Shown here one piece after another: positions 1 through 64,000 of a stretch of 64,000 nt of DNA. The notes under the pieces were generated by a model that worked only from the letters and a program-made list of their open reading frames with translations, was not told the origin of the DNA and searched no databases. Source of the DNA: Cystobacter fuscus (lineage in GTDB: Bacteria > Myxococcota > Myxococcia > Myxococcales > Myxococcaceae). How positions within the stretch are numbered: position 1 is the first letter of the stretch; every line of letters starts with the position of its first letter. Position numbers and translations under genes: made by a program. Where the stretch lies: positions 11,346,001 through 11,410,000 of the forward strand of contig NZ_CP022098.1 of the NCBI RefSeq assembly GCF_002305875.1. Reading direction: 5' to 3'.

Positions 1-1195
1 TGTCGCCCTGCTCCTCGCGCAGGCGCCCGCGCTGCTCGCGCATCTTGTGCGCCGTCTGCCACGTGCGGGTGATGACCTCGCCCACCCGGCCCATGGCCTG
101 GCTGTCCGAGGACATCATGCTGATGGCGCCCAGGTCGTGCAGCACGTCCTCGGCGGCGATCGTCGAGCCCCGGATGCGGCTCTCCGCGAAGGCCACGTCC
201 TCGGGAATCTCCCGGTCCAGGTGGTGACACACCATGAGCATGTCCAGGTGCTCATCCAACGTGTTCACCGTATACGGACGCGTGGGGTTGGTGGAACTGG
301 GCAGCACGTTGGGCTCGCCGCACACGCGGATGATGTCCGGAGCGTGTCCGCCGCCCGCGCCCTCCGAGTGGTAGGTATGGATGGTGCGGCCCTTGAAGGC
401 GGCGATCGAGTCATCCACGAAGCCCGACTCGTTGAGCGTGTCCGTGTGGATGGTGATCTGCACGTCTTCGCCCTCGGCCATCGACAGACAGGTGTCGATG
501 GTGGCTGGCGTGGTGCCCCAGTCCTCGTGCAGCTTGAGACCGATGGCCCCGGCGGCGATCTGCTCCAGCAGTCCCTCGGGGCGCGAGCTGTTGCCCTTGC
601 CGGTGAGGCCGATGTTGAGGGGAAGGGTGTCACAGGACTCCAGCATGCGCCGCAGGTACCAGGAGCCCGGGGTGCACGTGGTGGCGTTGGTGCCCGTGGC
701 GGGGCCCGTGCCACCGCCCACCCAGGTGGTGATGCCGCTGGCGATGGCCTCGTCCGCCTGCTGGGGGCAGATGAAGTGGATGTGCGAGTCGAAGCCGCCC
801 GCGGTGACGATGAGCCCCTCGCCGGCGATGGCCTCGGTGGTGACGCCCACCACCATGCCCGGCGTCACCCCGGCCATGAGGTCCGGGTTGCCCGCCTTGC
901 CGATGCCGGCGATGCGCCCCGCCTTGATGCCGATGTCCGCCTTGTAGATGCCCGTCCAGTCGATGATGAGCGCGTTGGTGATGACGCAGTCGAGCGCCTC
1001 GGCGTCACTCGCGCCCGCCTTCTGACCCATGCCGTCGCGCAGCACCTTGCCGCCGCCGAACTTGCACTCGTCCCCGTAGACGGTGTGGTCGCGCTCCACC
1101 TGCGCCACCAGCCCCGTGTCACCCAGGCGGACCCGGTCTCCCGTCGTGGGACCGAACATGTCCGCGTAGTGACGGCGATCCATCTTCCGGCTCAT
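1..1195 (-). CDS. ureC: Urease subunit alpha (C-terminus beyond window)
   Basis: Catalytic subunit of nickel urease, which hydrolyses urea to ammonia and carbamate in the cytoplasm. The 398 visible residues cover the N-terminal and central parts; the family is about 567 residues, so roughly 170 are missing past the left edge. Visible signatures are the carbamylated-lysine segment GLKLHEDWG, the nickel-site stretches [17 protein letters not shown] and [12 protein letters not shown], and the mobile-flap Cys-His in MVCHHLD. The ATG overlaps the ureAB stop codon (ATGA), so the two are translationally coupled. All key residues in the visible part are intact. Accessory genes ureE, ureF and ureG are not in the window and probably follow to the left. 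Confidence 0.97.
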
Positions 1196-1965
1196 GCGCC
1201 CTCCTTGTGTCCGAACCCACGCGCGGCCACCTCGGCCAGGGCGCGCTCCTTGTTCTCCGGCGTCATCGGCCCGGAACTCAACGCATTGCCACCGCGCACC
1301 ACCTGCGCTCCCGCGATGGTCACCAGCGACACCTTCTTGGGGTCTCCCGGCTCGAAGCGCACCGCCGTGCCCGCGGGGATGTTCAGCCGCCGCCCATAGG
1401 CCTGGGTGCGGTCGAAGACGAGCGCCCGGTTCGTCTCGAAGAACGGGTAGTGGCTGCCCACCTGGATGGGACGGTCTCCCTTGTTGACGACCTCCAGGGT
1501 GACCGCGTCGCGGCCCTCGTTGAGCACCAGCTCGCCCGGCTGCACGATCACCTCACCGGGCCGCTGCTCCGCGGCTGTCGCGTCCGCCGCGCGCGAGAAG
1601 CGCTCCAGCGAGGGGACCGGCAGGAAGCTGCCGTAGAGGGCCAGGGACAGGTCTCCGTGCTCGGCCTCGATGGGGTGGTGCACCGTCACCAGCTTCGAGC
1701 CGTCCGGAAAGGTGCCCTCCACCTGCACCTCCGCCACCATCTCCGGCACGCCCTCCATCACCTGCGCGCGGCCCAGGAGCTTGCGCCCCAGGTCCATCAG
1801 CTCGGCGACGCTCCGGCCATCGCGGATGAATTCGAGCAGCTGCGTGGCGATGAGCGCCACGGACTCGGGGTAACTGAGCCGCAAGCCCCGCGCCAGACGC
1901 TTCTGGGCCAGGAAGCCCGCGCCGTGCAGCAGCAGCTTGTCGATCTCACGCGGCGACAAATGCAT
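1192..1965 (-). CDS. ureAB: Urease subunit gamma/beta fusion
   Basis: Structural subunit of urease, 257 residues. Residues 1-100 match the gamma subunit ([14 protein letters not shown] start, then the [18 protein letters not shown] end), and residues about 130-235 match the beta subunit ([48 protein letters not shown]). Gamma and beta are separate proteins in many bacteria; the fused arrangement is known from Helicobacter. The start was chosen at 1965 because GGAGGA lies at a good distance upstream and the gamma family begins at this methionine; a 16-codon N-terminal extension is open but has no homologous sequence. The gene follows ureD after 94 bases and overlaps ureC by 4 bases. Confidence 0.96.
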
Positions 1966-2059
1966 GCGTTCCTCCGAACAGGTGGCCCCGGAGTGAAAAC
2001 CGGGACGACCCACGGACCCTACCGCGACGCGTCATGCGCGGCCAGGGGGAGGTGGAGAC

Positions 2060-2917
2060 TCAGGCCCGCCGTGCCCAGGGATCGTCTCCCAGGAGCGAGG
2101 GAAGGAAGCCCAGCCACTCCCGCGTCTGCTGGAGCAGGGCCTCCGCGAAGGTGGCCGCCGCGCGGAGGATGATTCCGTCGGGCCCGAGGGGGCTGGTGGA
2201 GCAGATGAGCCCGGCGCGAGGGATGACGGGAAGGGCGCCCACCCGGGCGGCGAGCGCCTCGCGGGCGGAGGCGAGCGCGGGGCCGATGAGCAGCACGGTG
2301 CCGAGCGCGTCGAAGCGGCCGAGCCGCTCGGGGAGGTGGCCGTGACGGGGCTCGAGCAACCAGCGCTCGTCGAGCAGCACGCGGCCCTGTTGCCGGACAC
2401 GAAGCGAGGAGGAGAACGAGGCGCAGGCCCAGCGCTCACCGTTGGCGCTGCGTCCGGCGTTGACGAGGTCCATCAGCACGAGCGAGGCGTCCGGAGCGAG
2501 CTGGATGTCCTGGCGCTGGGTGTAGCGGGCGTCCGTGAAACACACGGTGGGGTCGGGCACCAGCGCGAGCAGAGCACCCTCTCCCACCCGGGCCTCCAGC
2601 TCGTTGCGGCAGCCGCGCGGCGAGCGGTAGACGCGGGTGAACCCCTGGCTCGACAGCAGCGCCGAGGCGCCGGAGGCGACCTCCAGGTCCATGTGGAGGT
2701 GGTCGCCATCCACGAGTCCTCCGCCGAGCGAGCTGGTGTAGACCCAGGCGGCATGCCCATGGTTGCGCGGTGTCAGCAGGCGCAGCGGACTGTGCGCGAG
2801 CGCGGTGCGCACCACGGTGCGGGGGCCCACGCGCTCGAAGGCGAGCCGCGCGCTCCCCTCTCGCCGGGCGGCAACAACAGGAGGAGTCTGCTCACGGGGC
2901 ATGACGAGACGGGTCAT
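2060..2917 (-). CDS. ureD: Urease accessory protein UreD
   Basis: Chaperone of the UreD/UreH family that, with UreF and UreG, delivers nickel to the apo-urease. At 285 residues it has the usual family length. The family signature LTPRNHGHAAWVYTSSLGGG is present near residue 50, followed by GLVDGDHLHMDLEV and a central QGFTRVYRS motif. It is the first urease gene of the operon (ureD-ureAB-ureC). An alternative start at 2902 cannot be excluded because neither methionine has a strong ribosome binding site. A 6-bp GC hairpin (2954-2968) lies between this gene and the preceding same-strand gene, but without a U-run. Confidence 0.93.
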   Translation of the reverse strand: MTRLVMPREQTPPVVAARREGSARLAFERVGPRTVVRTALAHSPLRLLTPRNHGHAAWVYTSSLGGGLVDGDHLHMDLEVASGASALLSSQGFTRVYRSPRGCRNELEARVGEGALLALVPDPTVCFTDARYTQRQDIQLAPDASLVLMDLVNAGRSANGERWACASFSSSLRVRQQGRVLLDERWLLEPRHGHLPERLGRFDALGTVLLIGPALASAREALAARVGALPVIPRAGLICSTSPLGPDGIILRAAATFAEALLQQTREWLGFLPSLLGDDPWARRA

Positions 2918-2968
2918 ATCCCGCAGTCTATCCTGGCTCCTCGCCGAACTCCTCCCGCGGTTCGCGGG

Positions 2969-4600
2969 TCAGGGCACGGTGTAGAGGCCGACCACGCTTG
3001 GATCGAGCGTGGAGCTGACGAGGCGAAGGCCGGTGGCGGTGCTGACGCTCGTGGGGTTGGTGACGCCCAGATCCGCCAGCGAGAACGTGACCGCGCCCAG
3101 CTTCGACTGCACCGAGCCCGGGGGACTGCCGGTGACGCTCGCGACGCCGCCCGTGTAGTTGATCGTCGCCAGCGCGTTCGACGTGTTGCCCGCGGCCGAG
3201 GCCGTGAACTGACTCGCGAGCAGGGAGAGCGAGAACGAGCCAACCCGATTGTTCGACGCATCGATCAGCGTGACGACGGTGTCATCGCCCATCGTTCCGG
3301 AGGTGAGGGCGGTCTCGACGATGAAGAAGCGGGTCTTCGCGGTGAAGGCCGTGCCGAACTGGAAGTTGCCCGTGCCCAGGTTGTTCGCGCCGTCATTCAC
3401 GGTGAGGCCCGAGGCGGCCGTATTGGCATTCGTGGGCGTCGAGCCCCGCGAGTTGGGCGTGTTGGTCCCCGTGATGCCACTGGCCGTCGCGCCGAGGAGG
3501 TTCGTGAAGGTGCCCTCCGACGTGGTGAGGGAGCTCAACTGCGCATTGCCGGTGAGGTTCGCCGGGGTACCGGTCGTCACCGAGCCCGTGAAGCTCGCAC
3601 GGGTGGCGGGCAGGGGAATGGAGACCCCGCTCGGATCGGGCAACGTGGCGCTCTCGTAGGCGATGCGGTTGAGGTTGGAGGCATCGGTCGCGCCAATGCC
3701 CAGCTCGGCCGCCGCGCTGCCCGCGCCGACGGACAGGTTGCGGGGGTCGGCCCCGGTGATCTTCGCGTACAGCACCGCCGCCGAGAGATAGCTGCCGTAC
3801 TTGCTCGCATGGCGGTTGTCCGAGGTGCTCCAGAGCTTGAAGGTCCCCGCGGAGGTTCCATTGGAGGGATCCGCCAGCCCCTGTTCGACCGCGCGCAGGA
3901 ACCCGTCACCCACCCGGGCCACCCCCGTGAAGTCGAAATCGTCATAGGCCTTGAAGTACGCGGTGCGCAGATCGCTCTGCATTGCTTGCAGGCCCGCGGT
4001 GCCGCTCGTGTAGCCCTGGGCCGAGACCGACGCGGGCGATGCCCAGGTCTCGTACAGGAACACACGGGCCGCCGGGTTGGCCGTCAACACGAGATTGCGC
4101 AGGTTGTTGGCGCCGGTGAAGAAGTCCGTGGGATTGCCCCCCCGGGCCGTGGGCAGGGGACGCGTGCTGTTCTCCTGCAGGACGACGGTGTCCCAGGCAC
4201 GGCCGATGATCGCGGCCTTCGTGGCGTAGTGCCCACTGAGGGTCTCTCCGCTGACCGTCTCGAGGGTGACGTCATAGGCCAGACCGGCCTGCACGGTCAG
4301 CTTCTTGAAGATGCCCGGCACACCGCCCTGCCCCGAGTTGTTGGCATCGGTGATCGCGCCCTTGTTGTACGAGTAGACCGGCTCCTCGTGGCCGTGGGTG
4401 AAGCTGTTGCCGACGAAGAGGATGCTGCCCTGGGCTCCGGCTGCCGCCTCCTGGGTGCCCATCACCTCGTCCTGCTCCCACTCCGGGGCCCCAGCGCAAC
4501 CGACACTGGCCGCGAGGAGCGACATGGCCGCGAGCCCCAGGACATGCGTGCGGCGGGGGTGAATCACCAGGAACGACTCATCCGGTCGGGTGCGGCGCAT
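2969..4600 (-). CDS. Secreted SGNH-hydrolase-like protein, probable lipoprotein
   Basis: A 543-residue exported protein. A signal segment (LGLAAMSLLAASVGCAG) ends in a Cys that could be lipidated, although the -3 residue is Ser, which is unusual. From residue about 58 the sequence ILFVGNSFTHG matches the first block of SGNH/GDSL hydrolases (nucleophile Ser), an Asn in VVLQENSTRP fits a later block, and SDNRHASKYGSYL near residue 270 supplies the Asp-x-x-His of the triad. From about 330 on, a Ser/Thr/Gly-rich region forms a separate beta-rich domain of unknown type. The substrate is unknown; such enzymes often deacetylate polysaccharides. GGAGGAG 6-12 bases upstream supports the ATG at 4600. 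The gene lies upstream of ureD by 51 bases but is probably unrelated to urease. Confidence 0.75.
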   Translation of the reverse strand: MRRTRPDESFLVIHPRRTHVLGLAAMSLLAASVGCAGAPEWEQDEVMGTQEAAAGAQGSILFVGNSFTHGHEEPVYSYNKGAITDANNSGQGGVPGIFKKLTVQAGLAYDVTLETVSGETLSGHYATKAAIIGRAWDTVVLQENSTRPLPTARGGNPTDFFTGANNLRNLVLTANPAARVFLYETWASPASVSAQGYTSGTAGLQAMQSDLRTAYFKAYDDFDFTGVARVGDGFLRAVEQGLADPSNGTSAGTFKLWSTSDNRHASKYGSYLSAAVLYAKITGADPRNLSVGAGSAAAELGIGATDASNLNRIAYESATLPDPSGVSIPLPATRASFTGSVTTGTPANLTGNAQLSSLTTSEGTFTNLLGATASGITGTNTPNSRGSTPTNANTAASGLTVNDGANNLGTGNFQFGTAFTAKTRFFIVETALTSGTMGDDTVVTLIDASNNRVGSFSLSLLASQFTASAAGNTSNALATINYTGGVASVTGSPPGSVQSKLGAVTFSLADLGVTNPTSVSTATGLRLVSSTLDPSVVGLYTVP

Positions 4601-5604
4601 GACGTTCTCCTCCTCGAGGCCACGAGCTCGTGACCATCACTTTCCTGGACGAGAACATCCATTTTTTCAAGGAAAACGAGAGAAACAGCCATTCCCTCAT
4701 CCATCCTGGCGACGACGATGGCGGTCCTGGGCGTTCTGGCCGACGCCGCCGTCATCCAGAACATGGCCGAGTAGCCCACCCCCACCACGGTGCGGACATC
4801 ACCCGCCTGACGCGGCAGCAGCCGAACCCTCGCGCGGGCATCGATGCGCAGCACCAGGCCGAGCAGCGCGACGCCCGCCGCCACCAGGCCCAGCGCCGTC
4901 CAGGGATGCCGGATGACGTCGGCCACGGCGATGGCGCCGACCCCGAGGGTGAGCACCGCGAGCTGCGTCCACGGAATGCCCGCGACGCCAGCGGGCCTGG
5001 CCGAGCCGCGCAGCAGCCAGAGCGCCGCCGCGCTGAAGGCCAGGGCCTGCACGGCGAACAGCCAGAACACGCCGCGCCAGGCGCCCGCTTCCGCGAAGAG
5101 CCCGCCGACCAGCGGCCCCAGCACCGTGGCGACACCCCACACGCCGGAAATGGACGCGAACACCCGGGCGAGGTGCCGCTCCGGGAACAGCAGGGCCACG
5201 GCCACCATGGAGAAGCCCGACACCCAACCACAGCTCATCCCCTGCACCACACGTCCCGCCAGGAAGAGCCACACATCGGGCGCCATCGCGCTCATGACGC
5301 AGCCAGCCATACAGACCAGCCCCGCCAACGCGCTGGCCCGGCGCAAGCCAAACAGCTCCGCGAGCCGCCCGGCGCTCGCGCCGGCCAGGATCGCGCCCAC
5401 CAGGAACCCGGCCACCGACCAGCTGAAATAGGCATAGCCGCCGAGGTCCGCGCCCACGCTCGGCATGATGGTCGCGGTGACCAGCGCGTCGGCGGCGTTC
5501 AACCAGACGCCCAGGCAGATCAGCGCGAAACGTGGCAGACGCCCCTCGGCCAGCAGGTCGCCCCAGCCCTTCGAACCCAACCCCGCCTCGCGCATCGCGG
5601 CCAT
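4564..5604 (-). pseudogene. MFS transporter, C-terminally truncated
   Basis: Residues 25-280 are a typical major facilitator N-terminal part: about eight hydrophobic helices, the DALVTATIMPSVGADLGG drug:proton-antiporter-like start and an RLAELFGLRRAS loop after the second helix. Full members have 12-14 helices and 400-500 residues. Here the hydrophobic pattern stops at GYSAMFWMTAAS (near base 4735), and the last 60 residues are polar, non-membrane sequence read from the leader of the downstream SGNH-hydrolase gene, which this frame overlaps by 37 bases. The C-terminal half seems to have been deleted. No good ribosome binding site precedes the ATG, and an in-frame stop sits directly before it. 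A shortened functional protein is possible but less likely. Confidence 0.65.
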
Positions 5605-5667
5605 CTAGTCGAAGCCGTCCACCAGCGCGAGCCCGGTGTCGCTGACACGTTTCGGCGCGCTCGGCTC

Positions 5668-5693
5668 GCAATCCTTGACGCCTTGCGTTGAAA
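5668..5693. repeat. 26-bp direct repeat, copy 1 (CRISPR-like)
   Basis: Identical to the copy at 5752-5777. It begins GCAATCC, contains the inverted core ACGC-CTT-GCGT, and ends GTTGAAA, an end typical of many CRISPR repeats. The two copies are separated by 58 bp (84-bp period). No cas gene is in the window. Flanking bases differ between the copies, so the repeat is exactly 26 bp. The 441-base gap 5605-6045 that holds it contains no gene. Confidence 0.7.
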
Positions 5694-5751
5694 TGAAGAT
5701 GACAACGTTACGACGCGCCCGGCCATCCGGCGGACAGGGGAGAGACCGGCG

Positions 5752-5777
5752 GCAATCCTTGACGCCTTGCGTTGAAA
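5752..5777. repeat. 26-bp direct repeat, copy 2 (CRISPR-like)
   Basis: Perfect second copy of the 5668-5693 repeat, starting 84 bp further on. It lies about 270 bp before the GH6 start codon, so a regulatory role (paired binding sites on the same helix face, 84 bp being eight turns) is as possible as a CRISPR remnant. Confidence 0.7.
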
Positions 5778-5867
5778 GACTGGCCCCACGCAGGCGCTCC
5801 CAAAGCCTGTGAGGATAAGAAAAAAGGCCTATTGCCACGAGTCAGCAGACTTCCCACGACTGGCAAA

Positions 5868-5881
5868 TGAAAGCGTTCTGA
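5868..5881. promoter_or_regulatory. Cre-like / LacI-family operator candidate
   Basis: TGAAAGCGTTCTGA fits the catabolite-type LacI-family operator pattern TGWNANCGNTNWCA with one mismatch. It lies 165 bp before the GH6 start and about 70 bp before a stronger palindrome. Confidence 0.35.
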
Positions 5882-5934
5882 TGTGCTCCCGCGTCAAACA
5901 CGAGCATCTGCTCTGTTCATCCGCGGACAGGTTG

Positions 5935-5954
5935 CAATCAAAACGTTTTCATTG
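5935..5954. promoter_or_regulatory. LacI-family operator-like palindrome upstream of GH6 gene
   Basis: CAATCAAAACGTTTTCATTG is a 20-bp palindrome with a single mismatched pair and a central CG, the form typical of LacI/GalR-family operators. It lies 92 bp before the GH6 ATG in an AT-rich leader that stands out in this GC-rich genome. The core AAACGTTT recurs upstream of the pectate lyase gene (8620-8627), which suggests shared control. Confidence 0.5.
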
Positions 5955-6045
5955 TATGAGCTTTTCCGCTTTTAATCGTTTTCCGCGACGGAATCGTATT
6001 CCTCGTTTTTTAGATTTACTGCAACATTTCATCAGGAGGGAACGC

Positions 6046-8457
6046 ATGCAACAAACGCATTCCAACACCCGCAGCCAGGCGCTGAGGTCCCTACCATTCC
6101 TGCTGCTGGCACTCTGTGGAGGAGTCGCCTCCGCGGAAACGCATGTGGACAATCCGTTCGCGGGCGCGAGCGCATACATCAATCCCGACTACGCGGCGCA
6201 GGTCGACAGCTCGATCGCCAAGACGACCGACAGCACGCTGGCCGCGAAGATGCGCACGGTCAAAAAGTATCCGACCTCGGTCTGGCTGGACCGCATCGTG
6301 GCGATTCACGGCGGCAGCGCGAACGGCGGCCGCAAGAGCCTGCGTGACCACCTCGACCTGGCGCTGGCCCAGAAGAAGGCCGGCCAGCCCATCACCGCGA
6401 GCTTCGTCATCTACGACATGCCAGGGCGCGACTGCCATGCGCTGGCGTCCAACGGCGAGCTGCCGCTGACGGCGGAGGGCCTGCAGCGCTACAAGACGGA
6501 GTACATCGATCCCATCACGACCATCTTCGCCGATCCGAAGTACCAGGACGTCCGGATCGTCACGGCCCTCGAGCCGGACGGCCTGCCCAACCTGGTGACC
6601 AACCTGAGCGACCCGGCGTGCGCCCAGGCCCACTCCACCGGCATCTACGTGGCGGCCGCGCAGTACGCCATGAACAAGCTGCACGCCATCCCGAACGTCT
6701 ACATCTACATGGACCTCGGCCACTCGGGGTGGCTGGGCTGGGACGACAACCGTCAGAAGACCATCGCGCTCTACACCTCCGTGGTGGGCGCGACGACGGC
6801 GGGGCTGTCCAGCGTGGATGGCTTCGTGACCAACACGGCCAACTACACGCCGCTCGCGGAGCCGAACCTGGTGGACCCGAACGTGACCGTGGGCGGGCAG
6901 CCGCTCCGGTCGGCGAAGTACTACGAGTGGAACCCCAACTTCGACGAGACCGACTTCGCGGCCTCCCTCTACACCGGCTTCACGTCCGCGGGCTGGCCGG
7001 CCAGCATCGGCTTCCTCATCGACACCTCGCGCAACGGCTGGGGTGGACCCAACCGGCCGACGGGCGCCTACGGCACCACGGTCGACACGTACGCCGACTC
7101 CGGCCGCATCGACCGGCGCGCCCACCGCGGCCTCTGGTGCAACCAGGCCGGGACTGGCATGGGGCAGCCGCCCCAGTCGACTCCGGCGGGCTATGGCGGT
7201 TCTCACCTGGATGCCTTCGTCTGGGTCAAGCCGCCGGGCGATTCGGACGGCGCGAGCAAGTACATCCCGAACAACGAGGGCAAGGGCGCCGACCCGATGT
7301 GCGACCCGGACTTCACCACGCAGTACACCACGAAGACCAACGCCCTGCCGAACGCGCCGCTGTCCGGCCACTGGTTCCACGAGCAGTTCACGATGCTGGT
7401 GCAGAACGCGTATCCGGCCATCCCGCAGACCGCCGGAGACAATGACCCGGCCCTTCCGCCCACGAGCCTGACGGCCACCCCGGGCAACAAGCAGGTGACG
7501 ATCAGCTGGAGCGGTTCGCTCGGCGCGACGAGCTACACCGTCAAGCGGGGCAGCGCCAGCACCGGACCGTTCGCCACGGTGGCCTCCGTCACGGGGACGA
7601 CCTACAGCAATACCGGACTGACCAATGGCACGACCTATTACTTCGTGGTCAGCGCGTCCAACGCCAACGGTGAGAGCGCCAACAGCAGCCCGGTCTCCGC
7701 GACTCCGGCCGAGCAGGTCCTGGCCGCGCCCTCCAGCCTGACCGCGACGGCGGCCGGCTCCAGCCAGATCTCCCTGAGCTGGACGGGCTCCGCCAACGCC
7801 ACCGGCTACAACATCTATCGCTCCACCTCGCCGAGCGTGGCCATCACCGCGGCCAACCGGGTGGGCACCAGCTCCACCACCAGCTCCACCCAGACGGGCC
7901 TGCTGCCCAGCACGACCTACTACTACAAGGTGACGGCCTTCAACGCCGCCCTCGAGTCCGCCGGTTCCAACGAGGCCTCCGCCACGACGCAGGCCGCCAG
8001 CGTGGGCGCCTTCTCCGTCCTCTACCGCGACGGGAACAACAACTCCCCGATCACCAACCAGTTCCGCCCCCACCTCCGGGTGAAGAACGGCGGCACCACG
8101 TCGGTCAGCCTGGCGGACATCAAGGTCCGCTACTACATCTCGCTGGACGGCGCTGCCGCCCTCCAGATCAACTGCGATTGGGCCCTCCTGGGCTGCTCGA
8201 GCATGAGCTTCCAGTCCGGGCAGCTCTCCGCTCCGCGGCCTGGCGCCACCCACTACCTCGAGGTCAGCTTCCTCAGCGGCACCCTGGCGGCGGGCCAGGA
8301 CACGGGTGACATCCAGCTGCGCGTGAACAACACGTCCTGGTCGAACTTCAACGAGGCGGATGACTACTCGTACAAGGCCGGGCAGACGGCCTATGGCGAC
8401 AACAGCAACATCACCGTCTACCGCAACGGCACGCTGGCGGGTGGTCTCGAGCCGTAG
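6046..8457 (+). CDS. Secreted GH6 cellulase with two Fn3 domains and CBM3
   Basis: Extracellular cellulase of 803 residues. Domains: signal peptide 1-30 (cleavage after GGVASA), GH6 catalytic domain about 36-465, Fn3 about 468-550, second Fn3 about 560-652, and a C-terminal CBM3 about 655-803 (VLYRDGNNNS, HLRVKNGG, SNFNEADDYSY, NGTLAGGLEP). GH6 signatures include FVIYDMPGRDCHA with the catalytic-acid Asp, EPDGLPNLVTN near 176, YIYMDLGHSGWLGW, and EWNPNFDETDFA. Family knowledge: GH6 enzymes invert the anomeric centre and cut beta-1,4-glucan. AGGAGGG six bases before the ATG at 6046 fixes the start; an upstream extension to 5809 is open but runs across the AT-rich leader. A strong terminator follows. 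Confidence 0.95.
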   Translation: MQQTHSNTRSQALRSLPFLLLALCGGVASAETHVDNPFAGASAYINPDYAAQVDSSIAKTTDSTLAAKMRTVKKYPTSVWLDRIVAIHGGSANGGRKSLRDHLDLALAQKKAGQPITASFVIYDMPGRDCHALASNGELPLTAEGLQRYKTEYIDPITTIFADPKYQDVRIVTALEPDGLPNLVTNLSDPACAQAHSTGIYVAAAQYAMNKLHAIPNVYIYMDLGHSGWLGWDDNRQKTIALYTSVVGATTAGLSSVDGFVTNTANYTPLAEPNLVDPNVTVGGQPLRSAKYYEWNPNFDETDFAASLYTGFTSAGWPASIGFLIDTSRNGWGGPNRPTGAYGTTVDTYADSGRIDRRAHRGLWCNQAGTGMGQPPQSTPAGYGGSHLDAFVWVKPPGDSDGASKYIPNNEGKGADPMCDPDFTTQYTTKTNALPNAPLSGHWFHEQFTMLVQNAYPAIPQTAGDNDPALPPTSLTATPGNKQVTISWSGSLGATSYTVKRGSASTGPFATVASVTGTTYSNTGLTNGTTYYFVVSASNANGESANSSPVSATPAEQVLAAPSSLTATAAGSSQISLSWTGSANATGYNIYRSTSPSVAITAANRVGTSSTTSSTQTGLLPSTTYYYKVTAFNAALESAGSNEASATTQAASVGAFSVLYRDGNNNSPITNQFRPHLRVKNGGTTSVSLADIKVRYYISLDGAAALQINCDWALLGCSSMSFQSGQLSAPRPGATHYLEVSFLSGTLAAGQDTGDIQLRVNNTSWSNFNEADDYSYKAGQTAYGDNSNITVYRNGTLAGGLEP

Positions 8458-8480
8458 CCAGTCGATTGTTTGAACTCGGA

Positions 8481-8518
8481 GCCCCCGGCCTTCCTCTGGC
8501 CGGGGGCTTCTTTTTTTT
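8481..8518 (+). terminator. Rho-independent terminator after GH6 gene
   Basis: A perfect 10-bp stem GCCCCCGGCC / GGCCGGGGGC with a 7-base loop is followed by CTTC and then eight T residues. It lies 23 bases after the GH6 stop and separates it from the pectate lyase gene. Confidence 0.92.
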
Positions 8519-8597
8519 CGTGGCTCGAGCCCCCTTCACAACTCGTCTCATCGGACTGACACGATTCGTCTTGTGGCATCACATCCCTCATTTCAGT

Positions 8598-8630
8598 ATT
8601 AATCCGGTTAATCTTGGGAAAACGTTTGAC
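8598..8630. promoter_or_regulatory. Operator-like elements upstream of pectate lyase
   Basis: Two elements lie about 90-115 bp before the pectate lyase ATG. ATTAATCCGGTTAAT (8598-8612) is an imperfect palindrome. GGGAAAACGTTTGACC (8616-8631) contains the self-complementary core AAACGTTT that is shared with the GH6 upstream palindrome. The 257-base gap between the two genes otherwise holds the terminator. Confidence 0.4.
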
Positions 8631-8714
8631 CTCGGATACGTCTCTTGTTAGAGATGAAGTCATTCCAGGGAGCGAATCCAGGGATTGAGTCATCTCGGAC
8701 TGGGAAGGGTTTCC

Positions 8715-10139
8715 ATGAACATTCATTTCAAGGGGATGTGCAGCCTGTCTATGGCCTTGGGTCTGGCGTTTTCCGCCATCCCCGCCACGGAGGCCCGGGC
8801 CGCCGGGGTCACCGACTACAACCTCACGGGGTTTTCCGCTGGCAACACCGGTGGAGGGGAGATCAGCGAGTCGGACACCGCCCGCTATAAGAAGGTCTAC
8901 ACCGCGACGGAGCTCGCCCAGGCCTTGAAGAAGGGCTCGGGCGTCAAGGTCGTGGAGATCATGAATGATCTCAACCTGGGCTGGAACGAGCTTCCCGCCG
9001 CGGCCAAGGTCTCTCCCTTCTCCGCCCACAATTCGGCGCTGACCCATCCCGTGCTCCTCCAGACGGGGGTCAGCAAGATCAACGTGGACAGCTTCAGCGG
9101 GCTGACCATCTTCTCCGCCAACGGCGCCAGGCTCAAGCACGTGGCCATCACGATCAAGCGCAGCTCGAACGTGATCATCCGGAACCTGGAGTTCGATGAG
9201 CTGTGGGAGTGGGACGAGAAGACCAAGGGCGACTACGACTCCAACGACTGGGATTACCTGACGCTGGAGGAGAGCAGCAAGGTCTGGATCGACCACTGCA
9301 CCTTCAACAAGGCCTACGATGGCCTCGTCGACTCGAAGAAGGGCACCTCGGGCGTGACCATCTCCTGGTCCACGTTCAAGGGGGATGACGGCAGCGCGAC
9401 CAGCTTCGTGGCCAGGCAGTTCGATGCGCTCGAGGCCAACAAGTCCGCCTACCCGATGTACAACTACCTGCGCGGCAGCTCGGTGGGTCTGAGCAGGCAG
9501 GACATCACCGCGATCGCGGGCTCGCAGAAGAAGGGCCACCTGGTCGGCTCGACGGAATTCGCCTCGGACAACCCGAACCTCTCCATCACGTTGCATCACA
9601 ACTACTACAAGGACATCCAGGATCGCATGCCCCGCCTGCGGGGCGGCAACGCGCACGCCTACAACATCGTCATGGACAGCGCGGGAGCCTGGGCCGCCAA
9701 GAACAAGATCACCTCGGCCATGGCCACCGCCATCTCCTCCAAGGGCTACCACTTCACCGTGACGAGCAACGGTGCGATCTCCACCGAGAGCGGCGCCGTC
9801 CTGGTCGAGAAGTCGCACATCATCGACATCCAGTACCCGGTGCGCAACAACCAGACGGATCCCGAGGATGCAAGCTATACGGGGAAGATCCGCGCCGTCG
9901 ACACGATCGACTCCCTGAATGGGGTGGTCTTCCGGGGAAACAGCGACTCCTCCGGCAGCTCGCTCGGCCCGGTGCCCGCTGACGTGAAGGCCTTCTCCTG
10001 GAATGGCTTCTCCACCCTGCCCTACAGCTATACGCCGGAGGATCCGTCGACCCTCAAGAGCCGGCTGACGGCCGCCGATGGAGCGGGCGCTGGGAAGCTC
10101 ACCTGGGCGAAGAGCCAGTGGCTGAAGACCAGCTACTGA
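8715..10139 (+). CDS. Secreted pectate lyase, PL1 family
   Basis: Extracellular lyase that cleaves polygalacturonate by beta-elimination, usually calcium dependent. The protein has 474 residues with a signal peptide of about 30 (MALGLAFSAIPATEARAA). The right-handed parallel beta-helix family motifs are present: SSNVIIRNLEF, the canonical VWIDHCTFNKAYDGLVD near residue 191, and DRMPRLRGGNAHAYN near 305 with the catalytic Arg. The start at 8715 follows a GGGAAGGG stretch; the frame is open for ten more codons upstream but those do not look like signal sequence. The gene stands between the GH6 and GH8 genes as part of a plant-polysaccharide cluster. Confidence 0.95.
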   Translation: MNIHFKGMCSLSMALGLAFSAIPATEARAAGVTDYNLTGFSAGNTGGGEISESDTARYKKVYTATELAQALKKGSGVKVVEIMNDLNLGWNELPAAAKVSPFSAHNSALTHPVLLQTGVSKINVDSFSGLTIFSANGARLKHVAITIKRSSNVIIRNLEFDELWEWDEKTKGDYDSNDWDYLTLEESSKVWIDHCTFNKAYDGLVDSKKGTSGVTISWSTFKGDDGSATSFVARQFDALEANKSAYPMYNYLRGSSVGLSRQDITAIAGSQKKGHLVGSTEFASDNPNLSITLHHNYYKDIQDRMPRLRGGNAHAYNIVMDSAGAWAAKNKITSAMATAISSKGYHFTVTSNGAISTESGAVLVEKSHIIDIQYPVRNNQTDPEDASYTGKIRAVDTIDSLNGVVFRGNSDSSGSSLGPVPADVKAFSWNGFSTLPYSYTPEDPSTLKSRLTAADGAGAGKLTWAKSQWLKTSY

Positions 10140-10171
10140 CGCGAAGCTCGCGCGGAAGCTGGCTGCTCTGA

Positions 10172-10240
10172 AGTTCCCGGGGGCGAGGAGGCCACGAGAC
10201 GGTCCTCCTCACATCACCCCCGGAACTCTTCTCATTTCTC
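10172..10240 (+). terminator. Probable terminator after pectate lyase
   Basis: A long interrupted inverted repeat: AGTTCC...GGGGGCGAGGAGG pairs with CCTCCTC...CCCCCGGAACT. A pyrimidine-rich CTTCTCATTTCTC tail follows. There is no pure U-run, so efficiency is uncertain. Confidence 0.6.
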
Positions 10241-10340
10241 GATATTCAGTCATTGCGGCCCTTCCTCTTCTGGCCTTGCATTCGAAGCGCCCGTGCGGCA
10301 TCTGCGTGCTCCATTCCTTCTCTGACTGGAGAGCACGTCC

Positions 10341-11576
10341 ATGCCCATGCCTTCGTTGAAACGCCTTCTGCCAGGATTGGCACTGACCGTGTTTGGCATC
10401 GCTGGCGCCGCGCAGGCCCAGAACCATCCGTTCGGCAGCCACCATCAGACCTATAACGCATCGACCTTGAGCGTTTCGGCCGGCACGGCCGCGGCCGACA
10501 GCGCGACGGCTGACTTCTATTGGAAGTGGAAGAGCCGCTACGTCGTCGCCGGGTGCCACGCGGGCGACTACCGCATCAAGGCCAGCACGGGTGACGGCGC
10601 CTATGTCGTGTCCGAGGGCCAGGGCTACGGCATGCTGATCGCCGTGATGATGGCCGGGCAGGACCCGCAGGCCCAGACCATCTTCGATGGCTTGCACCGC
10701 TACAACCTCCGGCATCCCAGCCAGAACAATCCCGACCTGCTGGCCTGGGCGCAGGATGCCAACTGCAACGACATCCTCGATCACGACTCGGCCACCGATG
10801 GCGATCTCGACATCGCCTACGCGCTGCTGCTCGCGCACAAGCAGTGGGGCTCCAACGGTTCCATCAACTACGCGGCCGAAGCCACGCGCGTGCTCAACGC
10901 GATCGCGCAGAGCAACATCAACCCGACCACGCGACTGGTCAATCTCGGCGACTGGGCCAGCCTGCTGAAGCAGGATGCTCCGGACTATTACTACGCCACG
11001 CGCAGCTCCGACTGGATGCTCGGCCACTTCCGCGGCTTCATCGGCCACGCCAGCACCGACTGGTCGCAGGTGCTGAGCGCGCATCAGACGGTGCTCGAGA
11101 AGATGCAGACCACCTACGCCAGCGCGACCGGCCTGGTGCCCGACTTCATCATCAACGCGAACACCACGCCTCGCCCCGCGCCCGCCGAGTTCCTCGAGGC
11201 TCCGTACGACGGCAGCTACTCCTGGAATGCGTGCCGCGTGCCGTGGCGCATCGGCATCGACGCGGCCATCAGCGGCGACACCCGCTCGCGCAACGCGGCC
11301 AGCCTGATCAGCCGTTGGATTCGCGGCAAGACCGGAGGCAAGCCGAACAGCATCCGCGCCGGCTACCAACTCAACGGCACCGCGCTCGAGTCCTACAACG
11401 ACATGGTCTTCATGGCGCCGTTCGCCGTCGCGGCCACCGTGGACTCCGGCGGCCAGGCGTGGCTGGACAGCTTGTGGAACCAGATCGTCTCCACCGCCCC
11501 CACCGAGGACTACTACGGCGACACGATCAAGCTGCTGGCCATGCTGAGCGTCTCGCGCAACTGGATGACGCCGTAG
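10341..11576 (+). CDS. Secreted GH8 endoglucanase (cellulase)
   Basis: A 411-residue glycoside hydrolase family 8 enzyme, an inverting beta-1,4-glucanase with an (alpha/alpha)6 barrel. A signal peptide covers residues 1-28 (LALTVFGIAGAAQAQ). The catalytic acid Glu is in VVSEGQGYGMLIAV near residue 90, and the Asp motif ATDGDLDIAYALLLA lies near 155. There is no carbohydrate-binding module, unlike the GH6 neighbour. GGAGAG precedes the ATG by about 10 bases; a second ATG two codons later is possible. The family also includes the BcsZ enzymes of cellulose synthesis operons, but no bcs gene is nearby, so a secreted digestive role with GH6 and PL1 is favoured. Its end lies 13 bases from the convergent kinase gene. 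Confidence 0.93.
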   Translation: MPMPSLKRLLPGLALTVFGIAGAAQAQNHPFGSHHQTYNASTLSVSAGTAAADSATADFYWKWKSRYVVAGCHAGDYRIKASTGDGAYVVSEGQGYGMLIAVMMAGQDPQAQTIFDGLHRYNLRHPSQNNPDLLAWAQDANCNDILDHDSATDGDLDIAYALLLAHKQWGSNGSINYAAEATRVLNAIAQSNINPTTRLVNLGDWASLLKQDAPDYYYATRSSDWMLGHFRGFIGHASTDWSQVLSAHQTVLEKMQTTYASATGLVPDFIINANTTPRPAPAEFLEAPYDGSYSWNACRVPWRIGIDAAISGDTRSRNAASLISRWIRGKTGGKPNSIRAGYQLNGTALESYNDMVFMAPFAVAATVDSGGQAWLDSLWNQIVSTAPTEDYYGDTIKLLAMLSVSRNWMTP

Positions 11577-11589
11577 CGCGGAGCGAGCC

Positions 11590-13185
11590 CTATTCCAACA
11601 GGTCCGCCTTCAGCGTGACCTCGCCGTTGGCCGGCACGGAGACGCGGTAGTCGCGAGACACCCCGAGCTCCTTGTTCTTCAGGGTGAGGGTCCGTCTTCC
11701 CGCGGGGAGCCGGATGGCGGGCATGGGAGTGATGCCCAGTCTGTGGCCCTCGTAGAAGACCTCCGCCCAGGGGTTGACCCGGACCTGCACCCGTCCCATG
11801 GCGGCCACCCGGGAGGGCTCCTGGGGCGACGGCGCCGGGGATGGGGTGGTGGGCTCGGGCGTAGGCTCGTCCGGTGGGGGTGCCGCCTCCCGCGGTGGTG
11901 GCACCGCTGCCTTCTCCGGTGATGGCTCCGGGGTGACTGGCTTCTGGGCCTGGACGTTCTCGGGAGCTGGAGCCGGCGCCTCGGAGGAGGGCGCCACCGG
12001 AGCGGGTGCAGGAGGAGTGCCCCGCTCCCACGGCCGCAGGGCGACCACGCCCACGGCCACCGAGAGCAGGGCTCCTCCCACCGCCCACGCGATCGCGCGA
12101 TTGCGCGGGCGTGCGGACTCCATGGTCACCGTCGGCGGGTTCGAGAGCACGGGACCCGCCAGGGGTGCCGTCGCCTCGTCCTCCACGACCATGGGGGGAG
12201 AGGAGCGCCCCGTGCCGCGCGGAGTGGGCTGCGCGAAGAAGCGCCGCGGCGAGCCCTCCTGCTCGAAGAGCTGTTTGAGGAACGCGCCGAGGTCCTCCGG
12301 GAAGAGCCTCCGCTGACAGGACTCCAGGGCCTCGAGGAGCGCCCGGGACATCTCCTGTGCGGTGGCGAAGCGCTCACCTGGCTCCTTGCGCAGCGCCTTC
12401 ATGACGATGCGGCTGAGCACGGGAGGCACGTCCAGCTCGAGCCGATCCGGCGCTTCGGGCTCGGCCGTGGCGATCTGCTGGAGCAGCGCCGCGTTCGAGG
12501 GCGCGCGAAAGGGCAGCGTGTTGGTGAACAGCTGGTAGAGCACCACTCCGGTGGCGTAGATGTCCGAGTGCACCGAGGCGGGCCAGCCATTGACCTGCTC
12601 GGGCGAGATGTACGAGAGCTTGCCCTTCAGTGTGCCCGACTGGGTCTTGGACGAAGAATCCGCCGCCTTGGCGATGCCGAAGTCCACGACCTTCACCACA
12701 CCATCCATCGTCACCAGGATGTTGTCGGGGCTGATGTCGCGGTGGACGATTCCCAGGGGCTTGCCGGCCTCGTCCCGCAGCTCGTGCGCGTAGTGCAGTC
12801 CCTGGAGCGCCTGCGCGACGACGTACGCGGCGATGTCGACGGGAAAGGGATGCCCCAGCTCCCGCAGGCGCTTGCGCACGCGGTGGAGCGAGGGCCCCTG
12901 GATGTACTCCATGGCGATGAAGTACTCGCCCCGGTCCTCGCCCAGCTCGAAGATCTGCACCACGTTGGGATGGGACAGCCGCGCCGCCAGGCGGGCCTCC
13001 TCGAGGAACATGTCGATGAAGTTCTCCGCGTCCGCCAGGTGAGGAAGGACGCGCTTGACCACCACGGTCTTCGAGAACCCCGCCGGCCCTTCCTGCTGGG
13101 CCTTGTACACCTCGCCCATTCCTCCCTTGGCGATGACTTCGAGCAACCGGTACTTCCCGAGCTGGGGTAGCTGAACCTGGGTCAT
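11590..13185 (-). CDS. Membrane Ser/Thr protein kinase with C-terminal PEGA-like domain
   Basis: A 531-residue eukaryote-like kinase. The kinase domain (about 10-280) has the glycine loop AKGGMGEVYKA, the VVVKR lysine, catalytic loop HRDISPDN (Ser-Pro in place of the usual Lys-Pro, common in myxobacterial kinases), DFGIAKA, and ISPEQ. A juxtamembrane region follows, then one membrane helix (about 366-386, AIAWAVGGALLSVAVGVVAL), a Pro/Ala/Glu-rich extracytoplasmic linker, and a terminal PEGA-like domain (GRVQVRVNPWAEVFYEG to the end). It probably senses an envelope cue. It follows a Spherulin lipoprotein by 13 bases on the same strand. Confidence 0.93.
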   Translation of the reverse strand: MTQVQLPQLGKYRLLEVIAKGGMGEVYKAQQEGPAGFSKTVVVKRVLPHLADAENFIDMFLEEARLAARLSHPNVVQIFELGEDRGEYFIAMEYIQGPSLHRVRKRLRELGHPFPVDIAAYVVAQALQGLHYAHELRDEAGKPLGIVHRDISPDNILVTMDGVVKVVDFGIAKAADSSSKTQSGTLKGKLSYISPEQVNGWPASVHSDIYATGVVLYQLFTNTLPFRAPSNAALLQQIATAEPEAPDRLELDVPPVLSRIVMKALRKEPGERFATAQEMSRALLEALESCQRRLFPEDLGAFLKQLFEQEGSPRRFFAQPTPRGTGRSSPPMVVEDEATAPLAGPVLSNPPTVTMESARPRNRAIAWAVGGALLSVAVGVVALRPWERGTPPAPAPVAPSSEAPAPAPENVQAQKPVTPEPSPEKAAVPPPREAAPPPDEPTPEPTTPSPAPSPQEPSRVAAMGRVQVRVNPWAEVFYEGHRLGITPMPAIRLPAGRRTLTLKNKELGVSRDYRVSVPANGEVTLKADLLE

Positions 13186-13198
13186 GGCGCGCGGGGGC

Positions 13199-14677
13199 TC
13201 AACGTAACGAGGCGAGCAGGTTGTTCAGGTACGGAGGCAGGGAGGTCCAGGGGTTCTGCGCATCATGCGTGAGGTAGATGTAGCGCACGTCGCGGCGAAC
13301 CTGATTGACGTAGGCCGGGCTGGCGGTGGGAAGGCCGTAGCGCAGCACGCTCAGGGAGCTCCGGTCGAAGCCAGCCGCCGCTTCATGGATGAGGCCGGCA
13401 TCCGTCAGTCCAGGCCCCTCGGAGATGGTGAGCACATCCACCGTTCCGCGGAAGCTCACGGGCGTGCGAGCGCCCGGATTGCCCACGGTGAGCGAGAAGC
13501 CCGCGTCCCGCGCATGGTCGCTGAGCGCGCGGTAGTAGCCCTCCTGCCCCTGGGTGTTCGCCATCTCGTCGATGAAGATGCCCCGCGTCTCCGGGTAGAA
13601 GGAGCGATAGCGGTTGATGTCCTCGCGCACCAGGCCCTCGTCACGCTGGCTGTACGAGGCATGCACGTAGCCGAGCACCGTGATGCCGGCATCCGCCAGC
13701 GCGCTGATGGAAGTGACGTACTCCGGGTTGATGGCCGCTCCCGGGCCGGTGTCTGGATTGATGATGGCCAGCACCGGCACCGTCGGATGCGCGGCCTTGC
13801 CCTCGATGAGCGGCGCCCATGCGCCGGGGGAGGGATAGATGTAGAGCGGAACGATGGCACCCGCCTCGGGCCGTTGCAGCAGCGCGAGCTCATCCACCAC
13901 CACGGACCCGTGGGCGCCAGACAAGTACCCGGGGGAGATACTCAGGCCCTTGACCGCATCGAGCGCCAGCGTGGCGCTGCCCGCGTCGGGAACGGTCTGG
14001 AAGCCCGAGAGGGTGAAGGCGCTGAACGGGGCATACACGTGCTTCCAGCCCGTCCAATCCACCGCGACCGAGAACTCGAAGCGCACCCGATGGGTGTCGT
14101 AGAGCTCCAATCGGAAGGGATGGCCGGTGGAGGCCCCATACACCCAGATTCCAAGACCGGTGGCCTGCCGCCAGTCCTGACCCTCGCCGAGGAGCCGCTC
14201 GATTCCACCGAAGCCACCCGCCGGGTTGATGTCGTAGTCCAGCCGCAGCGCCTGCCCGCTCAGGGCCGGGCTGGAGACGGCCGTCATCTGGAAGGTGGTC
14301 GACTCATCCTTGAAGATGATCCAGCCCGTGCCCCCCGGCTCGAAGCCGTCCAACAGGCTCCCCTCGACGCACCCGTTCACGGGCTGGCAGACGGCTCCAC
14401 AGGCGTTGGAGGTGCCACAGAGCCAGTCCACGCACGCGTCCAGGCAGCTCTCACCGCCATCCGCGGGGCCCCCATCCCCCTGTTCCGAGGGACCGCCATC
14501 CGCGGCGGGCGTGACATGGGAGAGGCAGACCCCCTCGACGCAGGAGCGTCCCGCGCTGCACGGGTGCTCCACATCACAGGCGCGGCCCTCCTCATCGATG
14601 CTCTGCACCAGGCAACCGGGCGCGAAGAGCAGGCCGAGCAGAAGAAACGAAAGAGCGACTCTCGTGTCGCGATTCAT
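13199..14677 (-). CDS. Spherulin-4 family lipoprotein with carbohydrate-binding-like domain
   Basis: A 492-residue probable lipoprotein: signal segment ending LLFAPGC (lipobox), then a Cys-rich stretch with CDVEHPCSAGRSCVEGVC, a GGPSEQGDGGPADGG linker, a galactose-binding/CBM11-like domain about 105-245, and a Spherulin-4 domain about 255-492 (PLYIYPSPGAWAPLIEG, VLAIINPDTGPG, ITVLGYVHASYSQR, GIFIDEMANT). Spherulin-4 relatives include the GH135 galactosaminogalactan hydrolase Sph3, so a glycosidase acting on an amino-sugar polymer is plausible. A much longer open frame extends upstream to 15868, but AAGGA before the ATG at 14677 and the classic lipoprotein signal fix the start. A TPR gene precedes it by 23 bases. 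Confidence 0.85.
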   Translation of the reverse strand: MNRDTRVALSFLLLGLLFAPGCLVQSIDEEGRACDVEHPCSAGRSCVEGVCLSHVTPAADGGPSEQGDGGPADGGESCLDACVDWLCGTSNACGAVCQPVNGCVEGSLLDGFEPGGTGWIIFKDESTTFQMTAVSSPALSGQALRLDYDINPAGGFGGIERLLGEGQDWRQATGLGIWVYGASTGHPFRLELYDTHRVRFEFSVAVDWTGWKHVYAPFSAFTLSGFQTVPDAGSATLALDAVKGLSISPGYLSGAHGSVVVDELALLQRPEAGAIVPLYIYPSPGAWAPLIEGKAAHPTVPVLAIINPDTGPGAAINPEYVTSISALADAGITVLGYVHASYSQRDEGLVREDINRYRSFYPETRGIFIDEMANTQGQEGYYRALSDHARDAGFSLTVGNPGARTPVSFRGTVDVLTISEGPGLTDAGLIHEAAAGFDRSSLSVLRYGLPTASPAYVNQVRRDVRYIYLTHDAQNPWTSLPPYLNNLLASLR

Positions 14678-14700
14678 GGGGGATCCTTGGGGGCGACGAA

Positions 14701-15471
14701 CTACTGGAGGAGCGCGCTCACCACGGTGGCCGCGGCGACGACTCCCGAACCGACGAAGAGGATGTTGGCCGTGCGGGCGCGCGAGGCGGCCTGACGGTTG
14801 AAGGAGGCCATGTCCGAGTCGAAGTGCGCGCCGCGCGCCTGGCTCTCGAAAGAGCGGGCCTGGACCCCGAAGACGACGCCCGTGGCGAGCACCGCGAGCG
14901 AAGCGCCGCCCAGCACGTAGGGCATGGCGCGCACCACCCCACTCTTCGGCGGCTGGGCTTGAGGAAGGAAGGCCGGACGCTCGGTGACGACAGGGGGGGC
15001 CGCGGGCTTCAGGCCGGGCGTGACCGCGGGAGGCTCCGCTGGCGACGCCGACGGCACATCCGCGGCGGGAGCGGCGGGAGCGGGGGCGGCGGCCACGGCC
15101 GGTGCCTCCGCCGGGCGGGTCCGGCGCTTTCCACCCACCTCCTCGAAGAGCTCGACGATGCGGGGGCTCGTTCCCAGGGGGAGTTGAAGCTGCGGATCCA
15201 GCTCCAACGCGCGCTGGAAGGACTTCCGGGCCGCCTTGGACTGGCCCAGGCCGGCGCCGCACAACCCCTGGTAGAGCGCCACCTCGGCCCGCTCCGGCTC
15301 CGACAGCTTCAGCGTACCGGCACGCTTCAGCCGCTTGAGGCACCGCTCGTAGTCGAGCGCCTGGTAGAAGGCCTTGGCCTGGGACAACGCGAGCGTGGCC
15401 AGCTCGTCCGCCCTGGCACTTCCAGCCCACAAGAGCTGCACGATCGCAATCCAACCCAGCACGGCGCGCAT
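14701..15471 (-). CDS. Exported TPR-repeat protein with C-terminal membrane helices
   Basis: A 256-residue protein with a signal peptide (WIAIVQLLWAGSARADE). Residues 25-115 form tandem helical TPR-like units (QAKAFYQALDYERCLKRLKRAG, then ALYQGLCGAGLGQSKAARKSFQRALELDP). A Pro/Ala linker follows, then a hydrophobic helix (MPYVLGGASLAVLATGVVFGV) and a terminal one (ILFVGSGVVAAATVVSALL). This layout is common in myxobacterial envelope proteins paired with kinases. GGAG nine bases upstream supports the start at 15471. It probably forms an operon with the Spherulin lipoprotein and perhaps the kinase. No enzymatic function is visible. Confidence 0.8.
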   Translation of the reverse strand: MRAVLGWIAIVQLLWAGSARADELATLALSQAKAFYQALDYERCLKRLKRAGTLKLSEPERAEVALYQGLCGAGLGQSKAARKSFQRALELDPQLQLPLGTSPRIVELFEEVGGKRRTRPAEAPAVAAAPAPAAPAADVPSASPAEPPAVTPGLKPAAPPVVTERPAFLPQAQPPKSGVVRAMPYVLGGASLAVLATGVVFGVQARSFESQARGAHFDSDMASFNRQAASRARTANILFVGSGVVAAATVVSALLQ

Positions 15472-15660
15472 GGTGTTTCTCCAACCGAAGCACAAGGGGG
15501 CGCTCGGACGCGGCCGAGCCCACTTCCTGGGGCGGCTCGTCGTGTCCTTGCCTACCGGAGGATACATCAGCGCTCGTCTGACGCCTAAGCGGAATACGTG
15601 GAAGAAGAGAGAGCCCCGTGCCGTTGAGGGTCGGTGCACACAGGGAAGAATCGCGGAGCC

Positions 15661-15710
15661 AACGGGTGCTGACGGGTGCTGACAGGTGCTGACAGGTACT
15701 GACGGGTGCG
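15661..15710. repeat. Five tandem 10-bp repeats
   Basis: Five consecutive 10-base units of the form GACRGGTGCT (first unit AACGGGTGCT, last GACGGGTGCG) lie in the 399-base gap 15472-15870 between the divergent TPR gene and a small winged-helix-like gene. The spacing equals about one helix turn. The rest of that gap shows no gene. Confidence 0.85.
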
Positions 15711-15870
15711 GGAGGGCGAAGGAGGCGGGCGGCCAGCCCGAGCCATCCATGCCTGCCCGGAAACGCGGCAACGCCCTCCAAGAGAAGGGCCAGTGGCCCA
15801 CTCCATTCTCTACTGCCATGGCCCATAATGGGGCCCATGCTGAAGAAAGGTCGCTTCAGGAATGCCAATC

Positions 15871-16137
15871 ATGACAGACACGTCTCGAGCTTTCTTACGC
15901 GCCTTGTACTCGATTGAAGATTCCAAGGGTGGAACCCTGTTGAGCCACGACGAGGTCAACGAGTTGGGGGAGACGCTGCGGATTCCCCGGACCGAGTTCC
16001 TCGAGGTGATCGACAAGATGCAGCTCGAGCGCCTGGTCTCCGTCACCTTCGGAGGTCTGTCGCTGACACCCGAGGGGAGGGCGCTCGCCGCGAAGATGGA
16101 CGGGACCGGGACGCGGGGTTCCGTGGAGGTTCAGTAA
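15871..16137 (+). CDS. Small winged-helix-like protein
   Basis: An 88-residue soluble protein without signal peptide. Its pattern (FLRALYSIEDSKGG, a central helix pair SHDEVNELGETLRIPRTEF, then MQLERLVSVTFGGLSLTPEG) resembles the winged-helix domains in which a recognition helix is followed by a beta-wing ending in LTPEGR. It could therefore be a small DNA-binding regulator, but no close family is recognised. The start at 15871 has AGGA about nine bases upstream; an ATG at 15862 abuts that AGGA and is too close to use it. The gene is divergent from the TPR gene across the 10-bp tandem repeats. Confidence 0.6.
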   Translation: MTDTSRAFLRALYSIEDSKGGTLLSHDEVNELGETLRIPRTEFLEVIDKMQLERLVSVTFGGLSLTPEGRALAAKMDGTGTRGSVEVQ

Positions 16138-16172
16138 CAGGTGGAGTCGGGTGGGAGGCGCGACGGCCCCGC

Positions 16173-17279
16173 TCACAGGGCGTAGCGCTCCGCATCCCGC
16201 CGCTTGAGTTCCAGGCCCATTCCCGGCCTGGACAGGTCCGGTGTCAGCGCCCCCTTCACCGGGCTCCTCGCTCCGTCGAAGAGCAGGTGCTCGATTCGCA
16301 CGTGATCATGGAAGTACTCCAGATGCACGAGGTTGCGCGCCGCGCAGGCCACGTGCAGGTGGAGACTCGGCGCGCAGTGACCCGACAGGGGTACCTGGAA
16401 ACCCTCGCACAGCGCGTCCACCTGGAGGAAGCCCGTCACCCCCAGGCACCGCGTCGCGTCCGCCTGCAGTACGTCCACCGCCCGAGCCCCCAGCATCCTC
16501 CGGAAGTAGATGGCGTCCCAGCCGTACTCCCCCGCCGCCACGTTCATCCCGCTGGGAATGCGCTGCCGGAGCAGGTGCAGCCCCTCCAGGTCATCACTCG
16601 ACACGGGCTCCTCGAACCAGACGACGCCGGCCTCCGCGAAGCTGTCCGCCAGCACCAGTGCCTGCTTCACCGTATACGCGCCATTGCCATCCACGAAGAG
16701 CCATGCCTCCGGGCCAATGGCCTCCCGCGCCTCCCGCACCCGGTGCCCATCCTCGTCCGGATGGCTGCCCACCTTCATCTTCACCCGGGGAATCCCCTGC
16801 GCCACCCAGCCCCCGAGCTGCTCCTTCAGTTTCGCGATGGAGTACGAGGTGAAGCCTCCACTGCCATAGACAGGCACCGCTGCCCGTGCCGCCCCGAGCA
16901 GTCTCACCAGTGGCATGTCCAGGAGCCGCGCCTTCGTGTCCCACAGCGCCGCGTCCACCGCGGAGAGCGCCATGGCCACCAGCCCTGGCCGCCCCTTGTT
17001 GCGCACCCGCCTCAGCAGCGACACCATCCGCGCCGGCACGTCCATCACATCGAGCCCCTCGAGCTCCTTGGAGAGCGTGTGATGGATGAGGCTCGCCGCC
17101 GACGCATCCGCGTACGTGTAGCCGAGCCCCCGCCTGCCTCCCGCCGTCACCTCCACCACGACGAGTGTCGTGCTGTTCCACTCCACGGTGCCATCCGCTT
17201 CCGGCGCATCCGTCGGTATCTCGTACGCCCGAGCCTCACATCGCTCGATGGGCACCGCCTCGCCGCGCGTCTGGCCCAT
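16173..17279 (-). CDS. Enolase-superfamily enzyme (mandelate racemase/muconate cycloisomerase-like)
   Basis: A 368-residue enzyme of the enolase superfamily, which abstracts an alpha-proton from a carboxylate bound to Mg. The capping domain covers about 10-130. The barrel shows the catalytic K-x-K in VKMKVG, metal ligands Asp (FVDGNGAY), Glu (WFEEPVS) and Glu/Asp (AAGEYG), the ADATRCLG strand, and a terminal HCAPSLHLHVACA segment. It falls in the mandelate-racemase-like part of the family (sugar-acid dehydratases and similar); the substrate cannot be read from sequence. GGAGAG before the ATG supports the start. It lies 25 bases downstream of the ThDP enzyme gene, so the two probably act in one operon. 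Confidence 0.9.
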   Translation of the reverse strand: MGQTRGEAVPIERCEARAYEIPTDAPEADGTVEWNSTTLVVVEVTAGGRRGLGYTYADASAASLIHHTLSKELEGLDVMDVPARMVSLLRRVRNKGRPGLVAMALSAVDAALWDTKARLLDMPLVRLLGAARAAVPVYGSGGFTSYSIAKLKEQLGGWVAQGIPRVKMKVGSHPDEDGHRVREAREAIGPEAWLFVDGNGAYTVKQALVLADSFAEAGVVWFEEPVSSDDLEGLHLLRQRIPSGMNVAAGEYGWDAIYFRRMLGARAVDVLQADATRCLGVTGFLQVDALCEGFQVPLSGHCAPSLHLHVACAARNLVHLEYFHDHVRIEHLLFDGARSPVKGALTPDLSRPGMGLELKRRDAERYAL

Positions 17280-17304
17280 GGCCGCTCTCCTCGTCCGCCC
17301 GGGG

Positions 17305-19092
17305 CTAGTCCTTCTTGTGGGGCCTGAGCTGCTCCACCATGCCCTTGATGGACTGCCTGATGAGACCGACCGACTTCTCGTCCCCCTTGAGGAGGGCCTC
17401 GGAGAAATGTCTGGCCTGCTCCAGGGTGATGTGCGGCGGCAGTGGCGGCACGTCCGGGTCGGTGTATGCCTCGAGCACCACCGGACGATCCGCGCTCAGC
17501 GCCTGGTCCCACGCGCTGGCGATCTGCTCCGGCTTGTCCACGCGGATGCCCCGGAGGCCAATCGACTCGGCGTAGCGCGCGTAGGGGAAGTCCGGCAGTT
17601 CCTGTGACGCCTTGTACCTCGGGTCTCCCGCCAGCACCCGCTGCTCCCACGTCACCTGGTTGAGGTCCCGGTTGTTGAGCACCAGGATGACGAGCCGCGG
17701 GTCCTTCCACTCCTTCCAGTATTTGGCGATGGTGACGAGCTCGCCATTGCCATTCATCTGCATGGCGCCGTCGCCCACCATGGCGATGACGGGCCGGTCC
17801 GGGTAGGCGAACTTGGCGCCAATGGCATACGGCACGCCGCAACCCATGGTGGCCAGGTTGCCAGACAAGGACGCCATCATCCCCTTGCGAATCTTGAGGT
17901 CACGCGCGAACCAGTTGGCCGCCGAGCCCGAGTCCGACGAGAGGATGGCCCCATCCGGCAGCTTCGGCGACAGCTCGTGGAAGACGCGCTGGGGGTTGAT
18001 GGGATTGGCGCCATTCATCGCCCGCCCTTCCACCACCTTCCACCACTGGCGGATGCCCTTCTCCAACCCCTCGCGCCAGCCGCGGTCCTCCTTGCGCTTG
18101 AGCAGCGGAACGAGCGCGCGCAGCGTCTCCTTGGAGTCACCCGTGAGCGGCACCTCCATGGGGTAGCGGATGGCGAGCATGCGCCCGTCGATATCGATCT
18201 GCACGCCGCGCGCCTGACCCTCGGGCGGGAGGAACTCCGAGTAGGGGAAGCTGGTGCCGACCATGAGCAGGGTGTCGCACTCCATCATCATGTCCCAACT
18301 GGGTTTGGTGCCCAGCAGGCCGATGGCGCCCGTGACGAAGGGCAGGTCGTCGGGCAGCACCGCCTTGCCCAGGAGCGCCTTGGCCACGCCCGCGCCCAGC
18401 AGGTCCGCCACCTCGATGATTTCATCCGCCGCGCGCATGGCACCGGCGCCCACCAGCATCGCCACCTTCTTGCCGGCGTTGAGCACCTCGGCGGCGCGCC
18501 GCAGGTCCTTCTCCTGGGGAACCACGCGCGGCTCGCTATAGCCCACGCTGGAGTGGATGGAGCCGTGCACCTGCGGAGGCCGCTGATAGGGTTGCTCCTG
18601 CACGTCGTTGGGAATGATGATGCATGTCACCGTGCGCTGCGACTGGGCGATGCGTACCGCCCGGTCCACCGCGTGGCGGATGGCCGAGGGGTTGGAGACC
18701 ATGACGGTGTACTCGGAGGCCACGTCCTTGAAGAGCACGGGCAGGTCCACTTCCTGCTGGTAGTGGCCACCCAACCCCATGCTCTTCTGCTGTCCCACGA
18801 TGGCCACCACGGGCTGGTGGTCCAGCTTCGCGTCATAGAGACCATTGAGCAGATGGATGGCACCAGGGCCCGAGGTGGCCACGCACACCCCCACCTCACC
18901 GGTGAACTTCGCATGGGCACACGCCATGAAGGCCGCCATCTCCTCGTGGCGTGCCTGGATGAACTGGAACTCGGAGTTGCGCCCGAGCGCGCCGAGGAGG
19001 CCGTTGATTCCATCTCCCGGATAACCGTAGAGGCGGCGGATGCCCCACTGCGTGAGGCGATAGAGCAGATAGTCACTGACGGTGGCACTCAT
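17305..19092 (-). CDS. Thiamine-diphosphate-dependent enzyme (pyruvate oxidase/acetolactate synthase-like)
   Basis: A 595-residue enzyme of the POX/AHAS group. N-terminal domain: YGYPGDGINGLLGAL and RHEEMAAFMA, containing the conserved cofactor-activating Glu. The middle domain covers about 195-330. The C-terminal ThDP-binding domain has VGDGAMQMNGNGELVTIAK ending in LNN, the family's GDG...NN metal motif. It most resembles pyruvate oxidases/dehydrogenases and stress-related relatives rather than biosynthetic acetolactate synthase. The start at 19092 follows GGAGGAT; an in-frame ATG at 19125 lacks a binding site. It is the first gene of a pair with the enolase-superfamily gene and diverges from the FAD/Fe-S oxidoreductase across 242 bases. 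Confidence 0.88.
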   Translation of the reverse strand: MSATVSDYLLYRLTQWGIRRLYGYPGDGINGLLGALGRNSEFQFIQARHEEMAAFMACAHAKFTGEVGVCVATSGPGAIHLLNGLYDAKLDHQPVVAIVGQQKSMGLGGHYQQEVDLPVLFKDVASEYTVMVSNPSAIRHAVDRAVRIAQSQRTVTCIIIPNDVQEQPYQRPPQVHGSIHSSVGYSEPRVVPQEKDLRRAAEVLNAGKKVAMLVGAGAMRAADEIIEVADLLGAGVAKALLGKAVLPDDLPFVTGAIGLLGTKPSWDMMMECDTLLMVGTSFPYSEFLPPEGQARGVQIDIDGRMLAIRYPMEVPLTGDSKETLRALVPLLKRKEDRGWREGLEKGIRQWWKVVEGRAMNGANPINPQRVFHELSPKLPDGAILSSDSGSAANWFARDLKIRKGMMASLSGNLATMGCGVPYAIGAKFAYPDRPVIAMVGDGAMQMNGNGELVTIAKYWKEWKDPRLVILVLNNRDLNQVTWEQRVLAGDPRYKASQELPDFPYARYAESIGLRGIRVDKPEQIASAWDQALSADRPVVLEAYTDPDVPPLPPHITLEQARHFSEALLKGDEKSVGLIRQSIKGMVEQLRPHKKD

Positions 19093-19334
19093 CGGGGTTG
19101 CATCCTCCATCCGAGGTGATTTCACCGCTCAAGCTGCGTATCCCCCTGTGGAGAGTGGAACCCAGAGGAGTGGAACGAACCCGATGAGCCCTCGTCTCAT
19201 CTCCCCTGGAGTATGCGGACGAGACAGCCCCTCCATGCACCACCGCGGCCCCCTTCTCCAGGCGCTGGCGCGGGGTGCCTAGCTTGAAATCCATGCCCGT
19301 ACGTCACGCGGCAGGGACGAGGGAGGAAGCAGGT

Positions 19335-22300
19335 ATGCGAACCAGGGATGCCATCCAACGCGCCTTGTCGAAGGTGCCGCGCAAGCAGCCGTCACCTCGC
19401 ACGCTCCCGGGAACACAAGGCGGCGAGGTCATGCTGGACGTGCGGGGGCTGGAGGCCGACCTGCGCCGCTCCGTGAAGGGCGAGGTCCGCTTCGACGATG
19501 GCAGCCGCGCGCTCTACGCCACGGATGGTTCCAACTACCGTCAGGTGCCCATCGGGGTCGTCATCCCCCGAAGCATCGAGGACGTCATCCAGACGGTGCG
19601 TGTCTGCCGGGAACATGGCGCTCCGCTGCTGTCGCGTGGCGGCGGTACCAGCCTCGCGGGCCAGTGCTGCAACGTGGCCGTGGTCATCGACTGGATGAAG
19701 TACCTCGGCAAGGTGCTCGAGATAGATCCGGCCACGAAGTCGGCCCGGGTACAGCCCGGCACCATCCTGGACGTGCTGCGCCACCAGGCCGAGGAGTACC
19801 ACCTCACCTTCGGCCCGGACCCCTCCACCCACAATCACTGCGCCCTGGGCGGCATGCTGGGCAACAACGCGTGTGGCTCGCACGCGCAGATGGCCGGGCC
19901 CGTCTCCCACAACGTGCTGGAGCTGGACGTCCTCACCTACGACGGCCTGCGCCTGAAGGTGGGCCCCACCAGCGACGAGGAGCTCCAGGCCATCATCCGC
20001 TCCGGCGGCCGGCGCGGTGACATCTACCGAAAGCTGCGCGACCTGAGGGACCACTACGCGGACGAAATCCGCCGCCGCTACCCGCCCATTCCCCGGCGTA
20101 TCTCCGGCTACAACCTCAACGCCCTGCTCCCCGAGAATGGCTTCGACGTGGCGCGCGCCCTGGTGGGCACCGAGGGCACGTGCGTCACCATCCTGGAGGC
20201 GAAGCTGAGGCTCGTGCACAGCCCACCGCACCGGGTGCTGGTGCTGCTCGGCTATCCCGACATCTACACCGCGGGAGACCATGCCCACGAGCTGGCCGAG
20301 CGCTTCCACCCGCTCGCGCTGGAGGGACTGGACTACCGGCTCATCCACAACGTCGTCGTGAAGGGCCACACGACCGAGTTGGCGTCCATCCATCCCAAGA
20401 GCTCGCACGTCGAGTTCCTCGATCTGCTGCCACGGGGCCATGGCTACCTCATGCTCGAGCTCGGCGGGGATACGAAGGAGGAGGCCATCGAGCGGGCGCG
20501 CGAGATGATGGACGAGCTGTGCGCGGACCGGCGGCCCCCCGAGGACATGCGGCTGTATTCGGACATGGAGCACATCGAGCACGCGTGGAAGATTCGCGAG
20601 TCGGGCCTGGGCGCCACCGCGCGCGTGCCCGGCCAGCCGGATACCTGGCCCGGCTGGGAAGACTCGGCGGTTCCTCCGGAGAAGCTGGGCGACTACCTCC
20701 GGGGCATGCGCAAGCTCTACGACAAGTATGGCTATGACGCCTCGCTCTACGGCCACTTCGGCCAGGCGTGCGTGCACACACGCATCAACTTCGACCTCAA
20801 GTCGGCCCGGGGCATCCAGCAGTACCGCGCCTTCATGAGCGAGGCGGTGGACCTGTGCGTGTCCATGGGGGGCTCGCTGTCGGGCGAGCATGGGGATGGG
20901 CAGGCTCGCGCCGAGTTCCTCCCGCGCATGTTCGGCCCGGAGCTGGTGCGCGCCTTCCGCGAGTTCAAGACCATCTGGGATCCCCTGGGGAAGATGAACC
21001 CGGGCAAGGTGGTGGATCCCCACCCCATCGACCAGCAACTGCGCTTTGGACGGGACTACGAGGCGCGGACGTGGAAGCCGAAGACGCACTTCAAGTACCC
21101 GGATGACGACGGCCTGTTGTACCGGGCCACCGAGCGCTGCGTGGGGGTGGGCAAGTGCCGGCGGGACAGCGGCGGCACCATGTGCCCCAGCTACATGGTG
21201 ACGAAGGAGGAGAAGCACACCACGCGCGGCCGGGCCCACCTCCTCTTCGAGATGATGCAGGGCCAGGTCATCAAGAAGGGCTGGCGTGACGAGAACGTGA
21301 AGGAGTCGCTGGACCTGTGCCTGGCGTGCAAGGGGTGCAAGGGCGACTGCCCGGTGAACGTGGACCTGGCCACGTACAAGGCGGAGTTCCTCTCGCACTA
21401 CTACCAGGGGCACCTGCGCCCGAGGACCGCCTACTCCATGGGCCTCATCATGTTCTGGGCGCGGGCGGCCATGCTCGCGCCGGGGCTGGTGAATCTCCTC
21501 ACCCAGCACTCGCCCACCCAGGAGCTGCTGAAGAAGCTGGGTGGCATCACCACGAAGCGACCCATGCCCCGCTTCGCGCCCGAGTCCTTCCAGCGCTGGG
21601 TGGTGCGGCAGCGGCCGGTGCCGCGCCACCAGGGCCACCAGCGGGTGTTGCTGTGGCCGGACACCTTCAACAACCACTTCTTCCCGGAGACGGCGGCCTC
21701 GGCGCTGGAGGTGCTGGAGGACGCGGGCTTCGAGGTGGTGGTGCCCCAGGGCTTCCTGTGCTGCGGCCGGCCGCTCTACGACTTCGGCATGCTGCCCACG
21801 GCGAAGTGGATGCTGCGGCGCACGGTCGAGCGCCTCCGGCCATACATCGAGAAGGGCGTGCCGCTGGTGGGCCTGGAGCCGAGCTGCGTGTCCGTGTTCC
21901 GCGACGAGCTGCGCAACCTCTTCCCGGACTGGTCACTCGCCACGCAGCTCAGGCGCCAGACGTTCCTCTTCAGTGACTTCCTCGGCAGGTACGCCAGGGA
22001 TTGGCAGCCACCGCGCCTGGAGAAGAAGGCGGTGGTGCACGGGCACTGCCACCACAAGTCGCTCTTCAAGATGAACGACGAGAAGGGCCTGCTCGAAAAG
22101 CTGGGGCTGGACTACCAGGTGCCGGAGACGGGCTGCTGCGGCATGGCGGGCTCGTTCGGCTTCGAGGCGGGAGAGAAGTACGAGGTATCCCAGAAGGTGG
22201 GCGAGCGCGTGCTGCTGCCCAAGGTCCGTGAGACGCCCAAGGACACCCTCCTCATCGCGGATGGCTTCAGTTGCCGGGAGCAGATCGCCCAGAACACGGA

Positions 22301-22553
22301 TCGCAAGGCCCTGCACGTGGCGCAGGTGGTGCGGATGGCGAAGGCTTCCGGAAGCACGGGCCCCGCGGGCGAGTACCCCGAGCGGGGCTGGGTGACGAGT
22401 GGCCTGGGCAAGCCCCCGGCGCGCTGGGGTCTGCGCGCGGCGGTGGTGGGCACGGGCCTGCTGCTCGGTGGCCTGTGGCTGCTCAGGTGGCCCGGAAACA
22501 CCCGGGCTCACAGCCGGAAGAGGCCGCCGAGCAGAACACCGAACACCACGTGA
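19335..22553 (+). CDS. Giant FAD-linked oxidase with [4Fe-4S] and CCG domains, C-terminal membrane tail
   Basis: A 1072-residue flavin dehydrogenase of the D-lactate/D-2-hydroxyacid type (YdiJ-like architecture). Order: FAD-binding PCMH domain about 60-280 (SRGGGTSLAGQC, GNNACGSHAQ), FAD-oxidase C-terminal domain about 300-560 (ending GEHGDGQAR, NPGKVVDPHP), Fe-S region about 590-690 with CVGVGKCR...CPSYM and CLACKGCKGDCPVN, then Cys-rich CCG domains (FLCCGRPLYD; HGHCHHKSL; ETGCCGMAGSFGFE). A hydrophobic helix near the end (AAVVGTGLLLGGLWLL) and a basic tail are unusual and suggest membrane anchoring. GGGAGGA seven bases before 19335 fixes the start. Its last 46 bases overlap the convergent small membrane protein gene. 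Confidence 0.93.
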   Translation: MRTRDAIQRALSKVPRKQPSPRTLPGTQGGEVMLDVRGLEADLRRSVKGEVRFDDGSRALYATDGSNYRQVPIGVVIPRSIEDVIQTVRVCREHGAPLLSRGGGTSLAGQCCNVAVVIDWMKYLGKVLEIDPATKSARVQPGTILDVLRHQAEEYHLTFGPDPSTHNHCALGGMLGNNACGSHAQMAGPVSHNVLELDVLTYDGLRLKVGPTSDEELQAIIRSGGRRGDIYRKLRDLRDHYADEIRRRYPPIPRRISGYNLNALLPENGFDVARALVGTEGTCVTILEAKLRLVHSPPHRVLVLLGYPDIYTAGDHAHELAERFHPLALEGLDYRLIHNVVVKGHTTELASIHPKSSHVEFLDLLPRGHGYLMLELGGDTKEEAIERAREMMDELCADRRPPEDMRLYSDMEHIEHAWKIRESGLGATARVPGQPDTWPGWEDSAVPPEKLGDYLRGMRKLYDKYGYDASLYGHFGQACVHTRINFDLKSARGIQQYRAFMSEAVDLCVSMGGSLSGEHGDGQARAEFLPRMFGPELVRAFREFKTIWDPLGKMNPGKVVDPHPIDQQLRFGRDYEARTWKPKTHFKYPDDDGLLYRATERCVGVGKCRRDSGGTMCPSYMVTKEEKHTTRGRAHLLFEMMQGQVIKKGWRDENVKESLDLCLACKGCKGDCPVNVDLATYKAEFLSHYYQGHLRPRTAYSMGLIMFWARAAMLAPGLVNLLTQHSPTQELLKKLGGITTKRPMPRFAPESFQRWVVRQRPVPRHQGHQRVLLWPDTFNNHFFPETAASALEVLEDAGFEVVVPQGFLCCGRPLYDFGMLPTAKWMLRRTVERLRPYIEKGVPLVGLEPSCVSVFRDELRNLFPDWSLATQLRRQTFLFSDFLGRYARDWQPPRLEKKAVVHGHCHHKSLFKMNDEKGLLEKLGLDYQVPETGCCGMAGSFGFEAGEKYEVSQKVGERVLLPKVRETPKDTLLIADGFSCREQIAQNTDRKALHVAQVVRMAKASGSTGPAGEYPERGWVTSGLGKPPARWGLRAAVVGTGLLLGGLWLLRWPGNTRAHSRKRPPSRTPNTT

Positions 22554-22984
22554 GACACCAGCGCCACCAGCGGTGTGCGCACCCCGTAGTGCAACCCCAG
22601 GAAGCCCGGCGGCTCCAACTGCCTCACCTCCGTCGGGCCCTGGGACTCGCTCGCCATCCTCGGGTGCAACGCCGGCATCGCCGGCAGCACCACCAGCAGC
22701 ACGAAGCTCGCGTGCAGCACCCCCGTCAGCGCCCCCATCCACCACGTGGCCCTCCCCCACGCGGCGAACACCGCCACGTACACCCCGGAGAACAACAACC
22801 CGAAGAGCAGGTGCAGCCCCAGCCCGTACAGCTTCGCCTTGTCCCGGTCCGCCGTCGCCATCGAGCCCAGCAGGAACGGCAGGTTCAACCGCGTCAGCCG
22901 CAGCCGCTGACTGCCCGCCAGCAGCCCCGTCAGCACCAGGGTGCTCGCGAAACCCCACACCGCCCAACGCAACAGCCAGCTCAC
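22508..22984 (-). CDS. Small integral membrane protein (GTG start)
   Basis: A 158-residue protein with about four membrane helices (WAVWGFASTLVLTGLLAGS; YGLGLHLLFGLLFSGVYVA; GALTGVLHASFVLLVVLPA; ALVSHVVFGVLLGGLF). No enzyme motif is visible. The GTG start at 22984 overlaps the GH15 stop codon (GTGA), which signals translational coupling and decides the start; a longer open frame upstream is only the shadow of the GH15 gene. The 3' end overlaps the convergent FAD/Fe-S gene by 46 bases. Function unknown; similar small membrane proteins are often annotated simply as hypothetical. Confidence 0.72.
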   Translation of the reverse strand: MSWLLRWAVWGFASTLVLTGLLAGSQRLRLTRLNLPFLLGSMATADRDKAKLYGLGLHLLFGLLFSGVYVAVFAAWGRATWWMGALTGVLHASFVLLVVLPAMPALHPRMASESQGPTEVRQLEPPGFLGLHYGVRTPLVALVSHVVFGVLLGGLFRL

Positions 22985-24867
22985 GCCCGCGCCTCCTCGC
23001 TCCACGCCTCGCGCTCCGTGCGCCACACCGGCTCGCGCCTGGGTCTGGCCTCCTCCAGCTCCAGCGCCGCGCCGATGAGCCCCACGTGCGTGAAGGCCTG
23101 CGGGAAGTTGCCTCGCGCCTCCCCCGTCCGCGGATCCATCTCCTCCGCGTACAGCCCCACGTCGTTCGCGCAACGCAGCAGCCGCGCGAAGGACGCCTCC
23201 GCTTCGGCGAAATCCCCTCCCCCCTTCGCCAGGAAGCCCACCCGCCAGAAGGAGCAGATGCCAAATGCCCCCTCTCCCTCGCGCACATCGTCCTCGTTGC
23301 GGAAGAGCAGCCCGTCCCCCACCTCGAGCCGCTCCTGGATGCGCCGGTACGTGCTCCGCATCCGCTCCGAGCGCGCGTCCTCGAAGCCATACCAGGAGAG
23401 CAGCAGCAGGTCCGCGTCCACCGCGTCCCCGTCCAGCACCCGCACGTAGCTGTGCAGCCGTTGGTTCCACCCTCGCGTCTCGATCTCTTCCCGCAGCCAC
23501 TGGCGTGCCTCCCGGAAGCGCTCCACGGGCATGCGCACGTCCCGGAACACCCCGCGCCCGTGCAGCTCCAGCAGCCGCTCCAGCGCCATCCAACACGACA
23601 CCCTGGAAAAGGTGTGTGCGAGCCTGCCCGAGCGCGATTCCCAGATGCCCTCGTCCGGCCGGTCCCACACCTTCGTGATGTATTCGCCAAAGCACCGCAG
23701 CATCCTCAGCTCATCCCGGCTCAGGTGCCCACCGCGCCGGGCCCACTGCGCCACCGCGTCGATGGCCTCGCCGTAGGCGTCCAGTTGGAGCTGGACCGCC
23801 GCCGCGTTGCCCACCCGCACCGGGCGAGAGCCCTCGTACCCACGCAGGTGGGGCAGCTCCCGCTCGCCCGCGCGCACCCGCCCGTAGACGTCGTAGAAGA
23901 CGTGCATCCTCGGCTGCGTGAGCCACGTGGCCCTCAGCAGCCAGGACACGAAGGACTCCGCCTCCGCTTCGTAGCCCAGCCCGTAGAAGGCGCGCGCGGT
24001 GAAGGCCGCGTCCCGCACCCAGCAGAAGCGGTAGTCCCAGTTGTCCTTCCCGCCCGGCACCTCCGGCAGCGACGTCGTGGGGGCCGCCACCACCCCTCCC
24101 GAGGGCCCGAAGGTCAACAGCTTCAGCGCCAGCGCGCTGCGCACCACCGCCTCGCGGTACGGCCCCGAGTACCGGCATCCGCGCACCCATCCCCGCCACG
24201 CCCTCACCGAGCGCTCCACGTGCTCCCAGGTGAAGCGTCCCACCGGCGGCAGCACCGCCGGCCCGTCGTCCGTCGCCGTGAGCGAGAAGTGTGCCCGCTG
24301 CCCCGCCCGCATCGTGAGCCGGCCGTACAGCCCGCCCCCGGGGCGAGGCCGCAGCGGTACGTCCGCGCGCAGCGTGTACAGCCACCCGCCATGCTCCAGC
24401 CTCCAGCCGAGCCTTCCCCCGTCCCTCACCGGTGCCTTCGCCCGCCCGTAGTCCGGCCTCGGGTCATAGTCGACCTCCAGCACCACCTCCCCCTGCTCGC
24501 AGGACACGCAGCGCACCAGCTCGCGCGAGGGCCACACCCGGGGCGGACGCTCCTCGTGGATGGGCATCAGGTCCGTCACCACCAGCACGCCGCCGTCCGC
24601 CTCGAAGCGTGTCTCGAGCACGTTGGTGTCCGGCAGATAGCGCCGCGTCACCCGCGAGGGGCCCACCGGAAGCAGGCGCCAGGTGCCCCCCACGTCCGGG
24701 TCCAGAATCGCCGCGAAGAGCGAGGGACTGTCGAAGCGCGGCCAGCACAGCCAGTCGATGGCCCCCGCGCGCGAGACGAGCGCAACGCTGTGCCCATCAC
24801 CGATGACGGCGTAGTCGTGGATGCGCGTGGGCCGCAAGCTGGCCTCTCCTCCCGTGAGGGTGGTCAT
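22981..24867 (-). CDS. GH15 family glycoside hydrolase (glucoamylase/trehalase-like)
   Basis: A 628-residue cytoplasmic-type protein without signal peptide. The N-terminal beta domain (about 5-230: HDYAVIGDGHSVALVSRAGAIDWLCWPRFDSPSLF) and the (alpha/alpha)6 barrel carry GH15 motifs: GGKDNWDYRFCWVRDA with the acid region, LLLLSWYGFEDAR, and GLYAEEMDPRTGEARGNFPQ with the C-terminal catalytic Glu. In bacteria this subfamily hydrolyses short alpha-glucans or trehalose. The start at 24867 gives the normal family N-terminus (first conserved motif at residue about 15); the longer frame to 25068 crosses the neighbouring gene. The stop overlaps the GTG of the small membrane protein. Confidence 0.93.
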   Translation of the reverse strand: MTTLTGGEASLRPTRIHDYAVIGDGHSVALVSRAGAIDWLCWPRFDSPSLFAAILDPDVGGTWRLLPVGPSRVTRRYLPDTNVLETRFEADGGVLVVTDLMPIHEERPPRVWPSRELVRCVSCEQGEVVLEVDYDPRPDYGRAKAPVRDGGRLGWRLEHGGWLYTLRADVPLRPRPGGGLYGRLTMRAGQRAHFSLTATDDGPAVLPPVGRFTWEHVERSVRAWRGWVRGCRYSGPYREAVVRSALALKLLTFGPSGGVVAAPTTSLPEVPGGKDNWDYRFCWVRDAAFTARAFYGLGYEAEAESFVSWLLRATWLTQPRMHVFYDVYGRVRAGERELPHLRGYEGSRPVRVGNAAAVQLQLDAYGEAIDAVAQWARRGGHLSRDELRMLRCFGEYITKVWDRPDEGIWESRSGRLAHTFSRVSCWMALERLLELHGRGVFRDVRMPVERFREARQWLREEIETRGWNQRLHSYVRVLDGDAVDADLLLLSWYGFEDARSERMRSTYRRIQERLEVGDGLLFRNEDDVREGEGAFGICSFWRVGFLAKGGGDFAEAEASFARLLRCANDVGLYAEEMDPRTGEARGNFPQAFTHVGLIGAALELEEARPRREPVWRTEREAWSEEARA

Positions 24868-24959
24868 CTCCGACGGAAAGAGCAGCCAGGGGCGAGGGCT
24901 CGGTGCCCATCCGTCTGGTGCCCGAACGGGGGTCTGCCCTCCTTCCTGTTCCCCAGGCC

Positions 24960-25358
24960 CTACGCCATCGCGATCATCTTGCGACAGGACTCCCAGCAGC
25001 GGCGGCACGCCTCGGCGCAGTCCTTCATGATCGCGTCCTCGCCCATCTTCTCGCACTCGACCGCGCACCGCTCACAGACCTCGGAACAGACACCACAGGT
25101 GAGCGTGTGCAGGGGCGAGCCCCGCAGCATGAAGTCCGCGCTCGTCTTGCAGATCTGCACACAATCCTGGAGGAGCCGGATGTGGTCGGACGCCGCGTGC
25201 TTGCCGCCCTGCTGGAGGCAGTACGTCACCGTTTGCAGGCACACGGCCGAGCATGACATGCAATTGCTGATACAGCCTTTCATTTCCTCGGAGAGCTGAA
25301 TGCCGCCTTGCGGCAGGAAGGGCTGAACCGAGGACTTCTGCGTCTCCACTCGAGCCAT
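24960..25358 (-). CDS. Cys-rich four-helix-bundle protein (DUF326/Csp-like)
   Basis: A 132-residue soluble protein with at least 16 Cys spaced every 3-7 residues along amphipathic helices (CISNCMSCSAVC, CVQICKTSADF, CGVCSEVCERCAVECEKMG, CAEACRRCWESC). This is the DUF326/Csp pattern; characterised Csp proteins line the inside of a four-helix bundle with Cys and store many Cu(I) ions. No Tat or Sec signal is present, so it would be the cytosolic type (Csp3-like). GAAGGAGT eight bases before the ATG supports the start. It stands alone between GH15 and a divergent phosphoribosyltransferase; copper exporters were not seen nearby. Confidence 0.85.
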   Translation of the reverse strand: MARVETQKSSVQPFLPQGGIQLSEEMKGCISNCMSCSAVCLQTVTYCLQQGGKHAASDHIRLLQDCVQICKTSADFMLRGSPLHTLTCGVCSEVCERCAVECEKMGEDAIMKDCAEACRRCWESCRKMIAMA

Positions 25359-25692
25359 CGCTGGACTCCTTCATGGACGGGAGGAATGGAACCCCGGTCG
25401 CACCCCGTCGCGAGAGGAACCGCGCCCTCGCGGTGCGGTCCGGGTCCACGGCTCAATCTGGGCACCGCGCGGAGGGCCTGGAAGGCAAGCGGCGGAGGAC
25501 GCTGGAACCGAATGCTCCCACGCCTGCCACCCGCGCACTGGCCTGGCGTTCGAGCGGCCGAAGCAGGAGGCCCCTCTCCTCCCATCTGGAGGCAGGGCGA
25601 CAAGCCCGGGAGCGCGAGCTGTCTCGGACCCTGACACCGTCCCGATGCGCAGATTGCGGGCGATCCCCGGCCCCTCCGGGAAAGGACTCTCC

Positions 25693-26361
25693 ATGGAACG
25701 TTTTCAAGATCGCTTCGAGGCAGGCCGTGTGCTCGGTGAGCACCTCGGAGTGTATGCCGGCCGGAGCAACACCCTCGTGCTCGCGCTGCCGCGGGGTGGC
25801 GTTCCCGTCGGCTTCGAGGTGGCGCGGGCACTGGGCGCTTCCCTGGACGTGTTCGTGGTACGCAAGCTCGGGGTGCCTGGTCACGAGGAGTTCGCGATGG
25901 GGGCCATCGCCACCGGCGGCGTCCGCGTCCTCAACGAGGACACCGTGCGCAGGCTGGGCATCTCGGACGAGGACGTCGCGCGCACCATCGAACGAGAGGA
26001 GCGGGAGTTGGTCCGGAGGGAGCGGCTCTTCCGGGGAGTCAGACCTCCGCCGCGAATCCAAGGCCGCACGGTCATCCTCGTGGATGACGGGCTGGCGACC
26101 GGCTCCACCATGCGGGCCGCCGTCCTGGCCCTGCGTGAGCAGGAGCCGGCGTGCCTGGTGGTGGGGGTTCCCGTGGGAGCGCCGAAGACGTGCGCCGCGT
26201 TCCAGAACGAAGCCGACGAGGTGGTCTGCGTCCTCTCGCCCGAACGCTTCCATGCCGTGGGGTACTTCTACGAGGATTTCGCGCAGACCTCCGATGAGGA
26301 GGTGCATGAATTGCTCGCACGCGCGGAGCAGGGTGCTGGTTTGGGGCTGGAAGCGCCCTGA
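25693..26361 (+). CDS. Phosphoribosyltransferase-fold protein
   Basis: A 222-residue type I PRTase. The N-terminal half has LALPRGGVPVGFEVARALG; the PRPP-binding motif is VILVDDGLATGSTMRAAV near residue 125, with both acidic residues and the GST turn intact. AAAGGA six bases before 25693 sets the start (the frame is open upstream to 25645). Proteins of this subgroup often neighbour dienelactone-hydrolase-type genes and have no proven nucleobase substrate; here none is adjacent. Function beyond PRPP binding is unassigned. Confidence 0.88.
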   Translation: MERFQDRFEAGRVLGEHLGVYAGRSNTLVLALPRGGVPVGFEVARALGASLDVFVVRKLGVPGHEEFAMGAIATGGVRVLNEDTVRRLGISDEDVARTIEREERELVRRERLFRGVRPPPRIQGRTVILVDDGLATGSTMRAAVLALREQEPACLVVGVPVGAPKTCAAFQNEADEVVCVLSPERFHAVGYFYEDFAQTSDEEVHELLARAEQGAGLGLEAP

Positions 26362-26434
26362 GCTCAGGGCAATGCTGTCCTCTGGACCACCTGGACCTCG
26401 AGCAGCATTGGTGCCGGCTGGCCGCCGGCCCGGG

Positions 26435-26731
26435 TCAGCGGCCCAGCCACATTGCGTAGCCGAGGTAGAGCCCGAAGCAGGTCACCGGCAGCAGGTGCCA
26501 GGCGTGTGAGAAGTACGGCGAGCGGGTGACGTGGAAGTAGATCAAGAGTCCGGCCGTGCCCAGGGAGATCGCCGGCAGCAACCACATGCACTGGACGAAA
26601 AACCAATCCTGGAACGGAGTAAGCCCCCGCCGATTGCTGATGCCCCCAGCGGAGAAGATCACCAACATGGCCTGGAACCCCGCGAACGCGATTTGCGCGA
26701 ACACGCCCAGGCCGAGCCAAAGTAAGCTCAT
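26435..26731 (-). CDS. Small membrane protein, three helices
   Basis: A 98-residue protein, almost entirely hydrophobic: helix about 3-28, helix about 47-66 and helix about 78-95. No conserved motif is recognised. A ribosome binding site AAGGAG lies about 11 bases before the ATG. It stands alone between a convergent PRTase gene and the AraC regulator gene; the 169-base gap 26732-26900 shows nothing. Confidence 0.6.
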   Translation of the reverse strand: MSLLWLGLGVFAQIAFAGFQAMLVIFSAGGISNRRGLTPFQDWFFVQCMWLLPAISLGTAGLLIYFHVTRSPYFSHAWHLLPVTCFGLYLGYAMWLGR

Positions 26732-26900
26732 CCGTTACTGCCGCTCCTTTCCCACTGCTTCATCCGCGGTGTTCTGCCACACTGCCTCGAGCCGGACCAG
26801 GAGCTCCCGCAGTAGCTCCACATGTGCGCGACCACGACCGATTCTCGGTCGACCACTTCAGGTGAGCCCCGCGTCAGCACCGCGCAGCGCAGACGACTCG

Positions 26901-27686
26901 TCAGGAAGCCGTGAAGCCCTGGCCGCGCACCTTGTCCGGCGTGGTGCCCGTCATCCTCCGGAACATCGCGATGAAGGAGGAAGCACTGCTGTAGCCCAGG
27001 TCGAGCGCGATGGCCTCCACCGAGCGGCCCGTCTCCAGCATCGCCAGCGCCTTGACGACGCGCAGCCGCTGGCGCCAGTCCGTGAAGGACAGGCCCAGGT
27101 GCTGCTGGCAGCGGCGCTCGAGTGTGCGCTCCGTCGTGTGCACCTGGCGCGCCCACTGCGCCAGGGAGCGCCCATCCGCCGGATTCTCCTCCAGGGCCGT
27201 CAGCACCTGGCGCAGCAGCGGATCGTCGGAGGTGGGCAGGTAGCTGCCCTGGGTCGGGGCCAGGGCGAGCTGGTCGATGAGCACCTGGAGGAGCCGGCGG
27301 TCACCACTCGTGCGGGGATGGTCCACCCCGCGCTCGCGCAGGTGCTCGAGGAGCGACTTGATCAACGGGCTGACCGCGAGCGCGCACGTCGTCTTCGGCA
27401 GGGCACGGCAACGCTCCCGGGAGAGGTAGAGCGAGCAGTGGCTCGCCTCGTGGCGATTCATGCCGATGTGCTCCACGTCGGGTGGTAGCCAGATTCCGTA
27501 CTGCGGCGGCGCCAGGTAGTGGCTGTCGGCGAGCTTGAGCTCCATCACCCCGCTGAAGGCATAGACGAACTCGCCCCAGGGATGACGGTGCCGGGGGTAC
27601 GAGGCCTCCTCGGTCAGGTTGGCCGTGCGGAAATAGACGGGGTACGGGAGCTTCGTGGTGAAGGGGACCTGGAGCTGCTTCGCCAT
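26901..27686 (-). CDS. AraC-family transcriptional regulator
   Basis: A 261-residue regulator: N-terminal cupin-like sensor (PRHRHPWGEFVYAFSGVMEL, about 30-95) and a C-terminal pair of helix-turn-helix motifs (SLAQWARQVHTTERTLERRCQQ and SVEAIALDLGYSSASSFIAMFRRMTG). The order and the YSSASSFIAMFRR signature are typical of AraC regulators that detect a small ligand through the cupin. It is divergent from the EamA exporter gene 70 bases away, so it probably controls that gene and itself. The sensed ligand is unknown. Confidence 0.92.
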   Translation of the reverse strand: MAKQLQVPFTTKLPYPVYFRTANLTEEASYPRHRHPWGEFVYAFSGVMELKLADSHYLAPPQYGIWLPPDVEHIGMNRHEASHCSLYLSRERCRALPKTTCALAVSPLIKSLLEHLRERGVDHPRTSGDRRLLQVLIDQLALAPTQGSYLPTSDDPLLRQVLTALEENPADGRSLAQWARQVHTTERTLERRCQQHLGLSFTDWRQRLRVVKALAMLETGRSVEAIALDLGYSSASSFIAMFRRMTGTTPDKVRGQGFTAS

Positions 27687-27756
27687 GGCGGCTTCTCGGC
27701 ATGGATTGTCGGACTCTCGCTATATGAATCAGGCCCGCCATCCGCAATATGGAGGG

Positions 27757-28704
27757 ATGAGTTCCCCTCGCAAACCCGCGGATGGCTTCGCGCTCGCGAC
27801 CATGCTCCTGCTGTGCTCCATCTGGGGCATGCAGCAAGTGGCCGTCAAACTGGCCGCGCCCCACGTTCCCCCGTTGATGCAGATGGCCCTGCGCTCGGGC
27901 ATCAGCGCGCTGCTCGTGGGCCTGCTGTGCTGGGTGCGTGGCGAGCGATTGTCCTCGCGGGACGGAACCTGGCGCCCCGGGCTCCTGGCGGGCGCCTTGT
28001 TCGCCGCGGAGTTCCTCTTCGTCGGCGAGGGCCTGCGCCACACCCACGCCTCGCACATGGCCGTCTTCCTCTACACCGCGCCCGTGTTCGCCGCGCTGGG
28101 CCTGCACTGGCTCGTGCCCTCCGAGCGGCTGCGGAGCTCGCAGTGGGCCGGCATGGGGGTGGCGTTCGCCGGCATCCTGCTGGCCTTCGGCGGCGGATGG
28201 CTCCGGGGAGGGGTCAGCCTGGAAGTGCTGGGGGGTGACGCACTGGGCCTGCTCGCGGGCCTCGCATGGGGCGCGACCACCGTGGTGGTGCGCGTCTCGG
28301 CGCTTTCCGAGGCGCGTCCCACCCAGACGCTGCTCTACCAACTGGTGGGCGGCTTCGCGCTCCTGCTGCCCGTGGCCCTCCTCACGGGTCAGGCGGGCCC
28401 GGTGTCGCTCACCGGCGTGGCGTGGGCGAGTCTGCTCTTCCAGGGCATCGTGGTGTGCTTCGCCAGCTATCTCGTCTGGTTCTGGCTCCTGCGGCGCTAC
28501 CTCGCCTCCAGTCTGTCGGTGTTCTCGTTCATGACGCCCCTGTTCGGCGTCAGCGCGGGCGTGCTGGTGCTGCACGAGCGGGCGGACGCCTCCTTCGCCG
28601 TGGGCGCCGTGCTGGTCCTGACGGGGATTCTCGTCGTCAGCGCGCCGGGCCTGCTGCGCCCGGGCCCGCCTCCTCCACGGGTCCCCCATTCGTCCCATAT
28701 TTGA
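27757..28704 (+). CDS. EamA/DMT-family transporter
   Basis: About 315 residues with ten predicted membrane helices in two EamA repeats (MLLLCSIWGMQQVAVKLAA start of the first; GLLAGLAWGATTVVVRVSA start of the second; VLVLHERADASFAVGAVLVL near the end). The family exports amino acids and other metabolites. The exact start is uncertain: GGAGGG touches the ATG at 27757, which is closer than usual, and 27724 and 27802 are alternatives; 27757 leaves a normal N-terminus before the first helix. The divergent AraC regulator probably controls it. Confidence 0.88.
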   Translation: MSSPRKPADGFALATMLLLCSIWGMQQVAVKLAAPHVPPLMQMALRSGISALLVGLLCWVRGERLSSRDGTWRPGLLAGALFAAEFLFVGEGLRHTHASHMAVFLYTAPVFAALGLHWLVPSERLRSSQWAGMGVAFAGILLAFGGGWLRGGVSLEVLGGDALGLLAGLAWGATTVVVRVSALSEARPTQTLLYQLVGGFALLLPVALLTGQAGPVSLTGVAWASLLFQGIVVCFASYLVWFWLLRRYLASSLSVFSFMTPLFGVSAGVLVLHERADASFAVGAVLVLTGILVVSAPGLLRPGPPPPRVPHSSHI

Positions 28705-28709
28705 TGCTG

Positions 28710-28817
28710 TCCCAGCTCGGCGGCCATGACCTTGGTGAGCAGCCCGAGCCCGCCCTTGGCCGCGCAGTACGCCGAGGAGCCCATCAACGGGACGTGCTCG
28801 TGGACCGAGGTGACATA
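28710..28817 (-). pseudogene. Short-chain dehydrogenase remnant
   Basis: A 36-codon stretch reads VTSVHEHVPLMGSSAYCAAK then GGLGLLTKVMAAELGQ, the unmistakable active-site segment of an SDR enzyme (Tyr-x-x-x-Lys of YCAAK, preceded by the catalytic Ser region). Neither the Rossmann GxxxGxG part nor a C-terminal part is present on either side. It lies immediately against the end of the EamA gene and is a deletion remnant of a larger gene. Confidence 0.75.
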
Positions 28818-29182
28818 GCGCGCAGGACCTTTCTGGTTCTGCGGCCCCCTGCCGCACCACCAGAGGCCATGGCCGGAGCACGATTCAAGAGGTACTGTTG
28901 AATTTCAGTGCTTTCTGATTACGATAGGATGATTCACTGCTCCACCGGCCCGTGGCCGATGACATCGGACGCTCCAGGCCGGTGGAGACACCTTCGTGGA
29001 GTCCTGAATGGACCGGATCAGGACAAGTTCCTCGCTGCCACGGATGCTCCGAGCGGAGCGACCCGAGCGCGATCGGCACCCAGGACCCCCGCGACGGCTC
29101 CATCTCGTGGGACGGGACACGAGGAGCCTGACGAATCGGAAGAAGCTGGTGTTTCCCAGCCGCTGGCGGAAAGGTCATTCTG
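28818..29182. other. Intergenic region upstream of deaminase-like gene
   Basis: No convincing gene in 365 bases. Base composition changes here from GC-rich to relatively AT-rich. A weak sigma70-like pair, TTGAAT (28898-28903) and TACGAT (28920-28925) with a 16-base spacer, could serve the following gene, leaving a leader of about 250 bases. Confidence 0.35.
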
Positions 29183-30940
29183 ATGCAGCCCAATGATTTG
29201 TATGATGAAAAGACGAATGCCAATGTCGACAAGATCAAACTGAAGGAGCCAACGCAGACGCAAGGGAGTGCCTCGAAGGAGTTCGTGACACGCCTCGCGG
29301 CCTATAGACAGCATTTGTCCTCCGTGAATCTCCAGTCTGGTCCAGCGTTGGAGGGGGTCGTCGAAGGCCTTCTTGACTCGAAGGATCCGCAGAAGGATGA
29401 GGAGAAGATCGCCGCGCATCGCCTCCGGCTGAAGAGGGAACTCGGTCCCCTGGTCGAGGAGATCCTCACTCTGGAGAAGCGCTGGTTGAGCAATGTCTGC
29501 AAGGCGCACGAATCCGCCGAGAAACATCTCGCCGACAACCAGAAAGTGTTCACCCACCTCGAGACGCTGAGCAAGACCTTCCCCCCCGCCCAGCACACCA
29601 TCGACCGCCTCAAGGAGCAGCGAACGCTCATCAAGGAGACCTGGAAACCGTCGCGGGCGAAGTGGACGAACCTTGATAGGCTCGAAACCAAGATAAAGAA
29701 GGGTGTCGCTCTACAGGACCAGGCTGTCAAGCTGAAGGCGGAGATAAAGAAGCTTTGCGGTAATGATTATTTCGAGGGGCTGCGGCGGTACTTGCGCGGG
29801 GCTGGGTTCATCGTTGCACCGAGTTATATTCCGCCCGCCGCAGTGTTTCCCCGTGGAGATTGGATCTCGCTCGAAAGCAACGAGTTCAAGACCCCCGAGG
29901 AGTTGGCGTGCGCAGCGGATGCGCTGATGATGAAATATCAGGTCTTGGGGACGTCCTACTCCGGCATGCGCTACAAAAGTGATGTCGCATCGGACATCAG
30001 CGGATGCGTGTGCATTTCCTGGGTGATCGCGAAGTGCGCCACCAATAACAAGCGTGTGCTCGTTCCTGTCATGGGAATGTCGGGAGGTTCACCCAATGGG
30101 AAGGAGGAAAGATTCGTGGATGCGATGCTCGGCGCGTGCGCGCTGCCTCCCTACAGGGCCTACAAGTACACGAGCACGATTCCCACCGCCGAAGAGAAGC
30201 CGGAAGTCCAACGGTTCGGCGAGAATCCATTCGATCAGACCAGGAATCCCAGCTCGAAGGATGTGGAATTCAATCAGTACTACGACGATATCATGGTGCG
30301 CGCGAACAATCTCGCGATCAACTACCGTGTGAGAGAACTCCTGTCCTTGCGGCTCCCCAGCCGCCAGGCCATGCTCTCCTACCTGGGATTGAGCTTCGCC
30401 ACCATGACGAACAGGGATGTCGAGCAGACGGGGTCCCTGGCCGAACCAACACCGGGTGTTACCCGCTGGCACAGCTTCAACTGCGCGGAGCCGGCAGCGC
30501 TGGCGTGGATCAGCTCCTTCTTCGTGGATGGCCAGGATGTCCACCTCTGCTGTCCCTACGAAGGGGCGGACGACCCGGGCGCCCTTGGCCTCAAGCCGAA
30601 AGAGACGTGCCCCTGGTGCGCGACGGTCGAGCTCACGTACAGATCTCTCAAGAAGGTCTCCGACAGCGAGCAGAAGCGCTGGCCCAGCACGTTCGACGAG
30701 AGCATGCGGACGGGAAAATGGGCTCGTGAGTTCACCGGCGCGCGCGAGTTCAAGAAGCAGAAGACCGATCTGGAGCAGCGTGTCGACCTTCCACGCAACA
30801 AGCGGACGTTTGCAAGTGCGTATCCAAGCTCGGTGAACGACAACGTCGCGTTGCTCCGAGAGATCTTCAAGGAAGTCGGTCTGCTGAAGAAGAGCACGAT
30901 TCGCGAAGAACAACTCGCACTGTGGCAGCAGAAGCGCTGA
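29183..30940 (+). CDS. Unknown protein with deaminase-like zinc motifs
   Basis: A 585-residue soluble protein without signal peptide that matches no family I recognise. Residues 30-195 are Lys/Glu-rich and helical, probably coiled coil. Residues 195-420 are a mixed region. The C-terminal part has HSFNCAEPAALAWISSFF (Cys434-Ala-Glu436) and, 40 residues on, KETCPWCATVEL (Cys476-x-x-Cys479). Together these match the zinc-ligand and catalytic-Glu pattern (C/H)AE...CxxC of the cytidine-deaminase-like superfamily, including bacterial toxin and defence deaminases. Codon use is less GC-biased than in the neighbours, and the gene lies beside an SDR remnant, which suggests transfer. GGAAAGG upstream supports the ATG. 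No immunity-like gene is evident next to it. Confidence 0.6.
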   Translation: MQPNDLYDEKTNANVDKIKLKEPTQTQGSASKEFVTRLAAYRQHLSSVNLQSGPALEGVVEGLLDSKDPQKDEEKIAAHRLRLKRELGPLVEEILTLEKRWLSNVCKAHESAEKHLADNQKVFTHLETLSKTFPPAQHTIDRLKEQRTLIKETWKPSRAKWTNLDRLETKIKKGVALQDQAVKLKAEIKKLCGNDYFEGLRRYLRGAGFIVAPSYIPPAAVFPRGDWISLESNEFKTPEELACAADALMMKYQVLGTSYSGMRYKSDVASDISGCVCISWVIAKCATNNKRVLVPVMGMSGGSPNGKEERFVDAMLGACALPPYRAYKYTSTIPTAEEKPEVQRFGENPFDQTRNPSSKDVEFNQYYDDIMVRANNLAINYRVRELLSLRLPSRQAMLSYLGLSFATMTNRDVEQTGSLAEPTPGVTRWHSFNCAEPAALAWISSFFVDGQDVHLCCPYEGADDPGALGLKPKETCPWCATVELTYRSLKKVSDSEQKRWPSTFDESMRTGKWAREFTGAREFKKQKTDLEQRVDLPRNKRTFASAYPSSVNDNVALLREIFKEVGLLKKSTIREEQLALWQQKR

Positions 30941-30981
30941 GCGTTTCTCGACTCGGGGGGAGCCTGGGCCCGCGGTCAGGA

Positions 30982-31018
30982 CGGAGCTGAAGACGGCGAG
31001 GGAGCCGCAGCTCCGTTT
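30982..31018 (+). terminator. Possible terminator after deaminase-like gene
   Basis: A perfect 8-bp stem CGGAGCTG / CAGCTCCG with an 18-base loop is followed by only TTT. It lies 41 bases after the stop codon and may be a weak or Rho-assisted terminator. Confidence 0.35.
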
Positions 31019-31145
31019 CGAAGGAGTTCATGTGCTGGAGCGGCTCAGTTGGGAATGAAGAGAGGGAATCTCCCGCTCCCGGGTGGGCTGGCGCGAGGTA
31101 CTATTGAACTTCACCGACGAAGCCGCGGCAGGCTGGAACAGTTCC

Positions 31146-31943
31146 ATGACGACCTGGATGAGTGGAGTCCGCGAAACGAACGGCATCAACATCCACTACC
31201 TCCGAACCGGAGGCGCCAACCCTCCCGTCGTTCTGCTCCATGGATTGACCGGGAACGGCGCCTGCTGGACTCCCTTGGCGCGCGTGCTCGAAGGTGAATT
31301 CGACGTCGTCATGCCAGACGCCAGAGGGCACGGCGGTTCGAGCGCGCCGCACCACGGCTACCGGTACGACGATCACGCGAGCGACGTCGTGGGCCTCATC
31401 CGCGGCCTGGAGCTCTCTCGTCCGGTTCTGCTTGGCCACTCGATGGGCGGAATGACCGCCGCGGTGGTGGCGAGTCGAGGGGCGGGGGGCATCCGCGGCC
31501 TCATCCTGGTCGACCCGACGTTCTTGAGCCCCGAGCGCCAACGCGAGGTGCGCGACAGCGACGTCGCCGATCAACACCGCCGGGCTCTCGGCTCACACAA
31601 GTCCGACCTCGTTGCACAGGCCCGAGCCCGACACCCGCGTCGCTCGCCCGAGATCGTCGAGCTTCTTGCCGAGGCGAGACTGAAAACCCGCATGGGCGCC
31701 TTCGACGTTCTCACGCCGCCCAACCCCGAGTATCGCGACGTGGTGAGCGCGATTGACGTCCCGCTCCTCCTCGTCATTGGGGACAGCAGCCCCGTCGTCA
31801 CGCTCGAGATGGCAACGGAACTGCGGAGCCTCAACCCACGCGTGCGAATCGAACAGGTACAGGGCGCCTCCCACGGCCTTCCGTTTGAACAACCCGAGCG
31901 CCTGGGAGAAGTGGTCGCGTCGTTCTTGCGTGAGCTGGCTTAG
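31146..31943 (+). CDS. Alpha/beta-fold hydrolase
   Basis: A 265-residue hydrolase. Oxyanion-hole strand VVLLHGLTGNGACW, nucleophile elbow GHSMGGM with Ser near 105, acid Asp region LLLVIGDSSPVV, and His in ASHGLPFEQPE near the C-terminus complete the triad. The RPVLLGHSMGG context resembles esterases, haloperoxidase-like and meta-cleavage-product hydrolases; the substrate is unknown. The start may be 31146 or 31158; neither has a strong ribosome binding site, and the frame is open to 31083. It lies about 200 bases after the deaminase-like gene, with a hairpin between them. Confidence 0.85.
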   Translation: MTTWMSGVRETNGINIHYLRTGGANPPVVLLHGLTGNGACWTPLARVLEGEFDVVMPDARGHGGSSAPHHGYRYDDHASDVVGLIRGLELSRPVLLGHSMGGMTAAVVASRGAGGIRGLILVDPTFLSPERQREVRDSDVADQHRRALGSHKSDLVAQARARHPRRSPEIVELLAEARLKTRMGAFDVLTPPNPEYRDVVSAIDVPLLLVIGDSSPVVTLEMATELRSLNPRVRIEQVQGASHGLPFEQPERLGEVVASFLRELA

Positions 31944-32142
31944 CTGCTGCAACCCGCGCTCGAGTCTCCCCACCGCGCCGTCGGGGCCGTCGTCACCACG
32001 TCTGCAGGGAGGCCTGGGCGAGCAGTAGGGCCGCCTGCCGCGGGTGCTCTTGCGACGCGCTCTCCTCACGGCGTAAACAAGGTAGCGTTCCCGTGCGCGG
32101 CCGGATGCGCGGGAGTCATCCCGTAGAGGGGGATTCACCCAC

Positions 32143-34875
32143 ATGTTTCATTGGAATAGGAGCAGGCGCGCCGCGTTGGCGGTGGCCCTGCTGAGCATGG
32201 GCCTGCTCGTGGCCTGTGGTGGCGACTCGCGCAGCGCGAGCGCTCAGTTGACGGTCATGGTTCCGCAGGCGCTCTCGGCCGCGGACGTGGCCCGTGTCCA
32301 GGTCGAGCTCTCCGGGCCGGGCATCCCCGCGCCCCTGTTGACCGAGCTCGTCCAGGTCGGCGGCACGTGGACGGGGACGATCTCCGGCATCCCGGCGGGG
32401 ACGGGGCGGCTCTTCCGGGCCAGCGCCTACGACGCGGCCGCGAAGCTGCTCTACCGGGGCGAGGCGGGCCCCCTCTCCATCGAGCCGGGCAAGACGGCGA
32501 GTGTGGCCATCCTGTTGCAGCAGGTGGAGCCGCAGGTGCCCTTCGAGAACGAGGCGCCGCGGATCGACTCCCTGGTGGTCTCCACCAACCCGGTGGAGCC
32601 GGGCGGCAGTGTGACGCTGACGGCCTCCGCGCATGACGCCAACCCCGGGGACACCCTGAGCTACAGCTGGAGCGCCACCGCGGGCACCTTCAGCGCCACC
32701 GGCTCGGCGGTGACCACCTGGACGGCTCCCTCCACCGAGGGCTCGCAGCGCATCCAGCTCGAGGTGGTGGACTCGCGCGGCGCGAGCGCCACCCTGAGCG
32801 TCGACATCGGCGTGCTGCTGCCCGGCTCCACGGGGAGCGCCACGGTGAACGCCAGCTTCAACACCTGGCCCTCCATCACCGCGATGAATGGCGTCCCGTC
32901 CGTGCTGCTGCCCGGCGGGAGCGCGCGGCTGATGGCCACCGTCACGGACGCCGACGGGGACGTCCCGCTCTTCTCCTGGGAGTCCTCCTGCACGGGGAGC
33001 TTCGACGACGCGACGCGGGCCAGCCCCACCTTCACCCTGACGGCCCTGCCGGGCAACGGGCGTTGCTCCTTCAGGCTGACGGCCACGGATGGGCGGGGCG
33101 GCCAGCACTCGGGCACCCTCATCCTCCACGCGGGCACCACGCCCCCTCCGGATGTCGCGCCGAAGATCGATGCGAGCTGGCAGAGCGTCCCGGGGGCCTC
33201 GGGGGGCGCGAAGGTGGCCCTGGGCGTCACCGCGCACGATCCAGAGGGCACGGCGCTGAGCTTCTCCTGGTCGGCGAGCCAGGGTGACTTCCCCTGGACT
33301 CCCCGTCAGACGGCCACCTCGAGCGAGATCGACTGGCGGGCACCCGCCTGCCTCAGCGGGCCGGTGACCGTCACCGTCACCGTCCAGGACGCGGCCGGCT
33401 CCTCGGCCAGCCAGCTCTTCTCCCTCGCTCCAGCCCCGAACTCGGAGTGCACTCCGGCGATGGTGACCGGTATGCGCAATGCCCTCCGCGTCCAGGCCGA
33501 TGGCTCCGTCCTCCCCTCTCCGTTCGGCCTGACCAACGTCGCGCTCGGGGCCTGGGTGCCCACGTCCGATGGGCTCTCCTATAGCTGGCGTGCCGGCACC
33601 GGCCACGCGCACGGCACCTTCGTCATCCCCGAGGTGACGGAGGGGTCTCCCTACCTCCTGCGCTACGCGAACAGCTACATCTGGACCCGCGGGCGGAGCC
33701 TGGAGCTCGACCAGGTCGAGCTGGGCCATCGTCAGGTCCGGGTGGTCGGGCCGCCGGAGGCCAACCTCGAGATGGAGCTGCAAGGGTTCTCGCCCTGGCA
33801 GGTCGGAGATGACCTGCAGTTCCACTCGGAGACCGCGGGTCTCGGCTACCTGTCCACGTTCGGCTGTATTGGGCCGGTCTTCCCCCTGCCCGCCGTGGGG
33901 GGGACGGACCTCTCGGGCGCTGTGCCCTACAGCTGGTTCGCGGAGCAGTGTGGCCTCTCGGCGTATTGGCTGGACCAGACCGAGGACCACCTCTTCGTCA
34001 CCCAGCTGGTGAGCCGCCCCGATCCGCGCACGGGCGCCAACGTCCAGGAGGCGCGCCGGAGCATCCTGTTCTCCGGCCCGGAGAACACGGCGCAGGGCAA
34101 CATCCTGCTGAGGGGGCAGCTGGCGCCGCTGCCCACCACCACGCAGTCCCTGACCATTCGCGCTCCGGAGTTCGAGAGCCTGGCGCAGGCCGGCCACCCC
34201 GCCGCGACGGTGAGGGACAACAACTTCGGCATCAGCACGCTGCTGGCCTATGACCGGTACGGGGGTTACACGACCGCACCGGATGTCGCCACGGCGTACT
34301 CCATGCTCCCTGGCAGGGGCGACATCCAGCCGGTGTTCGAGTTCGGCAATCCCTACCCGAGCCACTGGCCCCTGTTCTCCTTCTTCCAGGTGACCGCCGA
34401 GGTCCCCTTCACCATCGAGCTGCCCGAAGGGGGCACCGCCCAGCCGTCGTACCCCATGTACACGGCCGCCCGGGAGCCGCTGGTGCCCGGCTCGAATCCG
34501 ACGATCGTCCCGAAGCTGGGGCCGGCCCGGGAGCTGCGGCTCAATGGCCTGGTCGCCACCGAGAATCTGACGGGCGTGGGGACGACGCCGCTGCTGAGCT
34601 GGACGGTGCCGGCCCTGGGCACGCCGACCTACTACCAGCTGCGCCTGTACCGGGTCTCCGTGATGGCGGACGGCTCCGTCTCGCGGCAGAGCATGGCGAC
34701 CCTCTACACGCCCGAGACGCAGCTGCGCCTGCCTCCGGGGATGCTTGCGACGGACAGGCACTACTACGTCCAGGTGACGGCGTACCTGCGGCCGGGAGTG
34801 GACCCGAGCAATCCTTTCAAGGACTCGCCGGTGAGCCACTACGCGCCCGCGGTCACGGGCGTCTTCAAGCCCTGA
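32143..34875 (+). CDS. Large PKD/Ig-domain lipoprotein
   Basis: A 910-residue lipoprotein: signal and lipobox MGLLVACGG, an N-terminal domain about 35-130 of the kind seen at the start of myxobacterial surface lipoproteins, then PKD/Ig-like repeats about 135-220, 230-335 and 340-430. The repeats share the LSYSWSATAGTF / LFSWESSCTGSF / LSFSWSASQGDF motif. The remaining half (about 440-910) is beta-rich and not assignable, with a possible Fn3-like end (LLSWTVPALGTPTYYQLRLY). It probably sits at the outer membrane or cell surface as a binding or adhesion protein. The 199-base gap upstream shows no gene. Confidence 0.85.
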   Translation: MFHWNRSRRAALAVALLSMGLLVACGGDSRSASAQLTVMVPQALSAADVARVQVELSGPGIPAPLLTELVQVGGTWTGTISGIPAGTGRLFRASAYDAAAKLLYRGEAGPLSIEPGKTASVAILLQQVEPQVPFENEAPRIDSLVVSTNPVEPGGSVTLTASAHDANPGDTLSYSWSATAGTFSATGSAVTTWTAPSTEGSQRIQLEVVDSRGASATLSVDIGVLLPGSTGSATVNASFNTWPSITAMNGVPSVLLPGGSARLMATVTDADGDVPLFSWESSCTGSFDDATRASPTFTLTALPGNGRCSFRLTATDGRGGQHSGTLILHAGTTPPPDVAPKIDASWQSVPGASGGAKVALGVTAHDPEGTALSFSWSASQGDFPWTPRQTATSSEIDWRAPACLSGPVTVTVTVQDAAGSSASQLFSLAPAPNSECTPAMVTGMRNALRVQADGSVLPSPFGLTNVALGAWVPTSDGLSYSWRAGTGHAHGTFVIPEVTEGSPYLLRYANSYIWTRGRSLELDQVELGHRQVRVVGPPEANLEMELQGFSPWQVGDDLQFHSETAGLGYLSTFGCIGPVFPLPAVGGTDLSGAVPYSWFAEQCGLSAYWLDQTEDHLFVTQLVSRPDPRTGANVQEARRSILFSGPENTAQGNILLRGQLAPLPTTTQSLTIRAPEFESLAQAGHPAATVRDNNFGISTLLAYDRYGGYTTAPDVATAYSMLPGRGDIQPVFEFGNPYPSHWPLFSFFQVTAEVPFTIELPEGGTAQPSYPMYTAAREPLVPGSNPTIVPKLGPARELRLNGLVATENLTGVGTTPLLSWTVPALGTPTYYQLRLYRVSVMADGSVSRQSMATLYTPETQLRLPPGMLATDRHYYVQVTAYLRPGVDPSNPFKDSPVSHYAPAVTGVFKP

Positions 34876-34887
34876 GCCTTACCGTCT

Positions 34888-34918
34888 CCCGGCGTCGGGC
34901 TCAGGTGACGACGCCGGG
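34888..34918. terminator. Bidirectional terminator-like hairpin
   Basis: CCCGGCGTC / GACGCCGGG form a perfect 9-bp stem with a 13-base loop. It lies 12 bases after the lipoprotein stop and 90 bases before the stop of the convergent response-regulator gene. There is no U-run on either strand, so it is only a candidate. Confidence 0.45.
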
Positions 34919-35008
34919 GACGGGGCCGGAGCGCCGGGTCGTGTCGCTCGAGTTCTTTGACACCCTCTCTGCTCACGGACCGTGACGAAGGAGGCCTTGT
35001 ACCGCGAC

Positions 35009-35941
35009 CTATACAGAATCCGTGGTGCTGGCCATCAAGGCCCGATCGTGGAACTCCTTCAGCTTCGCTTCGCGGTTGGGTGCCTGAACCAGTTCATCGA
35101 CTCGGGCTTTGTCGAGCGCCACCACGAGCACATCTCCTCGACGTTCCGCCGCCAGGGCACTCTCGAAGCCCTTGGTGAATCCACCAATGGAGATGAAGAA
35201 CCCGAGCCGGCAACGGCCGAAGCGGCGCTCGATGTCCTTGATGAAGACATCCAGTTCCCTGCGCTCCACCGGCTTCGACCAGTTCTTGCACTCCCCGAGG
35301 ATGTACTGGGAGTGGGTCTGCTGCCAGAACGGCGCGGTGGACTCATTCGGGATGACGATGTCGATCTGCTCGTCCAGGCTCTTGCGGTTCGTCTGGGTGC
35401 GCTCGAAGCCAGGAATGGACTTGAACAACAACGCCATCAGATCCTCGAGCAAGGCGCCCTTGATCGAGGAGTCACGCTCGGTGAGGACGCTCTTCCACAA
35501 CTCGCGGATCTTCTCCTCCCGCTTCCCATTGGCCAGGGCGGCCATACGCCGCTCGCGTGGAGCTTCCAGGGCATGGCGGACCTTCACCTTGAGGATGGCC
35601 TCGAAGTAGGCGTTCTTCTCCAGGTAGTCGTACGCCCCCGCCGAGAAGGCGCGGTTCACCGAGTCCTCATCGGCGACGCCCGTGACGAGGATGACCTTCA
35701 CGTCCGGAGCGCGCTGCAAGATGGACTGGATGAGGTCGAGCCCGGTATCAGGCCCATACCGCCCCTGGAGCTTCCGATCGAGCAGGATCAGGTCCCAGCC
35801 CGGCTGCTCCAACTTCGCGAGCGCCGAGGGCCCGTCCGCAGCCGCATCCACCGTGTACCCCTCGGTGGAGAGGATGAGGCGGTAGGTCTCGAGGAATGTG
35901 GGCTCGTCATCGACGATGAGAATTCGTCCAGTCGGGTTCAT
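35009..35941 (-). CDS. Response regulator fused to a PD-(D/E)XK nuclease-like domain
   Basis: A 310-residue two-domain protein. Residues 1-125 form a receiver domain with the acidic pair Asp11-Asp12, phosphoacceptor Asp55 (LILLDRKL), Thr87 and Lys109. Instead of a DNA-binding output domain, residues about 155-280 resemble restriction-endonuclease folds: KGALLEDLM (Glu166), SLDEQIDIVI (Asp194), and ILGECKNW (Glu217-x-Lys219), which is a D...ExK catalytic set, followed by a helix and LGFFISIGGFTKGF. Its ATG overlaps the stop of the histidine kinase gene (ATGA), so the kinase is its partner. No methyltransferase is nearby. The proposed nuclease activity is inference from motifs. Confidence 0.8.
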   Translation of the reverse strand: MNPTGRILIVDDEPTFLETYRLILSTEGYTVDAAADGPSALAKLEQPGWDLILLDRKLQGRYGPDTGLDLIQSILQRAPDVKVILVTGVADEDSVNRAFSAGAYDYLEKNAYFEAILKVKVRHALEAPRERRMAALANGKREEKIRELWKSVLTERDSSIKGALLEDLMALLFKSIPGFERTQTNRKSLDEQIDIVIPNESTAPFWQQTHSQYILGECKNWSKPVERRELDVFIKDIERRFGRCRLGFFISIGGFTKGFESALAAERRGDVLVVALDKARVDELVQAPNREAKLKEFHDRALMASTTDSV

Positions 35942-37560
35942 GGCCGCTCCGTCCCAGTGGTTGGAACCCTTACCACGAATCGCGCTCCTCCCAGAGAAGA
36001 GGCCTCACAGGCGACCAGGCCCCGCATCTCCTTCTCGAAGACCTCCCGCACGAGCGCGAGCCCGAGGCCACTTCCACCTCGGAGGGAAACGCCCTCGTCG
36101 AAGATGGCCCTCCGCATGGGCTCGGGGACGCCCGGCCCATTGTCCTCGACCAGGAGTCGAACCGCGCTCGCCCCCTCGATCGATTCGGCTTCGATGCGGA
36201 TCACCGGAGACTCCGTGGCCACGGCCTGGGTCGCGTTCCGGAGGATGTTGGCGATGGCCGTCACGACACGGGCACGATGGCCCGATACGGGAGGAAGCTG
36301 AGCCGGCAGAACCTGCTCGATGCGGCGTCCCGACTCCGACTCGATGACCGAAACGGCATCGCGAAGGGCCACCAGCATGTCGAAAGGCTCGGGCGGCGTT
36401 GCCGCGAACTGGGAGAGTTCGACCAACTGACCGATGAAGCGGAAAACGGAATCAATGCCCCGGTCGATGCCTTCTTTTCTCCGGGCGACCACGTCCCCAG
36501 GATGCTCCGCAGTCTGCACCTCCCGGTAGAACGCCCCCAGGGCCGTCTTGACAGGGACAAGCATGTTGCGAATTTCATGTGCGACCAGACGTGACTGCCG
36601 GACGGTAGCTTCCGCCACAGCGGTGGCCTCAATATTGGCTGTCGTCTTTCCAGAACTCACCGCAACATTATTTGCTGCAGAGAGCGTGAGATCCGCAAGG
36701 ATGGATTCAGCCAGAACAGACATTGGCGTCACCCCTACCTCTGAGATTTCAGAAAGCAACTGACGCCCTATAGGCAAAACCTCAAGATCGGTACGCAAAC
36801 CACGCTCGCCCTCAACAATCCGAACAAGCCCCAAGGCAGCCAACCTTCTGATCGTATCCCAGTTATGAGGAAAGCCCGAGTTACTCTCATCATCAGCCCA
36901 GAAGGACCATGCCCTCCGTTGAACAAGGTGGGCTGCCGTTTCACGGCTGACTCTCCAGGGATCAGAAGGACCAAAAGACTGTGCAGCTTCCACATGAAGC
37001 AGCCAACGAATGGCATCACTTCCTTTGAGTTCGAGAAAAACCCGCCCGATTGCAGTTAGAGGACTCCCTGACACAAGCTTCTTCGTCGCTCTAATCGACT
37101 CAGCATATGTAGCACTATCGATCTTCCCACTCAACGTGGTGTAAAATGCGAACCCCTTGGCGATATCTGCCAACCGATCAAGTTCCATCGTTCGAATTCG
37201 GCTGGGTAATGCATCCATCACACCGATCTGCCTGGCGATGGCAACCTCGATCAAAGCATCGATTTCCTTGTCTGACGCAGTATTACCCATGCTCCCGCGA
37301 AGCAGCCGGGCCATCTGGTTAGCAAACTTCACAACCGCATCAGCATGTTGCCAACGGTCGAAAAGCGATGCAGGATCATCCCGAGGATAACCGAACTCAT
37401 CCGTTGGCTTGTCTTGAGCCTCCAACCGCTCCAAGCAACGAATAAGCGCATTGCGCGCAAAAGCAGGGTCGATACCCACCACCAGGGATGCATCCCCGCT
37501 GACCTTGCCCGATTGTCCAACCTGCTGAAGATAGTCGCTTAATGTATCCAGGAAAGACAT
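35938..37560 (-). CDS. Soluble hybrid-sensor histidine kinase with unknown N-terminal domain
   Basis: A 540-residue protein without membrane helices. Residues 1-300 are an unrecognised sensory part; within it 215-270 resembles a winged helix (PHNWDTIRRLAALGLVRIVEG). The kinase core has H-box VAHEIRNML (His328), N-box ANILRNATQAV, and G-boxes VEDNGPGVPE and GGSGLGLALV. The N-terminal third has a lower GC content than the rest, as if recently acquired. The start at 37560 follows a GGGAG stretch; ten further upstream codons are open. It is the first gene of a pair with the response-regulator-nuclease and probably phosphorylates it in response to a cytoplasmic signal. It carries no receiver domain of its own. 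Confidence 0.85.
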   Translation of the reverse strand: MSFLDTLSDYLQQVGQSGKVSGDASLVVGIDPAFARNALIRCLERLEAQDKPTDEFGYPRDDPASLFDRWQHADAVVKFANQMARLLRGSMGNTASDKEIDALIEVAIARQIGVMDALPSRIRTMELDRLADIAKGFAFYTTLSGKIDSATYAESIRATKKLVSGSPLTAIGRVFLELKGSDAIRWLLHVEAAQSFGPSDPWRVSRETAAHLVQRRAWSFWADDESNSGFPHNWDTIRRLAALGLVRIVEGERGLRTDLEVLPIGRQLLSEISEVGVTPMSVLAESILADLTLSAANNVAVSSGKTTANIEATAVAEATVRQSRLVAHEIRNMLVPVKTALGAFYREVQTAEHPGDVVARRKEGIDRGIDSVFRFIGQLVELSQFAATPPEPFDMLVALRDAVSVIESESGRRIEQVLPAQLPPVSGHRARVVTAIANILRNATQAVATESPVIRIEAESIEGASAVRLLVEDNGPGVPEPMRRAIFDEGVSLRGGSGLGLALVREVFEKEMRGLVACEASSLGGARFVVRVPTTGTERP

Positions 37561-37715
37561 CCGCTGCTCCCAACCCAATTCCCCAGCCAATAGGCATTTT
37601 CAAGCATCGTAAATCACCGAGCAAGATGGCATACCCCCCTCCTGTTTCCACTACACAACGGTCGGCAGGGCACTCTCTTCTCCACAAGCCAGCACCGACT
37701 CGCTACACTGCCCGT

Positions 37716-39302
37716 GTGAGCTCCTCCGGTAACGCCTCCATCCTGGCCATCGATCTCGGGACCTCGGCCGTGAAGCTGGCCGCCGTCACCCTGCGCGGGA
37801 AGATCCTCGGAGGCACCGAGGAATCCCTCGACCTCCAACTCCTCCCCGACGGCGGCGCCGAACAGGACCCCGAATCCTGGTGGGCCGCCATCGTCCGCGG
37901 CACGCGGCGCCTGCTGGACTCGGGCGCCGTCCCGGCCTCCGACATCGTCGGCATCAACGTCAGCTCCCAGTGGTCCGGCACCGTCGCCGTCGACGCCCAC
38001 GGCAAGCCCCTGCGGCCCGCCCTGCTCTGGATGGACTCGCGCGGACGCGAACACGTGCGGCGCGCCGCCCAGGGGTTGGTGTCCGTCGAGGGCTATAGTC
38101 TGCGCAAGGCCCTCACCTGGCTGCACATCTGTGGCGGCGCGCCCACCCTCTCCGGCAAGGATCCGGTCGGCCACATCCTGTACCTCCAGAACGAGCACCC
38201 CACGCTCTACCGCGACACCTACAAGTTCCTCGAGCCCAAGGACTGGCTCAACCAGCGCCTGAGTGGCCGCATGGTGTCCTCCCATGACTCCATCACCCTG
38301 CACTGGGTGACGGACAACCGCGACCTGGCGCACATCGACTACGACAACGGCCTGCTGCGCATGACGGGCCTGCAACGCGAGAAGCTGCCCGACCTCGTCC
38401 CCGCCGCCACCGTGCTCGGGCCGCTCCAACCCGAGGCCGCCCGGGCCCTGGGACTGAGCGACTCGGTGCAGGTCATCTCCGGCGCCCCGGACATCCTCGC
38501 GGCCGCGGTGGGCTCGGGCGCCGTGCGCAACCACGAGGCCCACCTGTGCATCGGCACGTCCTCCTGGGTGAGCTGCCACGTGCCCACCAAGAAGACCGAC
38601 ATCTTCCACCAGTTGGGCAGCATCCCCTCGGCGCTCCCGGGCCGCTACCTGCTCACCAACGAGCAGGAGTCCGCCGGCATCTGCCTGTCCTACCTCAAGG
38701 ATCACATCCTCTTCGGCCCCGAGAGCGCCCCCCAGGACTCCGCCGAGCGCTACGCGATGCTCGTCCGCGAGGCCGAGCGCATCCCCGCCGGGAGTGATCA
38801 GCTCATCTTCCTGCCCTGGCTCAACGGCGAGCGCAGCCCGGTGGACGACAGCACGCTGCGCGGCGGTTTCCTCAACCAGTCCCTCAAGACGACCCGGGGA
38901 CACTTCGTGCGCGCCGTGATGGAAGGCGTGGCCTACAACTCGCGCTGGCTCTTCTCCTACGTGGAGAAGGCGGCCGGCCACACCCTGAACCCCGTGCGCA
39001 TCATCGGAGGCGGCGCCCGCTCACCGCTGTGGTGTCAGATCCACGCGGACGTGCTCGGCCGGACCATTCAGCAGGTGGACGAGCCCGTGCTCGCCAACAC
39101 CCGGGGAGCGGCCTTCCAGGCGGCGGTGGCGCTCGGGCGGCTGAGCGTGGACGAAATCCCCTCGCTGGTGCCCATCGCGCAGACCTTCGAGCCGAACCCG
39201 CGCAACCGGGCCCTCTACGACGAGCTGTTCGACGAATTCCTGAACATCTACAAGAACAACAAGGCCATCTTCGCGCGCCTCAACCGCAAGCGCAGCGCGT
39301 GA
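37716..39302 (+). CDS. FGGY-family carbohydrate kinase (xylulokinase-like)
   Basis: A 528-residue kinase of the FGGY family, which phosphorylates a sugar or polyol with ATP. N-terminal motif [16 protein letters not shown], substrate region [23 protein letters not shown] (read in parts), and C-terminal [19 protein letters not shown] plus [15 protein letters not shown] are all present. It is closest in layout to xylulokinases, but some regions differ. The likely start is a GTG at 37716, about seven bases after TACACT, which could be a -10 element of a leaderless transcript; ATG at 37626 is the alternative. The next gene (lyase) follows after 16 bases, so both act together. It diverges from the histidine kinase. 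Confidence 0.85.
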
Positions 39303-39318
39303 CCCGAGGACTCCACCC

Positions 39319-40845
<1,527 letters not shown>

Positions 40846-40908
40846 TCGCGAAGGGGGGCGTGTGTCCCCTCCTGGAAACAAAGAAACAAAGCGACATGAG
40901 CCGTCAAT

Positions 40909-40928
40909 GAGGGGTGCATACACCCCTC
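40909..40928. other. Perfect 8-bp hairpin
   Basis: GAGGGGTG-CATA-CACCCCTC lies in the 181-base gap between the lyase gene and DUF47. It has no U-run, so it could be a protein-binding palindrome or a weak terminator for the lyase operon. A second, weaker AGGGG/CCCCT pairing precedes it near 40855-40870. Confidence 0.45.
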
Positions 40929-41026
40929 GCATCTTCGTGTTGGCGCTCGCCTCCAGGTGAGGTAGTGACGCCCCCGTGACGGACGGGGTCCGCCGGTTGG
41001 GACGAGGTCCGCCCAGGAGAAGCACG

Positions 41027-41653
41027 ATGCTCGAGAAGCTGATGCCCAAGTCGGACGAGTTCTTCGACGACTTCGACGCGCAGTGCGCCGTCACCGTGGA
41101 GGGCGCGCGCATGCTGCACGCCCTGCTGAGCGACTACCGGGACGTGGATGCCCGGGTGAAGGCCCTCAAGGACGTGGAGCACAAGGGTGACGAGGTCACC
41201 CATGCCGCCTTCAACCGGCTGCACCAGCAGTTCATCACCCCGTTCGATCGCGGGCAGATCCACTCGCTGCTCTCGCGCATCGACGACGTGCTGGACCTGA
41301 CGAACGCGGCGGCGGCCCGGCTGCAGTACTACGAGATCCAGTCGAGCCTGCCGGACGCCACGGAGCTCGCGCGGCTGCTCGTGCTGTGCACGGAGAAGGT
41401 GCGCGAGGTGGTGGCGGCGCTGCGGCTCATCAAGCAGCCGGATCAGATCCTCGCGGGCGTCAAGGACATCAAGAAGCTGGAGTCCCAGGCGGACGAGGCG
41501 CTGCGCGCGGGCCTGGGGCGGCTGTTCAAGAGCGGCGTGGATCCCCTCACGGTCATCAAGTGGAAGGAGATCTACGATCTCATCGAGATGGCCACGGACA
41601 AGTGCCAGGACGTGGGCAATGTCATCGAGGGCGTGGTCCTGGAGCACTCCTGA
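41027..41653 (+). CDS. DUF47/PhoU-like protein, Pit partner
   Basis: A 208-residue all-helical protein of the DUF47 (TIGR00153) family, related to PhoU. The segments FDDFDAQCAVTVEGARML, DVEHKGDEVTHAAF and DRGQIHSLLSRIDDVLD are typical, the last two providing the acidic E/D-x-x-x-D metal-binding patterns. Members sit beside Pit transporters and are thought to regulate phosphate uptake. AGGAG seven bases before 41027 sets the start. The stop codon is one base from the pit start, so the two are co-translated. Confidence 0.92.
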   Translation: MLEKLMPKSDEFFDDFDAQCAVTVEGARMLHALLSDYRDVDARVKALKDVEHKGDEVTHAAFNRLHQQFITPFDRGQIHSLLSRIDDVLDLTNAAAARLQYYEIQSSLPDATELARLLVLCTEKVREVVAALRLIKQPDQILAGVKDIKKLESQADEALRAGLGRLFKSGVDPLTVIKWKEIYDLIEMATDKCQDVGNVIEGVVLEHS

Positions 41654-41654
41654 G

Positions 41655-42680
41655 ATGTTGCTCACCGCCGTCGTCCTCATTGTCGCGGTCGCGCTCGTCT
41701 TCGACTTCATCAACGGCTTTCACGACGCGGCCAACTCCATCGCCACCGTGGTGGGCACCCGGGTGCTCTCGCCCAACCTGGCCGTGGCCTGGGCGGCCTT
41801 CTTCAACTTCGTCGCCGCGTTCGGCGGAGGGGTGAAGGTGGCCAACACCATGGGCAAGGGCATCATCAACTTCGACATGCTGCGCGCCGAGGGCTCCGAG
41901 GCCGTGCTGCTCGTCATCTTCTCCTCGCTCATGGGCGCCATCGCCTGGAACCTGCTGACGTGGTGGTGGGGACTGCCGTCGTCCTCGTCGCATGCGCTCG
42001 CGGGCGGGATGATCGGCGCGACGCTGCCGGTGCTCGGCTACCAGGGGCTGGTGGGCGCGGGCATCGCGAAGATCGCCGGCTTCATCGTGCTCTCGCCGCT
42101 CATCGGCATGGTGCTCGGCACGCTGATGATGCTGGCGAGCACGTGGACGGTGCACAAGCAGACGCCGCTCAAGGTGGACACGTGGTTCCGGCGGCTGCAG
42201 CTCGTGTCGTCGGCCATCTTCTCCTTCAGCCACGGCACCAACGACGCGCAGAAGGTGATGGGCATCATCGCCGTGGTGCTCTTCGGCACCATCTGGAAGG
42301 ACCGGCCCTTCCACATCGACTGGTGGATGATCATCTCGTGCCACGCGGCGATCGCCATGGGTACGTTCTTCGGCGGCTGGCGCATCGTGAAGACGATGGG
42401 CCACAGCCTCACCAAGCTCGCGCCCATCGGAGGCTTCGCGGCGGAGACGGGCGGCGGCGTCACCATCATCGCCCTGGCCAAGCTCGGCATCCCGGTGTCC
42501 ACCACCCACACCATCACCGGTGCCATCGTGGGCGTGGGCTCCACCCGGGGCTGGCGCGCGGTGAAGTGGGGCGTGGCCGGCCGCATCATCTGGGCGTGGG
42601 TGTTCACCATTCCCGCCTCGGCGCTCATGGCCGTCATCGTCTACGCGGTGTCCAAGGGCGTGCTGCTCGTGGTGCGCTGA
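41655..42680 (+). CDS. pit: Low-affinity inorganic phosphate transporter
   Basis: A 341-residue integral membrane protein of the PiT family (metal-phosphate:H+ symport). The two inverted PD001131-type motifs are present: FDFINGFHDAANSIATVVGT near the start and FSFSHGTNDAQKVMG near residue 195. SSSSHAL and VSTTHTITGAIVGVGS are further conserved blocks. Around ten hydrophobic helices are seen. The length is near the family norm for the short bacterial type. It follows DUF47 directly, an arrangement widespread in bacteria, and is likely to be controlled by it. Confidence 0.94.
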   Translation: MLLTAVVLIVAVALVFDFINGFHDAANSIATVVGTRVLSPNLAVAWAAFFNFVAAFGGGVKVANTMGKGIINFDMLRAEGSEAVLLVIFSSLMGAIAWNLLTWWWGLPSSSSHALAGGMIGATLPVLGYQGLVGAGIAKIAGFIVLSPLIGMVLGTLMMLASTWTVHKQTPLKVDTWFRRLQLVSSAIFSFSHGTNDAQKVMGIIAVVLFGTIWKDRPFHIDWWMIISCHAAIAMGTFFGGWRIVKTMGHSLTKLAPIGGFAAETGGGVTIIALAKLGIPVSTTHTITGAIVGVGSTRGWRAVKWGVAGRIIWAWVFTIPASALMAVIVYAVSKGVLLVVR

Positions 42681-42818
42681 GGCGCCTTCTGTCATCCACT
42701 CGGCCTCCGGGTGGAAACCCCCTCCCATTCCCTCCGCCCCGCCAGGGCGCGTGAGGTAGAACCCAAGCGCCTTCCGTTCCCACTGGCGGGAACGGAACCT
42801 GGGAGAGGGAAACCGACG

Positions 42819-43415
42819 ATGAATCGACTCGTGCTGGTGCTGGGACTCGCGCTGCTCGCTGGCTGCGCCACCGTGAAGAGCAGCCGCGTCCGCCCGGACT
42901 ACGAGACCACGGACAAGACGCGCGTGAAGCGGCTCGCCGTGGTCGTCCAGCCCCTGCCGGACGACCGGCAGCAGCTCGGCGATTTGTGGAGCCTCATCGC
43001 CCGCCGCCACGTCAACCAGAACCGGCTCTTCCTCGTGAAGGCCAACTTCGCCCGCTCGGGCGCCCCCGAGGACACCTCCTTCAAGGAGCTGTGCGTCGAG
43101 GGCATCGAGGGCGTGCTCTGGCTGGCGCCCGAGAGCGTGAAGCTCGTGGGCAAGGGCGTGGAGGCCGGGGTGAAGGCGCAGTTGGTGCGCTGCTCGGATG
43201 GGGGGGAGACCTGGGCCGCCGAGGCCGCCGGGAGCTGGAACTCCGAGGACAAGCGCTACGCGGCCCTCACCGAGCAGTACGCGGGCGAGCTGGGCCCCGA
43301 GGCCGGCCCCTATGTCGCGCCCTCCTTCCGCCTGCTCAGCGCCACGCTCGACACCCTGCCCAATCCCCTCCTGAACGATGAGGACACGAACGAGAAGATC
43401 GAACTCGGGGAGTAG
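42819..43415 (+). CDS. MXAN_6521/LA_1396-type lipoprotein
   Basis: A 198-residue lipoprotein with signal LVLGLALLAGCATVKSS (lipobox LAGC) and then RVRPDYETTDKTRVKRLAVV, which I recognise as the start of the MXAN_6521/LA_1396 lipoprotein family found in myxobacteria and leptospires. The rest is a mixed alpha/beta domain (GIEGVLWLAPESVKLVGK). Function is unknown. GGGAGAGGG before 42819 sets the start. The MgtC gene follows after two bases. Confidence 0.8.
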   Translation: MNRLVLVLGLALLAGCATVKSSRVRPDYETTDKTRVKRLAVVVQPLPDDRQQLGDLWSLIARRHVNQNRLFLVKANFARSGAPEDTSFKELCVEGIEGVLWLAPESVKLVGKGVEAGVKAQLVRCSDGGETWAAEAAGSWNSEDKRYAALTEQYAGELGPEAGPYVAPSFRLLSATLDTLPNPLLNDEDTNEKIELGE

Positions 43416-43417
43416 GC

Positions 43418-43918
43418 GTGGGACTGGACGACACCACGATCGTCCTGCGGCTGCTGCTCGCCTTCGGACTGGGCGCCACGCTCGGTCTGGAGCGCGAGCT
43501 GCGCGGGCACCAGGCCGGACTGCGCACCCACATCCTGGTGTGCCTGGGCTCCTGTCTGTTCACCCTGAGCAGCCTCTTCGTGGCCCTGCCGCTCGTGAGC
43601 GACACCACCCACGAGGCGCGCGCCGACATCAGCCGCATCGCCAGTCAGATCGTCGTGGGCATCGGCTTCCTCGGCGGCGGAGCCATCATCCGCCACGAGA
43701 CGCAGATCAAGGGCCTCACCACCGCGGCCAACCTGTGGCTGACCGCCTCCGTGGGGCTCGCCTGTGGGCTGGGCTTCACCCTGGCCGCCAGCACCACCGT
43801 GGCGCTCGCGCTCATCACGCTCGTGGGCCTGCGCTTCGTCGAGCGCCACATCATCCACCTGCGCAGGAAGTACCGCCTCCCGGCCGAGGACGAACCCCCC
43901 AACGACAAGCGCCCGTGA
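43418..43918 (+). CDS. MgtC/SapB family membrane protein
   Basis: A 166-residue membrane protein with GTG start. The family signatures LGATLGLERELRGHQAGLRTHILVCLGSC (read as two adjacent blocks), RIASQIVVGIGFLGGGAIIR and GLTTAANLWLTASVGLACG are present. About four membrane helices precede a short basic tail. MgtC proteins modulate magnesium adaptation and membrane ATPase activity; the C-terminal ACT-like domain of longer members is absent. It follows the lipoprotein gene by two bases and converges with the PTS operon. Confidence 0.92.
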   Translation: MGLDDTTIVLRLLLAFGLGATLGLERELRGHQAGLRTHILVCLGSCLFTLSSLFVALPLVSDTTHEARADISRIASQIVVGIGFLGGGAIIRHETQIKGLTTAANLWLTASVGLACGLGFTLAASTTVALALITLVGLRFVERHIIHLRRKYRLPAEDEPPNDKRP

Positions 43919-43939
43919 GCCGCCTGGCACCAAGGTCCG

Positions 43940-44620
43940 TCAGCGCCGGACCGCCGACGTGGGAAGGGCCCGGAAGGGCAGTTGGTACGTGTCGACGAGG
44001 TGCCGCCGCATCCGCGTCCACGCCCCGGGAGCGCCATCGAAGACGTCCTTCCACAACGCCCGCTCCTCCTCGGTGAACAGCTCCGAGCCGAGGATCGCCT
44101 CCGGCCCTCCATCGAGGCACTCGCGCACCTGGGCCGCGGAGAACAGGTCCAGGGCGTCCTCCTTCATCGACAGGAAGACCTCGTCGAACTCCATCCCCAG
44201 CTCGGTCCATTGGGCGAGGCAGTAGGCGAAGAAGCGCTTCTGGAGCACGCGCGCGGCCTCGAGTTCCGCGGACGGGGGCGCGGTGCCCTCACGGTGGGCG
44301 ATGAGCGCGAAGTGGTCGAGGAAGTCCGTCAGGCCCGTGGCCAGCACGCCGAGCACGAACATGCGTACCGGCGGGGCGTACTGCGACGCGAGGACGAGCC
44401 CATCCCTCACGAAAGAGGGCTGGAAGGAGAGGCCGCGCAGGTCCGTGGCCGCGCGGGGATTCTTCTCCAGCAGGCGCAGACGCTCCCCATAGGCCACCGC
44501 GTCCGGCTCCTCGGTGAACGGCACCTCGAGCGCGTCGAGCTCCGCCTGGGTGGACGCGCGCGCCGCGAGGCGGAAGACCTCCGCGACGTCCAGGATGCCG
44601 CGCCTTCCCCCACCGTCCAT
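43940..44620 (-). CDS. Unknown soluble protein at the end of the PTS operon
   Basis: A 226-residue, mostly helical protein without signal or membrane segments. No family is recognised. Features are an N-terminal helix (VAEVFRLAARASTQAELDAL), a central hydrophobic stretch (MFVLGVLATGLTDFLDHFAL) and an acidic helix (FDEVFLSMKEDALDLFS). GGAGGGG nine bases before the ATG supports the start. It begins six bases after the stop of the PTS enzyme I gene, so it is co-transcribed and may serve PTS signalling; that is inference from position only. Confidence 0.7.
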   Translation of the reverse strand: MDGGGRRGILDVAEVFRLAARASTQAELDALEVPFTEEPDAVAYGERLRLLEKNPRAATDLRGLSFQPSFVRDGLVLASQYAPPVRMFVLGVLATGLTDFLDHFALIAHREGTAPPSAELEAARVLQKRFFAYCLAQWTELGMEFDEVFLSMKEDALDLFSAAQVRECLDGGPEAILGSELFTEEERALWKDVFDGAPGAWTRMRRHLVDTYQLPFRALPTSAVRR

Positions 44621-44626
44621 GCCGGC

Positions 44627-46390
44627 TCACCCCTCCGAGGCGAAACGCTTGTCCATCTCCATGCGGATGAAGCGCTCGATCTCCTCCGCGGTGGTCAACT
44701 CCATGGCCTCGTCCAGCAGCTTCTGGGCCTCGGCGCGGCTGGACTGGCGCAGGACGCTCTTCACGGTGGGAATCTGCCCCGCCGTCATGGACAGCTCGTC
44801 GAAGCCCAGCGCCAGCAGCACCAGCGCGTAGACGGAGTCGCCCGCCATCTCTCCGCACATGGCCACCGGAATCCGCGCGTCCCGGGCGGCCGCCACGATG
44901 TTGCGCAGCGAGCGCAGCACCGACAGGTGCAGGGGCTTGTACAGGTAGGCCACGTCCCGGTTCTGCCGATCGATGGCCATGGAGTACTGGATGAGATCGT
45001 TGGTGCCCACGGAGAAGAAGTCCGCCTCCTGGGCGAGCCGGTCGGCGATGAGCGCCGCGCTGGGCGTCTCCACCATGATGCCAATGGGGATGCGCTTGCC
45101 GAGTGGAACGCCCGCGCGCCCCAGCTCCGTGCGGCACGCCTCCAGCTCGCTCCGGGCCTCGCGCAGCTCGCTCATGCCGCTGATGAGCGGGAACATGAGG
45201 CGCATGTTGCCGTGCACGCTCGCGCGCAACAGGGCGCGCAGCTGCACCCGGAACAGCTCCCGGTTCGCCAGGCAGTAGCGGATGGCGCGCAGCCCCATGG
45301 CCGGGTTGGGCTCCTTCTCGTGCTTGCCCTTGCCCGGCACCTTGTCCCCCCCCAGGTCCAGCGTGCGGATGGTGACGGGCCGGCCCTCCATCGCCTCCAG
45401 CACCTGCCGGTACGCCCGGTACTGCTCCTCCTCGCTCGGGGCCTCCTTGCGGTCGAGGAACATGAACTCGGTGCGGTACAGGCCAATGCCCTCCGCGCCG
45501 TGGGACAGGAGCGAGGGCAGCTCCTCGGGGAACTCGATGTTGCCCACCAGCCGGATGCGGAAGCCGTCCGTGCTCTGGGCCGGCAGATCCTTGGCCGCCA
45601 GGGCCCGCGCCTCGCTCTCCTGGTAGCGGCGCCGCGTCTCGTGGAAGCGCGCGAGCTGGGCCTCGGTGGGATTGACCAGGAGGACGCCACGCTGGCCGTC
45701 GAGCGCCACCAGGTCCCCGGGGGAGATCTGCTCGCTGGCGCGCCCCGCGCCGAGCACCGCCGGGATGGAGCGGGCGCGCGCGACGATGGCCGTGTGGCTC
45801 GTCTGTCCGCCCAGGTCCGTGACGAAGCCGGCCACCTGCCCCGAGCGCGCCAGCAGCGCCGCGTCCGCCGGGGACAGGTCGTGCGCCACCACCACCGCGT
45901 TCTCCGGCACCGCCACCTCCTCGTCCACCACCTGGCCGAGCAGGTTGCGCACCACGCGATCCGCCACGTACTCCACGTCCGAGCGCCGCTCGCGGAAGTA
46001 CTCGTCCGGGATGTTGTCGAAGAGGTGCTTGAGCTTGCGCGCCACCCGCCGCACCGCCCACTCGGCGTTGATGCGATCCTCCACGATGAGCCGGTTCACC
46101 TCGTCCACGAACATGGGATCGTGGAGCATGAGCCGGTGCGCCTCGAGGATGAGGGCGTGCTCGGGCCCTTCCGAGTGGGAGATCTGCTCCTTGAGGTCGG
46201 ACAGTTGCTGGTCGGACAGGTCCAGCGCCGTCTTCATCCGCATCCGCTCGGGGTCCACCTCGGCCTCGGCCAGGCGCAGCTTGGGGGTGCGCACGCGCTT
46301 GCGATCGAGGATGTACGCGTGGCCCACCGCCACGCCCGGCGAGGCGCCGATGCCCTTGAGACTCAACGTGGGAGAAGCCTGGCTGCTCAC
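44627..46390 (-). CDS. ptsI: PTS enzyme I (phosphoenolpyruvate-protein phosphotransferase)
   Basis: Enzyme I takes phosphate from PEP and passes it to HPr. The 587-residue protein has the N-terminal HPr-binding/phosphohistidine domain with GGQTSHTAIVARARSIPAV (active-site His), a short linker, and the PEP-binding barrel with LYRTEFMFLDRK, RTLDLGGDK, GLRAIRYC and AMCGEMAGDSVYALVL containing the catalytic Cys. There is no N-terminal GAF domain, so it is EI proper rather than nitrogen-type PtsP. The start is either GTG 46390, with AAGGA upstream, or GTG 46426; the first gives the usual EI N-terminus (LKGIGASPGVAVG). Confidence 0.93.
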   Translation of the reverse strand: MSSQASPTLSLKGIGASPGVAVGHAYILDRKRVRTPKLRLAEAEVDPERMRMKTALDLSDQQLSDLKEQISHSEGPEHALILEAHRLMLHDPMFVDEVNRLIVEDRINAEWAVRRVARKLKHLFDNIPDEYFRERRSDVEYVADRVVRNLLGQVVDEEVAVPENAVVVAHDLSPADAALLARSGQVAGFVTDLGGQTSHTAIVARARSIPAVLGAGRASEQISPGDLVALDGQRGVLLVNPTEAQLARFHETRRRYQESEARALAAKDLPAQSTDGFRIRLVGNIEFPEELPSLLSHGAEGIGLYRTEFMFLDRKEAPSEEEQYRAYRQVLEAMEGRPVTIRTLDLGGDKVPGKGKHEKEPNPAMGLRAIRYCLANRELFRVQLRALLRASVHGNMRLMFPLISGMSELREARSELEACRTELGRAGVPLGKRIPIGIMVETPSAALIADRLAQEADFFSVGTNDLIQYSMAIDRQNRDVAYLYKPLHLSVLRSLRNIVAAARDARIPVAMCGEMAGDSVYALVLLALGFDELSMTAGQIPTVKSVLRQSSRAEAQKLLDEAMELTTAEEIERFIRMEMDKRFASEG

Positions 46391-46435
46391 GGTTCCTTCT
46401 TCATCCGCGGCCACCGTCCGCGGCACGGGAGGCGT

Positions 46436-46714
46436 TCACTGCGACTCGCCAAACCGGTTGGCGATGAGCTTCTGGATGTCCTGGAGGCACGCCGGGGCGT
46501 CCTCGCCTTTGCACGTCACCGTCACCTGCATGCCCTGCGCCGCCGCCAACATCAGCACGCCCATGATGGATTTGGCATTGGCCCGCTGACCCTCGCACTC
46601 GAGCGTCACGTCGCTCTTGTAGCGGTTGGCCACCTGGACCAGCTGCGCCGCGGCGCGCGCGTGCAACCCCAGGGCGTTGATGATCTCGAATGTCCCTTCG
46701 ACCACGCTCGCCAT
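46436..46714 (-). CDS. ptsH: PTS phosphocarrier HPr
   Basis: A 92-residue HPr. Active-site His in NALGLHARAAAQLV and the regulatory Ser in NAKSIMGVLMLAAAQG are both present; the Ser is the target of HPr kinase, whose gene is in this window. AGGG before 46714 supports the start. It lies between EIID and EI genes in the PTS operon. Confidence 0.95.
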   Translation of the reverse strand: MASVVEGTFEIINALGLHARAAAQLVQVANRYKSDVTLECEGQRANAKSIMGVLMLAAAQGMQVTVTCKGEDAPACLQDIQKLIANRFGESQ

Positions 46715-46751
46715 TGCCGTCCCTGTTCGCTCGATGTCTTGCCCGAAGTTT

Positions 46752-47519
46752 CTACAAGAAAGCACCCGCCACGCAGGCCAGTCCCGCGGCGAGGTACAGC
46801 ACCACGTAGCCGGGGACCCGCCGGGCCACCAGGACGTAGGATACCGCCCCCAGGGCCAGACAGCCCATGGATAGCAACGGGGCGAAGCGGCCCCCGGCGC
46901 TGAGCCCGAAGTCCACCGCCAGCCAGGCCGCCAGGCCCCCGGCGCACGCCGCCCCCACCGACCGCAGCTTCGCCCCCCGGCCCGGCAGGTTCGCCCGGGC
47001 CACCGCCTCCACCAGCCGGTCCCCCATGGACAGGCCCAGCACGTACAGCCGGGCCCGGAGCCAGAAGTGCACCAGGTTGTAGAGCACGAGGAAGAGCACC
47101 GCCGCCCACGCCGCCAGCACCGGCACCAGCGCCGCGCACACCGCTCCGGTGGCAGGTTTGAGCGACAACCAGAAGAAGCCGTCCCCCAGCGCCGCCAGCG
47201 GACCCATGAGCGCCGCCTTGAAGGCCACCACCTTGTCCGGCGTCTCCTCGCCCCGGGCGATGCGCTGCTCGTGGTGGAGCACGCCCCCCACGATGGCCGC
47301 CGCCACGTACGGGTGGGTGTTGAAGAAGACGAGGTGCCGGCGCACCGCGGCCTCCAGGTCCCGCTGCTCCGGGTAGAGCCGCTCGAGCGCCGGGTAGACG
47401 GCGTAGGCCAGCCCCAGGTTCTGCATGCCCTGCGGATTCCAGGAGGCCTGCAGGAAGAGCGAGCGCATGAAGACGCGCAGCAACACCCACCAGGACAAGG
47501 AGAGGGCCGGCGTGCTCAC
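46752..47519 (-). CDS. PTS mannose-family EIID
   Basis: A 255-residue membrane component of a mannose-type permease. Conserved blocks are LFLQASWNPQGMQNLG, LVFFNTHPYVAAAIVGGVLH, and MGPLAALGDGFFWLSLKP, with helices in the C-terminal half. The GTG at 47519 overlaps the EIIC stop (GTGA) and decides the start; the longer open frame to 47972 is a shadow. EIID works with EIIC to translocate the sugar. Confidence 0.92.
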   Translation of the reverse strand: MSTPALSLSWWVLLRVFMRSLFLQASWNPQGMQNLGLAYAVYPALERLYPEQRDLEAAVRRHLVFFNTHPYVAAAIVGGVLHHEQRIARGEETPDKVVAFKAALMGPLAALGDGFFWLSLKPATGAVCAALVPVLAAWAAVLFLVLYNLVHFWLRARLYVLGLSMGDRLVEAVARANLPGRGAKLRSVGAACAGGLAAWLAVDFGLSAGGRFAPLLSMGCLALGAVSYVLVARRVPGYVVLYLAAGLACVAGAFL

Positions 47520-48232
47520 AGCCACTCCCGGAGCGCCAGCAGGGACGCGGTCAGGGTGACGACGCCCGCGCCCAGGCCCGCGAAGAAGGAGGCGCGCTTG
47601 GCATGGCTGCCCCGCGCGGCGATCGCCGCGGACACCGAGGCCATGGCGGGATAGGCCCACGCGAGCCCCCGGAGCACGCGCAGCGGCAGTTGCTCCAGCA
47701 GCGGTCCGAGCAGGAAGCCCACCAGGGCGCACACGCTGGTCATCGCGCCGAAGAGGACGAAGTGCGGCCACATGCCCCAGAGGTTCTGCCGCATGGCACG
47801 GGTGAGCTGGCCCGCCTCGGCCGAGGCGAGGGCTTTCTTGGCGAGCCGCGCCGCATAGCGCTCGAGGAAGCGATCCACCTCGCGGCCCAGGCGGCCAAGG
47901 CCCAGGAAGAGAAGAACGGAGAGCGACCAGATGGCCGGGGTGGAGCCGGCTCCCGTGGCGGCCGCCATGCACGCCGCCGACGCCGAGGCGCCCGTGGCCG
48001 ACACGGTGTCATGGTCCGGCAACGAGGCGCCGAGGTTGGCCGAGCCCAGGTGGAAGAGTTCCAGCACCAGGCCCACGAAGAGCCCCGAGGGCACGTCATC
48101 GAGCAGGACGCCCATGGCGGTGGCCGCCACGAGGGGCCGGGAGAACATGGCCTGGAGGAAGGCCTTGCGCTCCACCGCGACGAGGCCGCCCCAGACGCCG
48201 GCGAGCGCCACCTGGGTCCAGCCCACGCTCAC
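47516..48232 (-). CDS. PTS mannose-family EIIC
   Basis: A 238-residue membrane protein with GTG start. The EIIC-sorbose/mannose features are ALAGVWGGLVAVERKAFLQAM, LVLELFHLGSANLGASLPD, and a chain of hydrophobic helices. It forms the translocation channel with EIID and lies four bases after EIIB. The sugar specificity cannot be read from the sequence. Confidence 0.9.
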   Translation of the reverse strand: MSVGWTQVALAGVWGGLVAVERKAFLQAMFSRPLVAATAMGVLLDDVPSGLFVGLVLELFHLGSANLGASLPDHDTVSATGASASAACMAAATGAGSTPAIWSLSVLLFLGLGRLGREVDRFLERYAARLAKKALASAEAGQLTRAMRQNLWGMWPHFVLFGAMTSVCALVGFLLGPLLEQLPLRVLRGLAWAYPAMASVSAAIAARGSHAKRASFFAGLGAGVVTLTASLLALREWL

Positions 48233-48236
48233 GGAC

Positions 48237-48722
48237 TCACCCCGCCTTTCCCCAGCGCTCCACCAGCTCCGGCAGCTCCACGGGCTTCTCCGTGGGCACC
48301 GCCCGTGCCTCCACCCGCACGCCGTCCTGGCCCAGCCGCTGCAGCGTCTGCAGCTCCGACTCGGACAGGAAGACGGACGGGGACACCTGGCGCCGTCCCG
48401 TGCCGAAGTGCACGTTGCCCAGGTTGAGGTGCTCCAGCTTCAGCCCGTGGGTCTGGACGAAGGGCACCGCCGCCACGTCGCGCAGGAGCAGCAGCGTCTT
48501 GAGGCCGTCACGCGAGGCCCCCGCGAAGTCCACCTGCTGCAAGGGGAGGATCTGCACCTCGATGGCGCTCTGCACCGCCAGGGCCATCGCCGCGCGCACC
48601 AGCGGACTGGCGGCGGCCTCGTCATCCGCGACGATGACGCGCGAGACCTTCAAGTGCGGCAGCCAGGCCTCGACGACCTGTCCATGGATGAGGCGGTTGT
48701 CGACACGGACCAGGGAGATCAC
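48237..48722 (-). CDS. PTS mannose-family EIIB
   Basis: A 161-residue cytoplasmic phosphotransfer subunit with GTG start. The active-site His is in LVRVDNRLIHGQVVEAW near residue 14, and VPFVQTHGLKLEHLNLGNVH is a further family block. No clear ribosome binding site precedes the GTG, but the family N-terminus fixes it. It follows the EIIA gene by 33 bases. Confidence 0.93.
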   Translation of the reverse strand: MISLVRVDNRLIHGQVVEAWLPHLKVSRVIVADDEAAASPLVRAAMALAVQSAIEVQILPLQQVDFAGASRDGLKTLLLLRDVAAVPFVQTHGLKLEHLNLGNVHFGTGRRQVSPSVFLSESELQTLQRLGQDGVRVEARAVPTEKPVELPELVERWGKAG

Positions 48723-48755
48723 GGCAGTCTCGAATCGCCTACCCGGGGAGGGACG

Positions 48756-49202
48756 TCAAGTTCGCGGTACACTCTGCTGCTGACGTTGCTGCGCCTCACG
48801 CAACAGGGCCGACGCACAGGTGATGTTGCGCTGCCCGTAGGATGCGAGCTGGGCGGCCATCTCCGCCAGCGGCATCTCCTCGGACCGGAGCGAGTTGGCC
48901 TTGAGGAGCATGGGCAGGTTCACCCCCGCCAGCACCTCCAGCCGCCCCTGACACCGCTCCGAACACATCATGAGCGATTCCTTACAGGGCGTACCGCCGA
49001 ACAGGTCGGCCATGACGATGACGCCATCGCCCTGGTCCAACTCCGTCACGGCCTGCCGCATCTTCGCCCGGAGATCCTCCAGAGAGGTTCCCGGCTCGAT
49101 GTTGCAGGTCGCCACCGCGGGCAGCTTGCCCACGATCTGCTCCGCGGTCGTCACCAGTTCGTCCGCCAGACGTCCGTGCGATGCCACTACGAGGCCGACC
49201 AT
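48756..49202 (-). CDS. PTS mannose-family EIIA
   Basis: A 148-residue cytoplasmic subunit. The phosphorylated His is in GLVVASHGRLADELV at residue 10, and VIVMADLFGGTPCKESLMM is the second family block. The start at 49202 is decided by GGAGGTGATC directly upstream, a near-perfect anti-16S match; an ATG four codons earlier lies inside that site. It is the first gene of the PTS operon (EIIA-EIIB-EIIC-EIID-HPr-EI-unknown). The 258-base gap to rapZ shows no gene. Confidence 0.94.
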   Translation of the reverse strand: MVGLVVASHGRLADELVTTAEQIVGKLPAVATCNIEPGTSLEDLRAKMRQAVTELDQGDGVIVMADLFGGTPCKESLMMCSERCQGRLEVLAGVNLPMLLKANSLRSEEMPLAEMAAQLASYGQRNITCASALLREAQQRQQQSVPRT

Positions 49203-49460
49203 GATCACCTCCACCAGCCCCCCGGGGCTGCCTGACTACGCCTGAACGGAACGACGCGCAACCCCCACCGAAAGTTTCGTTGCCGCCCAATCCCGACTCC
49301 CTACCTGCTCCCACCTTGTCACCCTTCTATCAAACTAAGGCCGAACGGCACGGCACGCCCGAAATTTCACTCTCGACGACGCCCCGCGTTGTCGTCTGGC
49401 AGACGAGGGGGCGAGCACCCGTCACGAGCGCTCCGTCCGGAAGGAGCGAGGGTGTCCCGG

Positions 49461-50320
49461 CTACTCCTTCTCGATGTCGCGGTGCCACACCTGCACGCGC
49501 GGATGGTCCCCGGAGAGGCGCTGGCGCAGCTCCTCGGCGATGGCCACCGAGCGGTGCTTGCCGCCGGTGCAGCCCAGCGCCACGGTGAGGTACGCCTTGC
49601 CCTCCTTCTGGTAGCGCGGGAAGAGGAAGCGGCACAGGTCCACCACCTTGTCCACGAACTGCTGCGTCTCCTCGCGGTCGAGCACGTACGCGGACACGCG
49701 CGAGTCGCGGCCGGTGAGCCCCTTGAGCTCCGGGACGAAGTAGGGGTTGGGCAGGAAGCGCACGTCGAGCACCAGGTCCGCCTGGGGCGGCACGCCGTGG
49801 CGGAAGCCGAAGCTCATCACCGACAGGGAGGGGCTGGCGGGCTCGGGGGAGAAGCGCCCCTGTACCATGCGCTTCAAGTCATGGACGTTGAGCACCGACG
49901 AGTCGATGACCTGATCGGCCAGCTCGCGCAGATCCTTGAGCCGCTGGCGCTCGATGGCGATGCCCTCGGCCACGGTGCCCTGGGGCGCGAGCGGGTGGCG
50001 GCGGCGCGTCTCGCTGAAGCGGCGGATGAGGCTGTCGTCGCTGGCGTCCAGGAAGAGCACCTCCACGTGGTGCCCCACCCGGCGCACCTCGCTGAGCACC
50101 CGCGGGGCCTCGTGCAGGAAGATGCCCTCGCGCGCATCCACCACGAGCGCCAGGTGCTCGAACTGTCCCGCGCCGGCGAGCTCCGTGAGCTTGGGCAACA
50201 GCAGCACCGGCAGGTTGTCGATGCAGAAGAAGCCCACGTCCTCCAGGGCCCGGATGGCGGTGGACTTGCCCGAGCCGGACATGCCCGAGATGACGACGAT
50301 GTGCTTGGCCAGCGCGTTGC

Positions 50321-50324
<4 letters not shown>
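49461..50324 (-). CDS. rapZ: RapZ-family nucleotide-binding protein
   Basis: A 287-residue RapZ/YvcJ protein. Walker A in [18 protein letters not shown], the FFCIDNLP motif, Walker B region [10 protein letters not shown], and the C-terminal [17 protein letters not shown] and [14 protein letters not shown] blocks are all intact. In E. coli RapZ controls glmS small RNA decay; in other groups the role is less clear. The GTG start overlaps the hprK stop (GTGA). The hprK-rapZ pairing with PTS genes is frequent in proteobacteria. Confidence 0.95.
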
Positions 50325-51307
<983 letters not shown>

Positions 51308-51337
51308 CCGACGGCCCTTTTCGCGTGGTCAACCCAC

Positions 51338-52807
51338 ATGTCGACCCCTCCCCCCCACCCCGAAGCCTCGTCCGAACGGCTCCTCGCCCGGGCCGTCCTC
51401 CTGGTGGCCGTGGGGGTGGGAGCCGCACTCCGGGTGTGGACGGCCCTCACCGATGATGGGGTGTACTGGCCAGACGAAATCTACCAGAGCCTGGAGCCGG
51501 CCCACCGGCTCGTCTTCGGCTATGGGATGCGCGCCTGGGAGTTCATCGATGGGGCGCGCAACTGGGCCCTGCCGGCGGCGGTGGCCGTCCTCTTCAAGCT
51601 GTCCACCTGGCTGGGGCTGGGCGAGCCCCGGGGGTACCTGGGCCTGACGCGCGGGGCCTTCGCGCTCATCGGAGCGGCCACCGCCTGGGGCAGCGCGCGG
51701 CTGGCGCGGGTGTATGGAGCCTCGGCGCTGGCGGCCGCGGCGGGGGCCTCGCTGTTCGCCCTCACCGCCGTGCCCCTCTACTTCGCCCCCCGCGCCCTGA
51801 GCGAGAACGCCTCCGCGCTGCCCGTGGTGCTGGGACTGGCGTTCGCGCTCGCCCCGAACGCCTCCCGGCGCCAGCGCCTGGTGGGGGCCTCGCTGCTCGG
51901 GCTGGCGGTGTTGCTGCGGTTGCAGACGGGCATCTTCTGCGTGGGCCTGCTCGCGGTGCTCGTGGCGCGGCGCCAATGGCGTCACGCGGGCGAGGCGCTG
52001 GCGGTGCTCGCCGGGTGGGCCCTGCTCTTCGGCCTCCTGGACTGGCTCACCTGGGGCCGGTGGTTCCACTCGGCACGCGTGTACCTGGACTTCAACCTCG
52101 TCCAGGGCAAGGCCGCCACCTTCGGCACCGCCCCCTTCTCCTACTACGGCCACGTCCTCTGGCTGTCCATGGGCGCGCCCACCGCCGTGGCGCTCGGGCT
52201 GACCCTGTTCGCCGCGCGGCGGGCCCCGGGCCTGCTCGGCGTGGCCGCCGTCTTCGTCGCGCTCCACGCGTGGCAGCCCCACAAGGAGCTGCGCTTCATC
52301 CTGCCCGTGCTGCCCCTGTTCGCCGCGCTCGCGGGCGTGGGCCTGGACACGCTGCTGCGCCACCTGCCTCCCTCGCCCGCGCGGCTCGCCCTGCCCCTGG
52401 TGGTGGTGGCGGTGGCGGGCTTCTCGGCCCTGCGCATGGGGCGGCTCACCTTCCAGGACCTGGGGCAGTACACCGGGGCCAACAAGGCCCTCTCGAACGC
52501 CTGGGACGACTTCGGGCCCCTCAACCGTCTGCTCATCCAGGCCGGCAAGCTCGAGGACCTGTGCGGCCTCAAGGTGGAGGCGGTGCACCTGGCCTGGTCC
52601 GGCGGCTACAGCTACCTGCACCGCGACGTCCCCCTCTTCCCGCACCACGCCGCGGGGCGCGACTCGGGCTTCTACAACTACGTGCTCACCATGGCGGGCG
52701 CCGAGGGCGCGGGGCAGCGCGTGGCCGGGGAAGGCCCCTTCATCCTCGTGCGACTACCCCAGACGCGCTGCGTGCCGGATCCGAACTGGACCTCGCGGCT
52801 ACCGTGA
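51338..52807 (+). CDS. Integral membrane glycosyltransferase, GT22/GPI-mannosyltransferase-like
   Basis: A 489-residue membrane protein with about ten helices. Near the N-terminus it has GVYWPDEIYQSLEPAHRLVFGYG followed by WEFIDGARNWALP, the acidic first-loop pattern of GT22 enzymes (Alg9/PIG-B group) that use lipid-phosphate-linked sugars. WQPHKELRFILPVLPLFA is the second typical block. The acceptor is unknown. A much longer upstream open frame is only the shadow of hprK. It is followed by a HIT gene 19 bases on. Confidence 0.8.
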   Translation: MSTPPPHPEASSERLLARAVLLVAVGVGAALRVWTALTDDGVYWPDEIYQSLEPAHRLVFGYGMRAWEFIDGARNWALPAAVAVLFKLSTWLGLGEPRGYLGLTRGAFALIGAATAWGSARLARVYGASALAAAAGASLFALTAVPLYFAPRALSENASALPVVLGLAFALAPNASRRQRLVGASLLGLAVLLRLQTGIFCVGLLAVLVARRQWRHAGEALAVLAGWALLFGLLDWLTWGRWFHSARVYLDFNLVQGKAATFGTAPFSYYGHVLWLSMGAPTAVALGLTLFAARRAPGLLGVAAVFVALHAWQPHKELRFILPVLPLFAALAGVGLDTLLRHLPPSPARLALPLVVVAVAGFSALRMGRLTFQDLGQYTGANKALSNAWDDFGPLNRLLIQAGKLEDLCGLKVEAVHLAWSGGYSYLHRDVPLFPHHAAGRDSGFYNYVLTMAGAEGAGQRVAGEGPFILVRLPQTRCVPDPNWTSRLP

Positions 52808-52826
52808 GGGTTAGACTGCGAGGCCC

Positions 52827-53171
52827 ATGTCCGACTGCCTCTTCTGCAAGATTCGCGACGGCCTGATTCCCGCCAAGGTCGTCTACCGTGACGAGCAGTG
52901 CCTCGCCTTCGAGGACATCAATCCCCAGGCGCCCACGCATGTGCTCTTCATCCCCCAGAAGCACATCGCCACGGTGAACGACATCGCCTCGGAGGACCGC
53001 GAGGTGGTGGGCCATCTCTTCGTCGCCGCCGCGAAGCTGGCGCGCGAGCGCGGCCACGCCGACAACGGCTACCGGGTGGTGATGAACACCCAGCGCGACG
53101 CCGGACAGACGGTGTTCCACATCCACCTGCACCTGCTCGCCGGACGCCCCCTGCACTGGCCCCCGGGGTAG
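52827..53171 (+). CDS. HIT-domain nucleotide hydrolase (Hint-like)
   Basis: A 114-residue HIT protein. CLFCKIRDGLIPAKVVY, FEDINPQAPTHVLFIPQKH and the catalytic His triad in FHIHLHLLAGR identify the HINT/PKCI branch, which hydrolyses adenosine phosphoramidates. Its length is that of a single-domain member. It is probably co-transcribed with the glycosyltransferase gene and converges with the CLC gene eight bases away. Confidence 0.95.
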   Translation: MSDCLFCKIRDGLIPAKVVYRDEQCLAFEDINPQAPTHVLFIPQKHIATVNDIASEDREVVGHLFVAAAKLARERGHADNGYRVVMNTQRDAGQTVFHIHLHLLAGRPLHWPPG

Positions 53172-53178
53172 GCCACCC

Positions 53179-55230
53179 CTACCGGGGCAGCTCCGTGGGG
53201 GAGAAGGGCGGCTCCTTCTGGCGGATGCGCCGCTCGCGCTGGAGGAAGCGCAGGAGGCCCGCGCGCGTCACCACCCCCACCCGCCCCTCGCCCCGCACCG
53301 GCAGCGCGTCCACCTCGTGCGCGTCCATGGCGCGCAGGGCCTCGCCCACGGACGTCTCCACGGAGATCGCGGGCACCTGTCTCACCCACCCCTCCACCGT
53401 GCCCCGGTTGGCCCGGAACTCCCGGGCCTCCAGCGCGCTCGCGCTCACCACGCCCAGCAACGTGCCCGCCGCGTCCCTCACGGGCAGCGCCTTCTCGAGC
53501 GACACGAGCAGCCGCTCACGCACCTCGGGCGCCCACGCTCCGGGCTCCACCGGCTCCACCCACGCCACCAGCGCGTCCACGGGCAGGCGCCCGAGCGTGG
53601 CCGGGTCCACGCCCGCCCGCCGCTCCACCAGCGCGTGGCACAGCGCCGAGGCGATGGTGCACGTCACCATCAACGGCAGGATGATGGCGTAGTTGCCGCT
53701 CAGCTCGTACACCATCATCAGCCCCGTCAGCGGCCCGCGCGTGAGCGCCGCCACCGCCCCGCCCATGCCCACCATCGCATAGGCCCCACTCGGCGCGGTG
53801 ATGCCGGGCAGGGCCGCGTGCATCACCTCGCCAAAGGCCCCGCCCGCCAGCGCCCCCATCACCGTCATGGGGAAGAACGTCCCGCCCGAGCCCCCCGAGC
53901 CCAGGGTGATGGCCGTCGCCACCAGCTTCAGCACGCAGCCCGACGCCAGGAGCGACACGGACAGCGCCCGCACCGCCGCGTCGTTGATGGACTCGTGGCC
54001 CGTACCCCACACCACCGGGTGCACCAGCGCCAGCCCTCCCACCACCAGGCCCCCCAGCCCCGCCTTCACGAACAGCGGCAGCCGCCCCACCCGCACGCTC
54101 CACCGGCCCCTGCCCTGGCCATGGAAGAACGTCTCCACGCCGTGCAGCGAGCGGATGAAAGCGTACGCCAAGAGCCCCGTCACCAGCCCGAGCAGCGCGT
54201 AGAAGACAATCTCCCAGCCACTCACCATGCTGTACGCCACGCGCCGCACCATGGGCGCACTGCCCATGACGCCCCGGCCCACCAACGTGGCGGTGACGCT
54301 CGCGAGGATGATGGGCGAGAAGACACGCAGCTGGAACTCGCGCAGGATGATCTCCATCGCGAACAGGGCGCCAGCGATGGGCGCGTTGAAGGACGCGGAG
54401 ATGCCCGCACCCGCGCCACTGGCCAGGAGAATGGCCAGCTCGCGCCGCGTGAAGCCCAACGTGCGGCCCACCTCCGAGCCGAACGCCGCGCCGCCAAAGA
54501 CGATGGGCCCCTCGCGCCCCGCCGAGCCTCCCGTGCCGATGGTGATCGCGCTCGCCACCAGCTTAAGCACCCCGTCGCGCCCGGGCAGTCGGCCCTCTCG
54601 CTCCACCGCCTTCACCACCTCGGGCACGCCGTGGCCATGCGTCTCGGGACGGTCGCGCAGCACGCGGCCCACCAGCATGCCCCCCAACATGGGCAGCAGC
54701 ATCACCCACCAGGGCGACAGGTGCCGCACCTCGCGCCCCACGTCATGCAGGTGCCCGAGCACCGAGTTGGTCGCCGCCAACGCCACCAGCGGGTAGTAGA
54801 GCGACAGCGCCCCGAGCACCAGCAACCCCAGCACCTCCAGGCGGCGCTTCACCTGGCTTCTCGGACCTCCCGGCATGATGAGGCGCGAGAGCACCAGCGC
54901 GATCAGCCCGAGCGGAATCCCCACGACGAGGAACTCGAACTCCCAGCGCGCCTCGGCGAACGCCTCGCGCAGGGCCGCTCGGGTGGGCGAGTGGGCATCG
55001 AGCGCGTCGAGCAGCCTGGGAAAGCCCAGGGCCATTCCGCTCACCAGCCCGATGAGGTTGGCGAAGAGCCCCGCGGCCAGACCGCTGTAGAGGCCCACCA
55101 ACGCCCCCGCCACCGGCAACACCGAGGGCCCCGGCAGCCGCAGCCGGTTGGTGAGCGCCAGCAGCCGCAACACCCACCGCTCCACGCGCGCCCACGACCC
55201 CGGCCGCCCACCCTCCTCGATCGATTCCAT
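53179..55230 (-). CDS. CLC chloride channel/transporter with C-terminal CBS pair
   Basis: A 683-residue CLC protein. The membrane domain (about 25-470) has the anion-site motifs GTGGSAGREGPIVFGG, SGGSGGTFFPMTVMGA and AYAMVGMGGAVAALTRGP. The external-gate Glu of GREGP is kept, as in transporters and gated channels. A cytoplasmic CBS pair follows (about 540-683, with VSVETSVGEALRAMDAHEVDALPV). The start at 55230 gives a normal N-terminus; the frame is open to 55317. No ribosome binding site is strong. The gene converges with the HIT gene. Confidence 0.93.
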   Translation of the reverse strand: MESIEEGGRPGSWARVERWVLRLLALTNRLRLPGPSVLPVAGALVGLYSGLAAGLFANLIGLVSGMALGFPRLLDALDAHSPTRAALREAFAEARWEFEFLVVGIPLGLIALVLSRLIMPGGPRSQVKRRLEVLGLLVLGALSLYYPLVALAATNSVLGHLHDVGREVRHLSPWWVMLLPMLGGMLVGRVLRDRPETHGHGVPEVVKAVEREGRLPGRDGVLKLVASAITIGTGGSAGREGPIVFGGAAFGSEVGRTLGFTRRELAILLASGAGAGISASFNAPIAGALFAMEIILREFQLRVFSPIILASVTATLVGRGVMGSAPMVRRVAYSMVSGWEIVFYALLGLVTGLLAYAFIRSLHGVETFFHGQGRGRWSVRVGRLPLFVKAGLGGLVVGGLALVHPVVWGTGHESINDAAVRALSVSLLASGCVLKLVATAITLGSGGSGGTFFPMTVMGALAGGAFGEVMHAALPGITAPSGAYAMVGMGGAVAALTRGPLTGLMMVYELSGNYAIILPLMVTCTIASALCHALVERRAGVDPATLGRLPVDALVAWVEPVEPGAWAPEVRERLLVSLEKALPVRDAAGTLLGVVSASALEAREFRANRGTVEGWVRQVPAISVETSVGEALRAMDAHEVDALPVRGEGRVGVVTRAGLLRFLQRERRIRQKEPPFSPTELPR

Positions 55231-55456
55231 GGGCTCTCGGGCACGCTGGGGTTGAGAGCCCACAACCTCATCACCGCGCCAGGGCAGGCCTAGTCGCACC
55301 GCGGGGCAACCTCCCACCGTCCGACACTCGCGATGCCTTCACCAACGCCTCGCGCCAACCGGCCAGGCAACCCCCCGCTCCCGGCCTGCTCGCCTCGGAA
55401 GGAGGGCCTACCTTGTGAGCCAGGAAGACCAGACGGATTTCCACAGGAGGCGGATC

Positions 55457-55825
55457 ATGTCGCGTTGGATGGGGTGGATGCTGGCGGTGGGCGTGGGAGG
55501 CGCTCTCATGGCGGGCTGCAGATCGGAGGAGTCGAAGCAGGCCGGCCGGTTCAACGAGCCCATCCACCAGAAGTACCAGACCCCGGCGGCCTCGGAGGCG
55601 CAGAGCGGCCAGGGTGGCTCGGGCGGCGCGGGCACGGGCGTGGCCCTGGACAAGGGCTGGAAGGATCACCCGGCGAACGAGGACATCCACCAGGCAAACA
55701 AGCCGGGCCCCTACGTCATCGACCGACCCCAGGAGGTGCCCCGGGAGCGCCGGCCCGGACCCTTGGGCGTGGGCTCGGGCACGGACTCGGCCCGGAGGAT
55801 GGCCCAGGAGCAACTCGAGGAGTGA
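55457..55825 (+). CDS. Small lipoprotein
   Basis: A 122-residue protein with signal MLAVGVGGALMAGCRS (lipobox LMAGC) followed by a low-complexity Gly/Gln/Ser region and a polar tail rich in Pro and Arg. No domain is recognised. AGGAGG seven bases before 55457 decides the start over the in-frame ATG at 55415. It is isolated between two minus-strand genes. Confidence 0.75.
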   Translation: MSRWMGWMLAVGVGGALMAGCRSEESKQAGRFNEPIHQKYQTPAASEAQSGQGGSGGAGTGVALDKGWKDHPANEDIHQANKPGPYVIDRPQEVPRERRPGPLGVGSGTDSARRMAQEQLEE

Positions 55826-55870
55826 ATGCCGGGCTCCGCGCCCCCCGTCCACGAGCTGGGGGCGCGAGGC

Positions 55871-58510
55871 TCAAGAGCCGTTCCTTCTCTTGGTGAGGTC
55901 ACGCTGGAGCTGCCTCACCTTGCCGAGCAACTGCGCGTCCTCGGCATCCCCGGCCTCCTTCACCTGCTGCTCGAGGCTCTCATAGCGGCTGCACAAGAAG
56001 CTGAGGTTGTCACACGCGATGATCCGGGTGAGCCGTTCGTAGGCGAGGCGCGTACGGGCCCACTCCTTCTGCAACTCCGTCGGCCCCCGTGTGACGCGCG
56101 GCTTGCGCCCCGTCGGGGCCTTGCTGGGAGCCGTCTCGGGTTCCGGTGAAGGGGCCGCGAGGGGAAAGAGCAGATCCGACTCCATGGCGGACTCGGACGA
56201 CTCCGCGCCCGCGTCCAGTGCCGTTCCCGCGTCCAAGGCGGACCCGGAGGGGACGACCCCGGGGGAGGACGGAGTCACGGGCGGTGGAACCTCCTCGCCC
56301 AGAGGCGCGGAAGGCGGTGGAGCGTCCGCGGGAGGCGCCACATGGGGCGTGGGGTGCGCCAGGGAACGCGCGGGCGGCGGGCGCGACGCGGGCTGCTGGG
56401 AGATGACGGCGGCCCAGAGACCCACGACCAGGACCACGCCCAACAGCACGAAGACCAGGGGCATCCACCGCCGCTGGGGTCGCGCCGCACGCTTCCGTGC
56501 CACGGGCATGGAGGCGGTGGGCTCCCGCGCGACTGGTAGGGACGGGGTCTCCTCCGTGCGCTCCTCGTCCCCGTCCTCCGGCTCGAGGTCGTCCGGAATC
56601 GCCCTGCGCGAGGACGAGAGGCGGGAGACACCCGTCGTCACCACGCGCCGGTGGGGGATGCGCGTCCCGCCAGACTTCGGCCGGTGCGACGACGGCACGT
56701 CGTCCTGCTCCGTGTCGCGCAACAGCGACTCGTCGAGCACCACACGCGGCTGGGTGTCCTCGTGGTAGACGTCACGCAGCACCACGCGCGGCTGGGTGTC
56801 ATCCGTCCGCTCGAGCGGCATCTGGATGCGCGGTTGCGTGTCGTCCAACCCCAACCGCCCTCCGTCCGAGTCCTCGTGCAGATCGGTCCCGACGTGGGCC
56901 GCTTCCTCCTCCGGCTCCGCGTCGGGCGCGCGCTCCTCCGTCTCGAACAGCATGGGAGGAGACCTCGGCGGATCCCGCCACCGCTCGGGGCTCGGAGCCT
57001 CCTCGGGAGGAAGCGACTCCTCGGGAGGAAGCGACTCCTCGGGAGGAAGCGACTCCTCGGGGGGAAGCGATTCCTCGGGAGGAAGCGACGCGGACCAGCC
57101 CGGCGTGTCCTCGATGGGCGGCGGCACCTCCTCCAGGGTGCGCGGCATCGTCCCCTCGAGGAAGGCCGGAGGCGGCTCCGGCACGGCCCTCATCTCGTCC
57201 AACGTCGGCACGAGAGAGCCCGAGGGCCGCTCGCTCCGGGACGCCTCGATGGCCTCCCGGGCAACGGCGGGCCGCGTGGGCCCCTCCAGCACGGCATCGG
57301 GAGCCGTGGGCTCATCCATCGCCACGGCCGGCCGCGTCTCGCCATCGTCACGCCCGGCGGCACCCTCGCGCGTGCGCGGCGTGGGCTTGAAGGACAGCGG
57401 CTCGACGGGCCCATCCAGGCGGATCGTCTTCGGCGGCAACATCGGGACGGGCCGCGGCGACGCGCCCTCCGGCCCGCCCGCGGCCTCGAGCTCCGGCTCG
57501 AGCACCCGTCCCACCTCGCGCAACATCACCAGCATCCGCCGCTCGGTCAGGTACTCCGAGGCGAACAGCTCGTGCATGTACCGGCTGATGGACTCCGGAC
57601 CCGAGGTGGCGTCCAGCTCCAGCAGGCACGCGTTGAGCCGGCCGCGCAGCTCCTCCGCCGCCTGGAAGCGCTGCGCCGGCTCCACCGCCAGCGCCTTCAT
57701 CACCAGCTGCGACACCGAGTCCGGCACCCCGGGCGCCACCTGGGACAACGGCGGGATGTTCGGGTGGGCCACCGCGGACATCAGCTCGCCGGGCGGCAGC
57801 GAGTCGAAGGGGTTCTTCCCGGACAGCAGCTCGTACAGACACAGGCCCACCGCGTACAGGTCGCTGCGCCGGTCCACCGGCAGGTGCCGGGCCTGCTCGG
57901 GCGACATGTAGAGGAACTTGCCGAGGATGATGCTCGGGTTCGTCTTGGCCGCGCTCAGCCGGCTCTTGGCCAGCCCGAAGTCGATGACCTTCACCTCCCC
58001 CTCGTAGGAGATGAGGATGTTCTGCGGCGAGATGTCCCGGTGCACCAGGTTCAGCTCGCCCTCGTCATCCCCCTTCTTGCGGTGCGCGTAGGCGAGCGCG
58101 TCCAGCACCCGCCCCATCACGAACAGCACGAAGGTGATGGGCAGCGGCATCTGCCGGTCCCTCGCCCGCGCCGCCACCTTGCGCAGGTCCTTGCCGTCCA
58201 CGTACTCGAGGGCCATGTACGCATCGCCCTCGTGCAGCCCCATGTCCAGCACCTGCGCGATGGAGCCGTGCGTGAGCTTCACCAGCGTGCGCGCCTCGCC
58301 CACGAAGCGCTCGACGAACTCCGGATCCTCCGCCAGCTGCGGCAGGATCTTCTTGATGACGCACAGCTTCTCGAAGCCCTGCATCCCCTCCAGCCGCGCG
58401 AGGAAGATCTCCCCCATGCCGCCCGTGGCGAGCTGGGTCAGCAACGTGTAGCGGCCAAACGGCACCGGCCGGAACGGGCGCAGTCGCGCATTCGAGGACG
58501 ACGGATTCAT
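55871..58510 (-). CDS. Ser/Thr protein kinase with long repetitive linker and membrane helix
   Basis: An 879-residue kinase. Kinase domain about 18-290: glycine loop LATGGMGEIFLA, Lys in VIKKIL, catalytic loop HRDISPQN, DFGLAKS and MSPEQA. The region 330-690 is low-complexity and acidic and includes five copies of a six-residue PPEESL-type repeat (bases 57001-57090) and the DTQPR element three times. A membrane helix about 713-735 (MPLVFVLLGVVLVVGLWAAV) precedes a Pro-rich stretch and a helical C-terminus (about 825-879, RLAYERLTRIIACDNLSFLC). It lies 102 bases downstream of the FHA-cyclase gene. Confidence 0.93.
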   Translation of the reverse strand: MNPSSSNARLRPFRPVPFGRYTLLTQLATGGMGEIFLARLEGMQGFEKLCVIKKILPQLAEDPEFVERFVGEARTLVKLTHGSIAQVLDMGLHEGDAYMALEYVDGKDLRKVAARARDRQMPLPITFVLFVMGRVLDALAYAHRKKGDDEGELNLVHRDISPQNILISYEGEVKVIDFGLAKSRLSAAKTNPSIILGKFLYMSPEQARHLPVDRRSDLYAVGLCLYELLSGKNPFDSLPPGELMSAVAHPNIPPLSQVAPGVPDSVSQLVMKALAVEPAQRFQAAEELRGRLNACLLELDATSGPESISRYMHELFASEYLTERRMLVMLREVGRVLEPELEAAGGPEGASPRPVPMLPPKTIRLDGPVEPLSFKPTPRTREGAAGRDDGETRPAVAMDEPTAPDAVLEGPTRPAVAREAIEASRSERPSGSLVPTLDEMRAVPEPPPAFLEGTMPRTLEEVPPPIEDTPGWSASLPPEESLPPEESLPPEESLPPEESLPPEEAPSPERWRDPPRSPPMLFETEERAPDAEPEEEAAHVGTDLHEDSDGGRLGLDDTQPRIQMPLERTDDTQPRVVLRDVYHEDTQPRVVLDESLLRDTEQDDVPSSHRPKSGGTRIPHRRVVTTGVSRLSSSRRAIPDDLEPEDGDEERTEETPSLPVAREPTASMPVARKRAARPQRRWMPLVFVLLGVVLVVGLWAAVISQQPASRPPPARSLAHPTPHVAPPADAPPPSAPLGEEVPPPVTPSSPGVVPSGSALDAGTALDAGAESSESAMESDLLFPLAAPSPEPETAPSKAPTGRKPRVTRGPTELQKEWARTRLAYERLTRIIACDNLSFLCSRYESLEQQVKEAGDAEDAQLLGKVRQLQRDLTKRRNGS
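57001..57090. repeat. Five tandem 18-bp repeats inside kinase gene
   Basis: Five in-frame units of CCTCGGGAGGAAGCGACT, the fourth and fifth with one or two changes. They encode PPEES-L units of the kinase linker. Because they are in frame they could vary in number without breaking the gene. Confidence 0.9.
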
Positions 58511-58612
58511 GCCGGGGGAGGGGCAGCCATGCTCAACAAGGGGGGCTCCATGCTCGCACTGATTCGGGGCGGAGCGCGAGTCTCCACCTCCATCTTTCCA
58601 CCCAGACCCACC

Positions 58613-60322
58613 TCAGCGCACACCGGGATTGGTGAGCTGGCCGACGTCCTCGTCCAGGACCTCGAAGGCGGCCACCTTGTCGCGCGGGGGACGGAGCAGG
58701 CGCTCGCCCAGGGGGACCACGTCGAAGCGGGCGCCGGTGACGGCGAGCGTCTTGCCGGTGACGAGCAGCTGGCCGGACTCGGCGGAGCCGGCGAGCCAGG
58801 TGGCCACGTTGACGCCCTCGCCCACCGCGCACAGCGAGGGGCGCGAGTCGGGGCCCACCATGCCCACCAGTACCTTGGCGGTGTTGACGCCGATGCGCAG
58901 CGAGCACCGCTCGTCCGCGGGGCGGCGCGCCATGTGGCGATCCCAGTCGGAGCGCAGGGCAAGCGCGGCACGCACCGCGTGCACGGCGTCATCCGGCCGG
59001 GTCTGCAGGGCCCCGAAGATGGCGCGCATCGAGTCGCCGAGCAGACCCTCCAGGGCGCCCTCGAAGCTGAAGACGAGACCTCCCAGCCGCGAATGGAAGT
59101 CGTTGAGCAGCACCGAGGCACGCGCGGGCCCCAGCCGGGCGCTCAGCGTGCTGAAGCTCGCGAGCTCCACGTGGACGATGCTCACGGTGCGCTCCTCCAG
59201 ACCCTGGAGCCGGGAGCCCGAGCGCAGGGCCTCGGTGGCGCGCCGCTCGGCCACGTCGGGGGCGTGGAAGCGCTCCAGGTGGTGGCGCAGCGGAGGGCTG
59301 GAACTGGACGCTGGGGGCGCGGAGAACTTCTGGATGCCGGTGGACACCAGGTGCGCCACGGCGGTGCAGGCGTCGAGCATCACCTCCAGCTCCGTGTCGC
59401 TGCGCGCCGAGGTGTTGATGTAGAGCACGCCCGCGAACGTGGGCTCGTTGCCCAGGGGGATGCAGAGCACCCGGTCCACGCCGTAGAGGATGACGCTCTC
59501 GCGGCTGGCGAAGCGGCGGTCGTCGCGCACGTCTCCCACCAGCAGGGCGCGGCCCTGGCGCAGCGCCTCGTCGATGATGGCGTCCGAGACGGGCACCTCG
59601 CCCTGGGACAGCTTGCCCCGGTGGCGCACGGAGGCGGGCACCAGCACCCCCGTGGGGTGGCGCAGGAGCACCACGGCGGTGGTGGCGTCGATGCGCTGGA
59701 GCAACCGGTCCATCGTGGACTCGAGGAAGGACGTCAGGTTCGTGGCGGTGGCGAGCGTCTCCGCGGTGCGGAAGAGCAGGAAGAGCGTCTCGGCGAATCC
59801 CCGCTGGGGCTGGGGCGCCGCGGTGGGCGGCGCCGGCGCGATGGGCGCCGCGGCCATGGGAGGGGACGAGTCGCCCCAGGGCGTGGAGATGTTGTCGAGC
59901 GCCCGCAGCAGATCCACGTCCTTGATGTTCTTGGCGAGCAGGACGGAGGGGCCCACGTCGTCGCCGTGGCCGAAGCGGCGCACGCCTCCGGCGCCCAGGT
60001 CCACCATCTCCGTGGCGGCGTTCTCCGACTGCTGCGCCTGGCGCACCGACACGGAGTTCTCCCCCAGGGAGATGGTGTCGCCGGGGCGCAGGTCGGCGCT
60101 GCCCTGGAAGAGGGTGCCGTTGAGGCGGCTGCCGTTGCGGCTGCCCAGGTCCTCCACGCGCAGGTGGTCGCCCTCCAGCACGAGCCGGGCGTGCCGCCGC
60201 GACACGAGATCGCCGCCCAGGACGATGTCGTTCTCATCCGCGCGGCCGAGGTAGGTGACGCCCTCGGGCAATTCGTAGGAGGTATCGAAGTAACCCGGGC
60301 CGTTGATGATGATCTGCCACAT
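58613..60322 (-). CDS. FHA-GAF-adenylate/guanylate cyclase-like protein
   Basis: A 569-residue signalling protein. FHA domain 1-95 (GRADENDIVLGGDLVSRRHARL, LGSRNGSRLNG; phosphothreonine binding). GAF domain about 185-345 (ATTAVVLLRHPTG, RALLVGDVRDDRRF, CIPLGNEP). Class III cyclase domain about 390-560 (VSIVHVELASFSTLSARLG, LLGDSMRAIFGA, LRIGVNTAKVLVGMVG, GEGVNVATWLA). The first metal-binding Asp is replaced by Glu in HVELASFS, while the second (GDSM) is kept, so activity is uncertain. FHA and a neighbouring Ser/Thr kinase downstream suggest phospho-dependent control. It starts 21 bases after the Rieske gene stop. Confidence 0.9.
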   Translation of the reverse strand: MWQIIINGPGYFDTSYELPEGVTYLGRADENDIVLGGDLVSRRHARLVLEGDHLRVEDLGSRNGSRLNGTLFQGSADLRPGDTISLGENSVSVRQAQQSENAATEMVDLGAGGVRRFGHGDDVGPSVLLAKNIKDVDLLRALDNISTPWGDSSPPMAAAPIAPAPPTAAPQPQRGFAETLFLLFRTAETLATATNLTSFLESTMDRLLQRIDATTAVVLLRHPTGVLVPASVRHRGKLSQGEVPVSDAIIDEALRQGRALLVGDVRDDRRFASRESVILYGVDRVLCIPLGNEPTFAGVLYINTSARSDTELEVMLDACTAVAHLVSTGIQKFSAPPASSSSPPLRHHLERFHAPDVAERRATEALRSGSRLQGLEERTVSIVHVELASFSTLSARLGPARASVLLNDFHSRLGGLVFSFEGALEGLLGDSMRAIFGALQTRPDDAVHAVRAALALRSDWDRHMARRPADERCSLRIGVNTAKVLVGMVGPDSRPSLCAVGEGVNVATWLAGSAESGQLLVTGKTLAVTGARFDVVPLGERLLRPPRDKVAAFEVLDEDVGQLTNPGVR

Positions 60323-60343
60323 CGCGCCCGGCAGCCTACACGA

Positions 60344-60835
60344 TCAGCGCGCCCGGGAGATCCACACCGACTCGCCCACCCGGGCCGTCGCGAAGGTCTT
60401 CAGGGGACGGGTGGCGGGACCGCGCAGCACCCGGCCGTCCTCCCCGAAGCGCGAGCCGTGGCACGGACACTCGAGGAGCGACTCGCCGGGCTTGTAGGCC
60501 ACCAGACAGTCCCCATGGGAGCAGATGTGCCAGACAGTGACGAAGCAGCCCGACGCGGTGTGAATCACCACCACGTCGAGCAGCGCCTCGGGCACCCGCA
60601 CCACCACCGAGCCCCCCGGCTCGCGCAATTCCGGGTGGTCGGCGAGCCGCACCTCCACCCAGCCCTCGGCGGCGGAGCCGGGCGTGACGCCACACGCCAC
60701 GGCGTCGGAGTCGCCCTCCCCCTCCCGCGGGCCACACCCGGCGCACAGGGCCGCCAGGGCACAGGTTCCCTGGACGAGCGAGCCCAGCACGCGCCGGCGG
60801 GGGAGCGCCGTGGGAGGAGGGAGCGGTCGCGTCAT
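60344..60835 (-). CDS. Rieske [2Fe-2S] lipoprotein
   Basis: A 163-residue exported Rieske protein. The signal PRRRVLGSLVQGTCALAALCAGC has an RRR start that may use the Tat route and ends in a Cys after CAG, possibly lipidated. The cluster motif is CSHGDC (Cys-x-His) and CPCHGSRF (Cys-x-x-His), both intact, with a GPATRPLKTF tail. It is not fused to a cytochrome gene. The ATG overlaps the stop of the lipoprotein gene before it (ATGA), which places it in the riboswitch-controlled operon. Electron-transfer partners are unknown. Confidence 0.92.
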   Translation of the reverse strand: MTRPLPPPTALPRRRVLGSLVQGTCALAALCAGCGPREGEGDSDAVACGVTPGSAAEGWVEVRLADHPELREPGGSVVVRVPEALLDVVVIHTASGCFVTVWHICSHGDCLVAYKPGESLLECPCHGSRFGEDGRVLRGPATRPLKTFATARVGESVWISRAR

Positions 60836-61530
60836 GGCGTCTGGCAGAGAGCGTAGCCGTTCACCACGGCGACCGCGTCCAGGTCGAACCCCGAGGAGGG
60901 GGAGCCATTGGGGTTGTTCCCCGCGTCGCGCACGCGGACGAAGCGGGCCCGGGGCACCCCCAGGGTGGCGAGGTCGAAGCCATCACCCCCCGCCACCGAG
61001 GGATCCGTGGCACTCACGCCATTGGTCGGCGAGGAGTACACGGGCTTGATGCCCGCGCAACCGGGATACCCTCCCGCCGCGTCCGTGGAGGCGCAGGGGA
61101 ACTCGTGCCACGTCTGGCCATCCTCGCTCACCGCGACGATGCCCCGCTCCACGAAGGGACCGATGGGGCTGTTGAAGGCGTTCTCGAAGACGAGCAGGTC
61201 CACGCCAGGACCGTCCACCACGCCGATGTCGGTGAACTCGAGGACGATTTCCCCCCCGCGACCCAGGGAGAGGACATCCAGCGAGCCCGAGCTCGCCCCC
61301 TCTCCATGGGGAGGCCCGAGCACGATGCCGGGGAAGGTATCCTGACCAAAGCCCGCGTTCGGGCCGAACGAGTAGGACGCCACCCGATCGGCGAAGGGCT
61401 GGGGCTGCGCCGGGCACGCCGCGAGAGTCTGGGGCTCGTCCTGGAGGGACGGCTCCCCACAGCCCGCGGCGAGCACGGGAAGGAGGAGCCAGGTGCCCCT
61501 GGACATGCGGGCAACGAGCGAGCGACTCAC
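60832..61530 (-). CDS. Surface lipoprotein of the cobalamin-riboswitch operon
   Basis: A 232-residue lipoprotein (LLLPVLAAGCG lipobox). The mature part is a beta-rich domain with LSLGRGGEIVLEFTDIGVVDGPG, DLLVFENAFNSPIG, VAVSEDGQTWHEFPC and ARFVRVRDAGNNPN, a jelly-roll-like pattern related to proteins often labelled cell surface protein. I believe similar proteins occur near TonB-receptor or cobalamin genes in other bacteria, but that is from memory and unverified. Both ends overlap their neighbours by 4 bases (ATGA), so the three genes are translationally coupled. Confidence 0.8.
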   Translation of the reverse strand: MSRSLVARMSRGTWLLLPVLAAGCGEPSLQDEPQTLAACPAQPQPFADRVASYSFGPNAGFGQDTFPGIVLGPPHGEGASSGSLDVLSLGRGGEIVLEFTDIGVVDGPGVDLLVFENAFNSPIGPFVERGIVAVSEDGQTWHEFPCASTDAAGGYPGCAGIKPVYSSPTNGVSATDPSVAGGDGFDLATLGVPRARFVRVRDAGNNPNGSPSSGFDLDAVAVVNGYALCQTP

Positions 61531-62855
61531 GGCGTCCCCACGTGGAGACGCACGAGCCGGCGGCCGTTCTTGTCCTGCACGCCGACGAGCAGGTCCTCGG
61601 CCAGGGGAGCCATCGTCACCACCTTGGTGCAGGTGTTGGCCTGGGTGAGCACCTGCTGGAGCTGCCCCACGGTGACGCCCAGCCCATCCTGCGTGGGGGT
61701 CAGCGCGATGCGAGCGACGTCGCGGGTGTTCGTGAAGTCGGCGGAGCCGGAGCTGCGCTTGAGCGCCACTCCCGCCCCGAAGCCAGCGGCATCACGCAGG
61801 TCGAGCCCCGAGTAGACCTCGGGCATGTTGGCGCCGGACAGGTCCAGGGTCGTCCCCGCCGTCAGGGCGGGCGTGTACGTGTCGGGGGACACCGCGCGCA
61901 GGGCATTGGTGGAGGCGTACTCGTTGTCCGGCGTGGGCGTGGAGTACGCATAGCCGAGGGCGACGATCTTGTTCGTCGCCAGCGCGGAGAAACCGCTGAA
62001 GCTCCCCGTGCTCGGGAACGTGGCCAGCTTCGACATCTGGAAGGGGGTGCTCTGCGTCTTCACGGCATAGACACCAAGGCCCGTGCCGCTCACGCCCTCC
62101 AGGCCCAACCCATTGATGAGGAAGGCTCCATCCAGACCCACGGCGGAGAAGTTGCCAGCCGCGGAGACGTACGTGGACGTGGTGGACGCCAGATCGTGGA
62201 TGGCCACCTTGCCGGAGAAGTCACCCAGGGTATAGCCCCCCATCAAGCGGACACCATCGTTGACGAGGTAGCCGTTGACATAGGCGGTCTGCGTCACATC
62301 GGCGGGGACGATGGGGTAGAGAGGCGTGGTGCTGGCCGCGACACTCGGCCAGGTGCCGAGCGCGTAGACACTGTCGTCCGAGTTCACACCGTACAGCGTG
62401 TACGAGCCCGCGGCACCCGCCACCGCCGTGATGGCGCCGATGCTCTCGGGCAGAGGGGCGGACTCGACGACGGTGAAGCCCGGCTGGAGTTGCAGGGTAC
62501 CGAGCTGCGCGTCATGCGGCAGATCCGCGCACGTGGTCCCCGCGTCCGTCCCCGCGTCCGGCTCGGGCTCCGTCCCCGCGTCCGTCCCCGCATCTGGCCC
62601 GGGCTCCGTCCCCGCGTCCGTCCCCGCGTCCGAACCGTTCCCGGGATTCGGAGGAGCGACGTCCTTCACCACGCAGGTGTCGGCCTCGCACACGTACTGC
62701 TTGCCCTCCGGCGGGGCGCCCTTGCTGTTCTGGCAGTCGAAGCGATCCACGCACTCCGGACCACTGCAACCCGTCACCATCCATCCGAACGCCACGGCCC
62801 CCACCGCCATCACGACCTGGCTCAGCGAGCGCGACTTCTTCATCTCCGTCATCAT
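61527..62855 (-). CDS. Lipoprotein with Asp-Ala-Gly repeats and beta-propeller-like domain
   Basis: A 442-residue lipoprotein: signal VVMAVGAVAFGWMVTGCSG (lipobox VTGC), a Cys-containing segment, a linker of DAGTDAGTEPxP repeats, and from about 110 a beta-rich region with blade-like repeats (ITAVAGAAGSYTLYGVN, YVNGYLVNDGVRLMGGY, GKVAIHDLASTTSTYVS, GLGVYAVKTQ, FSALATNKIVALGYAY). It is the first gene after the cobalamin riboswitch. The start at 62855 has AAGGAG about ten bases upstream; ATG codons at 62852 and 62843 are alternatives, and the longer frame to 62951 enters the leader. A B12-binding role, like that of the Bacteroides propeller BtuG, is inference. Confidence 0.8.
   Translation of the reverse strand: MMTEMKKSRSLSQVVMAVGAVAFGWMVTGCSGPECVDRFDCQNSKGAPPEGKQYVCEADTCVVKDVAPPNPGNGSDAGTDAGTEPGPDAGTDAGTEPEPDAGTDAGTTCADLPHDAQLGTLQLQPGFTVVESAPLPESIGAITAVAGAAGSYTLYGVNSDDSVYALGTWPSVAASTTPLYPIVPADVTQTAYVNGYLVNDGVRLMGGYTLGDFSGKVAIHDLASTTSTYVSAAGNFSAVGLDGAFLINGLGLEGVSGTGLGVYAVKTQSTPFQMSKLATFPSTGSFSGFSALATNKIVALGYAYSTPTPDNEYASTNALRAVSPDTYTPALTAGTTLDLSGANMPEVYSGLDLRDAAGFGAGVALKRSSGSADFTNTRDVARIALTPTQDGLGVTVGQLQQVLTQANTCTKVVTMAPLAEDLLVGVQDKNGRRLVRLHVGTP
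62536..62631. repeat. Tandem repeats encoding DAGTDAGTEPxP
   Basis: Copies of a GTCCCCGCGTCC dodecamer with a GGCTCGGGCTCC-type spacer, period 36 bases, about 2.7 units. They encode the flexible lipoprotein linker and are in frame. Confidence 0.8.
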
Positions 62856-62992
62856 CCGCGTCCTGCTCCTTGCCCCCTCGGGCACAACGGCTTCACGACG
62901 GGAGTGGATGCGAAATGAGCGCTCGGGCGCGGCCCGTGAGAGGACGCACACGAGAACTCATCCGCGCCCCCCCTCGGAAGCATCGGTATGGT

Positions 62993-63010
62993 CCGTGCCC
63001 ACTGGCACGG
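62993..63010 (-). promoter_or_regulatory. Hairpin just after the riboswitch aptamer
   Basis: CCGTGCC / GGCACGG form a perfect 7-bp stem with a 4-base loop, seven bases after the aptamer end. It has no U-run, so it may be part of a non-terminator expression platform; the start codon lies about 140 bases further on. Confidence 0.4.
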
Positions 63011-63016
63011 GTCCCT

Positions 63017-63240
63017 GGCAGGTCTTCGGACTCACGGGCATGGGCGGCTCTCGACAGAGCCCCCCTTCCTACCGGCCGTCGCTTCCCAGCCCTCGCCGGA
63101 GGGCCAGTGCCTTCTGACAGCGTTCGTTCCCGTTCACCGCTGCGGGGCAGTCCCGGAGTCGCACCGGATTCCCTCAAGCCTCCACCACCCGGTGGAAGAA
63201 CCAAGGACGGCAGCGGGGATAGGGTCGCGGAGGCACCTTT
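63017..63240 (-). promoter_or_regulatory. Cobalamin (adenosylcobalamin) riboswitch
   Basis: Reading the minus strand, the conserved elements appear in the right order: AAAGGTGCC at the 5' side, then GGGAATCCGGTGCGACTCCG, GGACTGCCCCGCAGCGGT, GGCACTGG, CTGGGAAG, and the B12-box GAGTCCGAAGACCTGCC at 63033-63017. All are characteristic of the cobalamin aptamer (Rfam RF00174). The element sits in the 449-base gap between the partial propeller gene and the lipoprotein operon, so it should repress that operon when cobalamin is plentiful. The expression platform is not obvious; a short hairpin follows. A TTGACA at 63245-63240 overlaps its 5' edge, but no matching -10 outside the aptamer was identified. 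Confidence 0.95.
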
Positions 63241-63304
63241 GTCAAATCGGTTATCCGTGACGCGTGGCGCCGCGAGCGCAACACAACACACCCATCAGGA
63301 CCGC

Positions 63305-64000
63305 TCACGGTAGAGCGATGACATCACTGACGAGCGAGGGGCCCGAGCTTCGGGGACAGATGGCCAATTCCTTGCGCGCCACGAGCGTGTCGCCCACGAC
63401 CTCGATGACGAAGACGCGACCCGCGTTGTTGTCGCCCACGTAGGCCCGAGAGCCCACCACGGCGAAGCGTCCCGCCGAGGGCAGCGGACACGACGTCGCT
63501 TCCGGACAACCCAGCGCGAGCGAGTCCAGCACGCGGCCCTCCGCGCCGAGCAGCACCAGGCCCGTGCCCCGGACGTCCGTGAGGTTGAAGTCGACGTCAT
63601 AGGTGGCGGCGCCGCCACAGCTCACGAGCAGCCGTTCGCCCACGGGGAGCACCCAGAAGGGATTGAGACATGCCTCGCCCAGCGCGAGCAGCTCCACCGC
63701 GCGAGTGCCCGAATCGATCCGGGCGAGGAACCCGGGGCCTCCGGCGGAGTAGCTGCGCGCATCCAGGTTGCCCAGCGCGGCGTACACCCGGCCCTGGAGC
63801 GAGGTGATGCCCGCGGGCGCGGGGAGCGTGGTGCGGCCAGGGAAGGGGCGCAGGGCCTCGCCCGAGGGCAGCACGAAGGTGTCCGTGATGACGGGCGCGG
63901 TGGGCTCCGCCACCGAGACGCGCACCACCCGGCCTCCCGCGGACGCGTCCCCCTGGAGATTGCCGAGGAGCGTGACATACGCGTCCGGCCCCTCGAGCGT
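63305..64000 (-). CDS. Beta-propeller-like protein, N-terminus beyond window
   Basis: The last 231 residues of a gene whose 5' end lies past the right edge; the frame is open to base 64000 and reads TLEGPDAYVTLLGNLQGD there. The sequence shows recurring strand blocks of a YVTN/NHL-type propeller: GRVYAALGNLDARSY, FLARIDSGTRAVELLALG, RLLVSCGGAATYDVDFN, GLVLLGAEGRVLDSL, RAYVGDNNAGRVFVIEV. Repeated DNNAGRVFVIEV-like strands and GLVLLG are typical. It precedes the cobalamin riboswitch on the same strand. A role in surface binding of a vitamin or polymer is inference. Confidence 0.75.
   Translation of the reverse strand, partial: TLEGPDAYVTLLGNLQGDASAGGRVVRVSVAEPTAPVITDTFVLPSGEALRPFPGRTTLPAPAGITSLQGRVYAALGNLDARSYSAGGPGFLARIDSGTRAVELLALGEACLNPFWVLPVGERLLVSCGGAATYDVDFNLTDVRGTGLVLLGAEGRVLDSLALGCPEATSCPLPSAGRFAVVGSRAYVGDNNAGRVFVIEVVGDTLVARKELAICPRSSGPSLVSDVIALP

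Follow-up and report, generated by a model that had tools for sequence, protein, structure and literature searches.

The window analysed here, a 64,000-nucleotide stretch of DNA, contains three lipoprotein genes that lie behind a cobalamin riboswitch on the minus strand. The aptamer (RF00174; 63220-63000, minus strand) matches the Rfam model over positions 1-189 of 189 with 85.8 bits (E 9.8e-20) against a gathering score of 31.5, so that the B12 aptamer placed at 63240-63017 of the minus strand by an earlier sequence-only reading is borne out, with its coordinates off by about 20 nt. A whole-genome search returned three RF00174 matches in total, the window aptamer among them. A hairpin read from the sequence (CCGTGCC-AGTG-GGCACGG; 62993..63010, minus strand) extends across the 3' end of the aptamer, is paired in the predicted fold of the leader, and is possibly part of the expression platform. 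The stability of the leader fold was not unusual (z -1.19, with 15 of 100 shuffles equally good), and a search of the leader for terminator-like or promoter-like sites found none.

The first gene, PROP1 (61527..62855, minus strand; 442 aa), is preceded by AGGAG at 62870-62866 and encodes a predicted beta-propeller lipoprotein. It is followed on the same strand by JELLY (60832..61530; 232 aa), whose GTG start overlaps the PROP1 stop, and by RIESKE (60344..60835; 163 aa), whose ATG overlaps the JELLY stop. The genes overlap by 4 nt at each junction (GTGA and ATGA), as expected of the three coupled genes that the sequence-only reading had described. All three products carry signal peptides whose ends look lipobox-like by eye (VTGC, AAGC, and CAGC, respectively). 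The descriptions of the products as propeller-like, jelly-roll-like, and Rieske proteins were likewise confirmed: the AlphaFold2 model of PROP1 reaches a pLDDT of 95.2 over residues 106-442 with propellers among its matches, JELLY is modelled as a beta-sandwich (pLDDT 96.2) with discoidin/CBM32-type neighbors, and RIESKE matches the Rieske [2Fe-2S] domain PF00355 with 42.4 bits against a cut-off of 20.3. Gene starts were assigned by eye, as were the names ribonucleotide reductase, cobalt genes, and transposase.

Just upstream of the aptamer, on the same strand and mostly beyond the window edge, lies a pair of further genes. The nearer one, PROP0, encodes a Cys-rich repeat-containing lipoprotein of 522 aa in full (NF041328 over cut-off); its 3' part occupies 63305..64000 of the minus strand, 84 nt from the aptamer, and the rest is beyond the window. 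PROP0 is coupled to a BtuB-like receptor gene that precedes it outside the window (locus L004, 6871-8820, minus strand), much as btuG adjoins btuB in the published account (PMC6143338, sections available). The receptor matches the TonB-dependent plug (PF07715) and barrel (PF00593) over their cut-offs, and its nearest solved relatives are BtuB structures. TIGR01779 is the best of all NCBIfam models for it, with 128.6 bits against an equivalog cut-off of 599.7.

The new point at this locus is the predicted fold of JELLY. Structural comparison of the model with VIA-align gave BtuH2 of Bacteroides thetaiotaomicron (7BIZ, residues 313-593) as the top solved match at Z 13.3, followed by the BtuH-domain part of BtuG1 from the same species (8BLW, residues 388-660) at Z 12.8; the third-best match reached 9.8. 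With Foldseek, BtuG1 was the sole match at E<=0.001 among 350,542 chains (4.1e-5). JELLY is thus predicted to have the fold of the BtuH B12-binding domain. The C-terminal domain of BtuH2 is reported to hold B12, with Tyr510, Trp511, Trp577, His476, Asn399, and Gln333 as residues of the pocket and with Ca sites (PMC8941943, sections available), and BtuG1 is described as a single chain that combines a propeller with a fused BtuH domain (PMC10404256, likewise). BtuG- and BtuH-type capture of B12 by surface lipoproteins is itself already known, from Bacteroidetes (PMC6143338 and PMC8941943, in part). By the same accounts (PMC10404256, PMC8941943), JELLY shares with BtuH2 and BtuG1 its lipoprotein nature, the B12 riboswitch, a gene position beside a BtuB-type receptor, and a propeller partner, which is a separate protein in the window operon and fused in BtuG1 (PMC10404256). 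It differs in that its domain measures about 195 residues against the 273-281 spanned in the BtuH2 and BtuG1 chains, it has no PKD domains, and it belongs to Myxococcota and comes with a Rieske partner, whereas BtuH2 and BtuG1 are from Bacteroidetes.

No such likeness was detected in sequence: a Pfam search matched JELLY to no family, and a profile search of PDB sequences gave no BtuH chain at E<=10. We therefore call JELLY BtuH-like by fold rather than BtuH. The earlier statement that none of the three products is a known B12 protein holds only for sequence families (Pfam, NCBIfam). JELLY also resembles the DUF4465/BtuJ proteins, which the available part of PMC13398666 describes as beta-sandwich B12-binding lipoproteins in B12 loci, Myxococcota included, in being a beta-sandwich lipoprotein in a B12 locus. 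Unlike them, none of 69 JELLY members matched the DUF4465 model at E<=0.01; the absence of a DUF4465 chain from the 50 best VIA-align rows excludes nothing. The family that JELLY does reach by sequence is the Leptospira LIC_13355 family (NF033170), which matched 62 of the 69 sequences at E<=0.001 (best 1.6e-14), with the window JELLY, at 36.7 bits, below the family cut-off of 120. Studies of LIC_13355 have dealt with its binding to laminin and plasminogen, and the main text of PMC11891782, as far as available, does not mention B12.

The PROP1 model resembles many propellers about equally in both Foldseek and VIA-align, with no B12-specific match. BtuK1 appeared among the Foldseek rows at ranks 22, 44, and 50; BtuG and BtuK chains were absent from the 50 best VIA-align rows, which excludes nothing. 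PROP1 resembles BtuG and BtuK in that it is a lipoprotein with a predicted propeller and its gene follows a B12 riboswitch; it is unlike them in that many unrelated propellers match it as well or better. PF16819, which PMC13398666 (sections available) names as a propeller family of B12 loci, was matched neither by PROP1 (E<=1) nor by PROP0 (E<=0.1), which sets both apart from the propellers of such loci. Searches by sequence for solved structures were fruitless for PROP1, JELLY, and PROP0, with best E-values of 0.04 to 0.9 and unrelated chains. A kinship between PROP1 and PROP0 was considered and rejected, as a comparison of their profiles with hhalign showed no recognisable relationship (probability 0.9%). 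The suggestion that the surface lipoproteins are distant analogues of BtuG accordingly finds no specific match in the propeller, and gains ground in the product of the second gene, JELLY, for which BtuH is the nearest match by predicted fold.

Of 156 Myxococcota genomes, 90 had a JELLY match at E<=0.001, with some of these matches weak and partial; a search of plasmids gave no match. The best 80 of 260 scan matches, near-duplicates kept (e.g. L081/L082 and L097/L110), yielded 77 JELLY loci. These were scanned with an aptamer model, R1, trained on 21 aptamers from the window genome and its relatives; the scan is partly circular because some of the training aptamers share contigs with the 77 loci. 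Within this set from the best 80 of 260, R1 matches occurred in 58 loci, all 86 matches were on the strand of JELLY, and every JELLY copy in the 58 loci lay no more than 2 kb downstream of a match. The other 19 loci of the set had no aptamer match with either R1 or Rfam, 15 of them with more than 3 kb of upstream sequence. As a check with the Rfam model, RF00174 was passed by nine of 12 R1-positive loci (L073, L078, and L118 failed) and by none of the 19 R1-negative loci from the best 80 of 260. Counted by genome, RF00174 was over its cut-off near JELLY in 15 of 19 carriers.

Comparison of gene order, which had been proposed as a way to reveal linkage to btuB or btuF, was productive. Besides the BtuB-like receptor adjoining the window operon, BtuF- and BtuC-like genes lie between PROP0 and PROP1 in four related loci (L029, L031, L035, and L036), and for the L031 pair the best NCBIfam models are BtuF and BtuC; the receptor, BtuF-like, and BtuC-like proteins are all under the NCBIfam cut-offs. 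RF00174 stands directly before the receptor gene in five of the eight related loci that hold one. The association also reaches distant loci, where JELLY adjoins the receptor in L106, L107 (with a gene between), and L119. We also tried the idea that JELLY carriers are genomes lacking B12 synthesis; CbiC was absent from 14 of 19 carriers, but the idea is unsupported because it was likewise absent from 38 of 40 non-carriers.

Taking these observations together, we consider it probable that the operon is a B12-controlled accessory system that captures vitamin B12 (cobamides) at the cell surface. Low B12 would let the operon be expressed. Like BtuH, JELLY would then bind cobamide on the outside; the propeller lipoproteins would retain it or hand it over, in the manner of BtuG and BtuK, and the TonB receptor would import it. 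The coupled PROP1-JELLY pair would correspond to an unfused counterpart of Bacteroides BtuG1. The least certain element is the Rieske protein, which would act on the captured cobamide as its partner in the envelope.

The window genome itself has a gene for CbiC, of B12 synthesis, its highest-identity BtuC match is a mere relic, a 30-residue stretch elsewhere, beside a transposase-like gene, and a search for a riboswitch before its receptor gene found none; these features speak against active uptake in this genome. The cluster may accordingly be decaying in this lineage, as the leftovers of an uptake cluster kept by a B12 maker after the loss of BtuF and BtuC. The broken Rieske gene of a same-genus relative (L027) fits such decay. 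All five genes of the cluster have open reading frames in the window genome, and the receptor (97% identity), PROP0 (95-96%), PROP1 (68-75%), and JELLY (88-92%) are retained in two relatives of the same genus; we regard decay as unlikely. It would be compatible with surface capture for the family as a whole.

Slightly less likely in our estimate, JELLY may bind a sugar or another ligand, its BtuH-like fold being the common discoidin/CBM32-type sandwich. Numerous CBM32/discoidin chains match it at Z 8 to 9, one of the 69 members reaches the Pfam model for F5/8 type C at E 0.009, and BtuH itself is reported to resemble such folds, AlyQ included (PMC8941943, sections available). Against this, BtuH2 and BtuG1 score 3 Z units over the next match, and B12 aptamers stand upstream in 58 of the 77 loci from the best 80 of 260. 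That the operon instead supplies a B12-independent substitute when B12 runs out is very improbable: a second riboswitch of the genome does precede a gene read by eye as class I ribonucleotide reductase, a classic B12-sparing target, but no product of the operon looks like an enzyme that could stand in for a B12 enzyme, JELLY has the predicted BtuH fold, and the neighbors are receptor and transporter-like genes. The sequence-only reading had left uptake and sparing side by side; uptake is the better reading because a BtuB-like receptor adjoins the operon and because, in some relatives, genes resembling BtuF and BtuC are also present and a second B12 riboswitch precedes the receptor gene.

The product of the third gene has both cluster motifs (C-x-H-x2-C ... 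C-x-C-H), as do 32 of 34 distinct rows, and its nearest solved relatives are b6f Rieske proteins. An assignment as a bc1/b6f Rieske subunit was rejected, the best curated NCBIfam model giving 51.9 against 250 bits. For the earlier proposal that it reduces cobalt at the envelope, no evidence emerged; the gene is a recurring neighbor, yet it was undetected in six and broken in one of 18 related loci. A redox role of some kind can be put forward only tentatively. It is more doubtful still that the Myxococcota Rieske lipoprotein performs a redox step on captured cobamide (oxidation-state gating or upper-ligand removal) before import by the receptor; we know of no B12 uptake system with such a step, and the literature searched gave no precedent for a Rieske protein in B12 uptake.

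Should JELLY prove to bind B12, the BtuH fold would be a more widespread solution that extends to soil bacteria, and a testable function would be available for a protein family that has no name. Were the Rieske element to hold, a Rieske protein would be brought into B12 uptake. By homology, the Leptospira LIC_13355 family, so far studied as a host-matrix binder, would acquire a different candidate function.

Over its full length, the Rfam cobalamin riboswitch model (RF00174) matched the minus strand of the window at 63220-63000 (85.8 bits). Behind it, on the same strand, lie three lipoprotein genes: PROP1 (62855-61527), encoding a propeller protein, JELLY (61530-60832), encoding a protein of predicted BtuH-like fold, and RIESKE (60835-60344), encoding a Rieske [2Fe-2S] protein. 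Stop and start codons overlap by 4 nt at both the PROP1/JELLY and JELLY/RIESKE junctions (GTGA, ATGA). The sequence-only reading of a B12 aptamer leading into three coupled genes was borne out, apart from the exact ends of the aptamer, which are shifted by about 20 nt. The whole C. fuscus genome (12.35 Mb) contains three RF00174 matches, this one included; the second precedes a class I ribonucleotide reductase gene (named by eye) and the third a cobalt/cobalamin gene cluster. An FHA-GAF-cyclase gene (58613-60322, minus strand; named by eye) starts 21 nt past RIESKE. Given this spacing, and with relatives of the gene following in 10 of the 19 loci compared, it may share the RIESKE transcript. 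Elsewhere in the window, RF02514 (5'_ureB_sRNA) matched the plus strand at 755-1039, its 92.6 bits exceeding the gathering score of 40.

Upstream, the aptamer is separated by 84 nt from the end of PROP0, a second lipoprotein gene within which the window edge falls. In the C. fuscus genome PROP0 overlaps by 4 nt with a TonB receptor gene. The receptor has both Plug and barrel domains, and BtuB structures are its closest solved relatives (E 8e-24); its top NCBIfam model is the TonB B12-receptor model, yet at 128.6 bits versus a cut-off of 599.7. The N-terminal part of PROP0 is Cys-rich and scores above the NF041328 cut-off, and its C-terminal part is rich in repeats.

The predicted structure of JELLY (alignment of 69 rows, pLDDT 96.2, pTM 0.92) was compared with 350,542 PDB chains using Foldseek, and the sole match at E<=0.001 was BtuG1 from the BtuB1G1 complex (4.1e-5). 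VIA-align, a re-examination of Foldseek's best 1000, ranked BtuH2 first (7biz_B 313-593; Z 13.3, rmsd 3.2, 157 aligned, 18% identity) and BtuG1 388-660 second (Z 12.8, rmsd 3.4, 159 aligned, 24% identity), followed by PAPP-A (Z 9.8) and sugar-binding modules (Z 8 to 9). According to PMC8941943, BtuH2 holds B12 by its C-terminal domain and bears a modest likeness to the alginate lyase AlyQ, which is also among the lower VIA-align rows of JELLY; PMC10404256 describes the C-terminal end of BtuG1 as a BtuH domain some 250 residues long. The JELLY profile found no BtuH chain among PDB sequences at E<=10. Since the modeled fold matches BtuH2 and BtuG1 and no sequence link was found, we describe JELLY as BtuH-like by predicted fold and do not assign it to BtuH. 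DUF4465 proteins are B12-binding beta-sandwiches reported in Myxococcota among others (PMC13398666); by Pfam, JELLY does not belong to them. Below its cut-off, the model NF033170 of the Leptospira LIC_13355 lipoprotein matched 62 of the 69 JELLY sequences; this sequence likeness suggests considering a B12-related function for that family. PROP1 was modeled as a propeller (36 rows, pLDDT 95.2) with many similarly strong matches; the B12-binding BtuK1 is among its Foldseek rows, a likeness that is not specific.

Of 59 related genomes, 19 carry JELLY, C. fuscus counted, and the 18 other loci were compared. Fourteen of them have RF00174 ahead of JELLY, in agreement with the genome-wide Rfam count (15/19 carriers, C. 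fuscus included). In L020 and L040, which had no such match, the contigs break off at most about 1.4 kb before JELLY, and G041 has a sub-threshold match only (26.9 bits). In L029 no RF00174 precedes PROP1, and three tRNA genes (8883-9165) occupy the usual riboswitch position; in L031 tRNA genes adjoin the riboswitch. A receptor homologue is present in 8/18 loci, in five of these directly behind an extra RF00174 match (L029, L031, L035, L036, L038); the Rfam scan found none before the receptor in the same-genus loci L027 and L028. L039 carries a single riboswitch, JELLY, and then the receptor in one run. Genes for BtuF-like and BtuC-like proteins stand between PROP0 and PROP1 in L029, L031, L035, and L036. 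The L031 pair has BtuF and BtuC as top NCBIfam models and BtuF ranks second for the L035 BtuF-like protein, with none of the L031 and L035 proteins reaching the curated cut-offs. Gene order is most complete in L031, L035, and L036: riboswitch, receptor, PROP0, BtuF-like, BtuC-like, riboswitch, PROP1, JELLY, RIESKE.

Several observations count against a working uptake system in C. fuscus itself: the B12-synthesis marker CbiC is present, and the Rfam scan found no riboswitch before the receptor. The most identical BtuC match (80%; L127, G000:C1:11434691-11434780) lies away from the operon. It also counts against uptake, as it covers the C-terminal 30 residues of BtuC from a relative and adjoins a transposase-looking gene; judged by sequence, it is an apparent relic of a lost B12 permease. 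Elsewhere the genome has a permease match of 44% and two weaker matches to binding proteins, none clearly BtuF or BtuC.

A phylum-wide search gave JELLY matches, some partial and weak, in 90 of 156 genomes. Scanning genome contigs with the JELLY alignment and taking the best 80 of 260 matches yielded 77 loci (near-duplicates included), mostly from Myxococcus, Corallococcus, and Archangium, plus bins labeled Myxococcota or Deltaproteobacteria. A partly circular aptamer model, trained on 21 B12 aptamers from C. fuscus and relatives, gave 86 matches (E<=0.1) in 58/77 loci, all 86 on the JELLY strand, and each JELLY copy in these 58 loci has a match within 2 kb upstream. RF00174 was confirmed in 9 of 12 such loci checked and in 0 of the 19 loci lacking a match, whose upstream sequence is <1.4 kb in four and >3 kb in 15. 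In distant loci PROP1 is unrecognized, JELLY still often standing behind a riboswitch; some of these loci have a receptor gene downstream of JELLY (L106, L119) or a PROP0-like gene upstream (L099, L117). As the loci were chosen by JELLY and JELLY is linked to the aptamer, it is their constant member.

Two or more JELLY copies occur in 10/77 loci (L046, L048, L049, L051, L053, L054, L056, L057, L068, L084), nearly all Corallococcus and mostly as riboswitch-PROP1-JELLY units. In the same family, a genome of 2.7 Mb has a divergent partial JELLY match (G022:C1:61020-62262, E 3.8e-9) about 0.9 kb downstream of an RF00174 match. Upstream of JELLY in L074, L075, L080, L081, and L100, lipoprotein-like proteins share, by eye, a G-W-x-D-x-[WF]-G-G-S-type stretch; Pfam had no match for the four scanned.

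The Rieske protein is a frequent but dispensable partner of JELLY. In 21/77 loci its domain begins no more than 400 nt from the JELLY domain end, and in L050 and L083 the distance is up to about 1.7 kb; the adjacency extends to bins labeled only Myxococcota or Deltaproteobacteria (L070, L075, L080, L086). Of the 18 related loci, 11 have the gene and one (L027) has a broken copy, while it went undetected in six (L020, L029, L030, L032, L039, L041). Of 34 distinct rows, 32 keep the whole cluster motif; the exceptions are L071, a partial match, and L093, a gene on the opposite strand. By sequence, RIESKE is closest to b6f Rieske subunits. Judging by redox potentials, electron exchange between a bc1-type cluster and hydroxocobalamin would be possible, and hardly so with cyano- or adenosylcobalamin; the role of the protein is a guess.

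Among the papers listed by a literature search largely without subscription journals, none dealt with myxobacterial surface lipoproteins for B12, with BtuH outside Bacteroidetes, or with B12 uptake involving a Rieske protein. BtuG is stated to be exclusive to Bacteroidetes (PMC6143338). Most likely, the B12-riboswitch operon serves surface B12 capture, with B12 binding by its lipoproteins being putative. What is new is a lipoprotein of predicted BtuH fold as a constant operon member, beyond the phylum from which such proteins are described.
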